Shown here in pieces: positions 1 to 64,000 of a DNA stretch of 64,000 bases; position 1 is the first letter of the stretch, and each line of letters opens with the position of its first letter. The stretch spans positions 1,302,001 through 1,366,000 of the forward strand of contig CP102281.1 in assembly GCA_025150425.1 (NCBI GenBank). Direction: 5' to 3'. Made by a program: the position numbers and the translations under genes. The stretch is from [Eubacterium] siraeum. GTDB lineage: Bacteria > Bacillota > Clostridia > Oscillospirales > Ruminococcaceae. Below the pieces are notes generated by a model. That model ran no database searches. It was not told the origin of the DNA and was given only the letters and a program-made list of their open reading frames with translations.

Positions 1-1
1 A

Positions 2-415
2 CTTATTGCCGAGATTCAGCAGAACAGCAATACGACATACAGAGTATATGACTACGGCAGAGTAGGCAAGGACGGAAAGCCCAGAGAGCTTCATATAGAA
101 AAGGCTATAGACGTTACCGAGCTTTGCCCTCCGAAATATGATACAAAGCCTCAGGGCAAGCCTGTAAAGATAGACGGCGGCGAGGAAACATTGCTCCGCA
201 GCTGTGAATATTTCGATGTTCATAAAATCAAGGTTTCAGGAACAGTAACGCTTGACGCAGACGAAAAGTCGTTTATGTCGGTGCTGGTGCTTGACGGCAG
301 CGGTAAGATCGGTGAGCTTGACGCAAAGAAGGGCGACAGCTTCTTTGTTCCTGCAGGCTACGGCAGATTTACTCTTACGGGTAATCTTGAGGTAATTCTT
401 TCTGATATAGTTTAA
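2..415 (+). CDS. manA: Mannose-6-phosphate isomerase, class I (3' end only)
   Basis: The frame is open from base 2 of the window to a TAA at 413-415, so the N-terminal part of the gene lies upstream. The visible 137 residues begin in an AEIQQNSNTTYRVYDYGRVG block, which is typical of the cupin core of Firmicutes class I phosphomannose isomerases. They continue through RELHIEKA and end in a second small beta-rich cupin half (GDSFFVPAGYGRFTLTG). The enzyme is zinc-dependent and interconverts mannose-6-phosphate and fructose-6-phosphate in the cytoplasm. A sugar kinase follows 31 bp downstream on the same strand, suggesting a hexose-utilisation operon. An internal ATG at 191 is not the start, because conserved sequence continues upstream of it. 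The family call rests on recognised motifs; no alignment was run. Confidence 0.85.
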   Translation, partial: LIAEIQQNSNTTYRVYDYGRVGKDGKPRELHIEKAIDVTELCPPKYDTKPQGKPVKIDGGEETLLRSCEYFDVHKIKVSGTVTLDADEKSFMSVLVLDGSGKIGELDAKKGDSFFVPAGYGRFTLTGNLEVILSDIV

Positions 416-446
416 GACTTGTGTTTTGAAAGGTTAAAGGGGATAT

Positions 447-1397
447 ATGAAGTATTATATCGGCGTTGACATAGGCGGTACAAATATCAAGGCAGGAGTG
501 GTTGACGAGAACGCACAGCTCGTTTCGAAAATATCGCTCAAGACAAATGCGGCAGACGGTTATAAAAGCGTCCTTGCGGTAATCATTGACGCTGTTGAGC
601 AGGCTGTACAGCTTTCGGGCGAGGATATTGACAGGATAAAGACTATCGGCGTCGGCTGTCCGGGAACTATGGATAACGAAAACGGCACGGTGCTTTATTC
701 GAACAATCTGCACTGGGAGAATGTTCCGCTTGCAAAGGATCTTGCAGAATATTTCGGCAAGCGTATCATTCTTGAAAATGACGCTAATGTTGCGGCATAC
801 GGCGAGTATCTTGCAGGTGCGGCAAAGGGTGCGAAAAACGCTGTAGTGCTGACGCTCGGAACTGGTGTTGGCGCAGGTATAATTATTAACGGCGAGATAT
901 ACAGCGGCTCAAACAACGCAGGCGGCGAGATAGGTCATACTGTTATAGAGGTTGACGGTGCGCCGTGTACCTGCGGAAGAAACGGCTGTTTTGAGGCTTA
1001 TTCTTCGGCTACGGGACTTGTCCGTATGACGAGGGAAATGATTGAGAAATATCCGAGCGGACGGCTTCACGAAATGGTTGACCGTGACGGGAAAATTTCA
1101 GCAAGAACTGCGTTCAATGCCGCTAAGCTGGGCGACCCTGAGGGAAGGGAAGTTGTTGATAAATATATCAAGTATCTTGCCTGTGGCATAACGAATGTGA
1201 TAAACGTATTCCAGCCTGATATTCTCTGTATCGGAGGAGGAGTATGCAACGAGGGCGATAATCTGCTTATACCGCTTAAAGCACTGATTGCAAAGCAGAT
1301 CTACTCAAAAAACAATGCTAAAAATACCGAGATAGTAATCTGCACGCTTGCAAATGAAGCAGGTATGATCGGCAGTGCCATGCTCGGCAGAAAATAA
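447..1397 (+). CDS. glcK: ROK-family glucokinase
   Basis: A 316-residue ROK (repressor, ORF, kinase) family sugar kinase, expected to phosphorylate glucose with ATP to glucose-6-phosphate. The N-terminal phosphate-binding motif DIGGTNIKAG starts at residue 8. A second ATP-binding stretch (LTLGTGVGAGII) follows around residue 135. The ROK zinc-binding signature CTCGRNGCFEAYSS is complete near residue 175. There is no N-terminal winged helix, so this is a kinase rather than a ROK repressor. The start is set by AAAGGGG about 6 bases ahead of the ATG. It lies 31 bp after the phosphomannose isomerase and 33 bp before ilvD with no visible terminator in between, so the three may be co-transcribed. 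Exact sugar specificity (glucose, or mannose/fructose) cannot be read from sequence. Confidence 0.9.
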   Translation: MKYYIGVDIGGTNIKAGVVDENAQLVSKISLKTNAADGYKSVLAVIIDAVEQAVQLSGEDIDRIKTIGVGCPGTMDNENGTVLYSNNLHWENVPLAKDLAEYFGKRIILENDANVAAYGEYLAGAAKGAKNAVVLTLGTGVGAGIIINGEIYSGSNNAGGEIGHTVIEVDGAPCTCGRNGCFEAYSSATGLVRMTREMIEKYPSGRLHEMVDRDGKISARTAFNAAKLGDPEGREVVDKYIKYLACGITNVINVFQPDILCIGGGVCNEGDNLLIPLKALIAKQIYSKNNAKNTEIVICTLANEAGMIGSAMLGRK

Positions 1398-1430
1398 AAA
1401 CACTTTTTTACAAAGGAAAGGACAGTAAAA

Positions 1431-3089
1431 ATGAGAAGCGATCTTATCAAGAGCGGCGTAGACAGAACACCGCACAAAGCCTTACTGAAGGCACTGGGTG
1501 TAACAGACAGCGAGATGCACAAGCCGTTTATTGCCGTTGTATGTGCGGCAAGCGACTATGTTCCAGGTCATGCGCATCTGCACGAAATATCAAGACAGGT
1601 AAAGGACGGTATCAGAAACGCAGGCGGCGTTCCTTTTGAATTTTTCACCATCGGCGTGTGCGACGGTCTTGCAATGAACCACAGAGGCATGAGATATTCT
1701 CTTGCATCCCGTGAGCTTATCTGCGACAGCATCGAGGTAATGCTGACGGCACATCCTCTTGACGGTATCGTATTTATCCCGAACTGCGACAAGATAGTTC
1801 CCGGTATGATAATGGCTGCCGCAAGAATGAACCTCCCCTCTATTTTTGTAAGCGGCGGTCCTATGAACCCCGGCAGAGTACAGGGCAAGAGAGTAGGATA
1901 TAACGAGATATACGAAGCTATCGGTCAGTATTCCAACGGCACTATAGGCGATGATGTTCTTCTTGACTACGAGAACAACGCTTGTCCTACCTGCGGCTCA
2001 TGTTCGGGTATGTACACGGCGAACTCAATGAACTGCCTTACAGAAGCAATCGGCCTTTCGATGCCGAAGTCGGGTACAGAGCCTGCTGTAAATGCCGCTC
2101 GCCGCAGACTTGCAAAGGAAACAGGCGAAAGAATAGTTGAGCTTGTAAAGCAGAACATCTGCGCTAAGGATATTATCACAAAGAAGAATATGATGAACGC
2201 ACTCGCTACCGATATGGCAATCGGCGCTTCCTCAAACACGGTCCTTCATCTTCTTGCTATCGCACACGAGGCAGGAGTAGACATTTCTCTTGACGACATT
2301 GACAACAAGAGCAAGACAACACCTCAGCTTTCAAAGCTCAATCCTGCAAGCGATATATTCATAACAGACCTTAACGATGTAGGTGGTATCCAGTCGGTTA
2401 TCAAGGAGCTTGCAAAGGGCGGTCACGTTGATACGAGCGTTCTTACGGTATCGGGTACACAGGCTGACAGAATCGCCAAGGCTCCGAATGCAGACGGAAC
2501 AATAATCCACACCTGCGAGAATCCTATCAGAAAAGACGGCGGTCTTGCAATACTCAGCGGTAACCTTGCAGAAAACGGCTCTGTTGTAAAGCAGGGTGCA
2601 GTTAAGCCCGAAATGATGGACTTCACAGGTACGGCAAAGGTATTTGACGGCGAACAGGCCGCTTGTGACGCTATCCTCAATAACGTTATCATCCCCGGTG
2701 ATGTTGTTGTTATCCGCTATGAAGGCCCCAAGGGTGGACCCGGTATGCCTGAGATGCTTGCTCCTACGGCGGCTATTGTCGGCAAGGGCCTTGACGGAAG
2801 CGTTGCTCTTATCACAGACGGACGTTTCAGCGGTGCCAGCAGAGGTGCGGCGGTAGGTCACGTTTCTCCCGAGGCGGCTGACGGCGGACTTATAGCTTAC
2901 GTTGAAAACGGAGATAAGATACATATCAATATACCTGCAAGAAGCATTGAACTTCTTGTTGACGATGAAACGATAGCACAGCGTAAGGCTAAGGGCGTAA
3001 ATGCTCCCGTAAGACAGCTTGACGGTTATCTCAAGCGTTACGCAAAGCTGGTTACAAGCTCGAATACAGGCGCTGTATTTGAAGACTGA
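1431..3089 (+). CDS. ilvD: Dihydroxy-acid dehydratase
   Basis: A 552-residue protein, the usual length for IlvD. It dehydrates 2,3-dihydroxy-isovalerate and 2,3-dihydroxy-3-methylvalerate to the 2-oxoacids of valine and isoleucine synthesis, using an iron-sulfur cluster and Mg2+. Visible signatures are NCDKIVPGM (near residue 122), the cysteine motif [17 protein letters not shown] (near residue 184) and the C-terminal [20 protein letters not shown] block (near residue 463). The three expected cluster cysteines appear to be present. The RBS AAAGGAAAGG precedes the ATG. No other branched-chain amino-acid genes are adjacent, so ilvD is separated from the rest of the pathway here. A hairpin follows at 3115-3142. 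Confidence 0.96.
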
Positions 3090-3114
3090 TATGCTAATTT
3101 AATACTGTTCAGCA

Positions 3115-3142
3115 AAGGCTGTGTATTTAGGTACACAGCCTT
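3115..3142 (+). terminator. Hairpin after ilvD, weak terminator
   Basis: AAGGCTGTGTA at 3115-3125 pairs perfectly over 11 bp with TACACAGCCTT at 3132-3142, leaving a 6-base loop. No T-run follows (GCGGTGATATTG), so it may be a weak or Rho-assisted terminator or a processing hairpin at the ilvD/radC boundary. Confidence 0.45.
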
Positions 3143-3194
3143 GCGGTGATATTGATGACAGAAGGGGGCGGTAGCTATCGCTCATAATGATAAT

Positions 3195-3881
3195 ATGCAC
3201 GCAGGACACAGGGAGCGTATGATAAGCCGCCTTAAAGAGTTCGGCAGTGAGGGGTTTCAGTCGCACGAGCTGCTTGAAATGATGCTGTACAGCTCTTTTA
3301 AGCAGTGTGACACAAACCCGATAGCGCACAGGCTTATTGACAGATTCGGAACGCTCAGCGGTGTGTTCTCCGCAAGCGAAAACGAGTTGTGCGAGGTCGA
3401 GGGTGTAGGCAGGTCTACCGCTCAGATGATAATCGTACTTCGTGCGAACATAGAGCGTATGCTGGCTGAGAGCGTTCAGAAGGGTGAGATGCTCGGCGCA
3501 TCCGGAGCGGTAAAGGACTATTGTATGGGGCTTTTCCGCTTTGTAGATACCGAACAGCTGAGAATGATATTTCTCGACAGCGAGTATTGTTTTATGTCGC
3601 AGGAAATAATAAGCACGGGTGCGCTTGAACAGGTGCGGCCGGATATAATGAGATTGCTTGAAAAGGCAGTGCAGAAAAGATGCCCTATAGTCGTTATGAC
3701 GCATAACCATCCGAGAGGCAGTGAAATGCCGTCTACGGAGGATAAGATAATGACGAGAAATCTTTTCAACCTTCTTGAAAAGGCAGGAATTTATCTTGCC
3801 GACCACGTTATAGTCGGTATGCACGGCAGTCTTTCTATGCGTGAGAACGGTATTCTTCCTGATATATGGAACGATTTTTAA
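3195..3881 (+). CDS. radC: RadC-family JAB/MPN domain protein
   Basis: A 228-residue RadC-like protein. An N-terminal helix-hairpin-helix region (GVFSASENELCEVEGVGRST, about residues 55-75) precedes a JAB/MPN metalloprotease-fold domain. That domain carries the metal-binding motif HNHPRGSEMPSTED (about residues 176-189). The family was named for a repair phenotype later attributed to another gene, and its biochemical role is unsettled. It lies 9 bp upstream of uvrB and is probably co-transcribed with it. The start is uncertain: the ATG at 3195 is about 27 bases from the obvious ribosome binding site GAAGGGGG (3161-3167), and no ATG, GTG or TTG lies in frame between them. A rare ATC start at 3177 would be well placed. 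The ATG is kept as the conservative choice. Confidence 0.85.
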   Translation: MHAGHRERMISRLKEFGSEGFQSHELLEMMLYSSFKQCDTNPIAHRLIDRFGTLSGVFSASENELCEVEGVGRSTAQMIIVLRANIERMLAESVQKGEMLGASGAVKDYCMGLFRFVDTEQLRMIFLDSEYCFMSQEIISTGALEQVRPDIMRLLEKAVQKRCPIVVMTHNHPRGSEMPSTEDKIMTRNLFNLLEKAGIYLADHVIVGMHGSLSMRENGILPDIWNDF

Positions 3882-3890
3882 GGAGCTAAA

Positions 3891-5849
3891 ATGGACAAGT
3901 TCGTATTAAAATCAAATTATAAGCCGATGGGCGATCAGCCACAGGCTATAGACAGCCTTGCAAACGGTGTGCTTGACGGCGATAAGGAACAGGTTCTGCT
4001 CGGAGTTACCGGTTCGGGAAAAACCTTTACTATGGCAAATATTATCGAAAAGGTCAACCGTCCCACGCTTATCCTTGCGCATAACAAGACGCTTGCGGCA
4101 CAGCTGTGCAGTGAGTTCAAGGAGTTTTTTCCGGATAATGCTGTCGAATATTTTGTAAGCTATTACGACTACTATCAGCCTGAGGCGTATATTCCGTCAA
4201 CCGATGCCTATATCGAAAAGGACAGTGCGATAAACGATGAGATAGACCGCCTGCGACACTCGGCAACAGCGGCTCTTGCGGAGCGCAGAGATGTAATTAT
4301 CGTTGCCAGTGTAAGCTGTATCTACAGCTTGGGCAGTCCGGAGGATTACCGTGAGAATATGCTTTCTATCCGTGAGGGTCAGGAGCGAAGCCGTGACGAT
4401 ATAATAAAAAGGCTTGTCGAAATACAGTATGAACGCAACGACATGAATTTTATCCGTAACAAGTTCAGGGTAAGAGGCGATGTGCTTGAGGTTTTCCCTG
4501 CGGGAAGTACGTCCGACAAGGCGATAAGGATAGAATTTTTCGGTGATGAGATAGACAGAATATCCGAGATAGATATAGTGACAGGCGAGGTGAAACGGCG
4601 CTTTTCGCACGTTGCAATTTTCCCTGCGTCACATTACATCGTAAGCAAGGCAAGGCTTGAAAATTCGCTTACCGAGATAGAAAACGAAATGGAAGAGCGT
4701 GTTAAATTCTTCACCGATAACCATAAGCTGATAGAGGCGCAGAGGATAGAGCAGAGAACACGCTATGATATGGAAATGCTCCGTGAGATAGGAACGTGCA
4801 AGGGCGTTGAGAACTATTCACGGGTGCTTGCAGGAAGAGCGCCGGGCAGCTCGCCCATAACTCTTATGCACCATTTTCCGAAAGATTTTCTTATGTTCAT
4901 TGACGAGAGCCACGTTACATTGCCGCAGGTAAGAGGTATGTACGGCGGCGACTTTGCACGAAAGAAAAACCTTGTGGATTACGGCTTCCGTCTGCCGTCT
5001 GCTTATGATAACCGACCGATGAATTTTGACGAGTTTACCTCGATGATAAATCAGGTCATTTATGTTTCGGCTACACCGGGAGAATACGAAAAGAGCCACG
5101 CTGTGAACACAGCCGAGCAGGTCATACGTCCTACGGGTCTGCTTGATCCGATAATTGAGATAAAGCCCGTTGCGGGACAGATAGAGGATCTTTATTCCGA
5201 AATAAACGAGCGTACCAAAAAGGGCGAGTGTGTGCTTATCACTACGCTTACAAAGAAAATGGCTGAGGATCTGACGGCTTATTACGAAAAGCTCGGCGTG
5301 AAGATACGCTATATGCACCACGATATTGATTCTATCGAACGTATGGAGATAATAAGAGATCTGCGTATGCACGTCTTTGATGTGCTTGTCGGAATAAATC
5401 TTCTGCGTGAGGGTCTTGACTTGCCGGAGGTATCGCTTGTTGCGATACTTGACGCAGATAAAGAGGGCTTTTTACGAAGCGAAACCTCGCTTATACAGAC
5501 TATAGGCAGGGCGGCAAGAAACGCCGAAGGCAAGGTCATAATGTATGCCGATACGGTTACGGACAGTATGGAAAAGGCAGTGACCGAAACCAACCGCCGC
5601 CGTGAGATTCAGATGAAATATAACGAGGAACACGGCATCACGCCTAAAACTATTGTAAAGGATGTAAGGGCGGTGCTGGAAATATCGTCCGGCAAGGATA
5701 AGGGCAAAAAGAGAAAATACACCAAGGCAGAGCGTGAGGCGCTTATCAAACAGTATACCGCAGAGATGAAAAATGCGGCAAAGCTGCTTGACTTTGAACA
5801 TGCCGCATATCTGCGTGATAAGATAAAGGAGCTTCAGGAAAGCAAGTAA
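3891..5849 (+). CDS. uvrB: Excinuclease ABC subunit B
   Basis: A full-length 652-residue UvrB, the damage-verifying helicase of nucleotide excision repair. Walker A GVTGSGKT is at residues 38-45. The DNA-clamping beta-hairpin region starting [15 protein letters not shown] lies near residue 92. A DEAD-like box FIDESH and the helicase motifs QTIGRAARN and [10 protein letters not shown] are present. The C-terminal UVR domain that contacts UvrC covers about the last 40 residues ([19 protein letters not shown]). RBS AAGGAG is 5 bases from the ATG. The gene is 9 bp after radC and 26 bp before uvrA, so it shares an operon with them. No LexA-like box was recognised upstream. Confidence 0.98.
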
Positions 5850-5875
5850 GCTGTTGACGGAGATGACGAAAGAAA

Positions 5876-8728
5876 ATGGGAATAGATAAAATAATCATCA
5901 AGGGTGCAAGAGAGCATAATCTGAAGAATATTGATATAGAACTGCCACGTGACAAGTTGATAGTTATGACGGGACTTTCGGGATCGGGAAAGTCATCGCT
6001 TGCATTCGATACTATTTATGCGGACGGTCAGAGAAGGTATATCGAGAGCCTGTCATCATATGCAAGAATGTTCCTCGGACAGATGGAAAAGCCCGATGTC
6101 GACAGCATAGAGGGATTATCTCCCGCAATATCAATAGACCAGAAAACGACCTCGAAAAACCCTCGTTCCACTGTCGGAACGGTAACGGAGATATACGACT
6201 ATCTCAGACTGTTGTATGCAAGAGTAGGCATTCCGCACTGTCCTGTATGCGGTAAAGAGATAAGACAGCAGACGGTGGATCAGATAGTTGACAAGGTAAT
6301 GGAACTGCCCGAGCGGACAAAGTTTCAGATCTTATCGCCGATAGTAAGAGGCAGAAAGGGCGAATACCGCAAGGAACTTGAGGACCTTGTAAAGCAGGGC
6401 TACGCAAGAGTGCGTATTGACGGGATAATCTACGATCTTTCCGAGCAGATAAAGCTTGACAAGAACAAGAAGCATAATATAGAAGTCGTTGTGGACCGTC
6501 TTGTTATGAAAGAGGATATAAAGTCACGTTTATCCGACAGCCTTGAGGTTGCGGGAAATCTTTCGGGCGGACTTATTCTTATAGATGTAATCGACGGCGA
6601 GGAGCTGAGCTTTTCGCAGAATTACGCCTGCCCGGAACACGGGGTAAGCATAGAGGAGCTTGTGCCGAGAATGTTCTCGTTCAACAATCCCTTCGGCGCT
6701 TGTCCTACCTGTACCGGTCTCGGAATTTTCAGAAGGATAGATGTAGACCTCATTTTACCGAACCGTGATCTTACTATCCGTGAAAATGCGATAAAGGCGA
6801 GCGGCTGGAAGTATGCGGACGGAACTATAGCGCAGATGTATTTTGACGCTGTTGCAAACGAATACGGTTTCAGCGTGGATCAGCCTGTTAAGGAACTGAC
6901 AAAGGAACAGTTAGATGCGGTGCTTTACGGTACTGGCGAAAAGAAGATAAAGGTCGTGCGCAGTAAAGAGCAGGGCGGCGGTGTCTATATGACGGCGTTC
7001 GAGGGCGTAGTAAACAACCTTGAAAGACGTTATAAGGAAACAACGAGCGTATATTCAAGAGAGGATATAGCTCAGTATATGGGCGATGCGGTGTGTCCCG
7101 ACTGTCACGGTCAGCGACTGAAAAAGGAGGCTCTTTGCGTTACCGTATGCGGTAAGAATATCAACGAATTCTGCGATATGAGCATCAGCGAAGCACTTGA
7201 ATTTGTCAATAGCATAAAGCTGTCTGAACGTGATATGATGATAGCAAGTCAGATACTGAAAGAAATCAAGGAACGTCTGGGATTTCTGAGCAGCGTCGGA
7301 CTTGAATATCTGACATTATCAAGAACGGCAGGTACTCTTTCGGGCGGTGAAAGTCAGCGAATAAGGCTTGCAACGCAGATAGGCAGCAGTCTTATGGGAG
7401 TGCTGTATATCCTTGACGAGCCGAGCATTGGACTTCATCAGAGGGATAACGACAAGCTTATCGCAACGCTGAAAAGACTGCGTGACCTCGGAAATACGCT
7501 TATAGTCGTTGAGCATGATGAGGATACGATGAGGGCGGCTGATTTTATCGTTGACATAGGTCCCGGTGCGGGCGTTCACGGAGGTGAGGTTATCTGTGCA
7601 GGCACGCTTGACGATATAATGAAGTGCGAGCGCTCGATAACAGGACAGTATCTCACGGGAAAATTAAAGATAGAAGTACCCGAAAAACGCAGAAAGCCAA
7701 CTAAGAAGTGGCTTAAGATAACAGGCTGCCGTGAAAATAATCTGAAGAACATTACGGTAAAAGTACCGCTCGGAATATTCACCTGCATTACAGGCGTATC
7801 GGGCAGCGGCAAGAGTTCGCTTGTTAATGAGATAATCTACAAGCACCTTGTTGCAAAGCTGAACCGTGCAAGAATAAAACCCGGTGCGTTCGATACATTC
7901 GAGGGTACAGAGTATCTTGACAAGGTAATAGCTATCGACCAGTCACCGATAGGCAGAACACCGAGGAGCAACCCTGCGACCTATACGGGTGTATTCAACG
8001 ATATAAGAGAGCTGTTCGCATCGACCAATGACGCAAAGATGAGGGGCTATACAAGCGGAAGATTTTCATTCAATGTAAAGGGCGGACGCTGCGAAGCCTG
8101 CGAGGGCGACGGTATCAATAAAATAGAAATGCACTTCCTGCCCGATATATATGTACCGTGCGAGGTCTGCAAGGGCAAACGCTATAACCGTGAAACGCTC
8201 GAGGTTCACTACAGAGGCAAGAACATTTACGATGTGCTTGAAATGACGGTAGAAGAGGGCATAGCTTTCTTTGAAAATCACGAAAAGATAAAGAGAAAGC
8301 TACAGACGCTTTATGATGTAGGGCTTGGATATGTAAAGATAGGTCAGCCTGCGACGACGCTTTCGGGCGGTGAGGCACAGAGGGTAAAGCTGGCTTCGGA
8401 GCTTTCAAAGCGTGCAACAGGCAAGACGGTGTACATTCTTGATGAGCCTACAACAGGACTTCATACCGCTGATGTTCATAAGCTGATAGATGTACTTCAG
8501 AAGCTGACCGACGGCGGAAATACCGTGCTTGTAATAGAACATAACCTTGATGTTATAAAAACAGCCGACTATATCATTGATATGGGGCCTGAGGGCGGAA
8601 GCGGCGGCGGTACGGTGATTGCTACCGGCACTCCCGAAGAAGTAGCGGCAAATCCCGTAAGCTATACGGGCAAGTATTTAGCACCCATGCTCGGTATCAA
8701 GAGGACGGAGCAGACGATGCTTGAATAA
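5876..8728 (+). CDS. uvrA: Excinuclease ABC subunit A
   Basis: A full-length 950-residue UvrA, a twin ABC ATPase that scans DNA for lesions and loads UvrB. The first Walker A is [10 protein letters not shown] (near residue 32) and the second [10 protein letters not shown] (near residue 640). ABC signatures are LSGGESQRI and LSGGEAQRV. Zinc-binding cysteine clusters are intact: CPVCG (near residue 122), the CPDCHGQ pair and the C-terminal CEACEGDG...[10 protein letters not shown] module, which is needed for damage recognition. It begins 26 bp after uvrB with only a weak GA-rich ribosome binding site, so translation may depend partly on coupling. A strong intrinsic terminator follows directly. 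Confidence 0.98.
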
Positions 8729-8734
8729 ATTCTA

Positions 8735-8774
8735 TACGGACAGATAAGTAATAATTCTTATCTGTCCGTATTTT
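8735..8774 (+). terminator. Intrinsic terminator of radC-uvrBA
   Basis: TACGGACAGATAAG (8735-8748) pairs over 14 bp with CTTATCTGTCCGTA (8757-8770). The loop is 8 bases and TTTT follows. It lies 6 bp after the uvrA stop codon. Confidence 0.9.
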
Positions 8775-8870
8775 GATAATATAGGCAGGCTTAAAGAGAA
8801 AAAATTCAGGTACGCCCGATAGATAACAGCAGAGTTACCGAATGCTAACCGAAAAAATTAAGAAAATCCC

Positions 8871-8899
8871 TTGAAAATGGCGAGAGAATAGTATATAAT
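8871..8899 (+). promoter_or_regulatory. Sigma-A promoter of the scaffold/GGGtGRT operon
   Basis: -35 TTGAAA (8871-8876), 17-bp spacer, -10 TATAAT (8894-8899). Predicted transcription starts near 8906, giving a leader of about 90 nt. The near-consensus sequence agrees with the unusually biased codon use of the two genes it drives. Confidence 0.8.
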
Positions 8900-8912
8900 A
8901 TATTTGTATGTT

Positions 8913-8970
8913 CCGGGTATTTCCCGGCAAAGAACTACCGGTGACCGTGACAAGCTACGGCTGCGGTCAC
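8913..8970 (+). promoter_or_regulatory. Structured 5' leader with two hairpins
   Basis: CCGGG (8913-8917) pairs with CCCGG (8923-8927). GTGACCG (8941-8947) pairs with CGGTCAC (8964-8970) around a 16-base loop. Both lie between the promoter and the RBS AAAGGAG. No T-run follows, so this is not a terminator. It could stabilise the mRNA or control translation; it matches no riboswitch class that I recognise. Confidence 0.45.
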
Positions 8971-8998
8971 GAAAATTTGAAAGGAGTCTACAACTGTT

Positions 8999-9691
8999 AT
9001 GACGTATTCACATGAAGTTGAAACTATGTGTCCCGTGAAGCAGGGCGTAGCGCACGGCGCAGCTCCCATTCCGGAAGAAGCAAAGTGGGTAAAGGCGAAG
9101 GAAATCAAGGATATTTCCGGTTTTACACACGGTATCGGCTGGTGTGCACCCCAGCAGGGTACATGTAAGCTGTCTTTAAATGTTAAGGATGGTGTAATTC
9201 AGGAGGCACTCGTTGAAACTATCGGTTGCTCAGGTATGACACATTCTGCAGCTATGGCGGCTGAAATTCTTCCCGGCAGAACAATTCTTGAGGCACTTAA
9301 TACTGACCTCGTTTGTGACGCTATAAACACAGCAATGAGAGAACTCTTCCTCCAGATCGTTTACGGCAGAAGCCAGAGTGCTTTCTCAGAGGACGGTCTT
9401 GCAATCGGTGCAGGTCTTGAGGATCTCGGTAAGGGCCTTCGTTCACAGGTAGGTACAATGTACGGTACTCTCAAGAAGGGTCCTCGTTACCTCGAAATGA
9501 CAGACGGTTATGTTACAGGTCTTGCACTCAATGAAGATGATGAGATCATCGGCTACAAGTTCGTTAACTTCGGCAAGATGATGGAATTCATCAAGAACGG
9601 TGACGATGCTAACACAGCATTCGAAAAGGCACAGGGTCAGTACGGCCGTGTTAACGATGCTGTAAAGATCATCGACCCCAGAAAGCAGTAA
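8999..9691 (+). CDS. NifU-like iron-sulfur scaffold protein (partner of GGGtGRT)
   Basis: A 230-residue protein with an N-terminal region resembling the NifU/IscU scaffold fold. CAPQQGTC lies near residue 49 and the conserved VETIGCSGMTHSAAM segment near residue 73 carries a scaffold-type cysteine. The rest (about 100-230) is specific to this subfamily and includes the GYVTGLALNEDDEIIGYKFVN motif. It is always found next to a GGGtGRT-family protein, as here (13 bp gap), suggesting a two-protein complex of unknown function with a possible Fe-S or metal cofactor. Codon use is strongly biased (AAG, GGT, CTC, ATC) and unlike most neighbours, which indicates high expression. The ATG follows AAAGGAG by 12 bases. 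Role in Fe-S assembly is inferred from the domain, not demonstrated. Confidence 0.8.
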   Translation: MTYSHEVETMCPVKQGVAHGAAPIPEEAKWVKAKEIKDISGFTHGIGWCAPQQGTCKLSLNVKDGVIQEALVETIGCSGMTHSAAMAAEILPGRTILEALNTDLVCDAINTAMRELFLQIVYGRSQSAFSEDGLAIGAGLEDLGKGLRSQVGTMYGTLKKGPRYLEMTDGYVTGLALNEDDEIIGYKFVNFGKMMEFIKNGDDANTAFEKAQGQYGRVNDAVKIIDPRKQ

Positions 9692-9704
9692 GGAGGAAAT
9701 AACA

Positions 9705-10706
9705 ATGGCTTTATTTGAATCATATGACAGACGTGAACCCCAGATTCTCGCTGTTTTAAAGAACTATGGTATAGGCTCTGTTGAAGAGTGTGCAGAAATC
9801 TGCAAGGCTAAGGGTCTTGACATCTACAAGCTCGTTGAAGGCATTCAGCCTATCTGCTTCGAAAACGCTAAGTGGGCTTACACAGTAGGCTGTGCTATCG
9901 CTATCAAGAAGGGCTGCAAGAGAGCCGCTGATGCTGCCGCTGCTATAGGCGAAGGCTTACAGGCATTCTGCATCCCCGGTTCAGTTGCTGATCAGCGTAA
10001 GGTTGGTCTTGGCCACGGTAACTTAGGCAAGATGCTTCTTGAAGAAGATACAAAGTGCTTCTGCTTCCTCGCAGGTCACGAATCATTCGCAGCTGCAGAA
10101 GGCGCTATCGGTATCGCTGAAAAGGCAAACAAGGTTCGTAAGGAACCCCTGCGTGTTATCCTTAACGGTTTAGGTAAGGATGCCGCTCAGATCATCGCTC
10201 GTATCAACGGCTTCACATACGTTGAAACAGAGATGGATTACTACACAGGTGAGGTTAAGGAAGTATTCCGCAAGTCTTACTCTGACGGTCTTCGTGCTAA
10301 GGTTAACTGCTACGGCGCTAACGACGTAACAGAAGGCGTTGCAATCATGTGGAAGGAAGGCGTTGACGTTTCTATCACAGGTAACTCAACTAACCCCACA
10401 CGTTTCCAGCACCCCGTTGCAGGCACATACAAGAAGGAATGCGTTGAAAAGGGTAAGAAGTACTTCTCAGTTGCATCAGGCGGCGGTACAGGTCGTACAC
10501 TCCACCCCGATAACATGGCTGCAGGCCCTGCTTCATACGGTATGACAGATACAATGGGTCGTATGCACTCTGACGCTCAGTTCGCAGGTTCTTCTTCAGT
10601 TCCCGCACACGTTGAGATGATGGGTCTTATCGGTATGGGTAACAACCCCATGGTTGGTGCTACAGTTGCTTGCGCAGTTGCTGTTGAGGAAGCGCTGAAG
10701 GCTTAA
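9705..10706 (+). CDS. GGGtGRT family protein
   Basis: A 333-residue member of the Pfam GGGtGRT family, named for a conserved motif seen here as SGGGTGRTLHP near residue 265. Other conserved blocks are KWAYTVGCAIAIKKGCKRAADAAAAIGEGL (around residues 60-90), GLGHGNLGKMLLEEDTKCFCFLAGHESFAAAEGAIG (around residues 105-140) and GMGNNPMVGATVACAVAVEEA at the C-terminus. The biochemical function is not known. Glycine-rich loops suggest nucleotide or phosphate binding, which is inference. It has a perfect AAGGAGG ribosome binding site and the same highly biased codons as its upstream partner, so both should be abundant cytoplasmic proteins. Confidence 0.88.
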   Translation: MALFESYDRREPQILAVLKNYGIGSVEECAEICKAKGLDIYKLVEGIQPICFENAKWAYTVGCAIAIKKGCKRAADAAAAIGEGLQAFCIPGSVADQRKVGLGHGNLGKMLLEEDTKCFCFLAGHESFAAAEGAIGIAEKANKVRKEPLRVILNGLGKDAAQIIARINGFTYVETEMDYYTGEVKEVFRKSYSDGLRAKVNCYGANDVTEGVAIMWKEGVDVSITGNSTNPTRFQHPVAGTYKKECVEKGKKYFSVASGGGTGRTLHPDNMAAGPASYGMTDTMGRMHSDAQFAGSSSVPAHVEMMGLIGMGNNPMVGATVACAVAVEEALKA

Positions 10707-10739
10707 TCGATAACATCGGTACAAGATAATATGCTATAT

Positions 10740-10770
10740 AAGGCGGTCGCTGTTCGGTGACCGCCTTTTT
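10740..10770 (+). terminator. Intrinsic terminator of the GGGtGRT operon
   Basis: AAGGCGGTC (10740-10748) pairs with GACCGCCTT (10759-10767), followed by TTT. It lies 34 bp after the stop codon. Confidence 0.9.
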
Positions 10771-10876
10771 GCATAAAAACCGCTCAAAAAAGCCGATGAA
10801 ACGTTAAAAACTATATCAACCCCACTACACATTAAAAATAAATCAGAAAAATCCAATGGCGGATATGATATGCTTG

Positions 10877-10905
10877 TTGCGTCTTATTTACCGTTATGCT
10901 ATAAT
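10877..10905 (+). promoter_or_regulatory. Promoter of the araC-type gene
   Basis: -35 TTGCGT (10877-10882), 17-bp spacer, -10 TATAAT (10900-10905). A start site near 10912 rules out the upstream in-frame ATG at 10870 and supports translation from 10936. Confidence 0.65.
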
Positions 10906-10935
10906 TTAATCAGAATCAATTGGGAGCGTGAGAAA

Positions 10936-11757
10936 ATGCTCAGTGCAATATATCCTGTTCCGGCAAGCGAAGTCAGGTTGCCGTTTTATCTGTTGGGAAT
11001 AGGGAGAACATCGCCCGAATTTCACGTTAAACGTGATAAGGGGCTTACCTCGCATCAATTTCTGTATACTGCAAAAGGCTGCGGTGTTTTAGAAGTCGGT
11101 AACAGAAAATATAAGCTTGAAAAGAACTCCTTTATGTATCTTCCGCCCGAATTGCCTCACGAGTATTATCCTGAAAATGATGAGTGGAATACCTGCTGGA
11201 TGGTGTTCAGAGGCGATTTTCTTAAGGGCATTATGAATACAATGGGCTTCAGCGGCGAAATGGTCGCAACTAATGCCGACCTTAACGCATTCAAAAAGAT
11301 ATTCGGCAGAATATACAGTCTTGCGGCGGATAATCTTCATAACGGCGAAAAATGCTCGTTGCTGATATATAACGCAGTGCTGGCGGCAAAAGAGATATTC
11401 GGTGGTAAGCAGGAAGAAAATAATACGGGAAATCTCATAGCGGATAATGCTGTCAGATATATAAACGAGCATTACAGCGATGATATTACGCTAAGCGAGC
11501 TTGCCTGCCTTTCCGGCGTTTCACCGCAGTATTTCGACCGTATTTTCAGAGAACGCCTTAATATGCGGCCTATGGAGTATATCGCTCGTGTCAAGATCTC
11601 AAAAGCCAAGTCGATGCTTCTTGACTCCGATATTTCCGTGACACAGCTTTCAAAAAGTCTGGGATACACCGGCCCCACTTATTTCGGAATCGTATTCAAA
11701 AAGTATGAGGGGATTTCGCCTTCCGAGTTCAGAAAAAACGGCGGTAGTGTAATTTAG
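10936..11757 (+). CDS. AraC-family transcriptional regulator
   Basis: A 273-residue regulator. The N-terminal half is an AraC-type cupin sensor domain (HQFLYTAKGCGVLEVGNRKY, MYLPPELPHEYYP). The C-terminal about 100 residues hold two helix-turn-helix motifs (ITLSELACLSGVSPQYFDRIF and ISVTQLSKSLGYTGPTYFGI) ending in the GISPSEFRKN signature. An upstream ATG at 10870 is in frame but lies inside the promoter. The ATG at 10936 has GGGAGCG at suitable spacing and is chosen. It is directly upstream of two glycoside hydrolase genes whose promoter region carries an inverted repeat, so it most likely activates them in response to a galactoside. The ligand is inferred from the neighbours only. Confidence 0.9.
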   Translation: MLSAIYPVPASEVRLPFYLLGIGRTSPEFHVKRDKGLTSHQFLYTAKGCGVLEVGNRKYKLEKNSFMYLPPELPHEYYPENDEWNTCWMVFRGDFLKGIMNTMGFSGEMVATNADLNAFKKIFGRIYSLAADNLHNGEKCSLLIYNAVLAAKEIFGGKQEENNTGNLIADNAVRYINEHYSDDITLSELACLSGVSPQYFDRIFRERLNMRPMEYIARVKISKAKSMLLDSDISVTQLSKSLGYTGPTYFGIVFKKYEGISPSEFRKNGGSVI

Positions 11758-11790
11758 TTTCAAAAAGTTAGAGTTATCATTAATTTAAGA

Positions 11791-11842
11791 TTGACGGCGG
11801 ACATTTTCCGATATATATTTATATTGTAATTTTATATCGGAA
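11791..11842 (+). promoter_or_regulatory. Promoter and inverted repeat before the GH59 gene
   Basis: -35 TTGACG (11791-11796), 17-bp spacer, -10 TATATT (11814-11819). An inverted repeat TTCCGATATA (11806-11815) / TATATCGGAA (11833-11842) overlaps the -10 element. Its right arm runs into the ribosome binding site GGAAGGGG. It could be an operator for the adjacent AraC-type regulator or an mRNA hairpin hiding the RBS. Confidence 0.55.
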
Positions 11843-11853
11843 GGGGTGCTTTT

Positions 11854-14541
11854 ATGGGCATTTTAAAACGAATAACCGCACTTGCCATCGGTGCGGCGAT
11901 TATGTGTACCGCAGTTAATACTGTATTTGCGGAAAATAATAACAGAGGTGATACGGTGAATATTAAAATTGACGGCAGTAAAGCAAACACAAGCGAAAAC
12001 TTACTCTACAGAGGACAGGGCATGATCAGCTGTAACGGCTCGTCAAGGCTTTTGCTTGACTATAAGGAGAAAAATCCCGAAAGCTATAGCAAGATACTTG
12101 AACATCTTTACGGCAAAAACGGACTTAAATTTACTCATTTCAAGGTGGAAATGGGTGCCGATGTAAATACATCTTCCGGCACAGAGCCTGCGACTATGAG
12201 ATATGAGGATGAAAAAGCCGATGTGACCCGAGGGGCAGGTTTTCAGCTTGCCGCCGATATTAAAAAGATAAATCCTGACGTAACACTTGATATGCTGTGG
12301 TGGAGCGAGCCGAAATGGGTATCGGATTCAAGCGATGTTTATGCCGCAAGATATAAATGGTATAAGCAAACGCTCGATGCCGCTTATGAAACCTACGGTC
12401 TTGTGTTTGACTATGTGAGTGCGAACCAAAATGAACGTGCCGTTGATACGGATTGGATAATCTATCTTTCAAAAGCCCTCAAAAGCGAAAAGGACTGTCC
12501 GTATGATTACTCTGAGATCAAGATAGTTGCGGCGGACGAATGCGGCACTTGGGGCATATCAAGGCTGATGATGAAGAATAAGGAGCTGTGTGATGCGGTC
12601 GATGTGATAGGTTCTCACTACACAAGCTTCGCTGATGATACTACAAAAAAGCTTGCGGAGGAATACGGCAAGGAATTATGGTTTTCCGAGGGAAGCTCAC
12701 CTATGACCTATGCACAGTCGGCTTACCGCTTTGACGAGGGTAATTCCGGACTTACAGGTCTTAACGGTGTGCTTGATATTGCAAACCGTATGATTACAAT
12801 GGTGAGCGGCGGATATATGACGCTGTACGAATATCAGCCTGCGGTCGCGGGATATTATGACGGCGTTACATATTGCCACAAACAGCTTATAAATGCCTGC
12901 ACCCCGTGGAACGGCTATTACACCCTTGACAGCGGATATTATATGAATCTGCATTTCTCACAGTTTATGGATAAGGGCTGGAGCTTTATATTTGACGCTT
13001 GTTACGGCGATGCAAAGGTCGGCGGTGATGGTCACGCACTGGTTGATGCAAAGTACAGCTATATCACCGCTTGCAGTGCGGAAGGCGATTACAGCACGAT
13101 TATTACAAATACGACATCGGAGCCTATCACATATAACTTTGAGGTGTCAAATCTTGCCAAGGCAGGAAATGAGGTATATGTCTGGGAAACAAGAGGCCCT
13201 GACAGCAATCAGAAATATGACGCTAACTACTTCAAGAAAATCGCTACGGTAACTCCCGAAAATAATAAGTATTCTGTCACGATAAAGCCGTATTCAATGA
13301 TAACTGTATCAACTTTGAATATATCAGAGCCTGAATTTGATGTGCCGCAGGAAAGCGACAATAAGTTACTCTCATTGCCGTACACAGATGATTTCGGTTA
13401 TTCGGATGAATTCCTTGCTTCAAGAGGAAACGCACCGCTTTATACGACCGATGAGGGCGGCGCTTTTGAGGTTGCCGAAAAGAACGGCGAAAAGGTGCTG
13501 ATGCAGAAGATTACAAAGGATATTAAGGCTAACGAATGGGGCGGTACACCTGATCCGACAACTAATTTCGGCGATGACCGCTGGTATAATTACAGCGTAA
13601 GTGCGGATATACTTACAGACGGGAAAGACAGCTATGCAGGCGTAGGTCTGAGATATATCCTTGCAGACAGCGGAAGGAGCGGTTACAGCGTTACACTTTA
13701 CGAAAACGGCAACTGGATATTCTTCGGTGGAAAGAAGAAGATTCTTGACGGAAATATAGCAGACTTTGATTCGTCAAAGTGGCATAATGTAAAAATTTCC
13801 GCACTGAACAATGATATAACAGTTTCAGTCGATGGCGAGAAAATAATTGATTATAAGGCTGAGGAGGGCGGCTACAGTGCAGGAAGAGCGGCACTCTACA
13901 GTTCATATAACAATTGCTGTTTTGATAATATCAAGGTTGAGGCAACCGACAGCGTTCAGCCGTATGTGAACAAGTTTGATAATTTTGACAACATATTTAC
14001 TTACAGCGAAAACGGCTGGGAACACAGCACTATGGACAGCTTCAAAAACTACAAGCGTACAATTTCGCACGGCGCTGAAGGAGGTTATTTAACCGTTGAT
14101 TTTGAGGGAACGGGCATTATCCTTACAGGCGCACAGAAAGGCGACACGGTTGTAAGCATTGAGCTTGACGGCAAAACCGTTAATAAGGAATATGCCGTAT
14201 CAAAAATCAGCAACAGACAGTCGTTCTTGCTGATAAACGGCTTGGAGCAGGGCAGTCATACTCTTAAATTGACTGTCGTAAGCGGAAGCTGTTCTGTCGA
14301 TGCGGCACAGGTGCTGTACGATTATGAGGCTGTGAATAAAGCTGTAACCAACGAAACGTCATCTGTAGTCGAAAGCACAGATTCATCCGACAGCGTTTCC
14401 GAAGATAACGACAAATCAGCAAAAAGCAACGGCGGTAAAGGCTCATTCCCGTTTGTTCCCGTTGCCGTAGGAGCGGCTGCTGTGGCTGCCGCAATCGGCG
14501 CAGGCGTTGCGATAGCAAAAATGAAAAAGAAGAAAGATTGA
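11854..14541 (+). CDS. Membrane-anchored GH59-like galactosidase (galactocerebrosidase family)
   Basis: An 895-residue exported protein. A signal peptide covers residues 1-26 (KRITALAIGAAIMCTAVNTVFA). The catalytic region (about 35-480) resembles glycoside hydrolase family 59. The likely acid/base is Glu194 in ANQNERAVD and the nucleophile Glu279 in LWFSEGSSP, spaced like the pair in mammalian galactocerebrosidase. A laminin-G/concanavalin-like domain follows (about 520-690) and then a beta-rich carbohydrate-binding-like domain (about 695-820). A Ser/Asp-rich linker leads to a C-terminal hydrophobic helix and a KKKKD tail, so the enzyme should be tethered outside the membrane. Expected substrates are beta-galactosides, perhaps galactolipids or galactans. 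It is 18 bp ahead of a GH35 gene. Family assignment is by motif, without a profile search. Confidence 0.78.
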   Translation: MGILKRITALAIGAAIMCTAVNTVFAENNNRGDTVNIKIDGSKANTSENLLYRGQGMISCNGSSRLLLDYKEKNPESYSKILEHLYGKNGLKFTHFKVEMGADVNTSSGTEPATMRYEDEKADVTRGAGFQLAADIKKINPDVTLDMLWWSEPKWVSDSSDVYAARYKWYKQTLDAAYETYGLVFDYVSANQNERAVDTDWIIYLSKALKSEKDCPYDYSEIKIVAADECGTWGISRLMMKNKELCDAVDVIGSHYTSFADDTTKKLAEEYGKELWFSEGSSPMTYAQSAYRFDEGNSGLTGLNGVLDIANRMITMVSGGYMTLYEYQPAVAGYYDGVTYCHKQLINACTPWNGYYTLDSGYYMNLHFSQFMDKGWSFIFDACYGDAKVGGDGHALVDAKYSYITACSAEGDYSTIITNTTSEPITYNFEVSNLAKAGNEVYVWETRGPDSNQKYDANYFKKIATVTPENNKYSVTIKPYSMITVSTLNISEPEFDVPQESDNKLLSLPYTDDFGYSDEFLASRGNAPLYTTDEGGAFEVAEKNGEKVLMQKITKDIKANEWGGTPDPTTNFGDDRWYNYSVSADILTDGKDSYAGVGLRYILADSGRSGYSVTLYENGNWIFFGGKKKILDGNIADFDSSKWHNVKISALNNDITVSVDGEKIIDYKAEEGGYSAGRAALYSSYNNCCFDNIKVEATDSVQPYVNKFDNFDNIFTYSENGWEHSTMDSFKNYKRTISHGAEGGYLTVDFEGTGIILTGAQKGDTVVSIELDGKTVNKEYAVSKISNRQSFLLINGLEQGSHTLKLTVVSGSCSVDAAQVLYDYEAVNKAVTNETSSVVESTDSSDSVSEDNDKSAKSNGGKGSFPFVPVAVGAAAVAAAIGAGVAIAKMKKKKD

Positions 14542-14559
14542 TAATCAGGAGGGTATATT

Positions 14560-16299
14560 ATGTCAAGATTTGAGATAAGAGATAAGTTTTATTTGGACGG
14601 GAAACCGTTCAAGGTAATTTCGGGTTCAATACATTATTTCCGCACCGTACCGGAATATTGGCAGGACAGGCTTGAAAAGCTCGTAAATATCGGATGCAAT
14701 ACAGTTGAAACGTATATTCCGTGGAATTTTCACGAAACTGAAAAAGGAAATTTCAATTGGAACGGAATGCATGATATCTGCCGTTTTATAGAGCTTGCCG
14801 ATAAACTCGGACTTTATATGATTATCAGACCGTCGCCGTATATCTGTTCAGAGTGGGAGTTCGGCGGATTGCCTGCTTGGTTGTTAAAAGACCGTTCAAT
14901 GCGTCTGAGATGCTCCTACAAGCCGTACCTTAATGCAGTGGACAGTTATTACAGCGTTCTTATGCCAAAGCTTGCACCTTATCAGATTGATAATGGCGGC
15001 AATATAATTATGATGCAGATTGAAAATGAGTATGGCTATTACGGAAATGACACGTCATATCTTGAGTTTCTGAGAGATACTATGCGTAAGTATGGCATAA
15101 CTGTACCGTTTGTGACATCTGATGGGCCGTGGAGTGAATTTGTTTTCAAATCAGGTATGGTTGACGGTGCATTGCCGACCGGCAATTTCGGCTCTTCTGC
15201 TGAATGGCAGTTTGGTGAAATGCGGCGTTTTATCGGAGAAGATAAGCCGCTCATGTGTATGGAATTCTGGAACGGCTGGTTTGACGTCTGGGGCGAAGAA
15301 CACAATATCACAGCACCTGAAAAGGCAGCTCAAGAACTTGATATTCTGCTCAAAAATGGCAGTATGAATTTCTATATGTTCGAGGGCGGAACAAATTTCG
15401 GGTTTATGTCCGGAAAGAACAATGAGAAAAAGACAGGCATAGTGACATCGTATGATTATGATGCGCCCTTGACAGAAGATGGTCGAATAACCGAAAAATA
15501 CGAAAAGTGCAAAGAGGTGATTTCTCGTTATACCGATATAAATGAAGTCCCGCTTACAACACAAATAAGACGTCTGGAATACGGAGAAATCCGATGCACA
15601 GCCAAAACCGATCTTTTCAGCACACTTGACAGTATCTCAGACCCAGTAAAGTCGGTGTACCCGCTGAGCTTTGAGGAACTGGACAGCTATTACGGTTATG
15701 TTCTTTACAGATTACACATCAGGGAAAACGAAACAGTCAGCACTGTGAGATGCGAAAATGCCGCAGACAGAGTACAAGGCTTCAGAAACGGCAAGTATGC
15801 GTTTACGGCCTTTGCCGAAACGATAGACGAACAGTTTGAGCTTGCTGAAAAATCCGCAGGCGGAACAACAGACCTACTTGTTGAGAACATCGGCAGAGTT
15901 AACTTTGGCACAGGACTTGAGTGCCAGCACAAGGGCGTTCTCGGCGGAATAAGAATTAACGATCACAGGCAGTATGGATTTGAAATGTTCACACTTCCAC
16001 TTGATGAAAATCAGCTTGACAGAATAGACTATAACCGTGGTTACAATGACGGTGTACCGGCATTCTATAAATTTGAATTTGAAATAAGTGAAACCGCTGA
16101 TACATTTCTGGATACCGATGGCTTCAGAAAGGGTGTTGCGTTTATTAACGGATTCAATCTCGGCAGATTCTGGAATATAGGCCCTCAGAAAAAGCTGTAT
16201 ATTCCGGCTCCGCTTCTGAAAAAAGGTAAAAATGAAATAGTTATTTTTGAAACCGAAGGAAACAGCGCAGACAGCATCACTTTATCCGATAATAACTGA
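14560..16299 (+). CDS. GH35 beta-galactosidase, cytoplasmic
   Basis: A 579-residue glycoside hydrolase family 35 enzyme without signal peptide, hydrolysing terminal beta-galactosyl residues. The N-terminal TIM barrel begins with the family block FKVISGSIHYFRTVPEYW. The acid/base is Glu157 in QIENEYGYYG and the nucleophile Glu235 in MCMEFWNGWFD, both intact. C-terminal beta domains (about 340-579) include the FINGFNLGRFWNIGPQKKLY motif usual for the family. RBS AGGAGGG precedes the ATG. Together with the exported GH59-like enzyme it suggests outside cleavage followed by import and inside hydrolysis of galacto-oligosaccharides. No transporter gene is adjacent. The last 29 codons are part of a 104-bp tandem duplication whose second copy lies after the stop. 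Confidence 0.93.
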   Translation: MSRFEIRDKFYLDGKPFKVISGSIHYFRTVPEYWQDRLEKLVNIGCNTVETYIPWNFHETEKGNFNWNGMHDICRFIELADKLGLYMIIRPSPYICSEWEFGGLPAWLLKDRSMRLRCSYKPYLNAVDSYYSVLMPKLAPYQIDNGGNIIMMQIENEYGYYGNDTSYLEFLRDTMRKYGITVPFVTSDGPWSEFVFKSGMVDGALPTGNFGSSAEWQFGEMRRFIGEDKPLMCMEFWNGWFDVWGEEHNITAPEKAAQELDILLKNGSMNFYMFEGGTNFGFMSGKNNEKKTGIVTSYDYDAPLTEDGRITEKYEKCKEVISRYTDINEVPLTTQIRRLEYGEIRCTAKTDLFSTLDSISDPVKSVYPLSFEELDSYYGYVLYRLHIRENETVSTVRCENAADRVQGFRNGKYAFTAFAETIDEQFELAEKSAGGTTDLLVENIGRVNFGTGLECQHKGVLGGIRINDHRQYGFEMFTLPLDENQLDRIDYNRGYNDGVPAFYKFEFEISETADTFLDTDGFRKGVAFINGFNLGRFWNIGPQKKLYIPAPLLKKGKNEIVIFETEGNSADSITLSDNN

Positions 16300-16419
16300 A
16301 TTTATGTAAGCCTCTGCTTCTGAAAAAAGGTAAAAATGAAATAGTTATTTTTGAAACCGAAGGAAACAGCGCAGACAGCATCACTTTGTCCGATAATAAC
16401 TGAATTTATGTAAGCCTCT
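16212..16419 (+). repeat. 104-bp tandem duplication of the GH35 3' end
   Basis: Bases 16212-16315 are repeated directly at 16316-16419 with one visible difference (CTTTATCC versus CTTTGTCC). The unit contains the last 29 codons with the TGA stop plus 16 bases that include the 5' arm of the terminator stem. Translation stops in the first unit, so the protein is unchanged and the second unit is untranslated. The near identity points to a recent slippage or recombination event. Confidence 0.97.
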
Positions 16420-16441
16420 GCTTTTTTGCAGAGGCTGTTTT
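16413..16441 (+). terminator. Terminator of the galactosidase operon
   Basis: AGCCTCTGC (16413-16421) pairs with GCAGAGGCT (16428-16436) around a T6 loop, followed by GTTTT. Because of the tandem duplication an orphan copy of the 5' arm also lies at 16309-16316. Confidence 0.85.
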
Positions 16442-16468
16442 ATCAGCTATTGACACATATGTTATAAT
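16440..16468 (+). promoter_or_regulatory. Promoter of iorAB-paaK
   Basis: -10 TATAAT (16463-16468) is strong. The best-spaced -35 is TTATCA (16440-16445, 17-bp spacer). It overlaps the tail of the preceding terminator. A start near 16475 excludes the in-frame ATG at 16473 as initiation codon. Confidence 0.55.
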
Positions 16469-16508
16469 AAGAATGTATATACCAATCTCTGAAAGGAAAA
16501 ATTTTCAT

Positions 16509-18305
16509 ATGCAAGAATATGTAATGGGAAACGGTGCGATAGCACTGGGTGCGCTTGCGGCAGGTGTAAATCTTGTTGCAGGTTATCCGGGTACACCGTC
16601 CTCCGAAATACTTGAAACCATTTCGAAATACCGGCACGACGGCGTATATATCGAATGGTCTGTAAACGAAAAAGCCGCTATGGAAGTAGCGGCAGCTGCG
16701 GCATACAGCGGCGCAAGAGCAATGGTGACTATGAAACAGGTTGGACTCAACGTTGCCGCCGATCCGCTTATGTCACTCGCCTATGTAGGCGTAAAGGGCG
16801 GTATGGTGATAGTGTCGGCTGACGACCCCGGTCCTATATCTTCACAGACAGAGCAGGATACCAGAAGATTCGCTGATTTCTGCCGTATACCCGTGTTTGA
16901 TCCGTCATCTCCCGAAGAAGCGTATAAGATGATAGGTGATGCGTTTGAGTATTCGGAAAAATACAACACTCCCGTTTTATTCAGACCTACGACCCGTGTC
17001 TGTCACGCCTACGCTTCGATTGATAACTGCGATAGCCCTTCACCTAAGAAATACGAGGGCTTTGTAAAGGATTCAAAGAAGTGGGTGATTTTCCCCCGCC
17101 TTTCTTTTGCAAATCACATTATGATAGAAAAGCGTAACGTTGAGATCGGTAAGGACTTTTCGACCTACAGCGCCAACAAAGCCGAAGGAGGCAATTCGGA
17201 AAAAGCGGTTGTCACATCGGGCATCAGCTACGCATACACAAAGGAATGCCTTAAGGATTATCCGGATGTAAAGCTGATAAAAATCGCTACGGCATATCCT
17301 TTCCCCGAAGATTTTGTGCTTTCATCTCTTGAGGGTGCGAAAGAAGTTCTCTGCATAGAGGAGCTTAGCCCGTTTATCGAGGAGCAGATTCTGAAGCTGG
17401 CAGGAAAGCACGGCTTACAGCTCAGAGTGTCGGGAAAACTCGACGGAAAGGTTCAGGCAGGCGGTGAAAACAGCACAGATAAGATTGCCGCTATACTCGG
17501 CGAATTTTTAGGAAAAGATTTCACGGCGGAGGGCTACGACCTGTCGGACGCTCCTGTGCTTCCTGTTCGTCCTCCTGTGCTTTGTGCAGGTTGTCCCCAC
17601 CGTGCGTCATTCTATGCGGTAAAGCAGGCTATGAAAGGCAGAAAGGCATATTTCTGCGGCGATATAGGCTGTTATACTCTCGGAAACGCAATGCCTCTTG
17701 ATATGGTTGATACCTGTCTTTGTATGGGTGCAGGCATCACTATGGCACAGGGCTTTAACCATACTGACAGTGACGGCGTATGCTTCGGCTTTGTCGGTGA
17801 TTCCACGTTCTTTGCATCGGGCATCACGGGCGTTGTAAATGCGGTACATAATAACGCAGATATGATTCTCTGCGTTCTTGATAATTCCACAACGGCAATG
17901 ACAGGTCATCAGTCGCACCCCGGTCTTGACAACAACCTTATGGGACAGATAGTTGACAAGATAAATATCGCAAAGGTGCTTGAGGGTATCGGTGTTAAAA
18001 AGATAATCACGGTAGACCCGCTTGACCTTGACGCATCTGTAAAGGCTGTCTGTGAATGTGCGGATATGCCCGGTGTGAAGGCTGTGATATTCAAATCACC
18101 TTGTATAGCAATATCTAAGCCTACGGCAAAATGCAGAATTTCCGACAAGTGCATACAGTGCAAGAAATGTATCCGTGAGATTGGCTGTCCTGCTCTTATT
18201 GTCGCAGACGGTAAGGTGACAATCGACAACAATCTCTGCACAGGATGCAAACTTTGCGCTCAGATTTGCCCTGTAAACGCTATAGGAGGTGGAGCCGATG
18301 AATAA
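16509..18305 (+). CDS. iorA: Indolepyruvate:ferredoxin oxidoreductase, alpha subunit
   Basis: A 598-residue IorA subunit. With IorB it oxidatively decarboxylates aryl-pyruvates (from Trp, Phe, Tyr transamination) to aryl-acetyl-CoA, reducing ferredoxin. The N-terminal half has the pyrimidine-side motif LVAGYPGTPSSEILETI (about 25-41). The TPP-binding part contains GDIGCYTLGN and GDSTFFASGI...NAVHNNADMILCVLDN (about 380-460). The C-terminus carries two ferredoxin-type clusters, CIQCKKCIREIGC and CTGCKLCAQICP. The first of these has the unusual IREIGC spacing typical of IorA. ATG 16509 follows GAAAGG at 12 bases; the ATG at 16473 lies at the predicted transcription start. iorB overlaps its 3' end by 8 bp. 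Confidence 0.95.
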   Translation: MQEYVMGNGAIALGALAAGVNLVAGYPGTPSSEILETISKYRHDGVYIEWSVNEKAAMEVAAAAAYSGARAMVTMKQVGLNVAADPLMSLAYVGVKGGMVIVSADDPGPISSQTEQDTRRFADFCRIPVFDPSSPEEAYKMIGDAFEYSEKYNTPVLFRPTTRVCHAYASIDNCDSPSPKKYEGFVKDSKKWVIFPRLSFANHIMIEKRNVEIGKDFSTYSANKAEGGNSEKAVVTSGISYAYTKECLKDYPDVKLIKIATAYPFPEDFVLSSLEGAKEVLCIEELSPFIEEQILKLAGKHGLQLRVSGKLDGKVQAGGENSTDKIAAILGEFLGKDFTAEGYDLSDAPVLPVRPPVLCAGCPHRASFYAVKQAMKGRKAYFCGDIGCYTLGNAMPLDMVDTCLCMGAGITMAQGFNHTDSDGVCFGFVGDSTFFASGITGVVNAVHNNADMILCVLDNSTTAMTGHQSHPGLDNNLMGQIVDKINIAKVLEGIGVKKIITVDPLDLDASVKAVCECADMPGVKAVIFKSPCIAISKPTAKCRISDKCIQCKKCIREIGCPALIVADGKVTIDNNLCTGCKLCAQICPVNAIGGGADE

Positions 18306-18891
18306 AAACATACTTATCTGCGGTGTCGGCGGACAGGGAACCGTGCTTGCATCAAAGATTATAGCGGCATCAGCTATGATTGAAGGCAGTGCAGTGCATT
18401 CTGCCGAAACCATAGGAATGGCACAGCGTGGAGGTTCGGTAACGAGCCATGTAAGAATAGGCGAGGCATATTCTCCTCTGATTCCTTACGGCACAGCCGA
18501 TATGATACTTGCCTTTGAGCCTGCTGAGGCTGTTCGTAATCTGATATATCTCAAAAAGGGCGGTATTGTTATTGTAAACAGCGTTCCGGTAAAGCCCGTT
18601 ACAGAATCGCTTGCCGATACAGGCTATGACGGAACCGCAATGCTCGAATATCTTAAAAGCAAATGCGGCTGCGTTGTTATAGACGCAAAGAAGATATGCG
18701 AACCGTTCGGCTCGTCACGATATTTCAATATTGCGATACTCGGAGTAGCTGTCGGCACAGGCAGGCTCGGCATATCAAAGGAAACCATACTGAAAGAAAT
18801 AGAAAAACGTGTACCTTCAAAATTTGTCGAAACGAATAAAGCGGCATTTTTTGCAGGATACGGTGAGGGTGAAAAATATGAAACTGAATGA
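18298..18891 (+). CDS. iorB: Indolepyruvate:ferredoxin oxidoreductase, beta subunit
   Basis: A 197-residue IorB (gamma-domain of the pyruvate:ferredoxin oxidoreductase superfamily). Key blocks are ILICGVGGQGTVLASKII at the N-terminus and SAETIGMAQRGGSVTSHVRIG (about residues 38-58), both diagnostic for the family. It forms the CoA-binding side of the IorAB complex. ATG 18298 is preceded by AGGAGG with 8-base spacing inside the iorA coding end. The GTG at 18289 overlaps that Shine-Dalgarno sequence and is rejected. The start overlaps iorA by 8 bp and paaK begins 14 bp before its stop, so the three genes are translationally coupled. Confidence 0.94.
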   Translation: MNKNILICGVGGQGTVLASKIIAASAMIEGSAVHSAETIGMAQRGGSVTSHVRIGEAYSPLIPYGTADMILAFEPAEAVRNLIYLKKGGIVIVNSVPVKPVTESLADTGYDGTAMLEYLKSKCGCVVIDAKKICEPFGSSRYFNIAILGVAVGTGRLGISKETILKEIEKRVPSKFVETNKAAFFAGYGEGEKYETE

Positions 18892-20116
18892 GAAACAGCT
18901 GGCGATGGTTGACGCTCAGATAAAAAGACTTATCAAAACGGACAGCTATTACGGAAAGATGTACAGAGATGCCGGAATTGACGGTGTTTCAAGCCAGGAG
19001 GACTTTGAAAAGCTCCCCTTTTCGAGCAAGGCAGATCTGAGATATGCTTATCCGCTCGGAATACAGGCTGTACCCGATGAAGAAGTGGTGCGTATACATT
19101 CTTCTTCAGGCACAACGGGTAAGCCTGTAATTATCCCTTATACAGCCAAGGACGTTGATGACTGGTCGCTGATGATAGCACGTTGCTATGAAATGGCAGG
19201 AATCACCGACAAGGACCGCATACAGATTACGGCAGGATACGGCCTGTGGACAGCAGGAATCGGATTTCAGGCAGGCTGTGAAAAGCTGGGCGCTATGGCT
19301 ATCCCGATGGGACCGGGCAACACCGATAAACAGCTTCAGATGATGGTAGACCTTAAATCAACGGTTCTTACGGCAACATCTTCTTATGCCTTACTTCTTT
19401 CTGAGGAAATAAACAAACGCAATATGCGTGATAAGATTTATCTTAAGAAGGGTATTTTCGGCTCTGAGCGTTGGAGCGATAAGATGCGTAACTACATAAA
19501 AACTGAGCTTGGCGTTGAAATATACGATATTTACGGTCTTACCGAAATATACGGACCCGGTATAGGTATCAGCTGTGCAGAAGATGACGGTATGCACTAC
19601 TGGGACGATTATGTTTATATTGAAATAATCGACCCGAAAACAGAAAAGCCCGTTCCCGACGGGGTAGAGGGCGAGGTAGTAATTACTACTCTTGTAAAGG
19701 AAGGCGCACCGCTCCTGCGTTTCAGAACGCACGATATATCACGCATTATCCCCGAGCCTTGTAAGTGCGGAAGTCATTATCCCAGACTCGACACGGTAAA
19801 GGGACGCAGTGACGATATGTTCAAGGTACACGGCGTAAATATGTTCCCGAGCCAGGTCGAAGAAATACTCGGAATGGTGGACGGCGTTTCAAGTGAGTAC
19901 AATATCAATATTGCACACGATGAAAGCATAAACCGTGACGTTATCCTTGTAACTGTCGAGGCAGAGGGCAGAGTCAGCTTCGACAAGACAGGCGATACTA
20001 TAAGAGAGCTGTTCAAGTCAAAGCTCAGCGTTACACCGAAGATAACCGTTGTTCCTGTCGGAACGCTTCCGAGAACAGAGAAGAAGGCAAAGAGAGTTAT
20101 CGACCACAGAGAATAA
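18878..20116 (+). CDS. paaK: Phenylacetate--CoA ligase
   Basis: A 412-residue adenylate-forming ligase. The AMP-binding motif IHSSSGTTGKPVIIPYT is near residue 72. YDIYGLTEIYGPG and the hinge/C-terminal GRSDDMFKVHGVNMFPSQVEEIL follow, which together mark the phenylacetate-CoA ligase family. It interconverts aryl-acetates and their CoA thioesters. Beside iorAB, such enzymes may release aryl-acetate from aryl-acetyl-CoA with ATP or AMP chemistry, or activate exogenous arylacetates; the direction cannot be read from sequence. ATG 18878 overlaps the iorB end by 14 bp and has GAGGGTG upstream. An upstream GTG at 18809 lies deep in iorB and is rejected. A bidirectional terminator follows. Confidence 0.93.
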   Translation: MKLNEKQLAMVDAQIKRLIKTDSYYGKMYRDAGIDGVSSQEDFEKLPFSSKADLRYAYPLGIQAVPDEEVVRIHSSSGTTGKPVIIPYTAKDVDDWSLMIARCYEMAGITDKDRIQITAGYGLWTAGIGFQAGCEKLGAMAIPMGPGNTDKQLQMMVDLKSTVLTATSSYALLLSEEINKRNMRDKIYLKKGIFGSERWSDKMRNYIKTELGVEIYDIYGLTEIYGPGIGISCAEDDGMHYWDDYVYIEIIDPKTEKPVPDGVEGEVVITTLVKEGAPLLRFRTHDISRIIPEPCKCGSHYPRLDTVKGRSDDMFKVHGVNMFPSQVEEILGMVDGVSSEYNINIAHDESINRDVILVTVEAEGRVSFDKTGDTIRELFKSKLSVTPKITVVPVGTLPRTEKKAKRVIDHRE

Positions 20117-20131
20117 TAGGATATATACAGC

Positions 20132-20164
20132 AAAACCTCCCGCTTTTCGACGGGAGGTTTTTTG
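20132..20164 (+). terminator. Bidirectional terminator between paaK and the symporter
   Basis: AAAACCTCCCG (20132-20142) pairs with CGGGAGGTTTT (20151-20161) around an 8-base loop, followed by TTT on the plus strand and preceded by A-residues that give a short T-run on the minus strand. It serves both convergent genes. Confidence 0.9.
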
Positions 20165-21538
20165 TTACATCTTTATTATTCCGAAAGCGTTTGCGACCGA
20201 GCTTATAAGAATTATCGCCGCAAATACGGGACAAAGATATTTTATCATAAAATTGAATATCTTCTTTCGCTTGAATGTGCCGTTTTCCGCAGTCATTTCT
20301 TCTTCGATCTTCTTTACGCCCACAACTCTTGAAATAAGCAGGCAGGTTGCGATAGCCGCTATCGGCATCATTACCGAGTTTGTAAGAAAGTCAAAGAAAT
20401 CAAGCATCTGCATGCCGAGTATCTGCGCAAAGCCGAGCGGTCCGTAGCCAAGACAGGACAGTGTTCCGAGTGCTATCATAATGACGGTGACTATTACGGT
20501 CGATTTCTTTCTTCCCCAGCCGAGCTGATCCTGAAAGGTCGATACCGCACTTTCTGTAAGTGCAATTGAGCTTGTCAGGGCCGCACATAAAACGAGGAAG
20601 AAGAAAAGTATTCCGACAAACGTTCCTGCCGAAAGCCCTGAAAAGATCTTAGGAAGCGTAATGAACATCAGCGATGGTCCTGCCTGCAGTGTATCGGGAT
20701 CGCCGCCTGAGAACGCAAATACGGCAGGTATTATCATAAGTCCTGCCATAATCGCAATGCCCGTGTCGAATATTTCAACGTTGGTAGTAGACTTTTCTAT
20801 TGAAACGTCTTTTTTCATATATGAGCCGAATGTTATCAGTATGCCCATTGCTATCGACAGCGAGTAGAACATCTGACCCATAGCGGATACTACCGTCATC
20901 CACGAGAAGTTAGAGAAGTTCGGTATCAGGAAATATTTCACACCCTCAAGTGCGCCGGGCATAGTAACGGAATATGCGGTTATCATTATCGAAAGGATAA
21001 CAAGCACAGGCATCATGAACTTCGATACACGCTCAATGCCGTTTCGTACCCCGCCGAAAATTACTGCAACCGTAAGCGCCGTGAAGATAAGGAAACATAT
21101 CTCGGCACTGCCGCCGCTTGAAATAAAGCCTGTAAAATATCCGTCGGAGGCGAGCTGTCCGCCGTTTCCGATTATATATTCATAAAGATATTTGATGACC
21201 CAGCCGCCGATAACAGAGTAGTATGGCACTATCAGAATCGGTATTACTGCGTTTATCCAGCCACCGAGCGTCAGCCACTTTGATTTTCCGAATGAGCGGT
21301 ATGCGCCGACAGGGCTTTTCTGCGTCATTCTGCCTATTGCGGTTTCGGCGGTTATCATCGTATAGCCGAATGTCAGCGCAAGGATGATATATATCAGCAG
21401 AAAAATTCCTCCGCCGTATTTAGCCGCAAGATACGGAAACCTCCATATATTGCCCAGTCCTACCGATGCACCTGCTGCGGCAAGAACAAATCCGAGCTTT
21501 CCCGAAAAGGAACTGCGTTTATGCTTTTGTTTTTCCAT
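20165..21538 (-). CDS. Sodium:neurotransmitter symporter family (NSS) amino-acid transporter
   Basis: A 457-residue integral membrane protein of the NSS/SNF family, which takes up amino acids with Na+. The first transmembrane segment carries the unwound substrate/sodium site GFVLAAAGASVGLGNIWRFP (about residues 15-34). YTMITAETAIGR follows in segment 2, and 11-12 hydrophobic segments are visible in total. RBS AAGGAGTA is 4 bases ahead of the ATG. It is convergent with iorAB-paaK, which degrades aromatic 2-oxoacids, so an aromatic amino acid is a reasonable guess for the substrate but is not shown by sequence. A leader of about 240 nt with a compact fold suggests post-initiation regulation. 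Confidence 0.92.
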   Translation of the reverse strand: MEKQKHKRSSFSGKLGFVLAAAGASVGLGNIWRFPYLAAKYGGGIFLLIYIILALTFGYTMITAETAIGRMTQKSPVGAYRSFGKSKWLTLGGWINAVIPILIVPYYSVIGGWVIKYLYEYIIGNGGQLASDGYFTGFISSGGSAEICFLIFTALTVAVIFGGVRNGIERVSKFMMPVLVILSIMITAYSVTMPGALEGVKYFLIPNFSNFSWMTVVSAMGQMFYSLSIAMGILITFGSYMKKDVSIEKSTTNVEIFDTGIAIMAGLMIIPAVFAFSGGDPDTLQAGPSLMFITLPKIFSGLSAGTFVGILFFFLVLCAALTSSIALTESAVSTFQDQLGWGRKKSTVIVTVIMIALGTLSCLGYGPLGFAQILGMQMLDFFDFLTNSVMMPIAAIATCLLISRVVGVKKIEEEMTAENGTFKRKKIFNFMIKYLCPVFAAIILISSVANAFGIIKM

Positions 21539-21592
21539 TTTTACTCCTTGATAATGTAGATAATGTATATTTCCTCTTTTAATTGCAGATGT

Positions 21593-21642
21593 ACTTTCGC
21601 CGTAAGGACGGCTGAATCTGAAATATGAGGTCAGACGAAAGT
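21593..21642 (-). promoter_or_regulatory. Three-way-junction element in the symporter leader
   Basis: Read on the minus strand, an outer stem ACTTTC / GAAAGT encloses two hairpins, TCTGA / TCAGA and GCCGT / ACGGC (tetraloop CCTT). Together they form a compact three-way junction ending about 55 bases before the symporter start codon. It has neither T-box nor lysine or glycine riboswitch signatures that I can see. It may be a cis-regulatory RNA of unknown type. Confidence 0.45.
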
Positions 21643-21782
21643 GCCGGAGATTTGATTTTCACAAGTGCGTTTAGCATGGTATGTAATGTGACTCGGTAAA
21701 AGCAATAGCTCAGATGAATTTGAAAGTCAGAATGTTTTTCGTATAAAATAAAAGGTATCCCCACAGCACGACATTAAATTAT

Positions 21783-21811
21783 ATTATACTACTTTTTTTA
21801 TCTGTTGTACA
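21783..21811 (-). promoter_or_regulatory. Promoter of the NSS symporter
   Basis: On the minus strand, -35 TGTACA (21811-21806), 17-bp spacer, -10 TATAAT (21788-21783). The predicted start near 21776 leaves an untranslated leader of about 240 nt. Apart from the three-way junction I see nothing else in 21539-21780. Confidence 0.55.
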
Positions 21812-21878
21812 GCTTTTTTACGGCAGAGATGGTAATTAAAGCAAATTCTATGAACTTTTCCTGTCACTGTAAATAATC

Positions 21879-21906
21879 AAAATGCCCCCGCCGATAAAGC
21901 AGGAGC
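21879..21906 (-). terminator. Terminator of the small surface protein gene
   Basis: On the minus strand GCTCCTGC (21906-21899) pairs with GCGGGGGC (21891-21884) using two G-U pairs, followed by ATTTTGATTATTT. It lies 22 bp after the stop codon. Confidence 0.65.
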
Positions 21907-21927
21907 GTTTTGTTTTATTTCAGCAAT

Positions 21928-22293
21928 TTACTTGTTGTTCTTGCGAACCGTTATAGCCATAGCCGCAAGACCGCCTACTGCCGCCGCACCGAGTGCCGCA
22001 AGCTCGAAAGCGGGAACACCTGTGTTTACGTTGCCTGTACTGCTTGTGCTGTCACCGGGTGTTACCTGTGAAACCGTGTCGGGTATAGCTGTGCTGTCGT
22101 TTGTGCTTTCGTCAACAGAGGTCGAGCCGCCGGGAGTGATGATCTCCTCCGCACCGCTTACAACTCCGTCAACAATCTCCTCTGCGCCGTTTAACACACC
22201 GTCAATGATGTTATCGCCGTCTGCCGCAGACGCAGATAAACCGCATAAGCTCATAGCGGCTATGGAAGCTAATATAGCTGCTGTCTTTTTCAT
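21928..22293 (-). CDS. Small secreted, membrane-anchored surface protein
   Basis: A 121-residue protein of no recognised family. An N-terminal signal peptide (KKTAAILASIAAMSLCGLSASA) is followed by an acidic stretch with an imperfect internal repeat (NIIDGVLNGAEEIVDGVVSGAEEII, about residues 28-52). Then come a Ser/Thr/Asp-rich linker, the motif GNVNTGVP, a hydrophobic segment and a short RKNNK tail. The NTG-hydrophobic-basic arrangement resembles a cell-wall sorting signal (variant of NPxTG) but could equally be a plain membrane anchor. Start chosen at 22293, where GAAAGGAAAAACGGT precedes ATG and the signal peptide begins. A longer upstream frame adds only an unlikely extension. Monocistronic, with its own terminator. 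Confidence 0.75.
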   Translation of the reverse strand: MKKTAAILASIAAMSLCGLSASAADGDNIIDGVLNGAEEIVDGVVSGAEEIITPGGSTSVDESTNDSTAIPDTVSQVTPGDSTSSTGNVNTGVPAFELAALGAAAVGGLAAMAITVRKNNK

Positions 22294-22446
22294 ACCGTTT
22301 TTCCTTTCGTTTATTCTGTTCATTAGGATTTCAGTATCCGTTTTGCTGTTCGGCATATTTATAATCAATATGCTGTGCGTTATTATTATGAGCGTATGAA
22401 AAAACGATATTCTGTAAAAACGCAGAAATGCGATGGTATAAATTAC

Positions 22447-22476
22447 AAAAAAATCGGCGGTGATATGCCGCCGATT
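22447..22476 (-). terminator. Intrinsic terminator, minus strand
   Basis: AATCGGCGG / CCGCCGATT (9 bp, 22452-22476) followed on the minus strand by seven Ts. The only upstream minus-strand gene is the SGNH lipoprotein, more than 550 bp away. Repeat sequence fills the gap, suggesting that the terminator was separated from its gene by insertion. Confidence 0.75.
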
Positions 22477-22634
22477 AAGTTCGTATAAAAAGTCTGTAGA
22501 TTGTTTTTGCTTCTGATGGTGCTGTTTGACAGATAGCGCTGTCGGTATGTAATCTGTGCGATATAGTTTTTGTACAGCCATATTGTTTGTGTCACTCTAA
22601 CAATATGATATATCTACCACCATTTCCGATTTTT

Positions 22635-22801
22635 CGTAGGGGAGGCGGCTTGCCCCTCCCGTTTCACCAAACCTTAACCATTCATCGAACTTTAAAATCT
22701 GTCAAATATCAACTATGACCGACAATTATTATATAAATTCATTTCAAATTGCTTATGGTAATTACTACGATATTTCGGGAGGGGCAAGCCCCTCCCCTAC
22801 G
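22635..22801. repeat. Inverted pair of GGGAGGGG/CCCCTCCC hairpin repeats
   Basis: A 27-base unit at 22635-22661 (CGTAGGGGAGG...GCCCCTCCCG) is repeated inverted at 22776-22801, differing by one extra base. Each unit is itself nearly self-complementary (GGGAGGGG-CAAG-CCCCTCCC in the right copy). They bracket an AT-rich 114-bp core with no reading frame. The pair looks like the ends of a small non-autonomous element or a two-unit intergenic hairpin repeat. Confidence 0.75.
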
Positions 22802-22847
22802 AAAAGTTATGTGCGAAACTACACCTATTCTTAAGATAGTGCGTCTT

Positions 22848-22945
22848 TGGGAGGCTTCGGTGACAGTGCAGTTGCACTGATACACCCACGAAATTATTAA
22901 CACCTTGTCAGTACTAAAACTGTTTTCAGTGGTGTTGGCAATAAA
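22848..22945 (-). repeat. Partial, diverged copy of the 0.5-kb terminator-linked element
   Basis: Read on the minus strand this stretch (GCCAACACC..., ACAAGGTGTTAATAATTTCGTG, then the hairpin CAGTGCAACTGCACTG and ACTGTCAC) matches the left part of the elements at 26657 and 34941. The similarity is clear but interrupted, and the right half is replaced by the GGGAGGGG inverted pair. The rest of 22294-23028 shows no gene. Confidence 0.65.
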
Positions 22946-23028
22946 TATATTTATTTCATATAGTGTAATCGTTAAAATGCGATTGTATTTTGGTCAACTC
23001 AGATAACACGCTTTTTATTAATAAGCTT

Positions 23029-24303
23029 TTATTCAAATATACTTCCGAACTGCTTTACAAACGCATCTGCTACAACAGTTCCGCCTTCGCCGTTCGGATG
23101 ACCGCCGTAAACTGCCTTTTCGGGTTCAGCTTCGGTTGACAGCAGAGCAGAGAAGTCAAAGAACTTTGCTTCGTATTTTTCGGCAATAGCCGGTATTTTT
23201 TCGTTGAGTGCAGTCCTTATGCCCTCGTTTGTTTCCTTGAAGTCCTGAGGAGGTGCGTTGAACAGGATTACATCACAGCCTTTTTCGGTGAGATATGAAA
23301 CTATCGTGTCAAGGCAGCCCTCGATCTCTTCCGCAGTGCTTTTCTTTCCCCCATATTTTCCGGCTACTATATCATTTGTTCCGAAAGCTACAATTACCGT
23401 GTCATATTCCGATACCCTTGAAAGCCAGCTTTCGTTTGCCGCAGCGTCACTTGCTCTTGCCCAGCCAAGACCGCAGTTGAAGAATGCTACATCACTTCCA
23501 AGCTGTGTCGATATCTTTGAAGCCCAGAACTCATATTTCATAAATTCCGTCTGACAGCCCTGCGTTATACTGTCGCCGATAGCGGCTAAAGTGTGCTTTA
23601 CGTTTCTCTTTGCGCCTATAAGCTGAGGCAGCGGAATTTCATCGCAGTAATTGAACTGCGTGCCGTCCGATGAGCTTGTAGTCGAGGTAAGAGTTGCCAT
23701 TTTTGTGCAGGGTATTCCCTTGCCTGAAACCGTCCATTCCCACACAAGATAGTGTCCTTCTGGAATATTGATGGTTACCGTGTCGCTGGTGTAGCTTTCA
23801 TCGGGCTTAACATCCTTTTTGGTTTCGCCTCCGAATGTAACGGGAGTGCGGTTGGTTATTTCATCTTCAACGCCTGTTCCGCCGTCTGCAACTGTAGCGT
23901 TTGATACGGTGTAGCTGCCTCCGCTTTTACCGACATAAGCGATTTTTCCTTTTGCATAAGTAGAGTCTACCGTGTTTGTAAAGAAGAATTTATATTCAAG
24001 CTCGCCGTATTCCTCGACAGGAAGATATGCTCTGTATGTGATGTTTTCCGCTTCTTCAATGTAAAAATTGTTGCCGGTCGATATTACCGTGTTGGAAACG
24101 TAGGTCGTATAATCTGTTACCGGCTTGTCAGTCTGCGATGAATCGGCTTCGCTTTCGGAGGAACTGTCACTGTTTCCCTGCGACTGTGACACACTTTGCG
24201 AATCGGCAGCGGATGAGTCTTCGCCCGTCTGAGAAGTGCAGGCGGTGGCGGTAAACACCGAAACCGTAAGCACAAAAGCTAAAAAACTTCTGATTTTCTT
24301 CAT
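23029..24303 (-). CDS. SGNH/GDSL-hydrolase lipoprotein
   Basis: A 424-residue lipoprotein. The signal peptide ends in a lipobox-like TATAC (Cys at about residue 22), followed by a Ser/Gln/Glu-rich linker to about residue 70. An N-terminal beta-rich domain (75-235) precedes the SGNH esterase domain. Block I is AIGDSITQGC, block III has GTNDIV and block V has YGGHPNGEG with the catalytic His. This is the carbohydrate-esterase-like SGNH fold, so acetyl-esterase activity on surface or dietary glycans is likely but unproven. The start at 24303 has AAAGGG and begins the signal peptide; a frame extending upstream to 24369 is not needed. It lies 87 bp after the LCP-like gene on the same strand, with a hairpin in between. 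Confidence 0.87.
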   Translation of the reverse strand: MKKIRSFLAFVLTVSVFTATACTSQTGEDSSAADSQSVSQSQGNSDSSSESEADSSQTDKPVTDYTTYVSNTVISTGNNFYIEEAENITYRAYLPVEEYGELEYKFFFTNTVDSTYAKGKIAYVGKSGGSYTVSNATVADGGTGVEDEITNRTPVTFGGETKKDVKPDESYTSDTVTINIPEGHYLVWEWTVSGKGIPCTKMATLTSTTSSSDGTQFNYCDEIPLPQLIGAKRNVKHTLAAIGDSITQGCQTEFMKYEFWASKISTQLGSDVAFFNCGLGWARASDAAANESWLSRVSEYDTVIVAFGTNDIVAGKYGGKKSTAEEIEGCLDTIVSYLTEKGCDVILFNAPPQDFKETNEGIRTALNEKIPAIAEKYEAKFFDFSALLSTEAEPEKAVYGGHPNGEGGTVVADAFVKQFGSIFE

Positions 24304-24346
24304 AGAGTACCCTTTCACACAATAAATATTAATGATATTTATAATT

Positions 24347-24379
24347 AAAGCGGCGACTGCTTTTAACATTCGCCGCTTT
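24347..24379 (-). terminator. Hairpin between the LCP-like and SGNH genes
   Basis: AAAGCGGCGA (24347-24356) pairs with TCGCCGCTTT (24370-24379). Only a short T-run follows on the minus strand (CTTTAATTATAA), so it is probably a leaky terminator or processing site. No good promoter is visible between it and the SGNH gene. Confidence 0.5.
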
Positions 24380-24390
24380 GATGATAAATT

Positions 24391-25284
24391 TTAGCCTGTT
24401 CCCAAAGCCTTTTTAGCACTGTTCCAGCTGTTATCGTCAATGATATAGTCATCGCCGCTCTTGTCACCGTAAGGAATATAGAAATCGGTCACGCTCGACT
24501 TGTTCTGCGACAGCGTATAGACGATTGCCTTGACCTTTGCGTCATAATCGCTCTGCTCGATATTCGTGTTGGTGAAATTGATAATAAAGTTAATATATTC
24601 GTCCAGCGTTTTACTGCTTGTGCCGATGAAATTCTGATCGATAAACGATGAAATGACCGTTGCGTTCAGCTTGCAGGGATAAAGCTCGTCCTTGACTCCG
24701 TAATCGGGCAGTGTGAGGTAAGCGTACATCTGCTCGGCAGTGAAAATCTGCGTACCCTTCTTTATAATAGTCACGGTGTTATCCTTTTTATTCTCGTACT
24801 TTATCTCGCTCGGTACGGTCAGCGTTGTGTTTCCTACCATATCGAACAGCTCTGTAAGCGTGGATTTTGTAAAGCGGATATATTTGTTTATGCTAAGACC
24901 GGTCTTTGACGAGAGCAGTTTTGCAACCTCCGCTTCTCCGGACTGCTCACATATCTGCTTTATGGTATTTCCGCCGTCAATTACGGCATTCGGAAGATAC
25001 GGCATAAGAACAAATGTGTTGTTCTTGGCTATGTATGTGATTGTCATGTATTTATCGGGCGTCTTGTCATTATCGGCGGAAAGCGTCATGAGAACAGAAA
25101 AATCGTAGGTTGAATCCGGAGTGAAAATAGCCGTCTGATTCTGCGAAACGTTTACTGTTGCGTCCTTATCCTGCGAGTCATAGAATGATTTTAGCAATAT
25201 GGATGAAACCAATATCAGAAGTAGACCCGTTACCACAAATGTGATAACGTAGATATACCAGTTGCTTCTTCTTCTTTTATTCAA
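24391..25284 (-). CDS. LytR-CpsA-Psr-like membrane protein (divergent)
   Basis: A 297-residue protein with a basic N-terminus (NKRRRSNW), one transmembrane helix (about 9-31) and an extracellular domain. The domain order resembles LCP phosphotransferases: FSVLMTLSADND, then SINKYIRFTKSTLTELFDMVGNTTLTVP, then GTQIFTAEQMYAYLTLPDY. The usual arginines of the LCP active site (SIPRDT, YVRHR) are replaced here (MPYLPNAV, YAYLTLP). It may therefore be inactive or have another role than attaching wall polymers. The TTG at 25284 is chosen because GGAGG lies 9 bases upstream; the TTG at 25293 directly abuts the GGAGG. Divergent from alr. Confidence 0.7.
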   Translation of the reverse strand: MNKRRRSNWYIYVITFVVTGLLLILVSSILLKSFYDSQDKDATVNVSQNQTAIFTPDSTYDFSVLMTLSADNDKTPDKYMTITYIAKNNTFVLMPYLPNAVIDGGNTIKQICEQSGEAEVAKLLSSKTGLSINKYIRFTKSTLTELFDMVGNTTLTVPSEIKYENKKDNTVTIIKKGTQIFTAEQMYAYLTLPDYGVKDELYPCKLNATVISSFIDQNFIGTSSKTLDEYINFIINFTNTNIEQSDYDAKVKAIVYTLSQNKSSVTDFYIPYGDKSGDDYIIDDNSWNSAKKALGTG

Positions 25285-25336
25285 ATTTATCAACCTCCGA
25301 AGGCTTGAAATTTACTCAGAAAAATAGTATAATACT

Positions 25337-25365
25337 ATAATAGCATAAAAAGAGAAAAAAAACAA
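25337..25365 (-). promoter_or_regulatory. Promoter of the LCP-like gene
   Basis: Minus strand -35 TTGTTT (25365-25360), 17-bp spacer, -10 TATTAT (25342-25337). Confidence 0.6.
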
Positions 25366-25408
25366 GGCTTATTTTACAACGGATTTTGTTGTCGCAGGTA
25401 TGATATTC

Positions 25409-25436
25409 TTGCTGTTTTTCCCGATATTACGATAAT
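25409..25436 (+). promoter_or_regulatory. Promoter of alr
   Basis: -35 TTGCTG (25409-25414), 16-bp spacer, -10 GATAAT (25431-25436), giving a very short leader with RBS AAAGAGG before the ATG at 25459. Confidence 0.5.
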
Positions 25437-25458
25437 AATTATATAAAGAGGTTTTGTA

Positions 25459-26598
25459 ATGAACAGATTTCTGAAACGTGCGTGGGCGGAGATTGACCTT
25501 GACGCACTTGAGCATAATTATAACGAGATAAAAAAACTCGCAAAGGGCAAGGATATACTTGCCGTTGTTAAAGCCAACGCTTACGGTCACGATGACAAGG
25601 CAGTCTGCCTTAAATTGCAGGAGCTTGGTGTGAAGTATTACGGTGTTTCTAATCTTTGGGAGGGTGAAAAGCTCCGCTGTCACGGAATTACCGGTACTAT
25701 CCTCACATTCGGATATACCGATGAGGATTATTTCGATGAACTTCTCGAATACGGGATAACCCAGACGGCAGGAAGCGTTCAGTATGCAAAGCAGCTCAGC
25801 GATTACGCTGTAAGCAAGGGAGTAAAGCTCCCTGTGCATATCAAAGTGAATACCGGTATGACCCGTGTAGGAATTGACTCACAGCAGGAAATGCTTGATA
25901 TTCTTGCTATGCCCGGACTTGACTGCAAGGCCGCATATACTCACTTTGCGGCGGCTGACAGTCTTGACCCGTCAGATGTGGAGTATACCGACAGACAGCA
26001 GGAAAAGCTGATGAAGATAGCAAAAGACAAGGGTCTTCTTATCCATTCGCAGAACAGCGGCGGAATAATCTATCACGGCGATTTCGGCGGAGATATAGTC
26101 CGTGCCGGTGTTATACTGTACGGTCATTACCCTAACTATCCGCTTGAAGTGCCGTTTGATATGAAAAGTGTGATGACGGTAAAATCGGTTGTTTCTCAGC
26201 TTAAAACAATTCCCGCAGGTACGCAGATAAGCTACGGCAGAACATATACCGCCGAAAAGGAAATGACGGTCGCCGTTATACCGATAGGATACGCTGACGG
26301 ATATTTCCGTGATTTCAGCTCCAAGGGAAAAATGCTTATAAACGGCGTGCTGTGCAACGTAGTCGGCAGGGTCTGCATGGACCAGACTATAGTTGATGTA
26401 AGCAATGTGCCGGATATTAAAACAGGCGATATAGTTTATGTTTATTCCGATAAATGCAGGGAAACAAGCGTAGATTACAATGCGTCGCTTATTGATACCA
26501 TAGGATATGAGCTTACCTGTGCGGTTGCTCTGCGTATTCCGAGAGTTATCATCGAAAACGGCAGAATAAAGGAAGTAGTCCGTTACGGGCTTATATAA
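25459..26598 (+). CDS. alr: Alanine racemase
   Basis: A 379-residue PLP-dependent alanine racemase making D-alanine for peptidoglycan. The cofactor lysine is Lys38 in AVVKANAYGHD. The second catalytic residue is the Tyr in IGYADGYFRDF (near residue 274). NTGMTRVGID and GRVCMDQTIVDV are further family blocks. Length is normal and the start has AAAGAGG 8 bases upstream. It is divergent from the LCP-like gene, both being cell-envelope functions. It ends 23 bp before a terminator hairpin now separated from its T-run by an inserted element. Confidence 0.96.
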   Translation: MNRFLKRAWAEIDLDALEHNYNEIKKLAKGKDILAVVKANAYGHDDKAVCLKLQELGVKYYGVSNLWEGEKLRCHGITGTILTFGYTDEDYFDELLEYGITQTAGSVQYAKQLSDYAVSKGVKLPVHIKVNTGMTRVGIDSQQEMLDILAMPGLDCKAAYTHFAAADSLDPSDVEYTDRQQEKLMKIAKDKGLLIHSQNSGGIIYHGDFGGDIVRAGVILYGHYPNYPLEVPFDMKSVMTVKSVVSQLKTIPAGTQISYGRTYTAEKEMTVAVIPIGYADGYFRDFSSKGKMLINGVLCNVVGRVCMDQTIVDVSNVPDIKTGDIVYVYSDKCRETSVDYNASLIDTIGYELTCAVALRIPRVIIENGRIKEVVRYGLI

Positions 26599-26621
26599 CT
26601 GCCGTAAAAGTTAAAAACGAT

Positions 26622-26656
26622 AAAGCCGTGAGTTATAAGAAGATACTCACGGCTTT
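26622..26656 (+). repeat. Left copy of a duplicated terminator hairpin (no T-run)
   Basis: AAAGCCGTGAGT (26622-26633) pairs with ACTCACGGCTTT (26645-26656). All 35 bases recur at 27170-27204 with one difference. Here the hairpin is followed by CAGTTTGTC rather than Ts, so it has lost its terminator tail. Confidence 0.9.
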
Positions 26657-27169
26657 CAGTTTGTCAATAAACCGATTATTATTAAACCCCACACAGCAAA
26701 ATATATCGCCACCACCGCTTAAAACAATTTCCGTACCAACAGGGTATTAATAGTTTCGTGAGTATACCGGTGCAACTGCACTGACATTAACCTTTCAAAA
26801 AAACGCCACTAACCTGAGATATATGTACTAACCTGCGGACGTGTAGCGTTAAGCGTTCCTGATTTGACAGGATATACAATGTTAAGGTGGTTATTCGAGT
26901 TCCGCTAACACCCCGACGGGGTGTGGGTATGGGTAAGGAAAGAGGGAGCCAAGAGGGAGAAAACCTAAGGGACAGGGAGAGGGGCTGTCAAGTCCCTTGT
27001 CCTGATCCCTTTGGTTGTCTCCCTCTTACATATTGACAGGTGTACCTATTCGAATAGCGAACCCGAGAAGTGCTGTCCGACAAAAAGAACTATCGGTAGC
27101 TTGCTATCATAGTCAAAGCTGAACGATATAATAGAAGCACATCAAATATATGACTTTTCCTATAAGCAG
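26657..27169 (+). mobile_element. Terminator-linked repeat element, copy 1 (about 513 bp, non-coding)
   Basis: This stretch matches 34941-35498 almost from end to end, with long identical blocks. These include GCGGACGTGTAGCGTTAAGC, CACCCCGACGGGGTGTGGG and CCCGAGAAGTGCTGTCCGAC. The ends form weak inverted repeats. Inside are a CACCCC-GAC-GGGGTG hairpin, a CAGTGCA/TGCACTG hairpin and a long imperfect stem (GAGGGAGAAAACC with GGTTGTCTCCCTC). No frame longer than about 50 codons is credible. It is flanked by two copies of the alr terminator hairpin. A non-autonomous mobile element or a structured non-coding RNA gene are both possible. Confidence 0.75.
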
Positions 27170-27207
27170 AAAGCCGTGAGTTACAAGAAGATACTCACGG
27201 CTTTTTT
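27170..27207 (+). terminator. Right copy of the duplicated hairpin, functional alr terminator
   Basis: AAGCCGTGAGT (27171-27181) pairs with ACTCACGGCTT (27193-27203), followed by TTTTTG. This copy keeps the T-run and is probably the original alr terminator, displaced by about 550 bp. Confidence 0.85.
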
Positions 27208-27259
27208 GTATAATTTCAGTTGCTAATAAAAACAATTTCTTTACATTATTTTATCTCTC

Positions 27260-27288
27260 TTGACATATATTACAATTCACGGTATAAT
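27260..27288 (+). promoter_or_regulatory. Consensus promoter of the small membrane protein array
   Basis: -35 TTGACA (27260-27265), 17-bp spacer, -10 TATAAT (27283-27288): a perfect sigma-A consensus. The leader to the first gene is about 120 nt. Confidence 0.85.
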
Positions 27289-27414
27289 ATGAATATACAT
27301 TTACTGTAATTGTGTCAAATATTCGTCTTAGTTCTCTATGCTCGTATAATGCTCCGGTTATATTTAACCCATATCAACAGATTCGCCGTTATGTTATGCA
27401 GGAGGTGAATTAAT

Positions 27415-27867
27415 ATGAAGCATCTGAAAAAATTAAACTTTGTTGTGTTGCCTTTAGCTATCTGGGCGATTACGGTTATCTATGTGCTGCTTAACAAGTT
27501 TATCGGCACGTTCACTCAAAACATGGAGCCTTCTCCCGTTTTTCTGACTATTCTTGTTTTAATATTTAACTTGGGATTACAGCTTTTAATAATATGTGCA
27601 AGCACAATTTATGCGGTGAAAAAGCTTGATTTAACTCTCAAAAGGGTAGTAATATCATTGCCGATTTTGTACTTGTTGTTTGGATTGTTTTCCCCGCCGT
27701 CAATATACTTGTTTGTTTTTACAGATAAATGGAGTTTCTTTTCTGTACAACATCCTGCCATGCCATCTTGGAAAGCGTCAATTTTCATAACTGTGCAATA
27801 TGGTATCGTTATGCTGATAATAACGCTGATTGCTTGCAGAAAGAAGTGTGCAAGTGATCAAAAATGA
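27415..27867 (+). CDS. Small four-helix membrane protein, family A, copy 1
   Basis: A 150-residue protein of no recognised family. Four hydrophobic segments are visible (about 10-27, 42-65, 75-95, 120-141) with a Lys-rich N-terminus and a CRKK tail. It is homologous to the product of 29141-29602. The two share the C-terminal block from PAMPxWKASIFITVQYGIVM to the end almost exactly, also at DNA level, while their N-terminal two-thirds are much less alike. RBS GGAGGTG precedes the ATG. First gene of an AT-rich run of nine small membrane protein and lipoprotein genes behind a consensus promoter. Function unknown; arrays of this kind can be immunity or defence-related, but nothing here proves that. 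Confidence 0.75.
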   Translation: MKHLKKLNFVVLPLAIWAITVIYVLLNKFIGTFTQNMEPSPVFLTILVLIFNLGLQLLIICASTIYAVKKLDLTLKRVVISLPILYLLFGLFSPPSIYLFVFTDKWSFFSVQHPAMPSWKASIFITVQYGIVMLIITLIACRKKCASDQK

Positions 27868-27941
27868 AGATTTATTTTTAATATTCGCCGTTATGACGGA
27901 TATAGTTTTCGGCAAGATTACAGAAAGGAAAAGATAACAAT

Positions 27942-28469
27942 ATGAAAAAACATCCGTTGCTTTTTAATTACATATTATTCATAAAGAAGGCGTATATATT
28001 CATCTCTATTACAATACTTTCGCTGGTTGTTTTAACAGGTTGTACCCCAAGGATAAATGCACGAGAAGAGGCAGAGGACATTGTTGCCACTGTAATCGAG
28101 TATATCAATAAAAGGGATTCTGAAGGACTAATCGCATTGTTCTGTGAAGAGGTTAAAGAAAACTATGAATTAACCGCTGATGTTGATATACTGTTTAATA
28201 TGTTTGACGGCGAAATAACATCTTATGAAGTTTCTGCTGTAGCATCAGGCGAAAAATCAGAACTTTTCGGAAAAAGTTCTTATAGCATAACAGGAATTGT
28301 CGAAGCATACGTTGATGACAAGGAATACAGAATAGAAGTCAGCAAAACGATATACAACGATCAAAAACCGCAACGTGTTGGGATTACTACTGTTATGGCA
28401 AAGGATGTAAATGTAAAGGGAATGTTCTTTGTCGGCGAAGTTAATGTATTTACTTACGGACGAAGATAA
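27942..28469 (+). CDS. DUF5104-like lipoprotein, copy 1
   Basis: A 175-residue lipoprotein. The signal peptide ends at LTGC (Cys near residue 34). The mature part begins with a helical region (EDIVATVIEYINKRDSEGLIALFCEEVKENY) followed by FDGEITSYEV and a beta-rich half, a pattern I associate with DUF5104 (NTF2-like fold). Its leader and first codons (AAAGGAAAAGATAACAAT, then MKKHPLLFNY) are nearly identical to those of the triplicated genes at 30543, 31121 and 31699. The rest of the gene is unrelated to them, so the 5' end seems to have been exchanged by recombination. Exposed outside the membrane; function unknown. Confidence 0.75.
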   Translation: MKKHPLLFNYILFIKKAYIFISITILSLVVLTGCTPRINAREEAEDIVATVIEYINKRDSEGLIALFCEEVKENYELTADVDILFNMFDGEITSYEVSAVASGEKSELFGKSSYSITGIVEAYVDDKEYRIEVSKTIYNDQKPQRVGITTVMAKDVNVKGMFFVGEVNVFTYGRR

Positions 28470-28539
28470 AATATACAGTATACGATACTATTCGTATTTA
28501 ATAAATAAGGAAAAATGAACCTCAATATCTGATTTTTGA

Positions 28540-29058
<519 letters not shown>

Positions 29059-29140
29059 AGGCCCTTATTGTGGAACAGATAATATTTCCAACCCACACGA
29101 AACTATCAGCTATTACCTTTTGTCAGGGAGGTGAGATAAT

Positions 29141-29602
29141 ATGTTTATTCGTAAAATGATTTCAGCTATCACACCAATTTTTGTATGGCTTGTAATCAAT
29201 GTCTATGTCTTGATTTTCTCAAAGTTTTTAAGTCCATTGAGTGGTTTGATAGTAGATATATTGCCTTCAAGTCTTCCGTGGGTGTTAGCAATAACGCTTA
29301 TAATAAATGCTTTTGCTCAGGTAGCGATTGTAAGCCTGACGACAATAGTAGCAATCAGAAAATTCAGCTATAAAATCAAGTGCTTAACATTTTCAATACC
29401 AATTATGTATCTGCTTTTTTTACTATATAATCAGCCTTTCGTTTATATCTTTGTAAATACAAATGAAAAAAGTGTATTTCTTGACTACACTCCTGCAATG
29501 CCATTTTGGAAAGCGTCTATTTTCATAACTGTGCAATATGGTATTGTTATGCTGATAACAACGCTGATTACTTGCAGAAAGAAGGGTGCAGATAATGATT
29601 GA
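29141..29602 (+). CDS. Small four-helix membrane protein, family A, copy 2
   Basis: A 153-residue paralogue of the product of 27415-27867, with four hydrophobic segments. The last about 85 coding bases (from TGGAAAGCGTC to the CRKK codons) are about 90% identical to those of copy 1 by eye, whereas the upstream part has drifted strongly. That contrast suggests gene conversion of the 3' end or strong constraint on the last helix. RBS GGGAGGTG. The next gene begins 14 bp after the stop. Function unknown. Confidence 0.72.
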   Translation: MFIRKMISAITPIFVWLVINVYVLIFSKFLSPLSGLIVDILPSSLPWVLAITLIINAFAQVAIVSLTTIVAIRKFSYKIKCLTFSIPIMYLLFLLYNQPFVYIFVNTNEKSVFLDYTPAMPFWKASIFITVQYGIVMLITTLITCRKKGADND

Positions 29603-29616
29603 AAGGGAGACATTTT

Positions 29617-30051
29617 ATGAAACCGGTTGCGAAAAGGAATATAATCATAACAACTGTTAATACGCTTGTAATGACATGTTTCTTTTTGATAAAGTATGTT
29701 TTTTTACCACGTATTCCAAATATAAATCTGGCAAGCGGCTCTGATTTATTTTTTCTTCTTACCTGGGTGCCAATCCCCTTGATTTCAATAATCGGATTAG
29801 CTCTGGAACAACAACGTGTGCTTTTTTGGATAATTCCCGATTTCGTTTACTGCGCATTGACCTTCGCAATTTCAGGAGAAGATTGTCCTTATGGAATAGG
29901 GTTAGGTGGATTTTTTACTTCAACTTATTATTCACGCAATATTGCTCTGCTAGATAGACTTATAACCTTTATAGCAATATTAACTATGCAGTATGCTGTT
30001 AAATTGCTAATCAAACTAATAAAAAAGGTTGGTGGTAAATCAAAATCTTAA
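29617..30051 (+). CDS. Small membrane protein, family B-like
   Basis: A 144-residue protein with about four hydrophobic segments and a Lys-rich C-terminus (KLIKKVGGKSKS). The segment VLFWIIPDFVYCALTFAIS resembles VYFWIPSFxLxFxGFAIYY in the triplicated genes downstream, so it is probably a distant member of that family. ATG 29617 is preceded by AAAGGGAG at about 9 bases; the upstream TTG at 29599 overlaps that site and is rejected. It starts 14 bp after family A copy 2, so they are likely co-translated. Function unknown. Confidence 0.68.
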   Translation: MKPVAKRNIIITTVNTLVMTCFFLIKYVFLPRIPNINLASGSDLFFLLTWVPIPLISIIGLALEQQRVLFWIIPDFVYCALTFAISGEDCPYGIGLGGFFTSTYYSRNIALLDRLITFIAILTMQYAVKLLIKLIKKVGGKSKS

Positions 30052-30133
30052 GTGAGTTATTCATCATATAAGCAAGGAACCCGAGCCCACCATTGGCATA
30101 TAGCAAGATAATTGAATCCAGACAGGAGGAAGA

Positions 30134-30538
30134 ATGAGAACGTTTATAAAATATATCGTTTCGGTAATTATTATTTCTATTGTATCATATTCTCTTCAAG
30201 TTTTATGGGTTAAAATTGTTGAACCAATTATGGAATCGAACGGTATCATGTTTCAGGGTATTTTGCCGGAGGGACAGATTATTAGCGGAATTGCTGTTAT
30301 ACTAATAAATATTGCGGGAGCAGTCGTTTTGGGAGTACTATTCAACGGAAACATCCCAATATGGTTATGTCTATTTTACAATATATTATATACAGTATTT
30401 CTTTTAATATATAGTCCTGGTAGGTTGGAGTTTCATCTTTCCGATAATTTCTTTACCTCTGTTCCTTTTATGGCTTTTTTACTTGATATTATTCCATTTG
30501 TAATTGCTCGTATTTGTATACAAAGACAGAAAGGATAA
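30134..30538 (+). CDS. Small membrane protein, family B, diverged member
   Basis: A 134-residue protein with four hydrophobic segments. VKIVEPIMESNGIMFQGILP aligns with VQIIEPLLQAMGVRSEGILP of the next gene. The order of helices, the FH-LSDN loop and the basic C-terminal RICIQRQKG also correspond. RBS AGGAGGAAG precedes the ATG. The stop is only 4 bp before the next start codon, and the RBS of that gene lies in its last codons, so the two are coupled. It is the most diverged of the four consecutive family B members. Function unknown. Confidence 0.7.
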   Translation: MRTFIKYIVSVIIISIVSYSLQVLWVKIVEPIMESNGIMFQGILPEGQIISGIAVILINIAGAVVLGVLFNGNIPIWLCLFYNILYTVFLLIYSPGRLEFHLSDNFFTSVPFMAFLLDIIPFVIARICIQRQKG

Positions 30539-30542
30539 CAAT

Positions 30543-31019
30543 ATGAAAAAACACCCGTTGCTTTCTAATTTCATTTTTACGATGGCGATTCAGATAGGTG
30601 TGTATCTGATTGAAATATTTGAAGTGCAAATAATTGAGCCTTTGCTTCAAGCGATGGGAGTCAGAAGTGAAGGAATATTGCCGCCTACGGCAGTAGTAAG
30701 TCTCATTGTTTTCAGTGCAGTATTGATAGCGGCGGCAATTTCGGCAGGCGTTATTCGATCAAAGGTTTATTTTTGGATACCGTCATTCATTTTGCTATTT
30801 ATTGGGTTTGCAATTTATTATCCTGATAATCTTGCAAGAATCAAGGAAGACAACATAATCAACTTGCCGTGGATAGCGGAACATTTTGGTTATGGTAGTA
30901 TAATGTATTCTGCTATCTGTATAGCTGTAGCTAAGTTCCTTTGTGAGCTTCTTCCGTATACGATTACCCGTATACTATTACTTCGGAAAGACCGCAAACA
31001 AGGCGAACGCACTCACTGA
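30543..31019 (+). CDS. Family B membrane protein, tandem copy 1
   Basis: A 158-residue four-helix membrane protein, first of three tandem paralogues with an exact 578-bp period (starts 30543, 31121, 31699). It begins MKKHPLLSNFIFTMAIQIGVYL, contains IIEPLLQAMGVRSEGILPP and KVYFWIPSF, and ends in a basic LLLRKDRKQGERTH tail predicted to be cytoplasmic. ATG 30543 follows GAAAGGATAACAAT; an ATG-less upstream extension to 30504 overlaps the preceding gene and is rejected. It is the most divergent of the three copies inside the body, while its last codons and downstream spacer match copy 2. Function unknown. Confidence 0.75.
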   Translation: MKKHPLLSNFIFTMAIQIGVYLIEIFEVQIIEPLLQAMGVRSEGILPPTAVVSLIVFSAVLIAAAISAGVIRSKVYFWIPSFILLFIGFAIYYPDNLARIKEDNIINLPWIAEHFGYGSIMYSAICIAVAKFLCELLPYTITRILLLRKDRKQGERTH

Positions 31020-31120
31020 CGAAAGAAACAAATACAAATACGCTGACATCACAACCGGACAAATTAGCAATTATCTTATTATTTGTCAGCATAGATTGAC
31101 AGAAAGGAAAAGATAACAAT

Positions 31121-31597
31121 ATGAAAAAACATCCGTTGCTTTCTAATCTAATTTTAACAATGGCGATTCAGATGGGTGTGTATCTGATTATAATATTTGA
31201 ACTGCAAATAATTGAACCTATCCTTCAAGCATTGGGAGTCAGAAGTGAAGGGATAATGGCACCAACGGAAGTAGTAAGGTTCTTTGTTATGAGAGTAGTT
31301 TTAATAGCGGCGGCAATTTCGGCAGGCATTATTCGCTCAAAGGTTTATTTCTGGATACCATCTTTTCTGTTGATATTTGTTGGCTTTGCGATTTATTATC
31401 CCGATATTCTTCCAAGAGTCGAAAATACTAACATGGTGAATTTGCCGTTGATTGCAGAACATTTAGGTTATGGTACTATAATATATTCTGCTATCTGTTT
31501 TGCTGTATTTTCGTTCTTTTATCAGCTTATTCCTTATTCAATTATCCGTATACTGTTACTTCGGAAAGACCGCAAACAAGGCGAACGCACTCACTGA
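31121..31597 (+). CDS. Family B membrane protein, tandem copy 2
   Basis: A 158-residue paralogue, nearly identical to copy 3 over the first 60 codons and the last 15. Differences cluster between, for example VVRFFVMRVVLIAAAIS here versus VVRVFVIRVILIRAAIL in copy 3. The 101-bp spacer before it (31020-31120) is the same as the spacer before copy 3. The spacer carries the RBS AAAGGAAAAG. Recent duplication is clear. Function unknown; no catalytic motif is visible, only helices and a basic tail. Confidence 0.75.
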   Translation: MKKHPLLSNLILTMAIQMGVYLIIIFELQIIEPILQALGVRSEGIMAPTEVVRFFVMRVVLIAAAISAGIIRSKVYFWIPSFLLIFVGFAIYYPDILPRVENTNMVNLPLIAEHLGYGTIIYSAICFAVFSFFYQLIPYSIIRILLLRKDRKQGERTH

Positions 31598-31698
31598 CGA
31601 AAGAAACAAATACAAATACGCTGACATCACAACCGGACAAATTAGCAATTATCTTATTATTTGTCAGCATAGATTGACAGAAAGGAAAAGATAACAAT

Positions 31699-32175
31699 AT
31701 GAAAAAACATCCGTTGCTTTCTAATCTAATTTTAACAATGGCGATTCAGATAGGTGTGTATCTGATTATAATATTTGAACTGCAAATAATTGAGCCTATC
31801 CTTCAAGCATTGGGAGTCAGAAGTGAAGGGATAATGGCACCAACGGAAGTGGTAAGGGTCTTTGTTATCAGAGTAATTTTAATAAGGGCGGCAATTTTGG
31901 CAGGCATTATTCGCTCAAAGGTTTATTTTTGGATACCATCTTTTCTGTTGATATTTGTTGGCTTTGCGATTTATTATCCCGATATTCTTCCAAGAGTCGG
32001 AAAAAACAGCATAGTGAATTTGCCATTGATTGCAGAACATTTAGGTTATGGTACTATAATGTATTCTGCTATCTGTACAGCTGTATTTTCGTTCTTTTAT
32101 CAGCTTCTTCCTTATACGATTACCCGTATACTGTTACTTCGGAAAGACCGCAAACAAGGCAAAAGCACTCACTGA
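31699..32175 (+). CDS. Family B membrane protein, tandem copy 3
   Basis: A 158-residue paralogue, last of the triplication. An arginine is introduced into the third helix region (VILIRAAILAG), which is unusual for a membrane segment and may mark relaxed constraint. The tail reads RKDRKQGKSTH. A strong terminator follows at 32222-32256 and ends the array. Function unknown. Confidence 0.75.
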   Translation: MKKHPLLSNLILTMAIQIGVYLIIIFELQIIEPILQALGVRSEGIMAPTEVVRVFVIRVILIRAAILAGIIRSKVYFWIPSFLLIFVGFAIYYPDILPRVGKNSIVNLPLIAEHLGYGTIMYSAICTAVFSFFYQLLPYTITRILLLRKDRKQGKSTH

Positions 32176-32221
32176 CGAAATAAAACAAATATATACGCTG
32201 ACAACACGTCCGGGCAAATTA

Positions 32222-32256
32222 GCGGCTGATACTTTCTGGGCATCAGCCGCATTTTT
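32222..32256 (+). terminator. Terminator of the membrane protein array
   Basis: GCGGCTGAT (32222-32230) pairs with ATCAGCCGC (32242-32250), followed by ATTTTTG. Confidence 0.88.
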
Positions 32257-32260
32257 GCAT

Positions 32261-32290
32261 AAAAAAAGAAGCCACAAAAAGTGACTTCTT
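32261..32290 (-). terminator. Terminator of the tRNA operon
   Basis: On the minus strand AGAAGTCAC / GTGGCTTCT (one G-U pair) around a T5 loop, followed by a run of seven Ts, directly after tRNA-Ser. Confidence 0.85.
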
Positions 32291-32291
32291 T

Positions 32292-32381
32292 TGGCGCAGA
32301 AAGAGGGATTTGAACCCTCGCGCCGGTTTCCCGACCTACTCCCTTAGCAGGGGAGCCCCTTCACCACTTGGGTATTTCTGC
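32292..32381 (-). tRNA. tRNA-Ser (GCU anticodon)
   Basis: 90 nt including an encoded CCA. Acceptor stem GCAGAAA / TTTCTGC with discriminator G. Anticodon stem CTCCC / GGGAG encloses the loop CTGCTAA (anticodon GCT, reading AGC/AGU). A long variable arm (GGTCGGGAAACC) is as expected for tRNA-Ser, and the T-arm is GAGGG-TTCAAAT-CCCTC. Confidence 0.97.
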
Positions 32382-32409
32382 ATGGCGAATTAATAATATA
32401 AAATTTAAA

Positions 32410-32496
32410 TGGTGCCGCTGATCGGACTTGAACCGATACGGTATTGCTACCGAGGGATTTTAAGTCCCTTGTGTCTGCCGATTCCACCACAGCGGC
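32410..32496 (-). tRNA. tRNA-Leu (UAA anticodon)
   Basis: 87 nt including an encoded CCA. Acceptor stem GCCGCTG / CAGCGGC with discriminator A. Anticodon stem AGGGA / TCCCT encloses the loop CTTAAAA (anticodon TAA, reading UUA). Long variable arm and T-arm CGG-TTCAAGT-CCG are present. It lies 28 bp upstream of tRNA-Ser in the same transcript. Confidence 0.97.
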
Positions 32497-32528
32497 ATAT
32501 TCTGTTGTGCGGTGATTAACCTTGATAT

Positions 32529-32557
32529 ATTATACACTTATTTTTCCTGCTTGTCAA
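32529..32557 (-). promoter_or_regulatory. Promoter of the tRNA-Leu/tRNA-Ser operon
   Basis: Minus strand -35 TTGACA (32557-32552), 17-bp spacer, -10 TATAAT (32534-32529): perfect consensus, as expected for a stable RNA operon. Confidence 0.9.
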
Positions 32558-32601
32558 GTGCTTTTTGAAAATTTTATTAAATTATTTTCTGCTTTTTCAT
32601 C

Positions 32602-32630
32602 TTGTATTTTATTCCGAAATAGTGTAAAAT
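32602..32630 (+). promoter_or_regulatory. Promoter of the GT4 glycosyltransferase gene
   Basis: -35 TTGTAT (32602-32607), 17-bp spacer, -10 TAAAAT (32625-32630). Confidence 0.65.
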
Positions 32631-32704
32631 ATTAATTGAAATATACCTAAAAAACAGGATACAATTTCCAACAATTCTATAGTTATCATGAAAGGGGAAT
32701 ACAA

Positions 32705-33970
32705 ATGAGGATAGCTCTGTTTACAGAAACATACCTGCCGAGCATCAACGGTGTAGTCACCCACGTTAAAACTTTAAAGGAAGGTCTTGAAGCACTCGGA
32801 CATACGGTACTGGTGGTTACCGCCGATTCAAGAGTAAACAATCACGTTATTGCTGACGATGTAATGTACTGTCCCGCCGTAAAACTCAAGAAAATCTACA
32901 ATTATGATATAGCGCCGCCTATAAGCAAGGAACGTCTTGATAAAATCAAGAGCTTTGCTCCCGACATAATTCATATCCATAACGAATTCGGAGTAGGCAT
33001 TTCCGGTGTACTTATCGCAAGAACTCTCAAAGTACCGCTTGTATATACGCTCCATACAATGTATGACGATTATGTATATTATGTAGCAAAAACAAAAGGC
33101 TTCGGCAAGATTGTAACTTCCGCCAGCCACCTTTACGCAAAGATGCTCGCATCAACAGCTTCGGCTATTACAGGACCATCGCCCAAGGTTTCGGAATATT
33201 TCAAAGCCTGCGGCGTAAAGAAGCCCGTCCACGTTATACCGAATTCAGTGGAGCTTGACGTATTCAAGCCCGAAAACGTTGATAGAAACGATGCTGTCAG
33301 GATGAGAAGAAAGTTCGGATTTGCCGATGACGATATGGTATTCTGCTTCTGCGGCAGACTCGGCAAGGAAAAGAACATAACGCTTCTTCTTGAATACTGG
33401 GCTAAAAATGTCAGACCCGAAGATAAAATCAAACTGTTCATACTCGGTGACGGACCTTTGCACGAACAGCATTGCAAGGAAGCCGATGAACTCGGTATAT
33501 CCGATATGGTGAAATTTGCGGGCAGGGTAGAACACCCCGATTTACCCGTATATTATGCCTGCTGTGACGCATATATCACAGCGTCACTCTCCGATACCTG
33601 CTCAATATCCATGCTCGAGGGTATGGCTATGCACCTTCCTGTTCTCAGCCTTAAGGACGACCTCAATGTCGGACAGGTAAAGGACGGTATCAACGGCTAT
33701 AACTTTACCGATGCCGGCAGTATGTACGAGCTTCTGAAAAAACTCCGTGATATGCCTAAGGACGAGCTTGCCGAGTTTGGCAGGCGTACAAGGGAGTCAA
33801 TAAAGACATCCGGTGCCATACGCCTTGCTAACGATTTACTCGATGTGTATAAAGAGGCAATGGAGGTTTACAAGAAGAAGAACAAAAAACGTAAGCTCAA
33901 GAAACGCTATCGTGTTATCAGACACAGATATGTTAAGCGTCCCGTAACAAAAACAGGTAAGTCTATATAA
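32705..33970 (+). CDS. GT4-family glycosyltransferase (glycolipid type)
   Basis: A 421-residue GT-B fold retaining glycosyltransferase of family 4. The N-terminal domain opens with RIALFTETYLPSINGVVTH, a signature shared with diacylglycerol glucosyltransferases of the MgdA/PimB group. HNEFGVG and the histidine in LHTMYDDY follow. The C-terminal domain has FCGRLGKEKNI (near residue 215) and the nucleotide-sugar-binding region DTCSISMLEGMAMHLPV (near residue 298). A very basic tail (KKKNKKRKLKKRYRV...) probably binds the membrane. RBS GAAAGGGG. The TAA stop (33968-33970) is the first triplet of the adjacent IS200 copy or directly abuts it. Glycolipid synthesis is likely; substrate is not proven. 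Confidence 0.87.
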   Translation: MRIALFTETYLPSINGVVTHVKTLKEGLEALGHTVLVVTADSRVNNHVIADDVMYCPAVKLKKIYNYDIAPPISKERLDKIKSFAPDIIHIHNEFGVGISGVLIARTLKVPLVYTLHTMYDDYVYYVAKTKGFGKIVTSASHLYAKMLASTASAITGPSPKVSEYFKACGVKKPVHVIPNSVELDVFKPENVDRNDAVRMRRKFGFADDDMVFCFCGRLGKEKNITLLLEYWAKNVRPEDKIKLFILGDGPLHEQHCKEADELGISDMVKFAGRVEHPDLPVYYACCDAYITASLSDTCSISMLEGMAMHLPVLSLKDDLNVGQVKDGINGYNFTDAGSMYELLKKLRDMPKDELAEFGRRTRESIKTSGAIRLANDLLDVYKEAMEVYKKKNKKRKLKKRYRVIRHRYVKRPVTKTGKSI

Positions 33971-34700
33971 TCAAAACCACGCGTTGAACGCGTGGTATGC
34001 ACTTGCCCTTCAAGGGCATAATATCGGCTTGTGCCTGAAGGCACACTGAAAAGTCTGGCAACCGCATCTCATTTACAGCAGCCACTCAAGTGGCTGTTTC
34101 TTTTTGCTTACTGGTTCTTGCTACCCGTAAACGGGTCAATATACTCTTTCAGTGTTATTTGATCGTTTGCTATATCTTCTGTAAGTTGGTTTCTTATGTA
34201 TTCTTCTATTGCCTTTTTGTTCTTTCCTACTGTATCTACGTAATATCCTCTGCACCAGAAATGCCGATTCCCATACTTGTATTTCAAATTTGCATGCCTA
34301 TCAAATATCATCAATGAGCTCTTTCCTTTTAGATACCCCATAAACTGCGCTACACTTATGTTCGGTGGTATTTCCACCAACATATGTATGTGATCCGGGC
34401 ATGCTTCTGCTTCGATTATATTCACTTTTTTCTGTTCACATAATGTTCGCAGTATTTTCCCTATATCTGCTTTCAACTGCCCGTACACTACCTGCCTTCG
34501 GTATTTCGGTGCGAATACTATGTGATACTTGCAATTCCACTTCGAATGTGATAAACTATGATTGTCATTCATTTGACAGTCCTCCTTTTGATATTCATGT
34601 GGTTGCCAAACCCACTTCTATTATATCATAGGAGGGCTTTTTACTAAAGTCTTTTATTCCACCGCTTCAAGCGGTGGTTTATTTTTGCTAAAGCTACAAT
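33968..34700 (-). mobile_element. IS200-type insertion sequence, copy 1 (733 bp)
   Basis: A 733-bp block identical, apart from about two bases, to 54134-54866 in the opposite orientation. The transposase end begins ATTGTAGCTTTAG with a CCACCGCTT hairpin (minus strand). The far end has hairpins GCCACTT/AGTGGC, GTGCCT/AGGCAC, GCCCTT/AAGGGC and ACCACGCG/CGCGTGGT and stops at TTGATTA. No target duplication is seen, as expected for the family. It lies between the glycosyltransferase stop codon and its terminator hairpin. Confidence 0.93.
34108..34572 (-). CDS. tnpA: IS200/IS605-family transposase TnpA
   Basis: A 154-residue Y1 HUH transposase acting on single-stranded DNA. The metal-binding HUH motif is His61-Ile-His63 (PDHIHMLVEIPP). 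The catalytic tyrosine is Tyr125 in AIEEYIRNQ. The protein is identical to that of the copy at 54262. No tnpB is present, so this is an IS200-type element. Its promoter (TTTAGT-17-TATAAT) and RBS AAAGGAGGA lie inside the element. Length and motifs are intact, so it should be active. Confidence 0.96.
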   Translation of the reverse strand: MNDNHSLSHSKWNCKYHIVFAPKYRRQVVYGQLKADIGKILRTLCEQKKVNIIEAEACPDHIHMLVEIPPNISVAQFMGYLKGKSSLMIFDRHANLKYKYGNRHFWCRGYYVDTVGKNKKAIEEYIRNQLTEDIANDQITLKEYIDPFTGSKNQ

Positions 34701-34732
34701 AATAAGCGGCGGATTCAAACAATCCGCCGCTT

Positions 34733-34905
34733 CAGTCTGTCGATAAACCTTTGTGTTTTCTGAAAATGGGGTCGCAGGGGCGTAGCCCCCGGCAGGGTCT
34801 AGGGGCGGTAGCCCCAGCAAAATAGCCCCTTCCCACAGGGAAGGGGTTTGGGGTTAGGGATAGAGAATTCGCACTATCTTATAAAAAACAGACTTTTTCT
34901 ACAAT
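34733..34905 (+). mobile_element. Short terminator-linked repeat element (about 173 bp)
   Basis: Inserted between two copies of the hairpin AAGCGGCGGATT-CAAAC-AATCCGCCGCTT (34704-34732 and 34909-34937). The left end reads CAGTCTGTCGATAAACC and the right end CTTTTTCTACAATCTG, both shared with the neighbouring long element. The right end is roughly the inverted complement of the left. The interior is different: GC-rich hairpins GGGGCGTAGCCCCC, GGGGCGGTAGCCCC and CCCCTTCCCACAGGGAAGGGG. No coding potential. Confidence 0.7.
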
Positions 34906-34940
34906 CTGAAGCGGCGGATTCAAACAATCCGCCGCTTCAG

Positions 34941-35498
34941 ACTGTCGAAAAACCGGTTATTATTAAATCCGTACCATTAAACATATCGCCAACACCGCCT
35001 GAAACACTTTCCTTACCGACAAGGAATTAATATTTTCGTGAGTATATCAGTGCAACTGCACTGACATTGACTCTTCAAAAAAACGCCACTAACCTGAGAT
35101 ATATGTACTAATATGCGGACGTGTAGCGTTAAGCGTTCCTGCATCGACAGGATATACAATGTTTAGGTGGTTATTCAAGTTTAGCCAACACCCCGACGGG
35201 GTGTGGGTATGGGTAAGGAAAGAGGGAGCAAGAGGGAGAAAACCTAAGGGACAGGGAGAGGGGCTGTCAAGTCCAGCGGAGCTTTAGCGGAGTGCACGAG
35301 CCTTGCGTAAGCGAGGCTCAGACTTGTACCTGATCCCTTTGGTTGTCTCCCTCTTTCAGATCGACAGGTGTACCCACTCGAATAGCGAACCCGAGAAGTG
35401 CTGTCCGACAAAAAGAACTATCGGTAGCTTATTATCATAGTCAAAGCTGAACGATATAATAGAAGCACCTTAAACAAAAGCCTTTTTCTACAATCTGA
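34941..35498 (+). mobile_element. Terminator-linked repeat element, copy 2 (about 558 bp)
   Basis: Nearly the whole length matches 26657-27169. It carries an extra stretch of about 54 bp (35275-35328, AGCGGAGCTTTAGCGGAGTG...) inside the loop of the long GAGGGAGA stem. Ends: CAGACTGTCGAAAAACC at the left and CTTTTTCTACAATCTG at the right. The right end reversed and complemented matches the left in 13 of 17 positions. The hairpin AAGCGGCGGATT...AATCCGCCGCTT lies on each side (34909-34937, 35499-35526). Non-coding. Confidence 0.75.
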
Positions 35499-35526
35499 AG
35501 CGGCGGATCTAAACAATCCGCCGCTT
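35499..35526. terminator. Hairpin serving the YkgJ-like gene (third copy at this locus)
   Basis: AAGCGGCGGAT (35499-35509) pairs with ATCCGCCGCTT (35516-35526), 2 bp from the stop codon of the minus-strand gene. No T-run on either side. With copies at 34704 and 34909 it seems to descend from one bidirectional terminator between the convergent glycosyltransferase and YkgJ-like genes. Confidence 0.55.
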
Positions 35527-35528
35527 GC

Positions 35529-36032
35529 TTATTCCTTCACGATTTTCAGCACAGGGTAGCCGTCAATATACGGCTTTATGATATACGGATGCTTTTTGGC
35601 ATAATCCAGCATTATATCCGCAAGCGAGCCTTGTACATTATATCTCTTGTTTATGAACGTTGACAGCTTGGAAACCGGCAGGGCGGACACCGTTTCACAT
35701 ACGGGCGAAACGGTTATGCCGAGAAGATTTTCGCTTATGCGGTTGACTCTGAAAGGCCACACACGGCAATCAAAAGGCTTGTTGTCGCCAAGCGCACAGC
35801 CCTTTTCGGTAAGCATAGGACAGTAGGTAAGCTCGTCGCCGTCCTTGAAGTGCATCACAAACCTGTATCCGTCCTCATACGGCTCAAGCTCAGCGTTTTC
35901 ATCAATGTTCTTTTTTATATATTCTGACGTTTCGGGCGATATAACAGGTATCTCCCATATATCGTCTTTGTCGAACACGCAACAGACACGGCACTTTGCG
36001 CAGGCTTCACGGCTGAGAATTTCAGTAAGCAT
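35529..36032 (-). CDS. YkgJ-family cysteine cluster protein
   Basis: A 167-residue protein with the YkgJ-type metal-binding cysteine pattern: CAKCRVCCVF (residues 12-21), CPML...GC (about 76-86) and KPFDCRVWPF (about 90-100). Such proteins probably bind a zinc or Fe-S centre; their function is unknown. The C-terminal part (LSTFINKRYNVQGSLADIM) is less conserved. RBS GAAAGGA lies about 10 bases ahead of the ATG. It is convergent with the glycosyltransferase and divergent from the MoxR operon. Confidence 0.85.
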   Translation of the reverse strand: MLTEILSREACAKCRVCCVFDKDDIWEIPVISPETSEYIKKNIDENAELEPYEDGYRFVMHFKDGDELTYCPMLTEKGCALGDNKPFDCRVWPFRVNRISENLLGITVSPVCETVSALPVSKLSTFINKRYNVQGSLADIMLDYAKKHPYIIKPYIDGYPVLKIVKE

Positions 36033-36055
36033 TTAAAATCATTCCTTTCGGTTAT

Positions 36056-36084
36056 ATCTTATCACAACCGTGAGCAATGTGCAA
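36056..36084 (-). promoter_or_regulatory. Promoter of the YkgJ-like gene
   Basis: Minus strand -35 TTGCAC (36084-36079), 17-bp spacer, -10 TAAGAT (36061-36056). Confidence 0.6.
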
Positions 36085-36146
36085 CCGTAAAATTTTGCTT
36101 TAAATTACTGTAATTATGTCAATTTGGTTACAATTTGCAAAAACTA

Positions 36147-36175
36147 TTGATTTTAACACGTTGTTTTGGTATAAT
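36147..36175 (+). promoter_or_regulatory. Promoter of MoxR cluster 1
   Basis: -35 TTGATT (36147-36152), 17-bp spacer, -10 TATAAT (36170-36175). A start near 36182 makes the ATG at 36253, not the GTG at 36193, the likely initiation codon. Confidence 0.7.
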
Positions 36176-36252
36176 TAATAATAACTCATACTGTGTATTC
36201 AGTGAGAAATTCTGATGTTGCATCTGTGCAGCTGTTGAACAAAGGATATTAT

Positions 36253-37221
36253 ATGGAAAATAATAACTCAGTAAATTTTGCAGATTACGAATTTATACCG
36301 AAGCTTTTAACTCAGATCGAAAAAGTCATTATAGGCAAGCATGACGTAGTGAAAATGCTCGTTGCCGCCTTGCTTTCCGGCGGTCATGTGCTGATAGAGG
36401 ACGTGCCGGGTACGGGAAAAACAACGCTCGCAATGACACTCGCTAAAGCGACCTCACTTTCGTGCAGACGTGTTCAGTTCACCCCCGATGTCATGGCGTC
36501 CGATATAACAGGCTTTACTATGTACAATAAGGAAAGCGAACGCTTTGAATACCGCAACGGACTTGTTATGAGCAATATTTTTATTGCCGATGAAATAAAC
36601 AGAACCTCCCCGAAAACCCAGTCGGCTCTGCTTGAAGCAATGGAAGAGAAGAAGGTAACGGTAGACGGTGTCGCACATAAGCTCCCCGATCCGTTTATGG
36701 TAATTGCGACAGAGAATGAATTCGGTTATGTCGGAACTTATCCTCTGCCGGAGGCTCAGCTTGACCGTTTTCTTATAAAGCTCTCCGTAGGCTATCCCAC
36801 GGCTGAGGACGAGGCGATGATTCTTTACAGAAGAAAAAACGGCGACCCTATCGAAACCGTTGAGCCTGTATGCAGTGCCGATGATATTACACGTTGCATT
36901 TCTGCCGTAAGAAATACGCATATAGATGCGGCTATATATAAGTACATTGTTGATATAGTTTCCGCTACGAGAAACCATCCGTTTGCGGCGCTCGGCGCAA
37001 GCCCCCGTGCGTCTATCGCTCTTATGAGAGCGTCGCAGAGTATCGCTTTTATGGACGGCCGTAATTATGTTACCCCCGAGGACGTAGCGCTTATGGTAAA
37101 TTATGTCCTTCCGCACAGAATACATCTCACTCAGGAGGCAAAGGTCAAGCGTGTAAGCGTTGGACTTGTTATTTCCGAAATAATGAAAGCAGTAAGACCG
37201 CCCTTTAAAAGCAACGAATAA
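36253..37221 (+). CDS. MoxR-family AAA+ ATPase, cluster 1
   Basis: A 322-residue AAA+ ATPase of the MoxR group. Walker A is EDVPGTGKTTLA (near residue 44), Walker B is IADEINRTSPKTQSALLEAMEE (near residue 108) and sensor 1 is VIATENEFGYVGTYPLPEAQLDRF. MoxR proteins work as chaperone-like ATPases together with DUF58/VWA partners, often in envelope processes. ATG 36253 has AAAGGA 5 bases upstream. It is followed 18 bp later by a DUF58 gene and then a transglutaminase-like membrane protein, the standard three-gene set. Confidence 0.93.
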   Translation: MENNNSVNFADYEFIPKLLTQIEKVIIGKHDVVKMLVAALLSGGHVLIEDVPGTGKTTLAMTLAKATSLSCRRVQFTPDVMASDITGFTMYNKESERFEYRNGLVMSNIFIADEINRTSPKTQSALLEAMEEKKVTVDGVAHKLPDPFMVIATENEFGYVGTYPLPEAQLDRFLIKLSVGYPTAEDEAMILYRRKNGDPIETVEPVCSADDITRCISAVRNTHIDAAIYKYIVDIVSATRNHPFAALGASPRASIALMRASQSIAFMDGRNYVTPEDVALMVNYVLPHRIHLTQEAKVKRVSVGLVISEIMKAVRPPFKSNE

Positions 37222-37239
37222 GGCGAAAGGTCGGTTTGT

Positions 37240-38466
37240 ATGGCTAAATACAGATTTTATTATATATTGTTCGCCGTTGTCAGCACCGTGCTTATGTTTT
37301 CGTACAAGAGCAAGCTGACTTCGGTGCTTTTCCTTATTGCGATAGCAATTCCCGTAATTTCATTCGTTCTTCTTGTTTTTTCAAGGCTTCTTGTCAAAAT
37401 CAGAATCGAATACCGCTCGCTCACAGCGGAAAAGTTTGAAAATACCGATATTTCGGTAACGGTTACCAACCGTTTTATCATACCGTTGTCGCCTGCGGAG
37501 CTTATAGGCTGTTTCCCGTACAGAAACAGCGAAAAGTTTGAATATCACAAGCTGATGATAAGCGTACCGCCTTTTTCTTCCGTTACGGTTAATTTCAATT
37601 CACCGATAAGGTTCAGAGGTGTTTATAAGTCGGGTATTGAGAAGTTGGTGATATACGACCTTTTCAAGCTATTTCGTATGAACAAAACGATGGAATGCTA
37701 CGAGGATTTTGTCGTACTTCCCAGAAAGCTCGTTATCGACCCAATAATCGACACCGGCGACGGCGACAGTGAAACGCTTTCGCAGAATAATTTTTCGCTT
37801 GATAAGAACGCTTTCGCAAGTATAAGGGAATACAGGGCAGAGGATTCCATCAAAAACGTTCACTGGACAATGTCCGCAAAGCACGACAAGCTGATGGTAA
37901 AGCAGATGGAACGCAGTATAGGCGGAAGCTGCGTGATTATTCCCGACCTTAACGAATATTTCCCGTTTGACGAGGATAATTACGATGCTACAGACAGCAT
38001 TATAGAGGTAATGCTTGCACTTGACCTGTCGCTTATCTCTATGAAACAGCGTTGCCTCAATGCGTGGTATTCTCCTGCGGACAAGCAGTGCGAGCAGTTT
38101 TCCGTCAAGAATGAAGAAGACAATATGCTTCTGTTTGATATAATCAGCAGACTTCCTCGTCAGACGGATACCTTCCTTCCCGAAACCGTTGCGAGAAGCT
38201 GTATGGAAGCCTCAGCCGATATATCAGCCGTTTACTTTGTCACATCGCAGTTAAGACGTGATTTTATCGGCAAAATGACCGATATTGAGTTGTTCCGCAA
38301 CAAGAGAGTTAAAATCCTGCTGGTCAGCGGAGCCATCGAAACCGATGAGCAGGCAGAGCTTGCAGATGCCGTTGCGGTGACGCAGGGCTTTGAACTTTGG
38401 AAGATAGATAAGGATAATATCGTTCAGTCGCTAAATGCGGCGATAGAATTGCATAAAAAGCAATGA
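37240..38466 (+). CDS. DUF58 protein, cluster 1
   Basis: A 408-residue protein with two N-terminal transmembrane helices (about 5-21 and 26-48), a beta-rich extracytoplasmic-type region and the DUF58 signature IREYRAEDSIKNVHWTMSAK (near residue 205). The C-terminal VWA-like half is cytoplasmic in the usual model. It is the expected partner of the MoxR ATPase directly upstream. RBS GAAAGG. The molecular activity of DUF58 proteins is unknown. Confidence 0.88.
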   Translation: MAKYRFYYILFAVVSTVLMFSYKSKLTSVLFLIAIAIPVISFVLLVFSRLLVKIRIEYRSLTAEKFENTDISVTVTNRFIIPLSPAELIGCFPYRNSEKFEYHKLMISVPPFSSVTVNFNSPIRFRGVYKSGIEKLVIYDLFKLFRMNKTMECYEDFVVLPRKLVIDPIIDTGDGDSETLSQNNFSLDKNAFASIREYRAEDSIKNVHWTMSAKHDKLMVKQMERSIGGSCVIIPDLNEYFPFDEDNYDATDSIIEVMLALDLSLISMKQRCLNAWYSPADKQCEQFSVKNEEDNMLLFDIISRLPRQTDTFLPETVARSCMEASADISAVYFVTSQLRRDFIGKMTDIELFRNKRVKILLVSGAIETDEQAELADAVAVTQGFELWKIDKDNIVQSLNAAIELHKKQ

Positions 38467-38507
38467 CAACACATCCGGAATCTTAAAAATCATAACGGAG
38501 AATAGAT

Positions 38508-41324
38508 TTGAAACGTAATAACAGTAAAAAGGACAGCTCCGCTAAACAGCAGACAATCGTTCTTGTCGGAAATACTTACCGCAGGAACGTGAATCCGATA
38601 CCTGTCATAGCGGTCAAGCTGGTTCTTGCCTATATGCTCACTGTCGGCACTGTAATGAGCTTTATCAATATATACGACATACCGTTTGAATTCGGCTCTG
38701 CCATAGCGCAGGTGCTTCTTTTCGTGACGGCTTTTATGCCTGTATTCATATTCATAAAAAAACGCTACGCTTTGCCTGCGTTTGCGGTCGGTGCCGCCAT
38801 AGTGTATTTTTTCTTTCACAAATCAATAAACGAATCGCTTATTTTATTCAAGGATTACATTTTTATTCAGCTTGACAGCAGGTTGCTTTCCACGCTACAG
38901 TATGTTCCCGTCAATTCCCATGCGTTCCTTACAAGAACGCAGGATTTTGTCAGCGGAATGAATACGGCTATGCTTATTCTGACCTGCATAATCAGCTTTA
39001 TATGCGTGCTGTGCTGTTATAAAAAATTCCACCCTATAGCTGTAATAGTTACATGGAGCGTGATGTTCATACCTTCGTTTCTGTCGGAGGACGCAGATTA
39101 TTCCGTGTACATTCTGTTTGCGGTAACCGCATTTTTCGGGCTTCTTGCGATAAACTCGGCAAACGGTTTCTATTCGCAGGTGCCTGTAAATAATGCGAAC
39201 GGTGCAAAAAATAAACCCTCCAACGACGAAAAAACGTTCAGAAAAAATCTGCGTAAGAAAAATCCATTACAGACGGCAAAATCCGAGCTTTCACGCTACA
39301 GCAGAAACTGCCTTTGCGGTATACTTGCGGCTGTTATCACATTCGGTGCAACCTTCGGCTCGCAAAAGCTCTTTCCGGATATGAGCTATATCAACACAGA
39401 CAATATCATAAACTCTACCGTAAAATTCTTTACGGATATAGGAGAATACTTCAGCCTTGCGTTTTCGGGCAATGCAGGCGGGCTTTTCAACGGCTATTTT
39501 TCATCGGACAACTTCCTTATCAACAACAATATAGAACTGAATGCGCCGCCGCAGTCGGCAAATGAACCTGTGCTTAAAGTAAGATCGACCTACGAAACAG
39601 GTATGTACCTTGTCGGTGACATCGGTGTTGATTTCACAGGCAAAAGCTGGGTAAGCATCAGAAAAAAGGTCGGAAAGGACGAGCTGTACAGCGGAGAATA
39701 TAACATCAGCGACAGCTTTTCTCCCGAAAAGATAGCACAGGCAGAGCAGTATATGAGATTGTTCGGCGGTCTGACGCAGAAGACGCTTACGCCTGCGGAT
39801 TATTCTTATATCTACGAGCACTCGGAATCATCGGGCTATGCGGGAATACGTCTTGCTATGGAGGAAAACGACTTCAGTGATCGTTTCAATCCGAACTTTA
39901 TGTATTCCTCGCAGAGCGTAAGCATTGAATATCTCAAGAACACAAGCATTGTATTCAAGCCGTTTCTTCCCGATAACAACGCCTATATGAAAAATGAGAA
40001 TTTCAATTACTACGGCGATACGATAATAAGAATAGCTGACAGAAAAAACTGGATGAAGAGTTTTGAAACAAATGTTCTTATTCCGACTAATACAGGAACA
40101 TTTGTGTTCGCAGACGATGCTATGACCGACAGCGATAAGGCGTCATTGCTTTATTCTCTCGGATTCGGCAGTTACTCGGACGCAATGACATATATTGAAG
40201 ATAAGAAAGAATACGACCGTTACGTCAGAAACACATACACCACAGTCCCCGAAAACGAAAAGGAGAACATAAGAAAATTCCTTGACGAATTTGAAGGCAA
40301 AGACGGCGATAACGCAGGTACCGTTGATAACGAACTGCTGTATGTTTACGGAATGTGCGAGTATCTGCGTTCACATTACGCCTATTCGCTTACAGCCGAT
40401 AATACTTCCGATAAAAGCAATACTATGCTCGGAAACTTCCTTTTCGGCACAAAGCAGGGACACTGCGCCCTCTATGCCAGCGCAATGACGCTTGCACTGC
40501 GTGAAAAAGGTATACCTGCCCGTTATATAACAGGCTTCACAACAGGAAAGCTCAAGCTTAACGGAAGCACGGGAATGTACGAAAAAACCATACACGAAAA
40601 TTCACTTCATGCGTGGGTTGAAGTATACACGGAGGATTTCGGCTGGCTGCCGTTCGATCCGACAGGCTACGGCGGAAACAGCATCTCAGGCGATTACATC
40701 GATCCTTCCCGGACAGACGCACCTGTAACTACAGCACCGCCTCAGACTACCTCAACAACGGTAACTACGACCGTGTCACCGTCGCAGACAACAGCTGCGA
40801 CACCGCCCGTTACATCCGCTCCTTCTGACAATTCTTCGGATAATTCCGGAAACAATCCGGGTAGTGACACACCCGTTAAAACCGATTATTCACTTCTTAT
40901 AAAGATAGCTTTCGCCGTACTCGGCGTAATTGCGCTTATCACACTGATATTTGCGTTTATCAAATCGGTAAAGCGTAAAAACGAAAACCGTATGAAGAGC
41001 TTCAGGAAGTCAAAGGATACGGTTTCCGCCGTAAAAGATATGTACGGCTTTATTATGAAGCTGTTCGGTACTACCGATCTTGTTCCGTGTGACAATGAGC
41101 TTCCGCTTGAATTCGCAGTCCGTGCCGATGAGAAGCTGAAAACGCTCGGAACGGATACAAGCCTTGTAAGAATTATGAACATAATCGAAAAGGCAGAGTT
41201 TTCAAACGAGGAAATATCCGAGCAGGAGCGTGCCGAGGTTTACTTGTATACAAAACAGCTTTATGCGCTTGTGCTTCAGAACTCAGGACGCATAAAAAGA
41301 ATGTGGATTAAAGTCACTTTTTGA
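38508..41324 (+). CDS. Transglutaminase-like membrane protein
   Basis: A 938-residue membrane protein. It has about six N-terminal transmembrane helices (40-245) interrupted by a Lys/Asn-rich cytoplasmic loop, then a large extracellular part. The transglutaminase-like catalytic triad is intact: Cys near residue 651 in QGHCALYAS, His near 701 in LHAWVEVY and Asp near 716 in PFDPTGYGG. A Thr/Pro/Ser-rich linker, one more helix (about 800-822) and a cytoplasmic DUF4129-like tail follow. The TTG start has GGAG 7 bases upstream. Third gene of the MoxR-DUF58 set. Probably a surface peptidase or cross-linking enzyme; substrate unknown. Confidence 0.88.
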   Translation: MKRNNSKKDSSAKQQTIVLVGNTYRRNVNPIPVIAVKLVLAYMLTVGTVMSFINIYDIPFEFGSAIAQVLLFVTAFMPVFIFIKKRYALPAFAVGAAIVYFFFHKSINESLILFKDYIFIQLDSRLLSTLQYVPVNSHAFLTRTQDFVSGMNTAMLILTCIISFICVLCCYKKFHPIAVIVTWSVMFIPSFLSEDADYSVYILFAVTAFFGLLAINSANGFYSQVPVNNANGAKNKPSNDEKTFRKNLRKKNPLQTAKSELSRYSRNCLCGILAAVITFGATFGSQKLFPDMSYINTDNIINSTVKFFTDIGEYFSLAFSGNAGGLFNGYFSSDNFLINNNIELNAPPQSANEPVLKVRSTYETGMYLVGDIGVDFTGKSWVSIRKKVGKDELYSGEYNISDSFSPEKIAQAEQYMRLFGGLTQKTLTPADYSYIYEHSESSGYAGIRLAMEENDFSDRFNPNFMYSSQSVSIEYLKNTSIVFKPFLPDNNAYMKNENFNYYGDTIIRIADRKNWMKSFETNVLIPTNTGTFVFADDAMTDSDKASLLYSLGFGSYSDAMTYIEDKKEYDRYVRNTYTTVPENEKENIRKFLDEFEGKDGDNAGTVDNELLYVYGMCEYLRSHYAYSLTADNTSDKSNTMLGNFLFGTKQGHCALYASAMTLALREKGIPARYITGFTTGKLKLNGSTGMYEKTIHENSLHAWVEVYTEDFGWLPFDPTGYGGNSISGDYIDPSRTDAPVTTAPPQTTSTTVTTTVSPSQTTAATPPVTSAPSDNSSDNSGNNPGSDTPVKTDYSLLIKIAFAVLGVIALITLIFAFIKSVKRKNENRMKSFRKSKDTVSAVKDMYGFIMKLFGTTDLVPCDNELPLEFAVRADEKLKTLGTDTSLVRIMNIIEKAEFSNEEISEQERAEVYLYTKQLYALVLQNSGRIKRMWIKVTF

Positions 41325-41344
41325 CAATTAATTCAATATAATTG

Positions 41345-41373
41345 TTGTAAATTCCGTGATAATCTGTTATAAT
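41345..41373 (+). promoter_or_regulatory. Promoter of the DHH gene / MoxR cluster 2
   Basis: -35 TTGTAA (41345-41350), 17-bp spacer, -10 TATAAT (41368-41373). Confidence 0.65.
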
Positions 41374-41419
41374 TATATCAGAAGTAAGCAAAAGCTGCAA
41401 AGCGGAAAGGAAATATAAT

Positions 41420-42358
41420 ATGAGACTTATAACAAGATCTGATTTTGACGGTCTTGCCTGCGGTGCATTACTGCTTGCGGCAAAGGTCGTTGACAGCTGG
41501 ATGTTTGCTCATCCGAAGGATATTCAGGACGGGCTTGTTCCCGTAACAGAAAATGACGTTCTCGCAAATGTACCCTTTGCTCCCGGTTGCGGTCTTTGGT
41601 TTGACCACCATTCAAGCGAGGAAGAACGTCTGAAAATAAAAGGTCATTACAAGGGCGAAAGCAGGATTTCTCCCAGTGCCGCCAGAATCATATATGAATA
41701 TTACGGCGGTAAGGAGCGTTTCCCGAATTTTGACGATCTGATGCTTGCTGTAGATAAGGTTGACAGCGGACATCTTACCGCAGAAGAAATACTGAACCCT
41801 ACAGGCTGGATACTTATCGGCTTCCTTATGGACCCACGCACAGGTCTCGGACGTTTCAGAAACTTCAGGATAAGCAACTATCAGCTTATGGAAAAATTGC
41901 TTGTCTGCTGTGCGACAATGTCTACAGAAGAAATTCTCAATATGCCCGATATACAGGAAAGAATCAAGCTGTATAACGAACAGACAGAGCTGTTCAAGCA
42001 GATGATAGCCGAGCATTCAAGAGTTGAGGGCGATGTTATCATATCCGATATGCGTAATGTCGATCCTATCTATACCGGAAACAGATTTATGATATACAGC
42101 CTTTATCCGCATCAGAACATATCCGCATGGATAGTAAACGGAAAGGGCGGAAAAGGATGCTCCGTAGCGGTCGGTTATTCTATACTTAACCGCACGAGCA
42201 ACGTTGACGTAGGCTCGCTTATGCTCAAGTACGGCGGCGGCGGTCACAGAGCGGTCGGCACCTGTCAGTTCAAGGACGAGGAAATCGAAGAAAAGCTCCC
42301 GATGCTGCTTGACGAGCTTGTAAATTACGACAAGTATTATTCTGCAACTCCCGTGTAA
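41420..42358 (+). CDS. DHH-family phosphoesterase
   Basis: A 312-residue DHH-superfamily protein. Metal-binding motifs are SDFDGLACG (residues 7-15), DHHSSEEE (about 68) and DKVDSG (about 112). The C-terminal DHHA1-like end carries KYGGGGHRAVGTCQF. Relatives cleave cyclic dinucleotides, nano-RNA or polyphosphate. The lack of PAS/GGDEF or CBS domains argues against a GdpP-type enzyme, and the sequence resembles the exopolyphosphatase-related subgroup. RBS GGAAAGGAAA. It lies between the two MoxR clusters and 31 bp ahead of the second, so it is probably co-transcribed with it. Substrate unresolved. Confidence 0.83.
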   Translation: MRLITRSDFDGLACGALLLAAKVVDSWMFAHPKDIQDGLVPVTENDVLANVPFAPGCGLWFDHHSSEEERLKIKGHYKGESRISPSAARIIYEYYGGKERFPNFDDLMLAVDKVDSGHLTAEEILNPTGWILIGFLMDPRTGLGRFRNFRISNYQLMEKLLVCCATMSTEEILNMPDIQERIKLYNEQTELFKQMIAEHSRVEGDVIISDMRNVDPIYTGNRFMIYSLYPHQNISAWIVNGKGGKGCSVAVGYSILNRTSNVDVGSLMLKYGGGGHRAVGTCQFKDEEIEEKLPMLLDELVNYDKYYSATPV

Positions 42359-42389
42359 AGCACAGCATTAAATAACGAAAGGTACATAT

Positions 42390-43334
42390 ATGACGGTACA
42401 GGAATATGCGGTTAAGCTCCGCAGCAATATTTCAAAAATCATAAAGGGCAAGGATGATAAGATAGACCTTGTCATAATGGCTCTTTTAAGCGGCGGTCAC
42501 GTGCTGCTTGACGATGTTCCGGGAACGGGCAAGACAGTTCTCGCAAAGGCACTCGCAAGAAGCGTTGACGCAGGCTTTTCAAGAATACAGTTTACCCCCG
42601 ACCTGTTACCGTCCGATATTACCGGTATCCACTTTTTCAATATGAAAGAGCAGGAGTTCATGTTCCGTGCGGGTCCCGTGTTCACGAATATTCTTCTTGC
42701 CGATGAAATAAACCGTGCTACGCCCAGAACGCAGTCGGCTCTGCTTCAGTGTATGGAAGAAAAGCAGGTGACGATAGACGGAGAGCTTTTTCTTATCGAC
42801 AAGCCGTTCATCGTACTTGCAACGCAGAATCCCGTAGAAACGGCAGGAACTTATCCGCTTCCCGAGGCACAGCTTGACCGTTTTATGATAAAGCTGTCTG
42901 TAGGCTATTCCGACAGGGAATCGGAAATGCAGATACTCGATAATTCAAGAGCGGTTCACCCTGTAGAAAGTCTTACTGCCGTAACCGATAAGACAGAGCT
43001 TCTCGAAATGATGAACAGGGTAGAGAATATCAAGGTGAACGAGGCTGTAAGAGGATACATTGCCGATATAGGAAATGCCAGCCGTCATAACAGCGAGATT
43101 AAGCTCGGCCTCAGTACACGAGGACTTATTGCGCTGAAAAATATGTCGCAGGCAAGGGCGGCACTGCGTGGCAGGGAATTTGTAACCCCCGATGATGTAA
43201 AGACAGTCGCACCGTATGTCTGCGTACACAGACTTATCTGCAGAAGTACGTTTATGCGTGACCCCGACAGTGCAAAACGTGAGATTCTTGACAAAATGAT
43301 AAAGGAGCTTCCCGTTCCTACGGAGCAGATTTAA
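42390..43334 (+). CDS. MoxR-family AAA+ ATPase, cluster 2
   Basis: A 314-residue MoxR ATPase, paralogous to the one at 36253. Walker A DDVPGTGKTVLA (near residue 39), Walker B LADEINRATPRTQSALLQCMEE (near 103) and sensor ATQNPVETAGTYPLPEAQLDRF (near 145) are intact. It lies head-to-tail with a DUF58 gene: the TAA stop is immediately followed by the next ATG. RBS GAAAGG. It differs from cluster 1 throughout, so this is an old duplication and not a recent one. Confidence 0.94.
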   Translation: MTVQEYAVKLRSNISKIIKGKDDKIDLVIMALLSGGHVLLDDVPGTGKTVLAKALARSVDAGFSRIQFTPDLLPSDITGIHFFNMKEQEFMFRAGPVFTNILLADEINRATPRTQSALLQCMEEKQVTIDGELFLIDKPFIVLATQNPVETAGTYPLPEAQLDRFMIKLSVGYSDRESEMQILDNSRAVHPVESLTAVTDKTELLEMMNRVENIKVNEAVRGYIADIGNASRHNSEIKLGLSTRGLIALKNMSQARAALRGREFVTPDDVKTVAPYVCVHRLICRSTFMRDPDSAKREILDKMIKELPVPTEQI

Positions 43335-44477
43335 ATGGAGCTTGTAGCGATTATTCTTGTGATTGCGGCGGTAGCAGCCGCAGAAGTGCTTATTTTCGGA
43401 AAGTACGCACTGAAAGGAATATATTACAGTGCGTCGGTAAACAAGGCCGAGGTCTACGAGGGCGAAACCCTCGAGCTGACTGAGGTCGTTGAGAACCGAC
43501 GCTTTGTTGCTTTGCCGTGGATAAAGACGGAGCTTTCCGCTTCTCGCTGGCTTGCGTTCAGCAGGAAGGATTCCGCCGCACAGACAAGCGGCGGCGACAA
43601 TACCTTTATTCCGGGCGTTTTTTCGCTGAAGCCCCGAAGTAAATGTACAAGAGTCAGAAAAATAAGATGTATGAAACGTGGCGTATTCTCCTTTGACGAT
43701 ACGGTTGTGACCGCTACCGATATGCTGGGTCTTGTAAGAGTTTCAAGAGGCTTCAAGGTCGGGATAAGCATTACCGTCCTGCCTGTCGGCGCAGACGGAG
43801 AAAATGCGGTGCTGTCATTCAACGAGCCTGTCGGTGAAATTCTTGTCAGACGTTTCATAAACGAGGATCCGTTTATGATTGCAGGCTCAAGGGAATATAC
43901 GGGCAGAGAACCGCTCAACCGCATAAACTGGAAGTATACCGCAGTTACCGGTAAGCTGATGGCTATGAACAACGAGTTCACCACCTCACGAAACACCCTT
44001 ATTCTTATGAATATGCAGAGAAAGGGAGTAGTGCCGGTAACGTCCGCAGATATAAGAGATACCGAAGCGTTTATAAAGCTGTCCGTCAGGCTGATGTGGG
44101 AAAGCATTGACAGCGGCTGCGGTTTTGCTTTTGCAACGAACGGCGGTAACGCAAACGGTACAGCCACCGGCTTTGTAAAGACAGCCGAACAGTGCGAGGG
44201 CGTACTCAGAATGCTCGCACAGCTTTCCGACAGCTGCAGCTTTGATTTCGGCTCGTTTCTCCATGCACTGAATTACGGCAGTTTCACAGATGTGATTATT
44301 CTGACACCATATATTGACGATGAAATGACACTGTTTGCAAAAGAGCTTGAAAGCCGTGACAAAGCGGCGGTTTTCTATACAACGGGCAACATTCCCGAAA
44401 ATACAGATGCTCAGATATTGCACGCAAGAAAATTCTCATACACGTTTAATGCAGGCTATGCGGAGGGTACGCAATGA
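43335..44477 (+). CDS. DUF58 protein, cluster 2
   Basis: A 380-residue DUF58 protein with one N-terminal helix (about 3-22). A beta-rich segment (EGETLELTEVVENRRFVALPWIK) precedes the DUF58 signature SREYTGREPLNRINWKYTAVTGKL (near residue 183) and a VWA-like C-terminal half. It begins directly at the MoxR stop and ends with an ATGA overlap with the next gene. Expected to act with MoxR 2. It lacks the RAED form of the motif seen in cluster 1, so the two clusters probably serve different partners. Confidence 0.86.
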   Translation: MELVAIILVIAAVAAAEVLIFGKYALKGIYYSASVNKAEVYEGETLELTEVVENRRFVALPWIKTELSASRWLAFSRKDSAAQTSGGDNTFIPGVFSLKPRSKCTRVRKIRCMKRGVFSFDDTVVTATDMLGLVRVSRGFKVGISITVLPVGADGENAVLSFNEPVGEILVRRFINEDPFMIAGSREYTGREPLNRINWKYTAVTGKLMAMNNEFTTSRNTLILMNMQRKGVVPVTSADIRDTEAFIKLSVRLMWESIDSGCGFAFATNGGNANGTATGFVKTAEQCEGVLRMLAQLSDSCSFDFGSFLHALNYGSFTDVIILTPYIDDEMTLFAKELESRDKAAVFYTTGNIPENTDAQILHARKFSYTFNAGYAEGTQ

Positions 44478-45811
44478 AAAAGGATTTTTTAATGAAATGC
44501 GTTGCCGCTCTGGCTATGCTTCTTGTTCCACTGCCGCTGATGTTCGTTTTCGAGGTGACGGCTTTCAAGGGCTTTATGCTGTGGCATTATCCGATATATT
44601 ATGCCGTAGCCGCCATATCCGCCGCATCCGGCTATTTTCTGATGTGCCTCAGACGTTCACGGCACACTCCTAAAACGATTTTTCTTGTAAATACGCTTAT
44701 TGCTCTTACGGCAACGGTGCTTGTCGTTCTTGTAGCCGTAGTTTCCTCGCAGATAAACAACGTACTTGGCGAAAACGGCTTTAACGTATTCTATTTCTGC
44801 GTTGCTCTTATGCCGTCCGTTATTGTATGGTATCTTCTCGGAATGAGCCTTAAAATGAACAGATTTGACGATATATTCACTCCGATATGGCTCGGAATAT
44901 ATCTTGTCGAAACGTTCATCTGCTATATTTTCTGCTGTGTAATGTCGGCGGATATGGAATATCTCGGCGCTTCGGAACACAGGATCTCGGTTCTTCTTGT
45001 GGTAATGGCGCTTCTTACGGTATTGCTTATCAACCAGTCGAATATACGCTCGGAGATCGACAGACGCAGAAACACCAACCTTATAGTGCCGAAAGGGCTG
45101 AGGCTTTACAACGCAAAGCTGATAGCGATAGTCGGTGCAGTGATACTTGCGGCGCTGATGCTCAAGGATTATGTAGCCGCAGGTCTTACCTGGCTTGTGA
45201 AAATGACCGTTAAGATAATAGATACGCTGCTCTTCAACATCCGCTTTCTGCAGACCGAGCAAATGACCCCTGAGGACACGCAGCTCCCCGATTCCGATAT
45301 TCTTTCGGCCGAGGGCGGAAGCCGTGATTTTCTGATTTATATTCTTGTCGTTGTCATTGTCGTACTTGTTATCGTGTTCAGAAAGAAAATACTGTCGCTG
45401 ATGCGAAAGATAGCAGGACGCATCTTCGGAAAATATTCCGTCGATGACACTGTGCAAGAGGTTTATGACGATTACACAGACAGCTACGAGGAGCTTGATA
45501 TAAGGCAGGAGAGGATAGTAAACGAAACGGATAAGGACTGCCTTAAACGCTACCGTAAAGCTAAGGATAACAACGAAAAATTCAGGCTCGGCTACAGATT
45601 ATACGCTATGTGGCTTTCAAAACGCAGTACGGAGGATATTTCCACGAAAACAGTAGAACAGCACCGCATTATCTCCGAAAAGCTGTATCACGGCACAAAC
45701 AATATCAGAGCATTTTCCGACAGCTACAGCAAAATACGGTACGATGACGAGCCTGCGACCGCTGATGACATTCTTCTTTCAGACAGCCTCATAAACGAGC
45801 TTTATAAATAG
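44474..45811 (+). CDS. Multi-spanning membrane protein with DUF4129-like tail
   Basis: A 445-residue protein with about six N-terminal transmembrane helices (10-245), one further helix (about 285-305, IYILVVVIVVLVIVF) and a soluble cytoplasmic C-terminal region of about 130 residues. The tail (RYRKAKDNNEKFRLGYRLYAMWLSKR) resembles the DUF4129-type regions found after MoxR-DUF58 genes. Start overlaps the DUF58 stop by 4 bp (ATGA). Unlike cluster 1 there is no transglutaminase domain. Function unknown. Confidence 0.75.
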   Translation: MKKDFLMKCVAALAMLLVPLPLMFVFEVTAFKGFMLWHYPIYYAVAAISAASGYFLMCLRRSRHTPKTIFLVNTLIALTATVLVVLVAVVSSQINNVLGENGFNVFYFCVALMPSVIVWYLLGMSLKMNRFDDIFTPIWLGIYLVETFICYIFCCVMSADMEYLGASEHRISVLLVVMALLTVLLINQSNIRSEIDRRRNTNLIVPKGLRLYNAKLIAIVGAVILAALMLKDYVAAGLTWLVKMTVKIIDTLLFNIRFLQTEQMTPEDTQLPDSDILSAEGGSRDFLIYILVVVIVVLVIVFRKKILSLMRKIAGRIFGKYSVDDTVQEVYDDYTDSYEELDIRQERIVNETDKDCLKRYRKAKDNNEKFRLGYRLYAMWLSKRSTEDISTKTVEQHRIISEKLYHGTNNIRAFSDSYSKIRYDDEPATADDILLSDSLINELYK

Positions 45812-45838
45812 CACAATGTAAAATTTGTGTAAAGTCTA

Positions 45839-45867
45839 TTGACAATTGTAAATAAATGTGTTATCAT
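45839..45867 (+). promoter_or_regulatory. Promoter of the riboswitch-controlled ATPase gene
   Basis: -35 TTGACA (45839-45844), 17-bp spacer, -10 TATCAT (45862-45867). Start expected near 45874, just ahead of the aptamer. Confidence 0.75.
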
Positions 45868-45878
45868 TTCCACATGAT

Positions 45879-46037
45879 AAAAGGGAGTAGTCGGGGGATC
45901 GGTCACAGAATGATCCCTGTACGGTGTCGTCAATACGATTTCAAACGCTTTAAGCCTCAGAGATCCGTGCCGTACTGAGTATACGCTTATGACAAGACTT
46001 TTGTCGCAATTTTTTTGCGGCAAAGGTCTGTTTTTTT
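45879..46037 (+). promoter_or_regulatory. yybP-ykoY (manganese) riboswitch with intrinsic terminator
   Basis: AAAAGGGAGTAG at 45879-45890 matches the conserved 5' part of the yybP-ykoY aptamer. Stems seen: GGGATC/GATCCC (45895-45917), GTACGG/CCGTAC (45919-45975), TCGT/ACGA (45927-45938) and CCTCAG/CTGAG (45955-45979). A terminator follows: AGACTTTTGTCGCA (45995-46008) with TGCGGCAAAGGTCT (46016-46029), two G-U pairs, then GTTTTTTT. The class is known to bind Mn2+ and to switch on Mn exporters or related P-type ATPases. The 3' side of the aptamer runs into the terminator's 5' arm, suggesting transcription antitermination by Mn2+. Confidence 0.85.
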
Positions 46038-46077
46038 ATGCCTTTGCCCAAAACACGAAAGGAAAGGTTACGGTAAT

Positions 46078-48663
46078 ATGAATTATTACGACATGAACAC
46101 ACAGGAGGTTCTTTCACAGCTTGATACAAGTATGAACGGACTTACAGGCGGCGAGGCTGAAAGCAGGCTTTCCCGTTACGGAAAAAACGAAATAACCGAG
46201 CAGAAGAAAAAGGGCGTTTTAAGAGTATTTGCAGAGCAGTTTGCGGATTTGCTTGTAATTATACTGATAATCTCCGCTCTTGTTTCTGTTTTCACCGACA
46301 ACATAGAAAGTGCGATTGTTATCATCTGCGTTATCACTATGAATGCGGTTCTTGGCACTGTCCAGCATTTCAAGGCGGAAAAATCGCTTGAGGCGCTCAA
46401 GTCAATGTCATCACCCACTGCAAAGGTAATGAGGGATAACAACATTCATATCGTCAATGCGTCCGATGTAACCGTAGGCGATATTGTACTTGTAGAGCAG
46501 GGCGACATTGTCTGTGCAGACGGCAGACTTGTTTCGTGTGCGTCCCTTCAGGTAAACGAAAGCTCGCTTACAGGCGAAAGCAACGGCATAGACAAGTTCA
46601 CCGAGATGCTGACAGGCGAAAAAATACCTCTCGGCGACAGAAAAAATATGGTCTACACAGGCTCTCTTGTTACGGCAGGCAGAGGTATGTTTGTGGTAAC
46701 GGCGGTCGGAATGGATACGGAGCTTGGCAAGATTGCAGGGCTTATAAACAAGGCTGAGCGTAAAAAGACCCCGTTACAGCACAGCCTTGACAAGTTCTCA
46801 AAACAGCTTTCTATAGCTATTCCCGTTCTCTGCCTTATAGTTATGATACTCTATATCGTAAGAGGAACACCCGTGCTTGATTCGCTGATGTTCGCCGTAG
46901 CGCTTGCTGTAGCCGCAATACCCGAAGCGTTAAGCTCAATAGTTACTATCGCTCTCGCCATAGGTACACGAAAAATGGCGGAGCAGAACGCTGTAATAAA
47001 GGATCTTAAGGCGGTCGAAGGTCTTGGCTGTGTGTCTGTTATATGCAGTGATAAAACAGGAACGCTCACCCAGAATAAAATGACCGTAAGACAGGTCTAT
47101 TTAAACGGCAAAGAGCAAAACGCCGACGCTTCTGCCTGCAATGCGGATTCTGCACTTCTTGTAAGAGCAATGGCTCTGTGCAACGATGCCGCCTATTCTG
47201 ACGGCAACGCCATAGGCGACCCTACCGAAACCGCACTGTCGGATTACATCGGTGTTCCGGTTTATGAAAAGATTCGCTCCGATTATCCGAGAGTTTCCGA
47301 AATACCGTTTGACAGCGAAAGAAAGCTGATGAGTACCTGCCATATAGTTGACGGCAAGCGTACAATGTTCACAAAGGGCGCAACAGACAACCTGCTTTCA
47401 CGTCTGGTTTCCGTCTGTGATAACGGCACGGTCAGAAGCATAACAGACGATGATAAAAGTAAAATCGCACTTGCAAACGAGCATTTTTCCGGACAGGGAA
47501 TGCGTGTGCTTGCATTCGCCTATAAGCTCTCCGAAAACGAAGCGGCAGACACGGAGGATAACTATATCTTCATAGGTCTTGCGGCAATGACCGACCCGCC
47601 CCGTCCCGAAAGCAAGGCGGCAGTCGCTGATTGCATAAGAGCAGGAATTAAGCCTGTAATGATAACGGGCGACCACAAGGTAACGGCAAGTGCGATAGCA
47701 AGAGAAATCGGCATTATGCGTGACGGCGATATAAGCCTTGACGGAGTTCAGCTTGACGAAATGACCGATGAGGAGCTTGACAGCGTTATCGAAAAGGTTT
47801 CCGTTTATGCCCGTGTATCTCCCGACAATAAGATAAGGATAGTTGAACGCTGGCAGAACAAGGGCAAGGTAGTAGCTATGACAGGCGACGGTGTAAACGA
47901 TGCTCCCGCACTGAAAAAGGCAGATGTAGGTGTTGCTATGGGCATCACAGGTACGCAGGTATCAAAGGATGCCGCTTCGATGATACTTACCGATGATAAT
48001 TTTGCTACTATCATCAAATCTGTAGCAAACGGCAGAGCAATCTACGCAAATATCAAGAATGCCGTTAAATTCCTGCTGTCAGGCAACCTTGCGGCAATAA
48101 TCGCCGTATTATGTACCGCTATACCCGGACTTCCGACACCGTTCACGGCTGTTCAGCTCCTGTTTATAAATCTTCTTACCGACTCACTGCCTGCAATAGC
48201 CATAAGTATGGAAAAAGCAGATAAATCGCTCCTTTCGCAAAAGCCAAGAAATACAGGCGTATCCTTCCTCACAAAAGCAATGTCGCTCGGCATAGTGACA
48301 GGCGGAGTGCTTATCGCCGCCGCAGTAATGACAGCCTACTTTATCGGAAGTGCAGTTTCAGCCGAGCTTGGCTGTGCAATGGCATTCAGCACACTGTGTA
48401 TATCAAGGCTGTTTCACGGCTTCAACTGCCGCAGTGATAAGTCGATATTCAAAGTCGGCTTAACGTCAAACAGATTCTCACTGCTTGCTTTTCTTGCAGG
48501 AATAATATTCCTTGTTTTAGCGGTATTCGTTCCCGGTGTAAGCGGCTTGTTCTCGGCACAGCTTATGAATATCGGATATTTCGGCATCTCGCTTGCAATA
48601 GGCTTTGTACCTACGCTGATAATACAGCTTATAAGGATAATCAGAGAAGCACGCAGAAAATAA
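46078..48663 (+). CDS. P-type cation ATPase (PMCA/YoaB-like, probable Mn2+/Ca2+ exporter)
   Basis: An 861-residue P2-type ATPase. It has the actuator loop SSLTGESNGI (near residue 160), phosphorylation site CSDKTGTLTQNKM (Asp near 324), hinge MTGDGVNDAPALKKADVG (near 600) and ten transmembrane helices. Helix 4 has AAIPEALSSIV and helix 6 NLLTDSLPAIAISMEK, the cation-site pattern of bacterial Ca2+/Mn2+ ATPases. ATG 46078 with GAAAGGAAAGG is chosen; the frame extends upstream into the riboswitch terminator and cannot start there. Control by a manganese riboswitch makes Mn2+ efflux the most likely function; Ca2+ is an alternative. Confidence 0.92.
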   Translation: MNYYDMNTQEVLSQLDTSMNGLTGGEAESRLSRYGKNEITEQKKKGVLRVFAEQFADLLVIILIISALVSVFTDNIESAIVIICVITMNAVLGTVQHFKAEKSLEALKSMSSPTAKVMRDNNIHIVNASDVTVGDIVLVEQGDIVCADGRLVSCASLQVNESSLTGESNGIDKFTEMLTGEKIPLGDRKNMVYTGSLVTAGRGMFVVTAVGMDTELGKIAGLINKAERKKTPLQHSLDKFSKQLSIAIPVLCLIVMILYIVRGTPVLDSLMFAVALAVAAIPEALSSIVTIALAIGTRKMAEQNAVIKDLKAVEGLGCVSVICSDKTGTLTQNKMTVRQVYLNGKEQNADASACNADSALLVRAMALCNDAAYSDGNAIGDPTETALSDYIGVPVYEKIRSDYPRVSEIPFDSERKLMSTCHIVDGKRTMFTKGATDNLLSRLVSVCDNGTVRSITDDDKSKIALANEHFSGQGMRVLAFAYKLSENEAADTEDNYIFIGLAAMTDPPRPESKAAVADCIRAGIKPVMITGDHKVTASAIAREIGIMRDGDISLDGVQLDEMTDEELDSVIEKVSVYARVSPDNKIRIVERWQNKGKVVAMTGDGVNDAPALKKADVGVAMGITGTQVSKDAASMILTDDNFATIIKSVANGRAIYANIKNAVKFLLSGNLAAIIAVLCTAIPGLPTPFTAVQLLFINLLTDSLPAIAISMEKADKSLLSQKPRNTGVSFLTKAMSLGIVTGGVLIAAAVMTAYFIGSAVSAELGCAMAFSTLCISRLFHGFNCRSDKSIFKVGLTSNRFSLLAFLAGIIFLVLAVFVPGVSGLFSAQLMNIGYFGISLAIGFVPTLIIQLIRIIREARRK

Positions 48664-48708
48664 TCTGCGACCGATATAAATCAAAAGCAGTTCTGAATGA
48701 AAAAAAGG

Positions 48709-48737
48709 TTTACATTTCATTCGGTATATGGTACAAT
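48709..48737 (+). promoter_or_regulatory. Promoter of galM
   Basis: -35 TTTACA (48709-48714), 17-bp spacer, -10 TACAAT (48732-48737). Confidence 0.65.
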
Positions 48738-48781
48738 AAAACTGCGGTAATACCGTAATTTTTGTTTGGATGGTAAATAGT

Positions 48782-49816
48782 ATGAGCATTGAAAAGAAAC
48801 TCTGGGGCAATCATAACGGAAAGGATTGCTGCTTATTCACGCTTGAAAACGGCAATATGACAGCCGAGATTACAAACTACGCAGGCTCGCTTGTAAAGCT
48901 GATTGTACCCGATAAGGACGGTAACAGGGGCGATATACTCTTAGGCTATGATACGCTTGACGGTTACACAGCAGGAACAAGCAGTCAGGGCGCTTTAGTC
49001 GGAAGATATGCAAACCGTATCGGCGGCGCTAAGTTCACCCTTAACGGCAAGGAATATACTCTTGCCAAAAACGACAACGGCAACACGCTTCACGGCGGTA
49101 ATGTCGGCTTCAATAAGAAGGTATGGGACGTCAAGGATTACGGCGAAAACGGCAATCCCTATGTAGTGTTCTCCTACACGAGCGTTGACGGCGAGGAGGG
49201 CTTCCCCGGAACGCTGACGCTTGATGTTAAGTATACTCTGACAGCCGATTCGATTGAGATATGCTATAATGCGGTAAGCGACAAGGACACGGTGATGAAT
49301 TTCACAAACCATTCGTATTTCAATCTGAACGGAACCGACGCAGGAAATATCAAGGATCATATCGCACAGATATTTGCCGATAAATACACTCCCGTAAGCC
49401 CTGTGCTTATCCCGACAGGAGAAATAGCAAGCGTAAAGGGTACTCCGTTTGACTTTACCGCACCTAAGAGAATAGGCGAGGATATGGATAACGGCAAGCT
49501 CCCCGGCGGATATGACCATAACTATGTTTTAGGCGAAACAAAGGAAATGAGAAAAGCCGCAGAGATATATTCAGATAAGACAGGCAGAGTAATGACCACC
49601 TACACCGATATGCCCGCTATACAGTTCTATATAAGCGGCGGTCTTGGCGGCGAAACAGGCAAGGGCGGCAAGGAAATGTTCAAGAATCAGGGCTTCTGCC
49701 TTGAAAGCCAGTTCTGCCCCGACTCACCCAACAAGCCTCAGTTCAAGCCCACTTGCGTTTATAAGGCAGGGGAGCAGTACAACTTTACTACCATATATAA
49801 GTTCTCGGTAAAGTAA
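48782..49816 (+). CDS. galM: Aldose 1-epimerase
   Basis: A 344-residue galactose mutarotase-type enzyme interconverting alpha and beta anomers of galactose or glucose. Substrate-binding blocks are ALVGRYANRIGGAKF and NTLHGG. The catalytic His lies in NFTNHSYFNLNG (near residue 175) and the catalytic Glu in CLESQFCPDSPN (near 310). The ATG at 48782 has GGATGG 8 bases upstream. An ATG at 48770 is in frame but has no RBS. Monocistronic, with a terminator shared with the convergent CorC-like gene. Confidence 0.94.
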   Translation: MSIEKKLWGNHNGKDCCLFTLENGNMTAEITNYAGSLVKLIVPDKDGNRGDILLGYDTLDGYTAGTSSQGALVGRYANRIGGAKFTLNGKEYTLAKNDNGNTLHGGNVGFNKKVWDVKDYGENGNPYVVFSYTSVDGEEGFPGTLTLDVKYTLTADSIEICYNAVSDKDTVMNFTNHSYFNLNGTDAGNIKDHIAQIFADKYTPVSPVLIPTGEIASVKGTPFDFTAPKRIGEDMDNGKLPGGYDHNYVLGETKEMRKAAEIYSDKTGRVMTTYTDMPAIQFYISGGLGGETGKGGKEMFKNQGFCLESQFCPDSPNKPQFKPTCVYKAGEQYNFTTIYKFSVK

Positions 49817-49829
49817 GGAATATAACAAA

Positions 49830-49861
49830 AATACCGCAATCCCATCCGGAATTGCGGTATT
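49830..49861. terminator. Bidirectional terminator between galM and the CorC-like gene
   Basis: AATACCGCAAT (49830-49840) pairs with ATTGCGGTATT (49851-49861). On the minus strand it is followed by TTTTTG; on the plus strand by ATATT. Confidence 0.85.
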
Positions 49862-49864
49862 ATA

Positions 49865-50812
49865 TTACTGCCCGAAATGTGTTGTTTCCTTCGGCTCAAG
49901 CGCAAGCTCTTCCTCCTTGCACGGTCTGACGATCAGCTTAGATATACAATTATCGTGAACCTCGATAACCTTGAAAATTATATCCTTATAGCGAACCTTC
50001 GGGTGTTCGCCCTCTTCTTCGGGAATATATCCGAGCAGGTCGGTAACAAAGCCTGCTATAGTGTCATATTCGTGGTCTTCTTCAAGCTCATAGCCGAAAA
50101 GTTCGAGTACATCTTCGGGATCGGCCTCACCGCTGACCTCGTATGCGCCGTTCGAGCGGGGGATTATCATATCCTTTTCCTCGTCATACTCGTCCTCTAT
50201 GTTGCCCATTATCGACTCGATTATATCCTCAAGCGTGATGATACCTGCCGTACCGCCGTATTCATCAATCACAATGCCCATACCCGACTTGAGATTAGTC
50301 AGGAACTTGAACACGTCCGAACAACTGCACGATTCGGGAACATATACCGCCTCACGCAGAAAGTCCTCTATTTTCAGCTTATCCTTGTTTTCGTTTCCGA
50401 CAAGGCAGAGAAGATCCTTTACTATGATTATTCCGACTATAGCGTCAATGTTTTCCTTGTATACGGGTATCCTTGAAAAGCCCTTTTCAAGCGCAATATA
50501 GACAATATCGTCAAGAGATGAATTCACATCTACTCCGACTATGTTCTTTCTGTGCGTCATTACATCCGATGCGACAAGATCGCCGAACTCAAACACGTTG
50601 TTTATCAGCTGTGCCGATTCGTCCTCAAGGTTGCCGTATTCGTTGCCCGCATCGACCATAGACATAATGTTGTCCTGCGTGGTTTCTTCCTTGTCGTAGT
50701 AGCTGTCGCCGAGTGCCTTTGATAACAGCTTATCAAGACCTTTGTTCAGTAAAATCAGCGGTGCAAGCAGTATCTTTACCGCTCGCTTAGGTTTTCGGGG
50801 GTCTGCGTCCAT
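49865..50812 (-). CDS. CorC/HlyC-like CBS-domain protein lacking DUF21
   Basis: A 315-residue protein with a short helical N-terminus (KRAVKILLAPLILLNKGLDKLLSKAL), then DASDVMTHRKNIVGVDV-type CBS domain 1 (about 85-140) and CBS domain 2 (about 150-205, GIVIDEYGGTAGIITLEDIIE). A C-terminal transporter-associated CorC_HlyC domain (about 215-305) follows. The DUF21 (CNNM) membrane domain found in full-length relatives is absent, so it is closer to CorC, which modulates Mg2+/Co2+ efflux. ATG 50812 follows GAAAGGA; a TTG at 50827 overlaps that RBS. Ligand probably an adenine nucleotide at the CBS pair (family knowledge). Confidence 0.87.
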   Translation of the reverse strand: MDADPRKPKRAVKILLAPLILLNKGLDKLLSKALGDSYYDKEETTQDNIMSMVDAGNEYGNLEDESAQLINNVFEFGDLVASDVMTHRKNIVGVDVNSSLDDIVYIALEKGFSRIPVYKENIDAIVGIIIVKDLLCLVGNENKDKLKIEDFLREAVYVPESCSCSDVFKFLTNLKSGMGIVIDEYGGTAGIITLEDIIESIMGNIEDEYDEEKDMIIPRSNGAYEVSGEADPEDVLELFGYELEEDHEYDTIAGFVTDLLGYIPEEEGEHPKVRYKDIIFKVIEVHDNCISKLIVRPCKEEELALEPKETTHFGQ

Positions 50813-50844
50813 TTTGTTTCCTTTCAAATATCAAAATATATTTT

Positions 50845-50909
50845 TCGGCAGAACTTCGTGTCCTGCCGATATCTTTATATATCTTACCATATTTTATGAC
50901 ATAAATCAA
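50845..50909 (-). promoter_or_regulatory. Promoter and leader hairpin of the CorC-like gene
   Basis: Minus strand -35 TTGATT (50909-50904), 17-bp spacer, -10 TAAGAT (50886-50881), partly inside the tatD stop region. Downstream, TCGGCAG / CTGCCGA (50869-50845) forms a leader hairpin without a T-run. Confidence 0.5.
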
Positions 50910-51679
50910 GACTTTATATCAAGTCCGAAGAAACGCACCGCATTTTCATTGCAGATTTTAATAGCTTCTTCAGTCGGTATGCCCTTTATTTCGGCCAGCT
51001 TTTCCGCTGTTTTATGCATCATAGAGCTGTCACAGCGACTTCCTCTGAACGGCACAGGTGCCATATAGGGGCTGTCTGTTTCAAGCATTATTCTGTCACT
51101 TGGGATAATCTCGCACGAATGTACCGCCTTTTTAGCGTTCTTGAATGTCAATACGCCTGTAAAGCTGATATATGCGCCGAGCTTCAGCAGTTCCTTGGCG
51201 GTTTCCGGACTTCCTGAATAGCAATGCACCACAAATTTCTCGGGTGTAGTGCGGTGCAGTATTTTCATCATATCTTCCGTAGCGTCACGGCAGTGGATAA
51301 CAACAGGAAGGGAAAGTTCGTTTGCAAGCTTTATCTGATTTTCAAATATCTCCTGCTGCCTTTCTGCGTCATAGCCGTCATAGTGATAGTCAAGTCCTAT
51401 CTCGCCTATAGCGACCGCCTTTTTATTCTTTGCAAGCGTTCTCAGTATATCAATGTAATTATCGGGTGTGTCGGCTATATTTTCAGGGTGAATACCTACC
51501 GCACAGAATACATTTTTGTAACGCTCGGTAAGCGACAGAGAAAACTCGCAGGTCGGAATATCCACGCTCATATTTATGATTGCCAGCACATTGTCGGATA
51601 AAATGCGGTCGAGAACCTCATACCTGTCCTCGTCAAACCACCTGTCGTCATAGTGTGCGTGAGTATCTATAATTTTCAT
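50906..51679 (-). CDS. tatD: TatD-family metal-dependent hydrolase
   Basis: A 257-residue TIM-barrel hydrolase. The N-terminal metal motif is DTHAHYDDRWF. GIHPENI, GEIGLDYHYD, VIHCRDATEDM, VVHCYSGSPETAKELL and LETDSPYMAP contain the remaining metal ligands; all are intact. TatD proteins are nucleases (3'-5' exonuclease activity described in relatives), role in repair or RNA turnover debated. The ATG overlaps the stop of the upstream lacI-type gene by one base (TAATG), so its translation is coupled to a regulator. Confidence 0.94.
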   Translation of the reverse strand: MKIIDTHAHYDDRWFDEDRYEVLDRILSDNVLAIINMSVDIPTCEFSLSLTERYKNVFCAVGIHPENIADTPDNYIDILRTLAKNKKAVAIGEIGLDYHYDGYDAERQQEIFENQIKLANELSLPVVIHCRDATEDMMKILHRTTPEKFVVHCYSGSPETAKELLKLGAYISFTGVLTFKNAKKAVHSCEIIPSDRIMLETDSPYMAPVPFRGSRCDSSMMHKTAEKLAEIKGIPTEEAIKICNENAVRFFGLDIKS

Positions 51680-52692
51680 TACTTCAATATCTTTACGCTG
51701 TCACGGATAATCAGCTTGCCCGTTACAAGCGTTCTGCCCCTTGAATAATTTTTATCCCTTATCTTCTTGATTATCGTTTCGACAGCCTCATAAGACATTC
51801 TCTTGCTGTCAACATCTATCGTTGTGATACGGGGATTTGAAATAGTAGAGTAGATGTGGTTATCGTAGCCGACTATCGAAATGTCATCGGGTACTACATA
51901 GCCCTCGCTTCTGAGCTGATTGAGCAGGCAGTATGCCTCCTCGTCACAGTTACATACGAAAGCGGTCGGCTTCTGTGCAGGAAGGTCAAAGTGAGGATAG
52001 CTTGTGCCTTCGGGGCCTCTGTCGTCAATTACCCACTCACTGCGCAGAGGTATGCCTTTTTCAAGCAGAGCCTTGTAATATCCGAGGTATCTGTCCTGTA
52101 TGCTTGATGTTGATGTTATAGTACCGAGGAAGCCTATGTTGCGGTGTCCTGCGTTTATAAGATAGTTTGTAAGCATATAAGAGCCGAAGAAGCTGTCTGA
52201 AAGAATGGTGTCAGTGCGGTTGTCACTGCTGTAGAAGTCAAGGAAAACCACCGGAATATCAAGGTCTAACAGCTCGCTTACATATTCATCGTCAAACTGT
52301 CCGAGTACGATCACGCCGTCAACCTTTTTGTCCGATACCGAATTCGGCATTGAACGGTTCGCCTGATCGCTTTCTGAAATTACATCGAGTATGCCGTAAT
52401 AGTTCTGCTTTTGCAGAAGTTCCACGATATGACGGTACATTACCCAGTAGAACGCACTTGCGTCATTTATAAAGTGCTTTGCCACTACTATACTTATGTT
52501 GAACGTAAAGCCTTCCTTAGATGACTTTGACGTATAGCTGAAACGGTATCCCATTTCGTTTGCCTTCTGCTTTATCTTCTCGCGAAGCTCCTCGCTGACG
52601 CCGTCCTTGTCGCCGAGTGCCTTTGATACTGTAACGGTGCTTATATCCATAGCCTTTGCTATGTCGCTCATTGTAACGGATTTTTTCTTCAT
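51679..52692 (-). CDS. LacI-family transcriptional regulator 1
   Basis: A 337-residue LacI/GalR regulator. The N-terminal helix-turn-helix is VTMSDIAKAMDISTVTVSKALGD and the hinge SEELREKIKQKANEMGY. The C-terminal part is a periplasmic-binding-protein-like sugar sensor with VDGVIVLGQF, FLDFYSSDNR and DDISIVGYDN motifs. ATG 52692 has AGAGGT 8 bases upstream; the TTG just ahead is rejected. A TTAGCTAA palindrome lies between its promoter and start codon, and a second one upstream, suggesting autoregulation. Inducer unknown. Confidence 0.92.
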   Translation of the reverse strand: MKKKSVTMSDIAKAMDISTVTVSKALGDKDGVSEELREKIKQKANEMGYRFSYTSKSSKEGFTFNISIVVAKHFINDASAFYWVMYRHIVELLQKQNYYGILDVISESDQANRSMPNSVSDKKVDGVIVLGQFDDEYVSELLDLDIPVVFLDFYSSDNRTDTILSDSFFGSYMLTNYLINAGHRNIGFLGTITSTSSIQDRYLGYYKALLEKGIPLRSEWVIDDRGPEGTSYPHFDLPAQKPTAFVCNCDEEAYCLLNQLRSEGYVVPDDISIVGYDNHIYSTISNPRITTIDVDSKRMSYEAVETIIKKIRDKNYSRGRTLVTGKLIIRDSVKILK

Positions 52693-52718
52693 CAAATCTT
52701 ACCTCTGTACTCGTCAAT

Positions 52719-52839
52719 TTAGCTAATAACTTTATATCTGCCTTTATATAATAGTGTAACCTAAAACCGAGCTTTTGTAAAGTAACTTTTTGCACAAAAA
52801 ACAATTGTATACATGCGTTCTGTTTATAAAATTAGCTAA
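52719..52839 (-). promoter_or_regulatory. lacI 1 promoter with two TTAGCTAA palindromes
   Basis: Minus strand -35 TTTACA (52781-52776), 17-bp spacer, -10 TACACT (52758-52753). Palindromes TTAGCTAA at 52719-52726 (downstream of the start site) and 52832-52839 (upstream) are 113 bp apart, a spacing that could allow looping by a tetrameric LacI-type repressor. The operator assignment is a guess; the promoter is better supported. Confidence 0.5.
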
Positions 52840-53018
52840 AGTTATAATTGTAACGCTCCGTTTTCACTGTTTTAAGCGGATTCAGGGTAAAAAACGTACA
52901 CTTTTTAAGAAAATAATACGTTTTTATGAAAACCGTTATCACGATTTTTTTTGAAGTAAAAACCTGCGCTTTGTAAAAAATGATAAAATTACATATCGAA
53001 TTTTGGTCAAATGTTACA

Positions 53019-53047
53019 TTGAAAACGGTTTCACAATACTGTATAAT
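53019..53047 (+). promoter_or_regulatory. lacI 2 promoter with overlapping operator
   Basis: -35 TTGAAA (53019-53024), 17-bp spacer, -10 TATAAT (53042-53047). A perfect 14-bp palindrome-like site TGAAAACGGTTTCA (53020-53033) overlaps the -35. It matches the LacI/CcpA-type operator pattern TGNAANCGNTNNCA exactly. A second, weaker site (TGAAAACCGTTATCA) lies near 52927-52941. Repression by its own product or by CcpA is expected. Confidence 0.8.
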
Positions 53048-53080
53048 TGTAATGTAGTTTAATTAAGGGAGAGTATGCTG

Positions 53081-54076
53081 ATGAGTGTTACTATCAAGGA
53101 CGTTGCAAAGTCGGCTAACGTTTCCGTTGCAACCGTTTCAAGAGTTCTTAATAAAAAATCCAACGTTTCCGAAGAGGCGATACAGGCGGTAAACAGTGCT
53201 GTTCAGGCACTCGGATACAGCCCCAGCTTTCTTGGCAGAGATTTAAGAAAAAGCGAAACGAGAAGAATACTTGCGATCATAGCGTCAACAGAGCAGAGCT
53301 TCTACTCGGACGTTATAAGAGGTATGGAGGTAGCCGCATTCTCACAGGGCTATGATGTTCTGATTGCTACCACCCACGACGTTCCCAACCACGAAATGCA
53401 CCTGCTCGGTATGCTTTTCTCAAGAGCCGTAGACGGTGCGGTACTGCTCGGTCCTAAGCTGGACGCCGCAACCATCAATTCGCTCGGTGAAAAGCACAAT
53501 ATAGCAATGTGCCTTGAACGTCTTGACAACTGTAACGTGCTTACCGTCACAATAGATAACGTAAAGGCAGGCCGTGACGCAGTAAACTACCTTATCCGCA
53601 AGGGTCATAAGAAGATAGGCCTCATCACAACTTTACAGAGAAGCCAGTCGAGCATTGACCGTGAGATAGGCTACAAGCTGGCACTCAAGGATAACGGCAT
53701 TCCTTATAACGAGGATTACGTTTATTTCGGCGGCTATGAAACAGAGCAGGGTATGAGAGGCTGTGAATACCTTATGAACCTGCCAAGCCCCCCGACAGCA
53801 ATATTCTCTATTTCGGATATAATCGCAATCGGCGCAATGAACTATGCGCTTTCAAAGGGCTACAGGATAGGCAAGGATCTTATCTTCATGGGCTTTGATA
53901 ATATCCAGTATTCACATATGTTCGTACCGCACTTATCTACAGTTGAACAGCCGTGTTACGCACAGGGCAAGCTGGTAATCGAGAAGCTGATTGAAAATAT
54001 GAAAGCGACAAATCCCGACCACAACCTTTATACATTACCGCACAGCCTTGTTCTGAGAGAATCTACAGGCGATTGA
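53081..54076 (+). CDS. LacI-family transcriptional regulator 2
   Basis: A 331-residue LacI/GalR regulator. The helix-turn-helix VTIKDVAKSANVSVATVSRVLNKKSNVSEEAI is canonical. The effector domain contains VDGAVLLGPKLD, LIRKGHKKIGLIT and DLIFMGFDNIQYSHMFVPHLSTVEQP. The VATVSRVLN recognition helix is the type that reads a central CG, fitting the operator at its own promoter. ATG 53081 has GGGAG 9 bases upstream; ATG 53075 is too close. It is not followed by sugar genes, so its regulon is elsewhere. A CcpA-like global role is possible but a local regulator is as likely. Confidence 0.92.
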   Translation: MSVTIKDVAKSANVSVATVSRVLNKKSNVSEEAIQAVNSAVQALGYSPSFLGRDLRKSETRRILAIIASTEQSFYSDVIRGMEVAAFSQGYDVLIATTHDVPNHEMHLLGMLFSRAVDGAVLLGPKLDAATINSLGEKHNIAMCLERLDNCNVLTVTIDNVKAGRDAVNYLIRKGHKKIGLITTLQRSQSSIDREIGYKLALKDNGIPYNEDYVYFGGYETEQGMRGCEYLMNLPSPPTAIFSISDIIAIGAMNYALSKGYRIGKDLIFMGFDNIQYSHMFVPHLSTVEQPCYAQGKLVIEKLIENMKATNPDHNLYTLPHSLVLRESTGD

Positions 54077-54103
54077 TATAATAATTGATATAAAAAAACA
54101 TCA

Positions 54104-54130
54104 CCCCGTTCACTTATGTGAACGGGGTTT
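54104..54130. terminator. Terminator of lacI 2 (originally shared with the kinase gene)
   Basis: CCCCGTTCAC (54104-54113) pairs with GTGAACGGGG (54118-54127), followed by TTTTAC. On the minus strand it ends in TGATGTTTTTTT. The IS200 copy begins 4 bp later, between this hairpin and the stop codon of the minus-strand kinase gene. Confidence 0.88.
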
Positions 54131-54133
54131 TAC

Positions 54134-54866
54134 ATTGTAGCTTTAGCAAAAATAAACCACCGCTTGAAGCGGTGGAATAAAAGACTTTAGTAAAAAGCCC
54201 TCCTATGATATAATAGAAGTGGGTTTGGCAACCACATGAATATCAAAAGGAGGACTGTCAAATGAATGACAATCATAGTTTATCACATTCGAAGTGGAAT
54301 TGCAAGTATCACATAGTATTCGCACCGAAATACCGAAGGCAGGTAGTGTACGGGCAGTTGAAAGCAGATATAGGGAAAATACTGCGAACATTATGTGAAC
54401 AGAAAAAAGTGAATATAATCGAAGCAGAAGCATGCCCGGATCACATACATATGTTGGTGGAAATACCACCGAACATAAGTGTAGCGCAGTTTATGGGGTA
54501 TCTAAAAGGAAAGAGCTCATTGATGATATTTGATAGGCATGCAAATTTGAAATACAAGTATGGGAATCGGCATTTCTGGTGCAGAGGATATTACGTAGAT
54601 ACAGTAGGAAAGAACAAAAAGGCAATAGAAGAATACATAAGAAACCAACTTACAGAAGATATAGCAAACGATCAAATAACACTGAAAGAGTATATTGACC
54701 CGTTTACGGGTAGCAAGAACCAGTAAGCAAAAAGAAACAGCCACTTGAGTGGCTGCTGTAAATGAGATGCGGTTGCCAGACTTTTCAGTGTGCCTTCAGG
54801 CACAAGTCGGTATTATGCCCTTGAAGGGCAAGTGCATACCACGCGTTCAACGCGTGGTTTTGATTA
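54134..54866 (+). mobile_element. IS200-type insertion sequence, copy 2 (733 bp)
   Basis: Same length and nearly identical sequence to the copy at 33968-34700, opposite orientation. The left-end hairpin CCACCGCT/AGCGGTGG is at 54157-54175 and the right-end hairpin ACCACGCG/CGCGTGGT near 54838-54858. Visible differences from copy 1 are limited to about two bases near 54807-54810. The right end TTGATTA contains the complement of the kinase stop codon. Confidence 0.93.
54262..54726 (+). CDS. tnpA: IS200/IS605-family transposase TnpA
   Basis: A 154-residue Y1 HUH transposase identical in protein sequence to the copy at 34108-34572. HUH motif His61/His63 and catalytic Tyr125 are intact. Internal promoter TTTAGT (54186-54191), 17-bp spacer, TATAAT (54209-54214). 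RBS AAAGGAGGA lies ahead of the ATG. No tnpB. Two identical intact copies imply recent transposition. Confidence 0.96.
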   Translation: MNDNHSLSHSKWNCKYHIVFAPKYRRQVVYGQLKADIGKILRTLCEQKKVNIIEAEACPDHIHMLVEIPPNISVAQFMGYLKGKSSLMIFDRHANLKYKYGNRHFWCRGYYVDTVGKNKKAIEEYIRNQLTEDIANDQITLKEYIDPFTGSKNQ

Positions 54867-56384
54867 CTGCTGTTCAGCATTATTCTTATTCTTCTGCTTT
54901 TTCTGCTTCTTTTCGTCAACCTGCACTCTATCCGGGTTGCAGTCCTCGAACTCGAACCAGAACGTACTGCCGACGCCGACCGTACTGTCCGCACCGAAAT
55001 TTAACCTGTGCATTTCAAGCACACCCTTTACGATAGACAATCCGAGTCCGCTGCCTTTCTTTGCACGCTGATGCGTTTCGCCGTTCTTCTTGACACGATA
55101 ATATCTGTCCCAGATATATTTAAGATTTTCCGGATCGATGCCTATACCGCTGTCGCACACCTCAAGTCTTGCGGTTGTCGGTGTCTTGTGATACAGATTT
55201 ACTCTTACAGTCTTGTCATCACCTGTATATGTCAGAGCGTTGTTGATAAAGTTGTACACTACCTGATCTATCTTTGTAATATCCGCATTTATAAATATAT
55301 CCGGCTCAGCATTCAGCACCACATTATAGTCCTTGATTTCGTTCAGCAGTGAGAAGCGTGGTACTATTTCACCGAGATGCTCTGAAAAGTTCACCTTCTC
55401 ATATTTAAGCTCCGCAACGCCGCTCTGCAGCTTTGACAGATCGAGTATATCCGTTACAAGCGAGGTCAGCCTGTCCGTTTCATCAATTATGACCTGCAGA
55501 TGCTTTTCACGCTTTTCGGGGTTATCGCCCGAAAGATCTCTTATCATCTCCGCATAAGCCTTTATCATCGTAAGCGGAGTGCGCAGATCGTGCGAAATAT
55601 TCGCCATAAGATCCTTACGCAGAGTATCCGCCTTTGCTATTTCTACAGATGCGGAACTTAGCGTATCGGTAAGCTCGTTTATCTCCGTAAAGCTGTTCTT
55701 CTTCACAGGCATATCAAACTGTCCCTGCGGCAGCTTCAGCGCCGCCTTTGATATATTGATGATAGGCTTTGAAATGCTGTTTGAGAAAATGATTGACATT
55801 ATGAATGCGACAATTATGATAATACCTGCGGTAAGATTAAGCTGGCTGTGCAGAATTGCGGTCGTTGTGCCGAGCGGCTCAAGATAATTGAATATATACA
55901 GCCTTACGATACCGTTTGTTTTAAAGAACGTACTTTCCGTACCGTCATCAAGCTGTGCTATCAGCACGATTGCCTTGCTGTCATTGTTCGTTCTCGGAAT
56001 TGTAGCGGTGAAGAACGTATTTTCGCCGGAAATGATTTCTTTCATATCGTTGGGCGAAAGGCTCGTGATAAGCGAGTACACCTCTTTGTTGCTCTTGTCA
56101 AGCGAGCTTGCCCTGAAGTAAGGGCGGTTGCTGTCGGAGATTTCGATATAAATCTTCTGCTTGTCCGCAATATCCGAAACGATGGAGTTGAGGTTTTCGG
56201 GCTGCTGCGACCACGCATCCTTTATCTGCTTTGCGGCAGAAGCCGTTTCCTGTATCTTCATATATTCGTAGTAGCTTGAAAGCAGCACTACCTGAAAGAA
56301 GTACAGAAAAACTATAACTATTAGCGAGAACAGCACAAATGTCAGCCATGAACGGAAACGTATGCTGTTTAGTCTGTCTTTCAT
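54864..56384 (-). CDS. Sensor histidine kinase (HAMP-HisKA-HATPase)
   Basis: A 506-residue membrane kinase. Transmembrane helix 1 covers about 13-35, an extracellular sensor of about 145 residues follows, then helix 2 (about 184-202) and a HAMP linker (about 203-255). The phospho-acceptor is His265 in NISHDLRTPLTMIKAYAEM. N-box NFINNALTYTG, G1 DSGIGI and G2 GSGLGLSIVKG are all present. A Lys/Gln-rich tail (KKQKKQKNKNNAEQQ) ends at a TAA that abuts the IS200 right end. ATG 56384 with GGAAGG upstream is chosen; the ATG at 56459 directly after the response regulator stop has no RBS. Partner of the response regulator upstream; signal unknown. Confidence 0.93.
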   Translation of the reverse strand: MKDRLNSIRFRSWLTFVLFSLIVIVFLYFFQVVLLSSYYEYMKIQETASAAKQIKDAWSQQPENLNSIVSDIADKQKIYIEISDSNRPYFRASSLDKSNKEVYSLITSLSPNDMKEIISGENTFFTATIPRTNNDSKAIVLIAQLDDGTESTFFKTNGIVRLYIFNYLEPLGTTTAILHSQLNLTAGIIIIVAFIMSIIFSNSISKPIINISKAALKLPQGQFDMPVKKNSFTEINELTDTLSSASVEIAKADTLRKDLMANISHDLRTPLTMIKAYAEMIRDLSGDNPEKREKHLQVIIDETDRLTSLVTDILDLSKLQSGVAELKYEKVNFSEHLGEIVPRFSLLNEIKDYNVVLNAEPDIFINADITKIDQVVYNFINNALTYTGDDKTVRVNLYHKTPTTARLEVCDSGIGIDPENLKYIWDRYYRVKKNGETHQRAKKGSGLGLSIVKGVLEMHRLNFGADSTVGVGSTFWFEFEDCNPDRVQVDEKKQKKQKNKNNAEQQ

Positions 56385-56459
56385 TGAAAAGTGCCTTCCT
56401 GTTCTGATGTGTACCGATATAATATTACAGCCGCCACTCAAGACGGCTGTAAAAAGCAT

Positions 56460-57131
56460 TTAAACCTGGAACTTGTATCCCATACCTCTTAACGTTACAA
56501 TGAATTTTCTGTACGGGCCGAGATTGTTTCTCAGCATCTTGATATGAGTATCAATGGTTCTGTCGTCACCGAAGAAATCATATCCCCATACCTCTTCGAG
56601 CAGCTTGTTTCTTGTAAGCGCTATGTTCTTGTTCTTCACAAGATAGAACAGCAGGTCGTATTCCTTAGGCGTAAGGTTAGCCTTTTCGCCGTCTATGAAT
56701 ACATCTCTTGCCGTAAAATTGATTTCAAGACCCTCAAATTTTACTGTTTCTCCGACAGGCTCATTTCCGGATTTATTACGTTTGATTATCGCATTGATAC
56801 GGGCAAGTACCTCTTTGGGCGAGAAGGGCTTTACCACATAATCGTCAACACCCATCTCAAAGCCGAACAGCTTGTCATATTCCTCTGTTCTTGCCGAAAG
56901 CATAAGTATAGGAGTATTCTTGAATTTTCTTATTTCCTTGCAGGCTGAAAAGCCGTCAAGTCTTGGCATCATTACATCCATTATTATTATGTCGAAATCC
57001 TGTTCCTTCGCCATATCGACAGCCTGCATGCCGTCTACCGCCTCATATACCGTATGACCCTCATATTCGGCATATTCCTTGATGACCTCACGGATTTTCT
57101 GTTCGTCATCCGCTACGAGAATTTTATACAT
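56460..57131 (-). CDS. OmpR-family response regulator
   Basis: A 223-residue two-domain regulator. The receiver domain starts YKILVADDEQKIREV; phosphorylation site Asp52 lies in IIIMDVMMPRLDG, with the Lys in VVKPFSPKEVL. The C-terminal winged helix (about 125-223) includes LTPKEYDLLFYLVKNKNIALTRNKLLEEVWGYDF and RTIDTHIKMLRNNLG. ATG 57131 follows AAAGGA by 9 bases; the longer frame to 57227 runs through a terminator hairpin and is rejected. It is cotranscribed with the sensor kinase 75 bp downstream. Confidence 0.94.
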   Translation of the reverse strand: MYKILVADDEQKIREVIKEYAEYEGHTVYEAVDGMQAVDMAKEQDFDIIIMDVMMPRLDGFSACKEIRKFKNTPILMLSARTEEYDKLFGFEMGVDDYVVKPFSPKEVLARINAIIKRNKSGNEPVGETVKFEGLEINFTARDVFIDGEKANLTPKEYDLLFYLVKNKNIALTRNKLLEEVWGYDFFGDDRTIDTHIKMLRNNLGPYRKFIVTLRGMGYKFQV

Positions 57132-57169
57132 AGTCTTTATTCCTTTCTTTTCGGCTATCCGTTTATCGT

Positions 57170-57201
57170 AAAAAAAATTCAGTTTAACAAAGTAAACTGA
57201 A
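57170..57201 (-). terminator. Terminator/attenuator before the two-component genes
   Basis: On the minus strand TTCAGTTTA (57201-57193) pairs with TAAACTGAA (57186-57178), followed by eight Ts. It lies only 39 bases before the response regulator start codon, leaving no room for a promoter in between. It may terminate the upstream apbE operon, attenuate the two-component genes, or both. The rest of 57202-57389 holds only a TATAAT at 57320-57315 (minus strand) without a good -35. Confidence 0.75.
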
Positions 57202-57389
57202 CGGAGATAAAATAATGCACAAATCAAATTATCAATGAAATGTTGGGAGAGGAAATTATGATTATTGAATTATTCAACCACCATAAAATCTGTCAGTTTT
57301 ACCTGACGCCTATTATTATATCCGCCTTTTATGATGAAAATGTGTTTGAAGTCTAAAAAAACGATAAATCGCTTTTTCACTTTATTTAC

Positions 57390-58331
57390 TTATTTTTTAT
57401 CCGCTATGCCTCTCATGAATACTTTTGCGAGCTTTTCGCAGGTTTCGGGCGGAACTGCATATAACGGACTGTTAAGCGTTGAACTGTCGCCCGTCGGGAT
57501 AGAAATTTCAAGCCTTCCTATGCTGTCTTTTATGTTATAGCACATCTTACCGCCGATATATCCGATATACAGCTTTGCGCTGTACATTTCGAAATCGTCG
57601 GCTATCATTCCCGTATGCGTGTCGGGCGAAACCGAGAAAGACGAACCGATATTGATGCTGTTATCCGAAACGCCGACATTCAGCACGAACAGATTTCTGT
57701 CAGAACATCTCACCATAGCCTTAAGTATGCTGAATACAGCTACATACAACAGCTTTTCGCTTATGTTGACAGGTATATCCTCATATATAGGCTTGTCGGT
57801 GCTGAGCCTGAAAACGATTGGTATACTGCTCATTTCCTTGTTGGCACGCTCTATTATTTTGTTCAGCTTTTCAAAGAAATATATGGCAGGCGCAGGGGGT
57901 GTCTTACGGTAAATGACCGTAGCAAGCTCCGACAGCACCTCTATATTACGCTGTATGCTGTTCAGTGCGTTATCCTCGTTACAGTTCTGTGTTGCTTTTG
58001 CGACATCGCTTCTTGCCTGTGAAAGCAGATAGCATATATCGGCATAAGTGTTTGTGCTTCCAAGCTGCAGCAGCACATCGGTAAGAGTGTTGACACGCCA
58101 CAGGATAAAACGCTCATCTCCGCCGGCAAAGGATGTACCTTGCGCAGAGTATTCCTTCCCGTCGATATTTACCTGTTCGGTAAGAATATCGCAATTGATT
58201 CCTTTAGGAAAAACGATTGTTTCTCCGCAGGCGGCATTTTTCCATTTGATATTACCGAATTCGTCACTTAAAAAGAACGATGTTCCCGATGAGCCGTAAA
58301 GCGTTTCGAGAGATTCTGTTATTTTCTCCAT
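57390..58331 (-). CDS. Sensor-kinase-like protein without H-box
   Basis: A 313-residue cytoplasmic protein of no firm family. The N-terminal about 80 residues look PAS-like (SFFLSDEFGNIKWKNAACGETI). A helical middle part (SQARSDVAKATQNCNEDNALNSIQRNIEVLSELATVIYR) resembles a dimerisation helix pair but has no phosphorylatable His in a HisKA context. The C-terminal part (NISEKLLYVAVFSILKAMVRCSDRNLFVLNVGV) recalls a GHKL N-box, yet the G-boxes are absent. It could be a degenerate kinase or an adaptor. RBS AAAGGA. Last gene of the apbE operon, upstream of a real two-component pair. Confidence 0.6.
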   Translation of the reverse strand: MEKITESLETLYGSSGTSFFLSDEFGNIKWKNAACGETIVFPKGINCDILTEQVNIDGKEYSAQGTSFAGGDERFILWRVNTLTDVLLQLGSTNTYADICYLLSQARSDVAKATQNCNEDNALNSIQRNIEVLSELATVIYRKTPPAPAIYFFEKLNKIIERANKEMSSIPIVFRLSTDKPIYEDIPVNISEKLLYVAVFSILKAMVRCSDRNLFVLNVGVSDNSINIGSSFSVSPDTHTGMIADDFEMYSAKLYIGYIGGKMCYNIKDSIGRLEISIPTGDSSTLNSPLYAVPPETCEKLAKVFMRGIADKK

Positions 58332-58354
58332 AGCAATTGTGTCCTTTACGGAAT

Positions 58355-58567
58355 TTATTTGTTTTCGTTGTCTTTTATCAGCTTCTGCTGTTTTCCTTTA
58401 TCATCAACAACATACACCCTGTCAAGTTCGGACATAAGACCTCGTTTGAAGGAAGCTCTGTATTCGTTGCGAAGCTCAAGCTGTTCTTCCTTCTCCTCGG
58501 TTGTAAGCTCACGTTCCCTTGATTGACGGGCAAGATAATTTATCCTGTCTATTTTAGCTTTATCCAT
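58355..58567 (-). CDS. DUF896 protein
   Basis: A 70-residue protein of the DUF896 (YnzC) family: MDKAKIDRINYLARQSRERE, then LTTEEKEEQLELRNEY and a charged C-terminal helix. Members are small two-helix cytoplasmic proteins of unknown function, one linked to the SOS response in Bacillus. ATG 58567 follows AAGGAAA; a TTG at 58588 overlaps the preceding gene's stop and is rejected. It lies 13 bp after the Gx-transporter gene. Confidence 0.9.
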   Translation of the reverse strand: MDKAKIDRINYLARQSRERELTTEEKEEQLELRNEYRASFKRGLMSELDRVYVVDDKGKQQKLIKDNENK

Positions 58568-58580
58568 AATTAAATTTCCT

Positions 58581-59105
58581 TTATACAAGATTTTTTATTT
58601 TTGTGATTATTCTGTTCGGCTTTTTAAGTATAAACCATACTGCCGCCGCTATGAATGTGCCGGTAACAACTGCGGCGATCGCAAGAAACGGAAGGTACGC
58701 AAATACGGACAGCGAATATATAAACGAAGCCGCTGAAATCTGCCCTACGTTATGCATTACCGCCGAGAATATGCCGGCAGGGAATACTCCCCACGCTTCT
58801 TTTATAAAGAGGTGCATGACCGCCATTGCGGCAAACGACAGCGTACCGCCGCACAGAGAAAACAGCAAAGCCGTGATATTGCCCGATACAAGCGCCGACA
58901 ACAATATCCGTGCAATAAGTATCAGTGCGGTATCATATGCTGTCCATCGACCGCCGAGATACAGTGAGAAAAGAACAGGGAAGTACGCAAGACCTATCCT
59001 GAAGCCCGGTATTGCGACAACCGGCGGTATCATTCCCTCGACAATATACAGCGTAAGCGACATTACCGCAAGAAGCGCAGAGAAAACTGTTTTTTTAACT
59101 GTCAT
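58581..59105 (-). CDS. Gx transporter family / HepS1-like membrane protein
   Basis: A 174-residue protein with five or six hydrophobic segments, annotated in relatives either as heptaprenyl diphosphate synthase component I or as Gx transporter. Glycine-rich FRIGLAYFPVLFSLYLGG and the LVSGNITALLFSLCGGTLSF segment are typical. The fold resembles ECF-type S components. ATG 59105 follows GGGGAG and overlaps the preceding gene by 11 bp. With ApbE and NusG domain II proteins it forms a set linked to flavin-based extracytoplasmic electron transfer or to Rnf-type complexes (family knowledge). Enzymatic prenyl synthase activity is unlikely for a membrane protein. Confidence 0.82.
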   Translation of the reverse strand: MTVKKTVFSALLAVMSLTLYIVEGMIPPVVAIPGFRIGLAYFPVLFSLYLGGRWTAYDTALILIARILLSALVSGNITALLFSLCGGTLSFAAMAVMHLFIKEAWGVFPAGIFSAVMHNVGQISAASFIYSLSVFAYLPFLAIAAVVTGTFIAAAVWFILKKPNRIITKIKNLV

Positions 59106-59481
59106 AGCTGTATTCTCCCCGTCTTGCTTCAACACGGATAACCAGCTTGTGAGGCATACATACTATAGGCTGGATTCCGTCCGATACAGGCGCTGTCTTT
59201 ACGCATATTTTGTCGGGGCAGTCTGCGTCCGAAACGCTTATAGCTCCGCCGCTGACCTTAATAACATTATAACCGCCGCCATCGGAATATACGGTAAACG
59301 TCTGCTCGCTTTCGCTGTCAAGCTCTACAGTTCTTATCAGCCTGCCGTTACTGTAAATACAGGCTGTGTGTCCTGCTGTTGTTCTGCCGACAAACAGAAT
59401 GCCGAGCAGTGAAAGAAAAACGATACATACGATTATAATAAGGCACACAACCTTGCGCTTGTCACCGATAAACCTGCTCAT
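59095..59481 (-). CDS. NusG domain II-containing protein
   Basis: A 128-residue protein with one N-terminal transmembrane helix (about 11-32) and an extracytoplasmic NusG domain II. Its features are IRTVELDSESEQTFTVYSDGGGYNVIKV and the motif SDADCPDKICVKTAPVSDGIQPIVCMPHKLVIRV, with three cysteines and CMPH. The ATG overlaps the apbE stop (ATGA). NusG_II proteins often occur with ApbE and FMN-binding proteins and are thought to take part in electron transfer outside the membrane. No ApbE flavinylation motif (DgxxT-type) is obvious in it. Confidence 0.88.
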   Translation of the reverse strand: MSRFIGDKRKVVCLIIIVCIVFLSLLGILFVGRTTAGHTACIYSNGRLIRTVELDSESEQTFTVYSDGGGYNVIKVSGGAISVSDADCPDKICVKTAPVSDGIQPIVCMPHKLVIRVEARRGEYSYDS

Positions 59482-60485
59482 GATGCTTTGAAATCCGCAG
59501 ATATGCCGTCCGAAACCGAAACGGTACCGTCATTTCTTGTGATGATATATTCCGCAATGTTGTATTTTTCGTAAAACTCGGCGGTTTTTTCTTCGCCCAT
59601 CACGAAAAATGCGGTAGACAGCGCATCGCTTATAAGACCGCTTGCAGAATAGACAGTACAGCTTTTTATTCCGTTGTCGGTAGGATAAGCCGTGGACGGA
59701 TCTATTATGTGGATATACTTTTTGCCGTTATGCTCGACATATCGGTTTGCGCCGTTTGAAGTGGCGATGTAGCCCTCGTCTACAGTGAGAGTGCCAACGG
59801 GAGTGTTCGTTTCATCGGCGGTGATTGATATTCTGCGGCTGTTGCCGTTATCCTTGCCTATCGTAAGGATACTTCCGCCGAAATCCACCACTGCTGACGT
59901 AACTCCGGATTTTCTCAGATACGAGTCAAGCATATCCATAGCGTAGCCCTTTGCCGCCGCACCGAGATCGAGCGAGAAGCCGCCGTCGGTAAAGCAGACA
60001 GAAGTATTCTCATCATCAAATTCAATGTTGCGGTAACTATGCTTTCCTGCGAGTTTTTTGAGTTCATCGCTGTCGGGCATAGGCGGATTTTCCTTACCGA
60101 AGCCCCACATATCCGAAATATTGCCGAGCGTTATATCAAAAGCACCGTCCGTAAGACGTGAAAGTTCTGTACAGCTTTTGAGCAGATTATATGTCGATGT
60201 GTCGACCGTCACTTTTCCTGAACCTGCGTTTTTGTTGATTTTTGAAATTTCGCTGTCCGCTTTTGTTCTTGAAAGGGTATTGTCAAGTTCGTTGAGCATT
60301 CCCACAGCGCCTGCGCAGACCTCCTCAGCCGATATGCCGTCGCCCGTTTCATATATCGAAAACGATACGAAAGTGTCGAACGTAAAGCTGTCGTGCCTGT
60401 AAGGCTCAGCCTTGCCGCAGCCGCCAAGACAAGCGGGCAGGGAAACCGCAAAAAGCAGTGTCGGAATCAAAGATGTTTTTTTCAT
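59478..60485 (-). CDS. apbE: FAD:protein FMN transferase, lipoprotein
   Basis: A 335-residue ApbE. The signal peptide ends at lipobox LGGC (Cys near residue 23), so it is anchored outside the membrane. It transfers FMN from FAD to threonines of target proteins. Family blocks: FDTFVSFSIY, LSRTKADSEISKIN, GAFDITLGNISDMWGFG, LDLGAAAKGYAMD and HIIDPSTAYPTDNGIKSCTV. The metal and FAD-binding regions look intact. ATG 60485 follows GGAGAAGG; the frame upstream to 60524 is rejected. First gene of a five-gene minus-strand operon. No substrate flavoprotein is encoded nearby. Confidence 0.93.
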   Translation of the reverse strand: MKKTSLIPTLLFAVSLPACLGGCGKAEPYRHDSFTFDTFVSFSIYETGDGISAEEVCAGAVGMLNELDNTLSRTKADSEISKINKNAGSGKVTVDTSTYNLLKSCTELSRLTDGAFDITLGNISDMWGFGKENPPMPDSDELKKLAGKHSYRNIEFDDENTSVCFTDGGFSLDLGAAAKGYAMDMLDSYLRKSGVTSAVVDFGGSILTIGKDNGNSRRISITADETNTPVGTLTVDEGYIATSNGANRYVEHNGKKYIHIIDPSTAYPTDNGIKSCTVYSASGLISDALSTAFFVMGEEKTAEFYEKYNIAEYIITRNDGTVSVSDGISADFKAS

Positions 60486-60512
60486 ACCTTCTCCATTCGT
60501 TTTGTACATACT

Positions 60513-60541
60513 ATTATATACCAAAAAGTCTCGGATTTCAA
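60513..60541 (-). promoter_or_regulatory. Promoter of the apbE operon
   Basis: Minus strand -35 TTGAAA (60541-60536), 17-bp spacer, -10 TATAAT (60518-60513). Confidence 0.75.
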
Positions 60542-60599
60542 CTGATTTTCTTTAATTTATATTGTATTATTGTCCGAATGTGCGTCTGCAACAAAAAAG

Positions 60600-60628
60600 T
60601 TGCATTTCAGGCGGGTTTGTGATATAAT
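60600..60628 (+). promoter_or_regulatory. Promoter of ruvCAB-glmM
   Basis: -35 TTGCAT (60600-60605), 17-bp spacer, -10 TATAAT (60623-60628), divergent from the apbE promoter. Confidence 0.65.
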
Positions 60629-60699
60629 CATTTAGTATGGAATTTTGTTTTTTGTTTTGGCTGTAAGCACGGCTCAGAACATATGTTTACGGAGGCTGT

Positions 60700-61203
60700 A
60701 TGCGTATTATCGGAATAGACCCCGGCTATGCGATTGTCGGTTTCGGTGTCGTTGATTATATCGGCGGAAAATTCAGCGTCAAGGATTTCGGCGCAATAAC
60801 GACCGATAAGGATACGCCGTTCCCTAAACGTCTTTGTGAAATATATGAAGATTACTGTCAGATACTGGATAACTGGAAGCCTGATGCGCTTTCAATAGAA
60901 CGTCTTTATTTCACGAACAATCAGAAAACAGGAATAGATGTCGCACAGGCAAGAGGCATTATAATAATGGCGGCGGCACAACGTGGCATCGAAATAAACG
61001 AGTACACACCCTTACAGGTAAAGCAGGCTGTCGTAGGCTACGGTCAGGCGGTAAAAAAACAGGTGCAGGAGATGACGAAAAACATTCTCAAGCTCCCCTT
61101 TGTGCCAAAGCCCGATGATACTGCGGACGCACTCGCAATGACAATATGCCACGCCCAGACAAGCGGCTCATTGCTCAGAAATATAAAGACATCAAATATA
61201 TAA
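60700..61203 (+). CDS. ruvC: Holliday junction resolvase
   Basis: A 167-residue RuvC endonuclease. Catalytic acidic residues are in RIIGIDPGYAIVGFG (Asp7), LSIERLYFTNNQKT (Glu near 68) and PDDTADALAMTICH (two Asp near 140). It cleaves Holliday junctions bound by RuvAB. RBS GGAGG is 6 bases before the ATG. First gene of ruvC-ruvA-ruvB in the order common in clostridia. Confidence 0.97.
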   Translation: MRIIGIDPGYAIVGFGVVDYIGGKFSVKDFGAITTDKDTPFPKRLCEIYEDYCQILDNWKPDALSIERLYFTNNQKTGIDVAQARGIIIMAAAQRGIEINEYTPLQVKQAVVGYGQAVKKQVQEMTKNILKLPFVPKPDDTADALAMTICHAQTSGSLLRNIKTSNI

Positions 61204-61220
61204 GAAAAGAGTTTTGATTT

Positions 61221-61820
61221 ATGATATACAGTGTTAACGGAACGGTAGACCTTATCGAGCCTAACCTTGCGGTCATTGACTGCGGCGGTGTTGGCTATGC
61301 CTGCCGCACCACAGCGAATACGTTGTCACAGCTTAAAATCGGTGAAAAGGCAAAACTGCTGACCTATCTTTCCGTAAGAGAGGATGCGGTCGAGCTGTTC
61401 GGCTTTTATGATGCCGCAGAGCTTAACTGCTTCAGGATGCTGATTTCCGTTTCCGGTGTCGGACCAAAAGCGGCGCTGTCGATATTATCGGGAATGACAC
61501 CGCAGGCATTCGCACTTTGCGTTGCGTCCGGTGACGGCAAGACGCTTACAAACGCACCCGGCATCGGCAGAAAAACCGCAGAACGCATCGTACTTGAACT
61601 TAAGGATAAGGTGTCAAAGCAGGACGTAGCCGCAGGTGTAAAGGGCAGTGCAGTGCCGATAGTCGCCGCCCCGTCAAATACCTATGCCGAGGCAGTATCC
61701 GCACTTATGGTACTCGGCTATTCAAACGGCGAGGCAACATCTGCACTCAGCGGACTTGACCCGTCAGCACCCTCAGACGAGCTTATAAGAGCAGGACTTA
61801 AAAAGCTGGCTAAATTCTGA
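61221..61820 (+). CDS. ruvA: Holliday junction DNA helicase subunit RuvA
   Basis: A 199-residue RuvA with its three domains. An OB-fold N-terminal part (SVNGTVDLIEPNLAVIDCGGVGY) comes first. Two helix-hairpin-helix motifs follow (SVSGVGPKAALSIL and APGIGRKTAERIVLELKDK). A C-terminal UBA-like domain that contacts RuvB (about 150-199, YAEAVSALMVLGYSNGEA) ends the protein. It binds the junction as a tetramer. It begins 17 bp after ruvC with a weak RBS (AAGAAAAGAG). Confidence 0.97.
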   Translation: MIYSVNGTVDLIEPNLAVIDCGGVGYACRTTANTLSQLKIGEKAKLLTYLSVREDAVELFGFYDAAELNCFRMLISVSGVGPKAALSILSGMTPQAFALCVASGDGKTLTNAPGIGRKTAERIVLELKDKVSKQDVAAGVKGSAVPIVAAPSNTYAEAVSALMVLGYSNGEATSALSGLDPSAPSDELIRAGLKKLAKF

Positions 61821-61858
61821 TGCTCGTCACGCATTAACTTTGAAGGGAAAGCGTATAA

Positions 61859-62911
61859 ATGATTGAGAGAAATGACCTTTCATATACAGCCGATGACGAA
61901 GGCGCAAGAATAGTTGAGCCTCAGTTTTCTGCAGAGGATACCGATGTTGAGTTTTCCCTGCGCCCAAGAAAGCTGAACGAGTACATCGGACAGGAGAAGG
62001 TAAAGGAAAATTTACAGGTATATATACAGGCGGCAAAGAAAAGAAACGAGAGCCTTGACCACGTTTTGCTGTACGGTCCTCCCGGACTTGGCAAGACAAC
62101 GCTTGCAGGAATAATAGCAAACGAGATGGGCGTTAATTTCAAAGTCACCTCAGGCCCCGCAATCGAAAAGCCGGGCGAGCTTGCGGCTTTGCTTACAGGG
62201 CTTCAGGCGGGCGATGTGCTGTTTGTAGACGAGATACACCGCCTTTCAAGACAGGTAGAGGAGATACTCTATCCCGCTCTTGAGGACTGCGTGCTTGATA
62301 TTATGATAGGAAAAGGGCCTTCCGCCCAGTCGATAAGAGTTGACCTGAACAGATTTACGCTTATCGGCGCTACAACAAGAGCAGGACAGCTTACAGGACC
62401 TCTGCGTGACAGGTTCGGAGTGATAATGCGTCTTGAAATGTACACCCCCGACGAGCTTTGCGATATTGTAATGCGTTCATCGGTCATACTTTCCATTCCC
62501 TGCGACAGAAGCGGCGCTATGGAGATAGCAAAGCGTTCAAGAGGAACTCCCCGTATCGCAAACCGCCTGCTTAAGCGTGTGCGTGACTTTGCAGAGGTTA
62601 TGGGCAACGGAAAGATTACAAAGGAAATGGCAGACATTGCGCTCAACAGGCTTGAGATAGATAAGCTCGGTCTTGACAGCCTTGACAAGCGTTTCCTCAC
62701 TATGATAATAAACGGCTATAACGGCGGTCCTGTCGGACTTGAAACGCTGGCTTCGGCTCTCGGTGAAGAATCGGTCACGCTTGAGGATGTATGCGAGCCG
62801 TACCTTATGCAGCTGGGATTTATTTCACGAACACCCAGAGGCAGATGTGCGACCGAGCTTGCGTATAAGCATCTCGGACTTGTGCGTGACGGTCAGCAAA
62901 GGCTTGATTAA
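61859..62911 (+). CDS. ruvB: Holliday junction DNA helicase subunit RuvB
   Basis: A 350-residue AAA+ branch-migration motor. Conserved opening [19 protein letters not shown], Walker [14 protein letters not shown] (near residue 68), Walker [12 protein letters not shown] (near 121), sensor [19 protein letters not shown] with the arginine finger, and a C-terminal winged-helix domain ending [29 protein letters not shown]. Follows ruvA by 38 bp and precedes glmM by 54 bp without a terminator. Confidence 0.98.
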
Positions 62912-62965
62912 AATCATTAAAAATATATCGTGTTTGGAAAAAGGAAGAAAGGTATTTTAAGCATC

Positions 62966-64000
62966 ATGGGCAGATTATTCGGAACAGACGGTGCCAGAGG
63001 TATAGCCGTAACAGAGCTTACCTGCGAGCTTGCAATGAATATAGGCAGAGCCGCAGCCATCGTACTTACAAAGCAGAAAACACATAAAGGAAAAGCAAGG
63101 ATACTGATAGGCAAGGACACAAGAATATCTTCTGATATTCTCGAATCTGCGCTTATCGCAGGCATAACCTCGGTAGGTGCGGACGTTGAGCTTCTCGGAG
63201 TAGTACCCACCCCCGCAGTAGCCTATCTTGTAAGATATTACGGAGCGGACGCAGGCGTGATGATCTCAGCCTCGCACAACAGCGTCGAATATAACGGCAT
63301 AAAGCTGTTCTCATCGACAGGCTTCAAGCTCCCCGATGAAGTCGAAAACGAGATAGAGGCGCTGATACTCGACACTCCGGAAAAAATGACGCTTGTTGAC
63401 GGCTCGGATGTCGGCAGAGTAAGAACTATGTACGGTGCCGTAAGCGAGTACAACGAGCATATCCAGTCGACCGTCGACGGTAAGTTTCAGGGACTTCTTG
63501 TTGCGATAGACTGTGCGAACGGCAGTGCAAGCGCAACCGCAGAATCGCTTTTCTATAAGTTCGGAGCGGAATATGTATACATCAACAACGAGCCGGACGG
63601 CCTTAATATAAACGATAAATGCGGCTCCACGCACATAGAACAGCTTGTAGAGCTTGTTAAAAAGCGTGGCTGTGACGTTGGCTTTGCGTTTGACGGTGAT
63701 GCGGACAGATGCCTTGCTGTCGATGAAAAGGGCAACATAATAGACGGCGATAAGCTGATAGCTATCCTCTCACGTTATATGAAGGAAATGGGTACGCTGA
63801 AAAACAACACTGCTGTCGTCACCGTAATGAGCAATCTCGGCTTCCACCGCTTTATGAACGAAAACAAGATAGAAACGGTATGCACGAAGGTCGGCGACCG
63901 TTACGTTCTTGAAGAAATGCTGAACAACGGTTATAATATAGGCGGCGAACAGTCCGGACACATTATTTTCCTCGACCATGCAACCACAGGTGACGGACAG
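62966..64000 (+). CDS. glmM: Phosphoglucosamine mutase (5' part)
   Basis: The frame opens at ATG 62966 and runs off the window end, giving 345 of an expected about 450 residues. GRLFGTDGARGIAV is the classic N-terminus. The phosphorylated catalytic serine is in MISASHNSVEYNGIK (near residue 101). The metal-binding loop is FAFDGDADRCLAVDE (near 243), and the sugar-binding GGEQSGHIIF (near 327) is also present. It converts glucosamine-6-phosphate to glucosamine-1-phosphate for UDP-GlcNAc and peptidoglycan. RBS AGGAAGAAAGG lies 10 or more bases upstream. Likely co-transcribed with ruvB. Confidence 0.95.
   Translation, partial: MGRLFGTDGARGIAVTELTCELAMNIGRAAAIVLTKQKTHKGKARILIGKDTRISSDILESALIAGITSVGADVELLGVVPTPAVAYLVRYYGADAGVMISASHNSVEYNGIKLFSSTGFKLPDEVENEIEALILDTPEKMTLVDGSDVGRVRTMYGAVSEYNEHIQSTVDGKFQGLLVAIDCANGSASATAESLFYKFGAEYVYINNEPDGLNINDKCGSTHIEQLVELVKKRGCDVGFAFDGDADRCLAVDEKGNIIDGDKLIAILSRYMKEMGTLKNNTAVVTVMSNLGFHRFMNENKIETVCTKVGDRYVLEEMLNNGYNIGGEQSGHIIFLDHATTGDGQ

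Follow-up and report, generated by a model that had tools for sequence, protein, structure and literature searches.

Behind the alanine racemase gene of [Eubacterium] siraeum, about half a kilobase of DNA lies between two copies of a terminator hairpin. This arrangement raises the question of whether the hairpin belongs to a mobile element or to its target and, in the latter case, how an insertion could double a complete stem-loop. The locus was analyzed in a stretch of 64,000 nucleotides (the window; GCA_025150425.1, contig CP102281.1, positions 1,302,001 to 1,366,000, forward strand) and in the genome from which the window was taken (hereafter its own genome; 2.69 Mb, 2,694,742 bases in one contig).

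An element in the alr terminator

The features of the alr locus, in window coordinates, are as follows.

25459 to 26598, + strand: alr (alanine racemase), a 379-aa open reading frame, the gene whose terminator was hit
26622 to 26656, + strand: left copy of the target hairpin, 35 bp, parted from its T-run by the insertion
26657 to 27169, + strand: 513-bp MITE of the 510-bp body family, placed by BLAST, end pairing, and alignment
26657 to 26671, + strand: left terminal inverted repeat, 13/15 to CAGNYTGTMGAAAAA
27155 to 27169, − strand: right terminal inverted repeat, 12/15
27170 to 27204, + strand: right copy of the target hairpin, followed by the T-run

We take the reading frame to be alr from its naming in an earlier note on this DNA and from sequence recognition rather than from a family search; its product is 92% identical to the orthologue in the relative G060. 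As that note had described, the hairpin recurs as a direct repeat, 548 nt apart and with one mismatch, and the T-run is kept by the right copy alone, the left copy running straight into CAGTTTGTC. An ORF scan of the 513-bp element in the window found no reading frame of at least 80 aa inside it. When the 513-bp stretch was compared with its own genome by BLAST, 56 pieces were recovered. The body is also present in G060, and it was not found in the 40 relatives searched, a set that does not include G060.

The body had been said to match a second locus where the flanking hairpin has a different sequence and is again duplicated. Both statements are borne out: the match is 81% over window positions 34936-35499, and the second locus has three copies of its own hairpin around two tandem elements, arranged as follows.

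34704 to 34732, + strand: hairpin AAGCGGCGGATTCAAACAATCCGCCGCTT, copy 1 of three
34733 to 34908, + strand: 176-bp MITE with the same ends and another body
34909 to 34937, + strand: hairpin AAGCGGCGGATTCAAACAATCCGCCGCTT, copy 2, common to both elements
34938 to 35497, + strand: 560-bp MITE, also of the 510-bp body family, with an insert in its middle
35498 to 35526, + strand: hairpin AAGCGGCGGATTCAAACAATCCGCCGCTT, copy 3, with two mismatches

Shared ends define a family of MITEs

The earlier note had overlooked the terminal inverted repeats, the fact that these ends also occur on other bodies, and the copy number of the element. The shared 15-bp terminal inverted repeats CAGNYTGTMGAAAAA were the basis for finding at least 59 MITEs of 151-638 bp in the genome. 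These 59 were drawn from 310,279 of the 2,694,742 bases, around BLAST and terminal-repeat matches, and were picked on the score of the 15-bp ends; seven of them, including the window element, have an end-score sum below 27 and were retained solely for having a repeat, and overlapping candidates were ranked partly by repeat score. One pair, at 2130743-2131097 of the genome, is probably composite, its end pairing being doubtful.

The MITEs fall into size classes of 150-180 bp (23 elements), 220-250 bp (9), 300-320 bp (5), 350-390 bp (6), and 500-640 bp (16). The end consensus agrees on both sides, and the ends are imperfect inverted repeats of each other. In a side-by-side alignment inspected by eye, the conserved part runs from CAG to CTG, and the majority of copies whose ends are intact are bordered on both sides by a hairpin of their own. 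The pattern CAGTYTGTMGAAAAA was found, within one mismatch, at 100 sites in the genome as opposed to 5 for the reversed pattern. Bodies that differ while their ends agree are the pattern expected of MITEs mobilized by one transposase.

Some loci in relatives (L138, L143, L144, L150, L167, and L185) consist of the end sequence, ∼15-20 nt, and then the reverse complement of the end, together a hairpin of ∼46 bp. These double-end hairpins are possibly a minimal element or a repeated end.

The flanking repeats have the length of the hairpin

A locus-specific direct repeat of 19-35 bp (median 27) flanks 39 of the 59 MITEs, and repeats of at least 7 bp flank 49. When the set is restricted to elements chosen on end score only (sum at least 27), repeats of at least 19 bp are present in 32 of 52. 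As a control, the left flank of one element was paired with the right flank of another; a repeat of at least 19 bp was obtained in 2 of 3422 such mispaired flanks as compared with 39 of 59 true pairs, which excludes chance as their source.

All but one of the 39 long repeats include a stem-loop with a stem of at least 6 bp. The length of the repeat follows that of the hairpin (r = 0.91, slope 0.89), and in 39/39 cases the boundary of the repeat is the foot of the best stem, with 0-4 unpaired bases on its 5' side and 0-2 bases on its 3' side. Random windows of equal length reach the median hairpin score of the repeats in 0.17% of cases and their weakest score in 38%. Another 10 of the 59 MITEs lie at sites that lack a strong hairpin and have short repeats of 7-15 bp (25 of the 3422 mispaired flanks reach 7-18 bp). 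The last 10 have no repeat by the criterion used; four of these have hairpins on both sides (one diverged pair and three different pairs), four on a single side, and two on neither. At the copy at 1293604 of the genome (L069, ∼889-1550), the direct repeat takes in ∼82 nt of sequence upstream of the hairpin. The element is followed by an IS200-like tnpA reading frame, recognized by eye.

The sites of the long repeats lie mostly just behind genes. An open frame of at least 240 nt that points at the element and ends within 150 nt of it is found at 37 of the 39 hairpin-repeat MITEs, 16 of which have such a frame on both sides, whereas random positions in the same stretches gave 251/600 and, for both sides, 20/600 in the same test. 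The 8 bases behind the right copy contain a mean of 3.9 T and the 8 bases before the left copy a mean of 4.6 A, a modest bias of the kind that terminators on either strand have.

This location is what one would see if long duplications of variable length were made anywhere and insertions in terminators survived as the least harmful, that is, if selection rather than recognition accounted for the sites. Long duplications of variable length have been described for IS1549 and IS1634, and the varying length of the duplications here, as well as the short ones at sites without a strong hairpin, fit such a proposal. However, survival at harmless sites gives no reason for both cut points to coincide with the base of the stem, as is seen at every long repeat, or for repeat length to follow hairpin length as closely as found here. 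In addition, the transposases of the autonomous elements described below score far higher to IS1182 than to IS1634. We therefore regard selection without recognition as improbable and favor a target that is recognized as a stem-loop.

Two orthologous sites have one hairpin when empty and two when filled

The hairpin might instead be the element's own end, as in IS200/IS605-like elements. Both ends abut a hairpin in most copies, as this proposal predicts. On the other hand, the hairpins of elements that share a body are unrelated, and where the element is missing from the orthologous site, its hairpin is still present. Two sites were compared directly. The first lies in the window.

16412 to 16436, + strand: empty site with a single complete hairpin AAGCCTCTGCTTTTTTGCAGAGGCT; G060 has a MITE here between two copies

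The second is at 1220278-1220452 of the genome, where a 175-bp MITE is flanked by AGGGCAGTGCCGAAACACTGCCCT on either side; the orthologous place in G060 lacks the element and carries this hairpin once. The match is clean on one side, and on the other it resumes after ∼0.97 kb of extra sequence in G060. The comparison of these two sites does not tell the direction of the change, that is, gain or loss of the element or in which species. Just upstream of the first site, the window has a 104-bp tandem duplication (∼16214-16421), the first unit of which ends in half a hairpin copy.

Had empty sites already contained two hairpins, no duplication of the target would have taken place; a single hairpin was present at both orthologous empty sites. 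Nor, in the comparisons made, is the same hairpin found at every match in other genomes, as would be the case if it were part of the element. The proposal in the earlier note that the hairpin goes with the locus and not with the element thus stands, and we find a hairpin that serves as the element's own end hardly conceivable. The hairpin is a target-site duplication, and its length follows the stem-loop of the target.

Other sites add to this picture. At 632589-633101 of the genome and at the syntenic place in G060 there are different MITEs, each between its own pair of hairpins. At 1191814, the element adjoins a hairpin of which there is no second copy; the corresponding place in G060 has a single hairpin. 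The site behind alr was compared in 13 relatives out of 14 loci, one with an incomplete match being left out. In G060, the closest relative at alr among the genomes searched, alr is followed by a strong hairpin of other sequence without an element, and a script listed two weaker stems further on. The element's end sequence stands right behind the hairpin after alr in L248 (G081) and L251 (G085), the far end being visible in L251 only; ends at this place in two other species suggest that some terminators, such as the one behind alr, may be preferred targets.

At the site of L232, an autonomous copy in G265 (see below), a script listed one hairpin of other sequence in G365 and a strong hairpin plus a weaker stem in G366; in G364 and G358, for which the script gave no hairpin, visual inspection showed one, the sequence of G359 is masked, and G360 has one flank in the stretch. 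The alr site of G060 and the L232 site give weaker support for duplication of the target, as the hairpins at the empty places differ in sequence.

Autonomous elements with the same ends encode an IS1182-family transposase

Complete elements of ∼1.5 kb with the same ends were found in other members of the same taxonomic order. Three of their proteins were scored against NF033551 (IS1182 family), and all three passed, with 400-405 bits at a cut-off of 270. In the ISfinder table, the direct repeats of the IS1182 family reportedly range from 0 to 60 bp. A stem-loop target, which has been reported for some IS1182 members, was also seen in these autonomous partners: 13 distinct autonomous copies with a hairpin repeat of 20-35 bp were identified when 54 loci were scanned, a scan in which weak end matches, paired by chance, account for some of the pairs listed without a repeat.

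The clearest series comes from G265, which has eight 1526-bp copies with a listed identity of 100%. Perfect hairpin repeats of 20, 21, 22, 26, 30, and 33 bp flank six of the seven copies for which both flanks are available. The seventh has two different hairpins, one of which is also found beside the eighth copy at a contig end (L227 and L234 share this hairpin); this fits an exchange between the L227 and L234 copies or a mis-join.

A panel of named genomes was also analyzed, in which 32 of 66 loci were tested (34 were dropped beforehand, mostly as partial matches or at contig ends) and 28 of the 32 had both ends. A hairpin repeat was present in 14 of these 28 copies, including records of Claveliimonas bilis, Acetobacterium wieringae, Gemmiger, Flavonifractor, Pseudoflavonifractor, and Oscillibacter. 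The remainder comprised 10 copies with different hairpins on the left and right, two at a contig end, and two that have a strong hairpin at just one of their ends. Judged by title, the 10 discordant records are MAGs or bins in nine cases and unclear in one, and the copies with both flanks that come, likewise by title, from cultured strains all have the repeat (6/6). Discordant hairpins could arise when copies recombine, when an element transposes within a single molecule, or when an assembly is faulty. This panel and the scan of 54 loci overlap, in that L352 and L197, whose contigs are equally long, appear to be the same element.

Exchanges of this kind bring up the possibility that an element lands beside a terminator and that the second hairpin is acquired later through recombination, gene conversion, or slippage. 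The common hairpin of L227 and L234 is an example of exchanged flanks, and the direct repeat of the 1293604 copy reaches beyond its hairpin. Against later duplication stand the exact repeats at six of the seven flank-complete G265 copies and the empty sites with a single hairpin. Moreover, the G265 copies are near-identical and have therefore moved recently, and later copying would not be expected to respect the foot of the stem on each side of an element that had only just moved. A later origin of the second hairpin is accordingly very unlikely, and duplication at the time of insertion is preferred.

Based on these results, the window element is short and without a transposase gene (as checked for reading frames in the 513-bp element), it has terminal inverted repeats and a target-site duplication, and it shares its ends with an autonomous IS. 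It is very probably a non-autonomous MITE, one that would be mobilized in trans by an IS1182-family transposase.

The helper and the distribution of the ends

Searches of the element's own genome found no IS1182-type transposase, and a profile search of this genome with PF13751 likewise found none; because no such transposase was found there, the helper of its copies is a putative one. A PF01609 gene at 242916-243722 was considered as the helper and dropped, since the 3.8-kb locus has no end match above 12/15. A search of viral contigs with the product of this gene gave no relative. In same-genus relatives, pieces of the transposase lie near the same terminal repeat (L188, L189, and L323).

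Among 71 genomes of the genus, the exact end pattern was far above the reversed control in some (for example, 57+57 as compared with 1+0 in G074) and had no match in 33. Many ends are present in G074, G081, G024, and G060, in which no IS1182-type transposase was matched. Given many ends without a detected transposase, many MITEs of the genus may therefore be relics whose helper has been lost or is not present; the MITEs seem to outlive their helper or to use another one.

The 510-bp body

Across 12 copies (window positions 26790-27140 and relatives), the 510-bp body has invariant blocks and a mean column identity of 81%. RNAalifold found changes on both sides in 8 of 97 pairs, 5 of them in one long hairpin. 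Together with the hairpins on its two sides, the window copy has a much more stable fold than 20 shuffled sequences (z = −9.8), a score to which the flanking hairpins add. These data hint that the body is a structured RNA. Good folding is, however, common among MITEs, and the two arms of a long inverted repeat can covary for other reasons.

In the window, Rfam at gathering scores returned two tRNAs only, with no match to the 510-bp body. The site in a terminator had prompted us to consider the body as an intron, a reading that was then set aside. Below-threshold Rfam matches of the body were to microRNA models on its long hairpin and were taken as chance. Group IIC introns also prefer terminator stem-loops; they are retroelements not known to have terminal inverted repeats or target duplication, whereas the element here has both.

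Comparison with known systems

The earlier note had stated that insertion with duplication of a whole stem-loop is not a known behavior of a named element. This needs to be qualified, as the partner transposases belong to the IS1182 family, for some members of which palindromic targets have been reported in reviews of Siguier et al. as cited elsewhere (PMC4923244, PMC5678879), and a pathway with this outcome had already been drawn. What holds is that we did not find whole-hairpin duplication described as an observed outcome in the portions of the open-licence literature available to us; ISfinder entries, which lie outside that scope, may hold such repeats.

The closest systems are IS1272 and TnSha1 of staphylococci, which are likewise assigned by name to the IS1182 family and enter stem-loops that share no primary sequence, several of them terminators (PMC5678879, PMC4923244). 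IS1272 has 16-bp terminal inverted repeats (PMC5678879). Furi et al. reported that TnSha1 and IS1272 enter hairpins, terminators among them, and that part of the target is deleted (PMC4923244). For IS1272, Wan et al. proposed attack at the 3' feet of the stem-loop, by which the hairpin is removed, and drew duplication of the whole stem-loop as a hypothetical pathway b in their Fig. 13; they also state that descriptions of the IS1182 family had given no detailed data on palindromic targets (PMC5678879). For IS1272 and TnSha1, the hairpin is reported to be replaced or partly deleted with no target-site duplication, whereas here it is duplicated whole. Target replacement of the IS1272 type does not describe the present elements, the hairpin being duplicated in 39 of the 59 MITEs and in the 13 distinct autonomous copies. 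The elements described here behave like the other branch of the scheme of Wan et al. and would presumably share its extruded target and its chemistry.

Within the family, ISCaa15 is listed with 4-bp repeats (PMC3196728), and a 2025 paper, in the part available to us, reports that IS1182-related transposases act with or without target duplication and recognize a sequence or a DNA structure (PMC12056078). Bacterial MITEs, like the elements here, are short and intergenic and have terminal inverted repeats, direct repeats, and a related IS acting in trans; none with a whole terminator hairpin as the direct repeat is described in the available portion of that source (PMC10969869).

Proposed mechanism and its consequences

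We consider it highly probable, for the explanation as a whole, that an IS1182-family transposase joins the ends of the MITE at the feet of a stem-loop and that the hairpin is duplicated as a result. DDE transposases normally cut the two target strands a fixed distance apart, and repair of the gaps gives a short duplication of fixed length. In the mechanism proposed here, the target would usually be a terminator-like hairpin behind a gene, with the stem-loop extruded and its two feet close together. The transposase would join one transposon end to each strand, at the 5' foot, such that the whole stem-loop lies between the joining points. Repair synthesis would then copy the stem-loop and leave a complete hairpin on each side of the element. 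The duplication would be as long as the hairpin (19-39 bp seen) and not of fixed length, with 7-15 bp at some sites without a strong hairpin. We infer the catalytic steps, the extrusion of the hairpin at joining, and the mobilization of the MITEs by an IS1182-type transposase.

Two consequences can be read from the window. The distal hairpin behind alr keeps the T-run, and the terminator has therefore been moved and not destroyed. In addition, the target is doubled by an insertion, so that a second one can follow, as in the tandem array at 34704-35526.

A broader proposal, which we put forward tentatively as possible though somewhat short of probable, is that, in a clade of IS1182-type transposases, the secondary structure of the target determines how long the duplication becomes, that each jump copies a complete terminator and adds one target so that arrays grow, and that the 510-bp body may, in addition, encode a structured RNA under selection. 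If this is true, a complete terminator would still serve the upstream gene from the far side of the element, and each jump would raise the target number by one. That one element in one genome makes duplications of 20 to 33 bp, each matching its hairpin, is expected if the hairpin is extruded at joining; natural insertion sites may thus record which DNA had adopted a hairpin or cruciform in the cell. The elements would be cases in nature of a pathway that had been drawn as hypothetical in the work on IS1272, and they show a way for a mobile element to enter the ends of genes without removal of the terminator.
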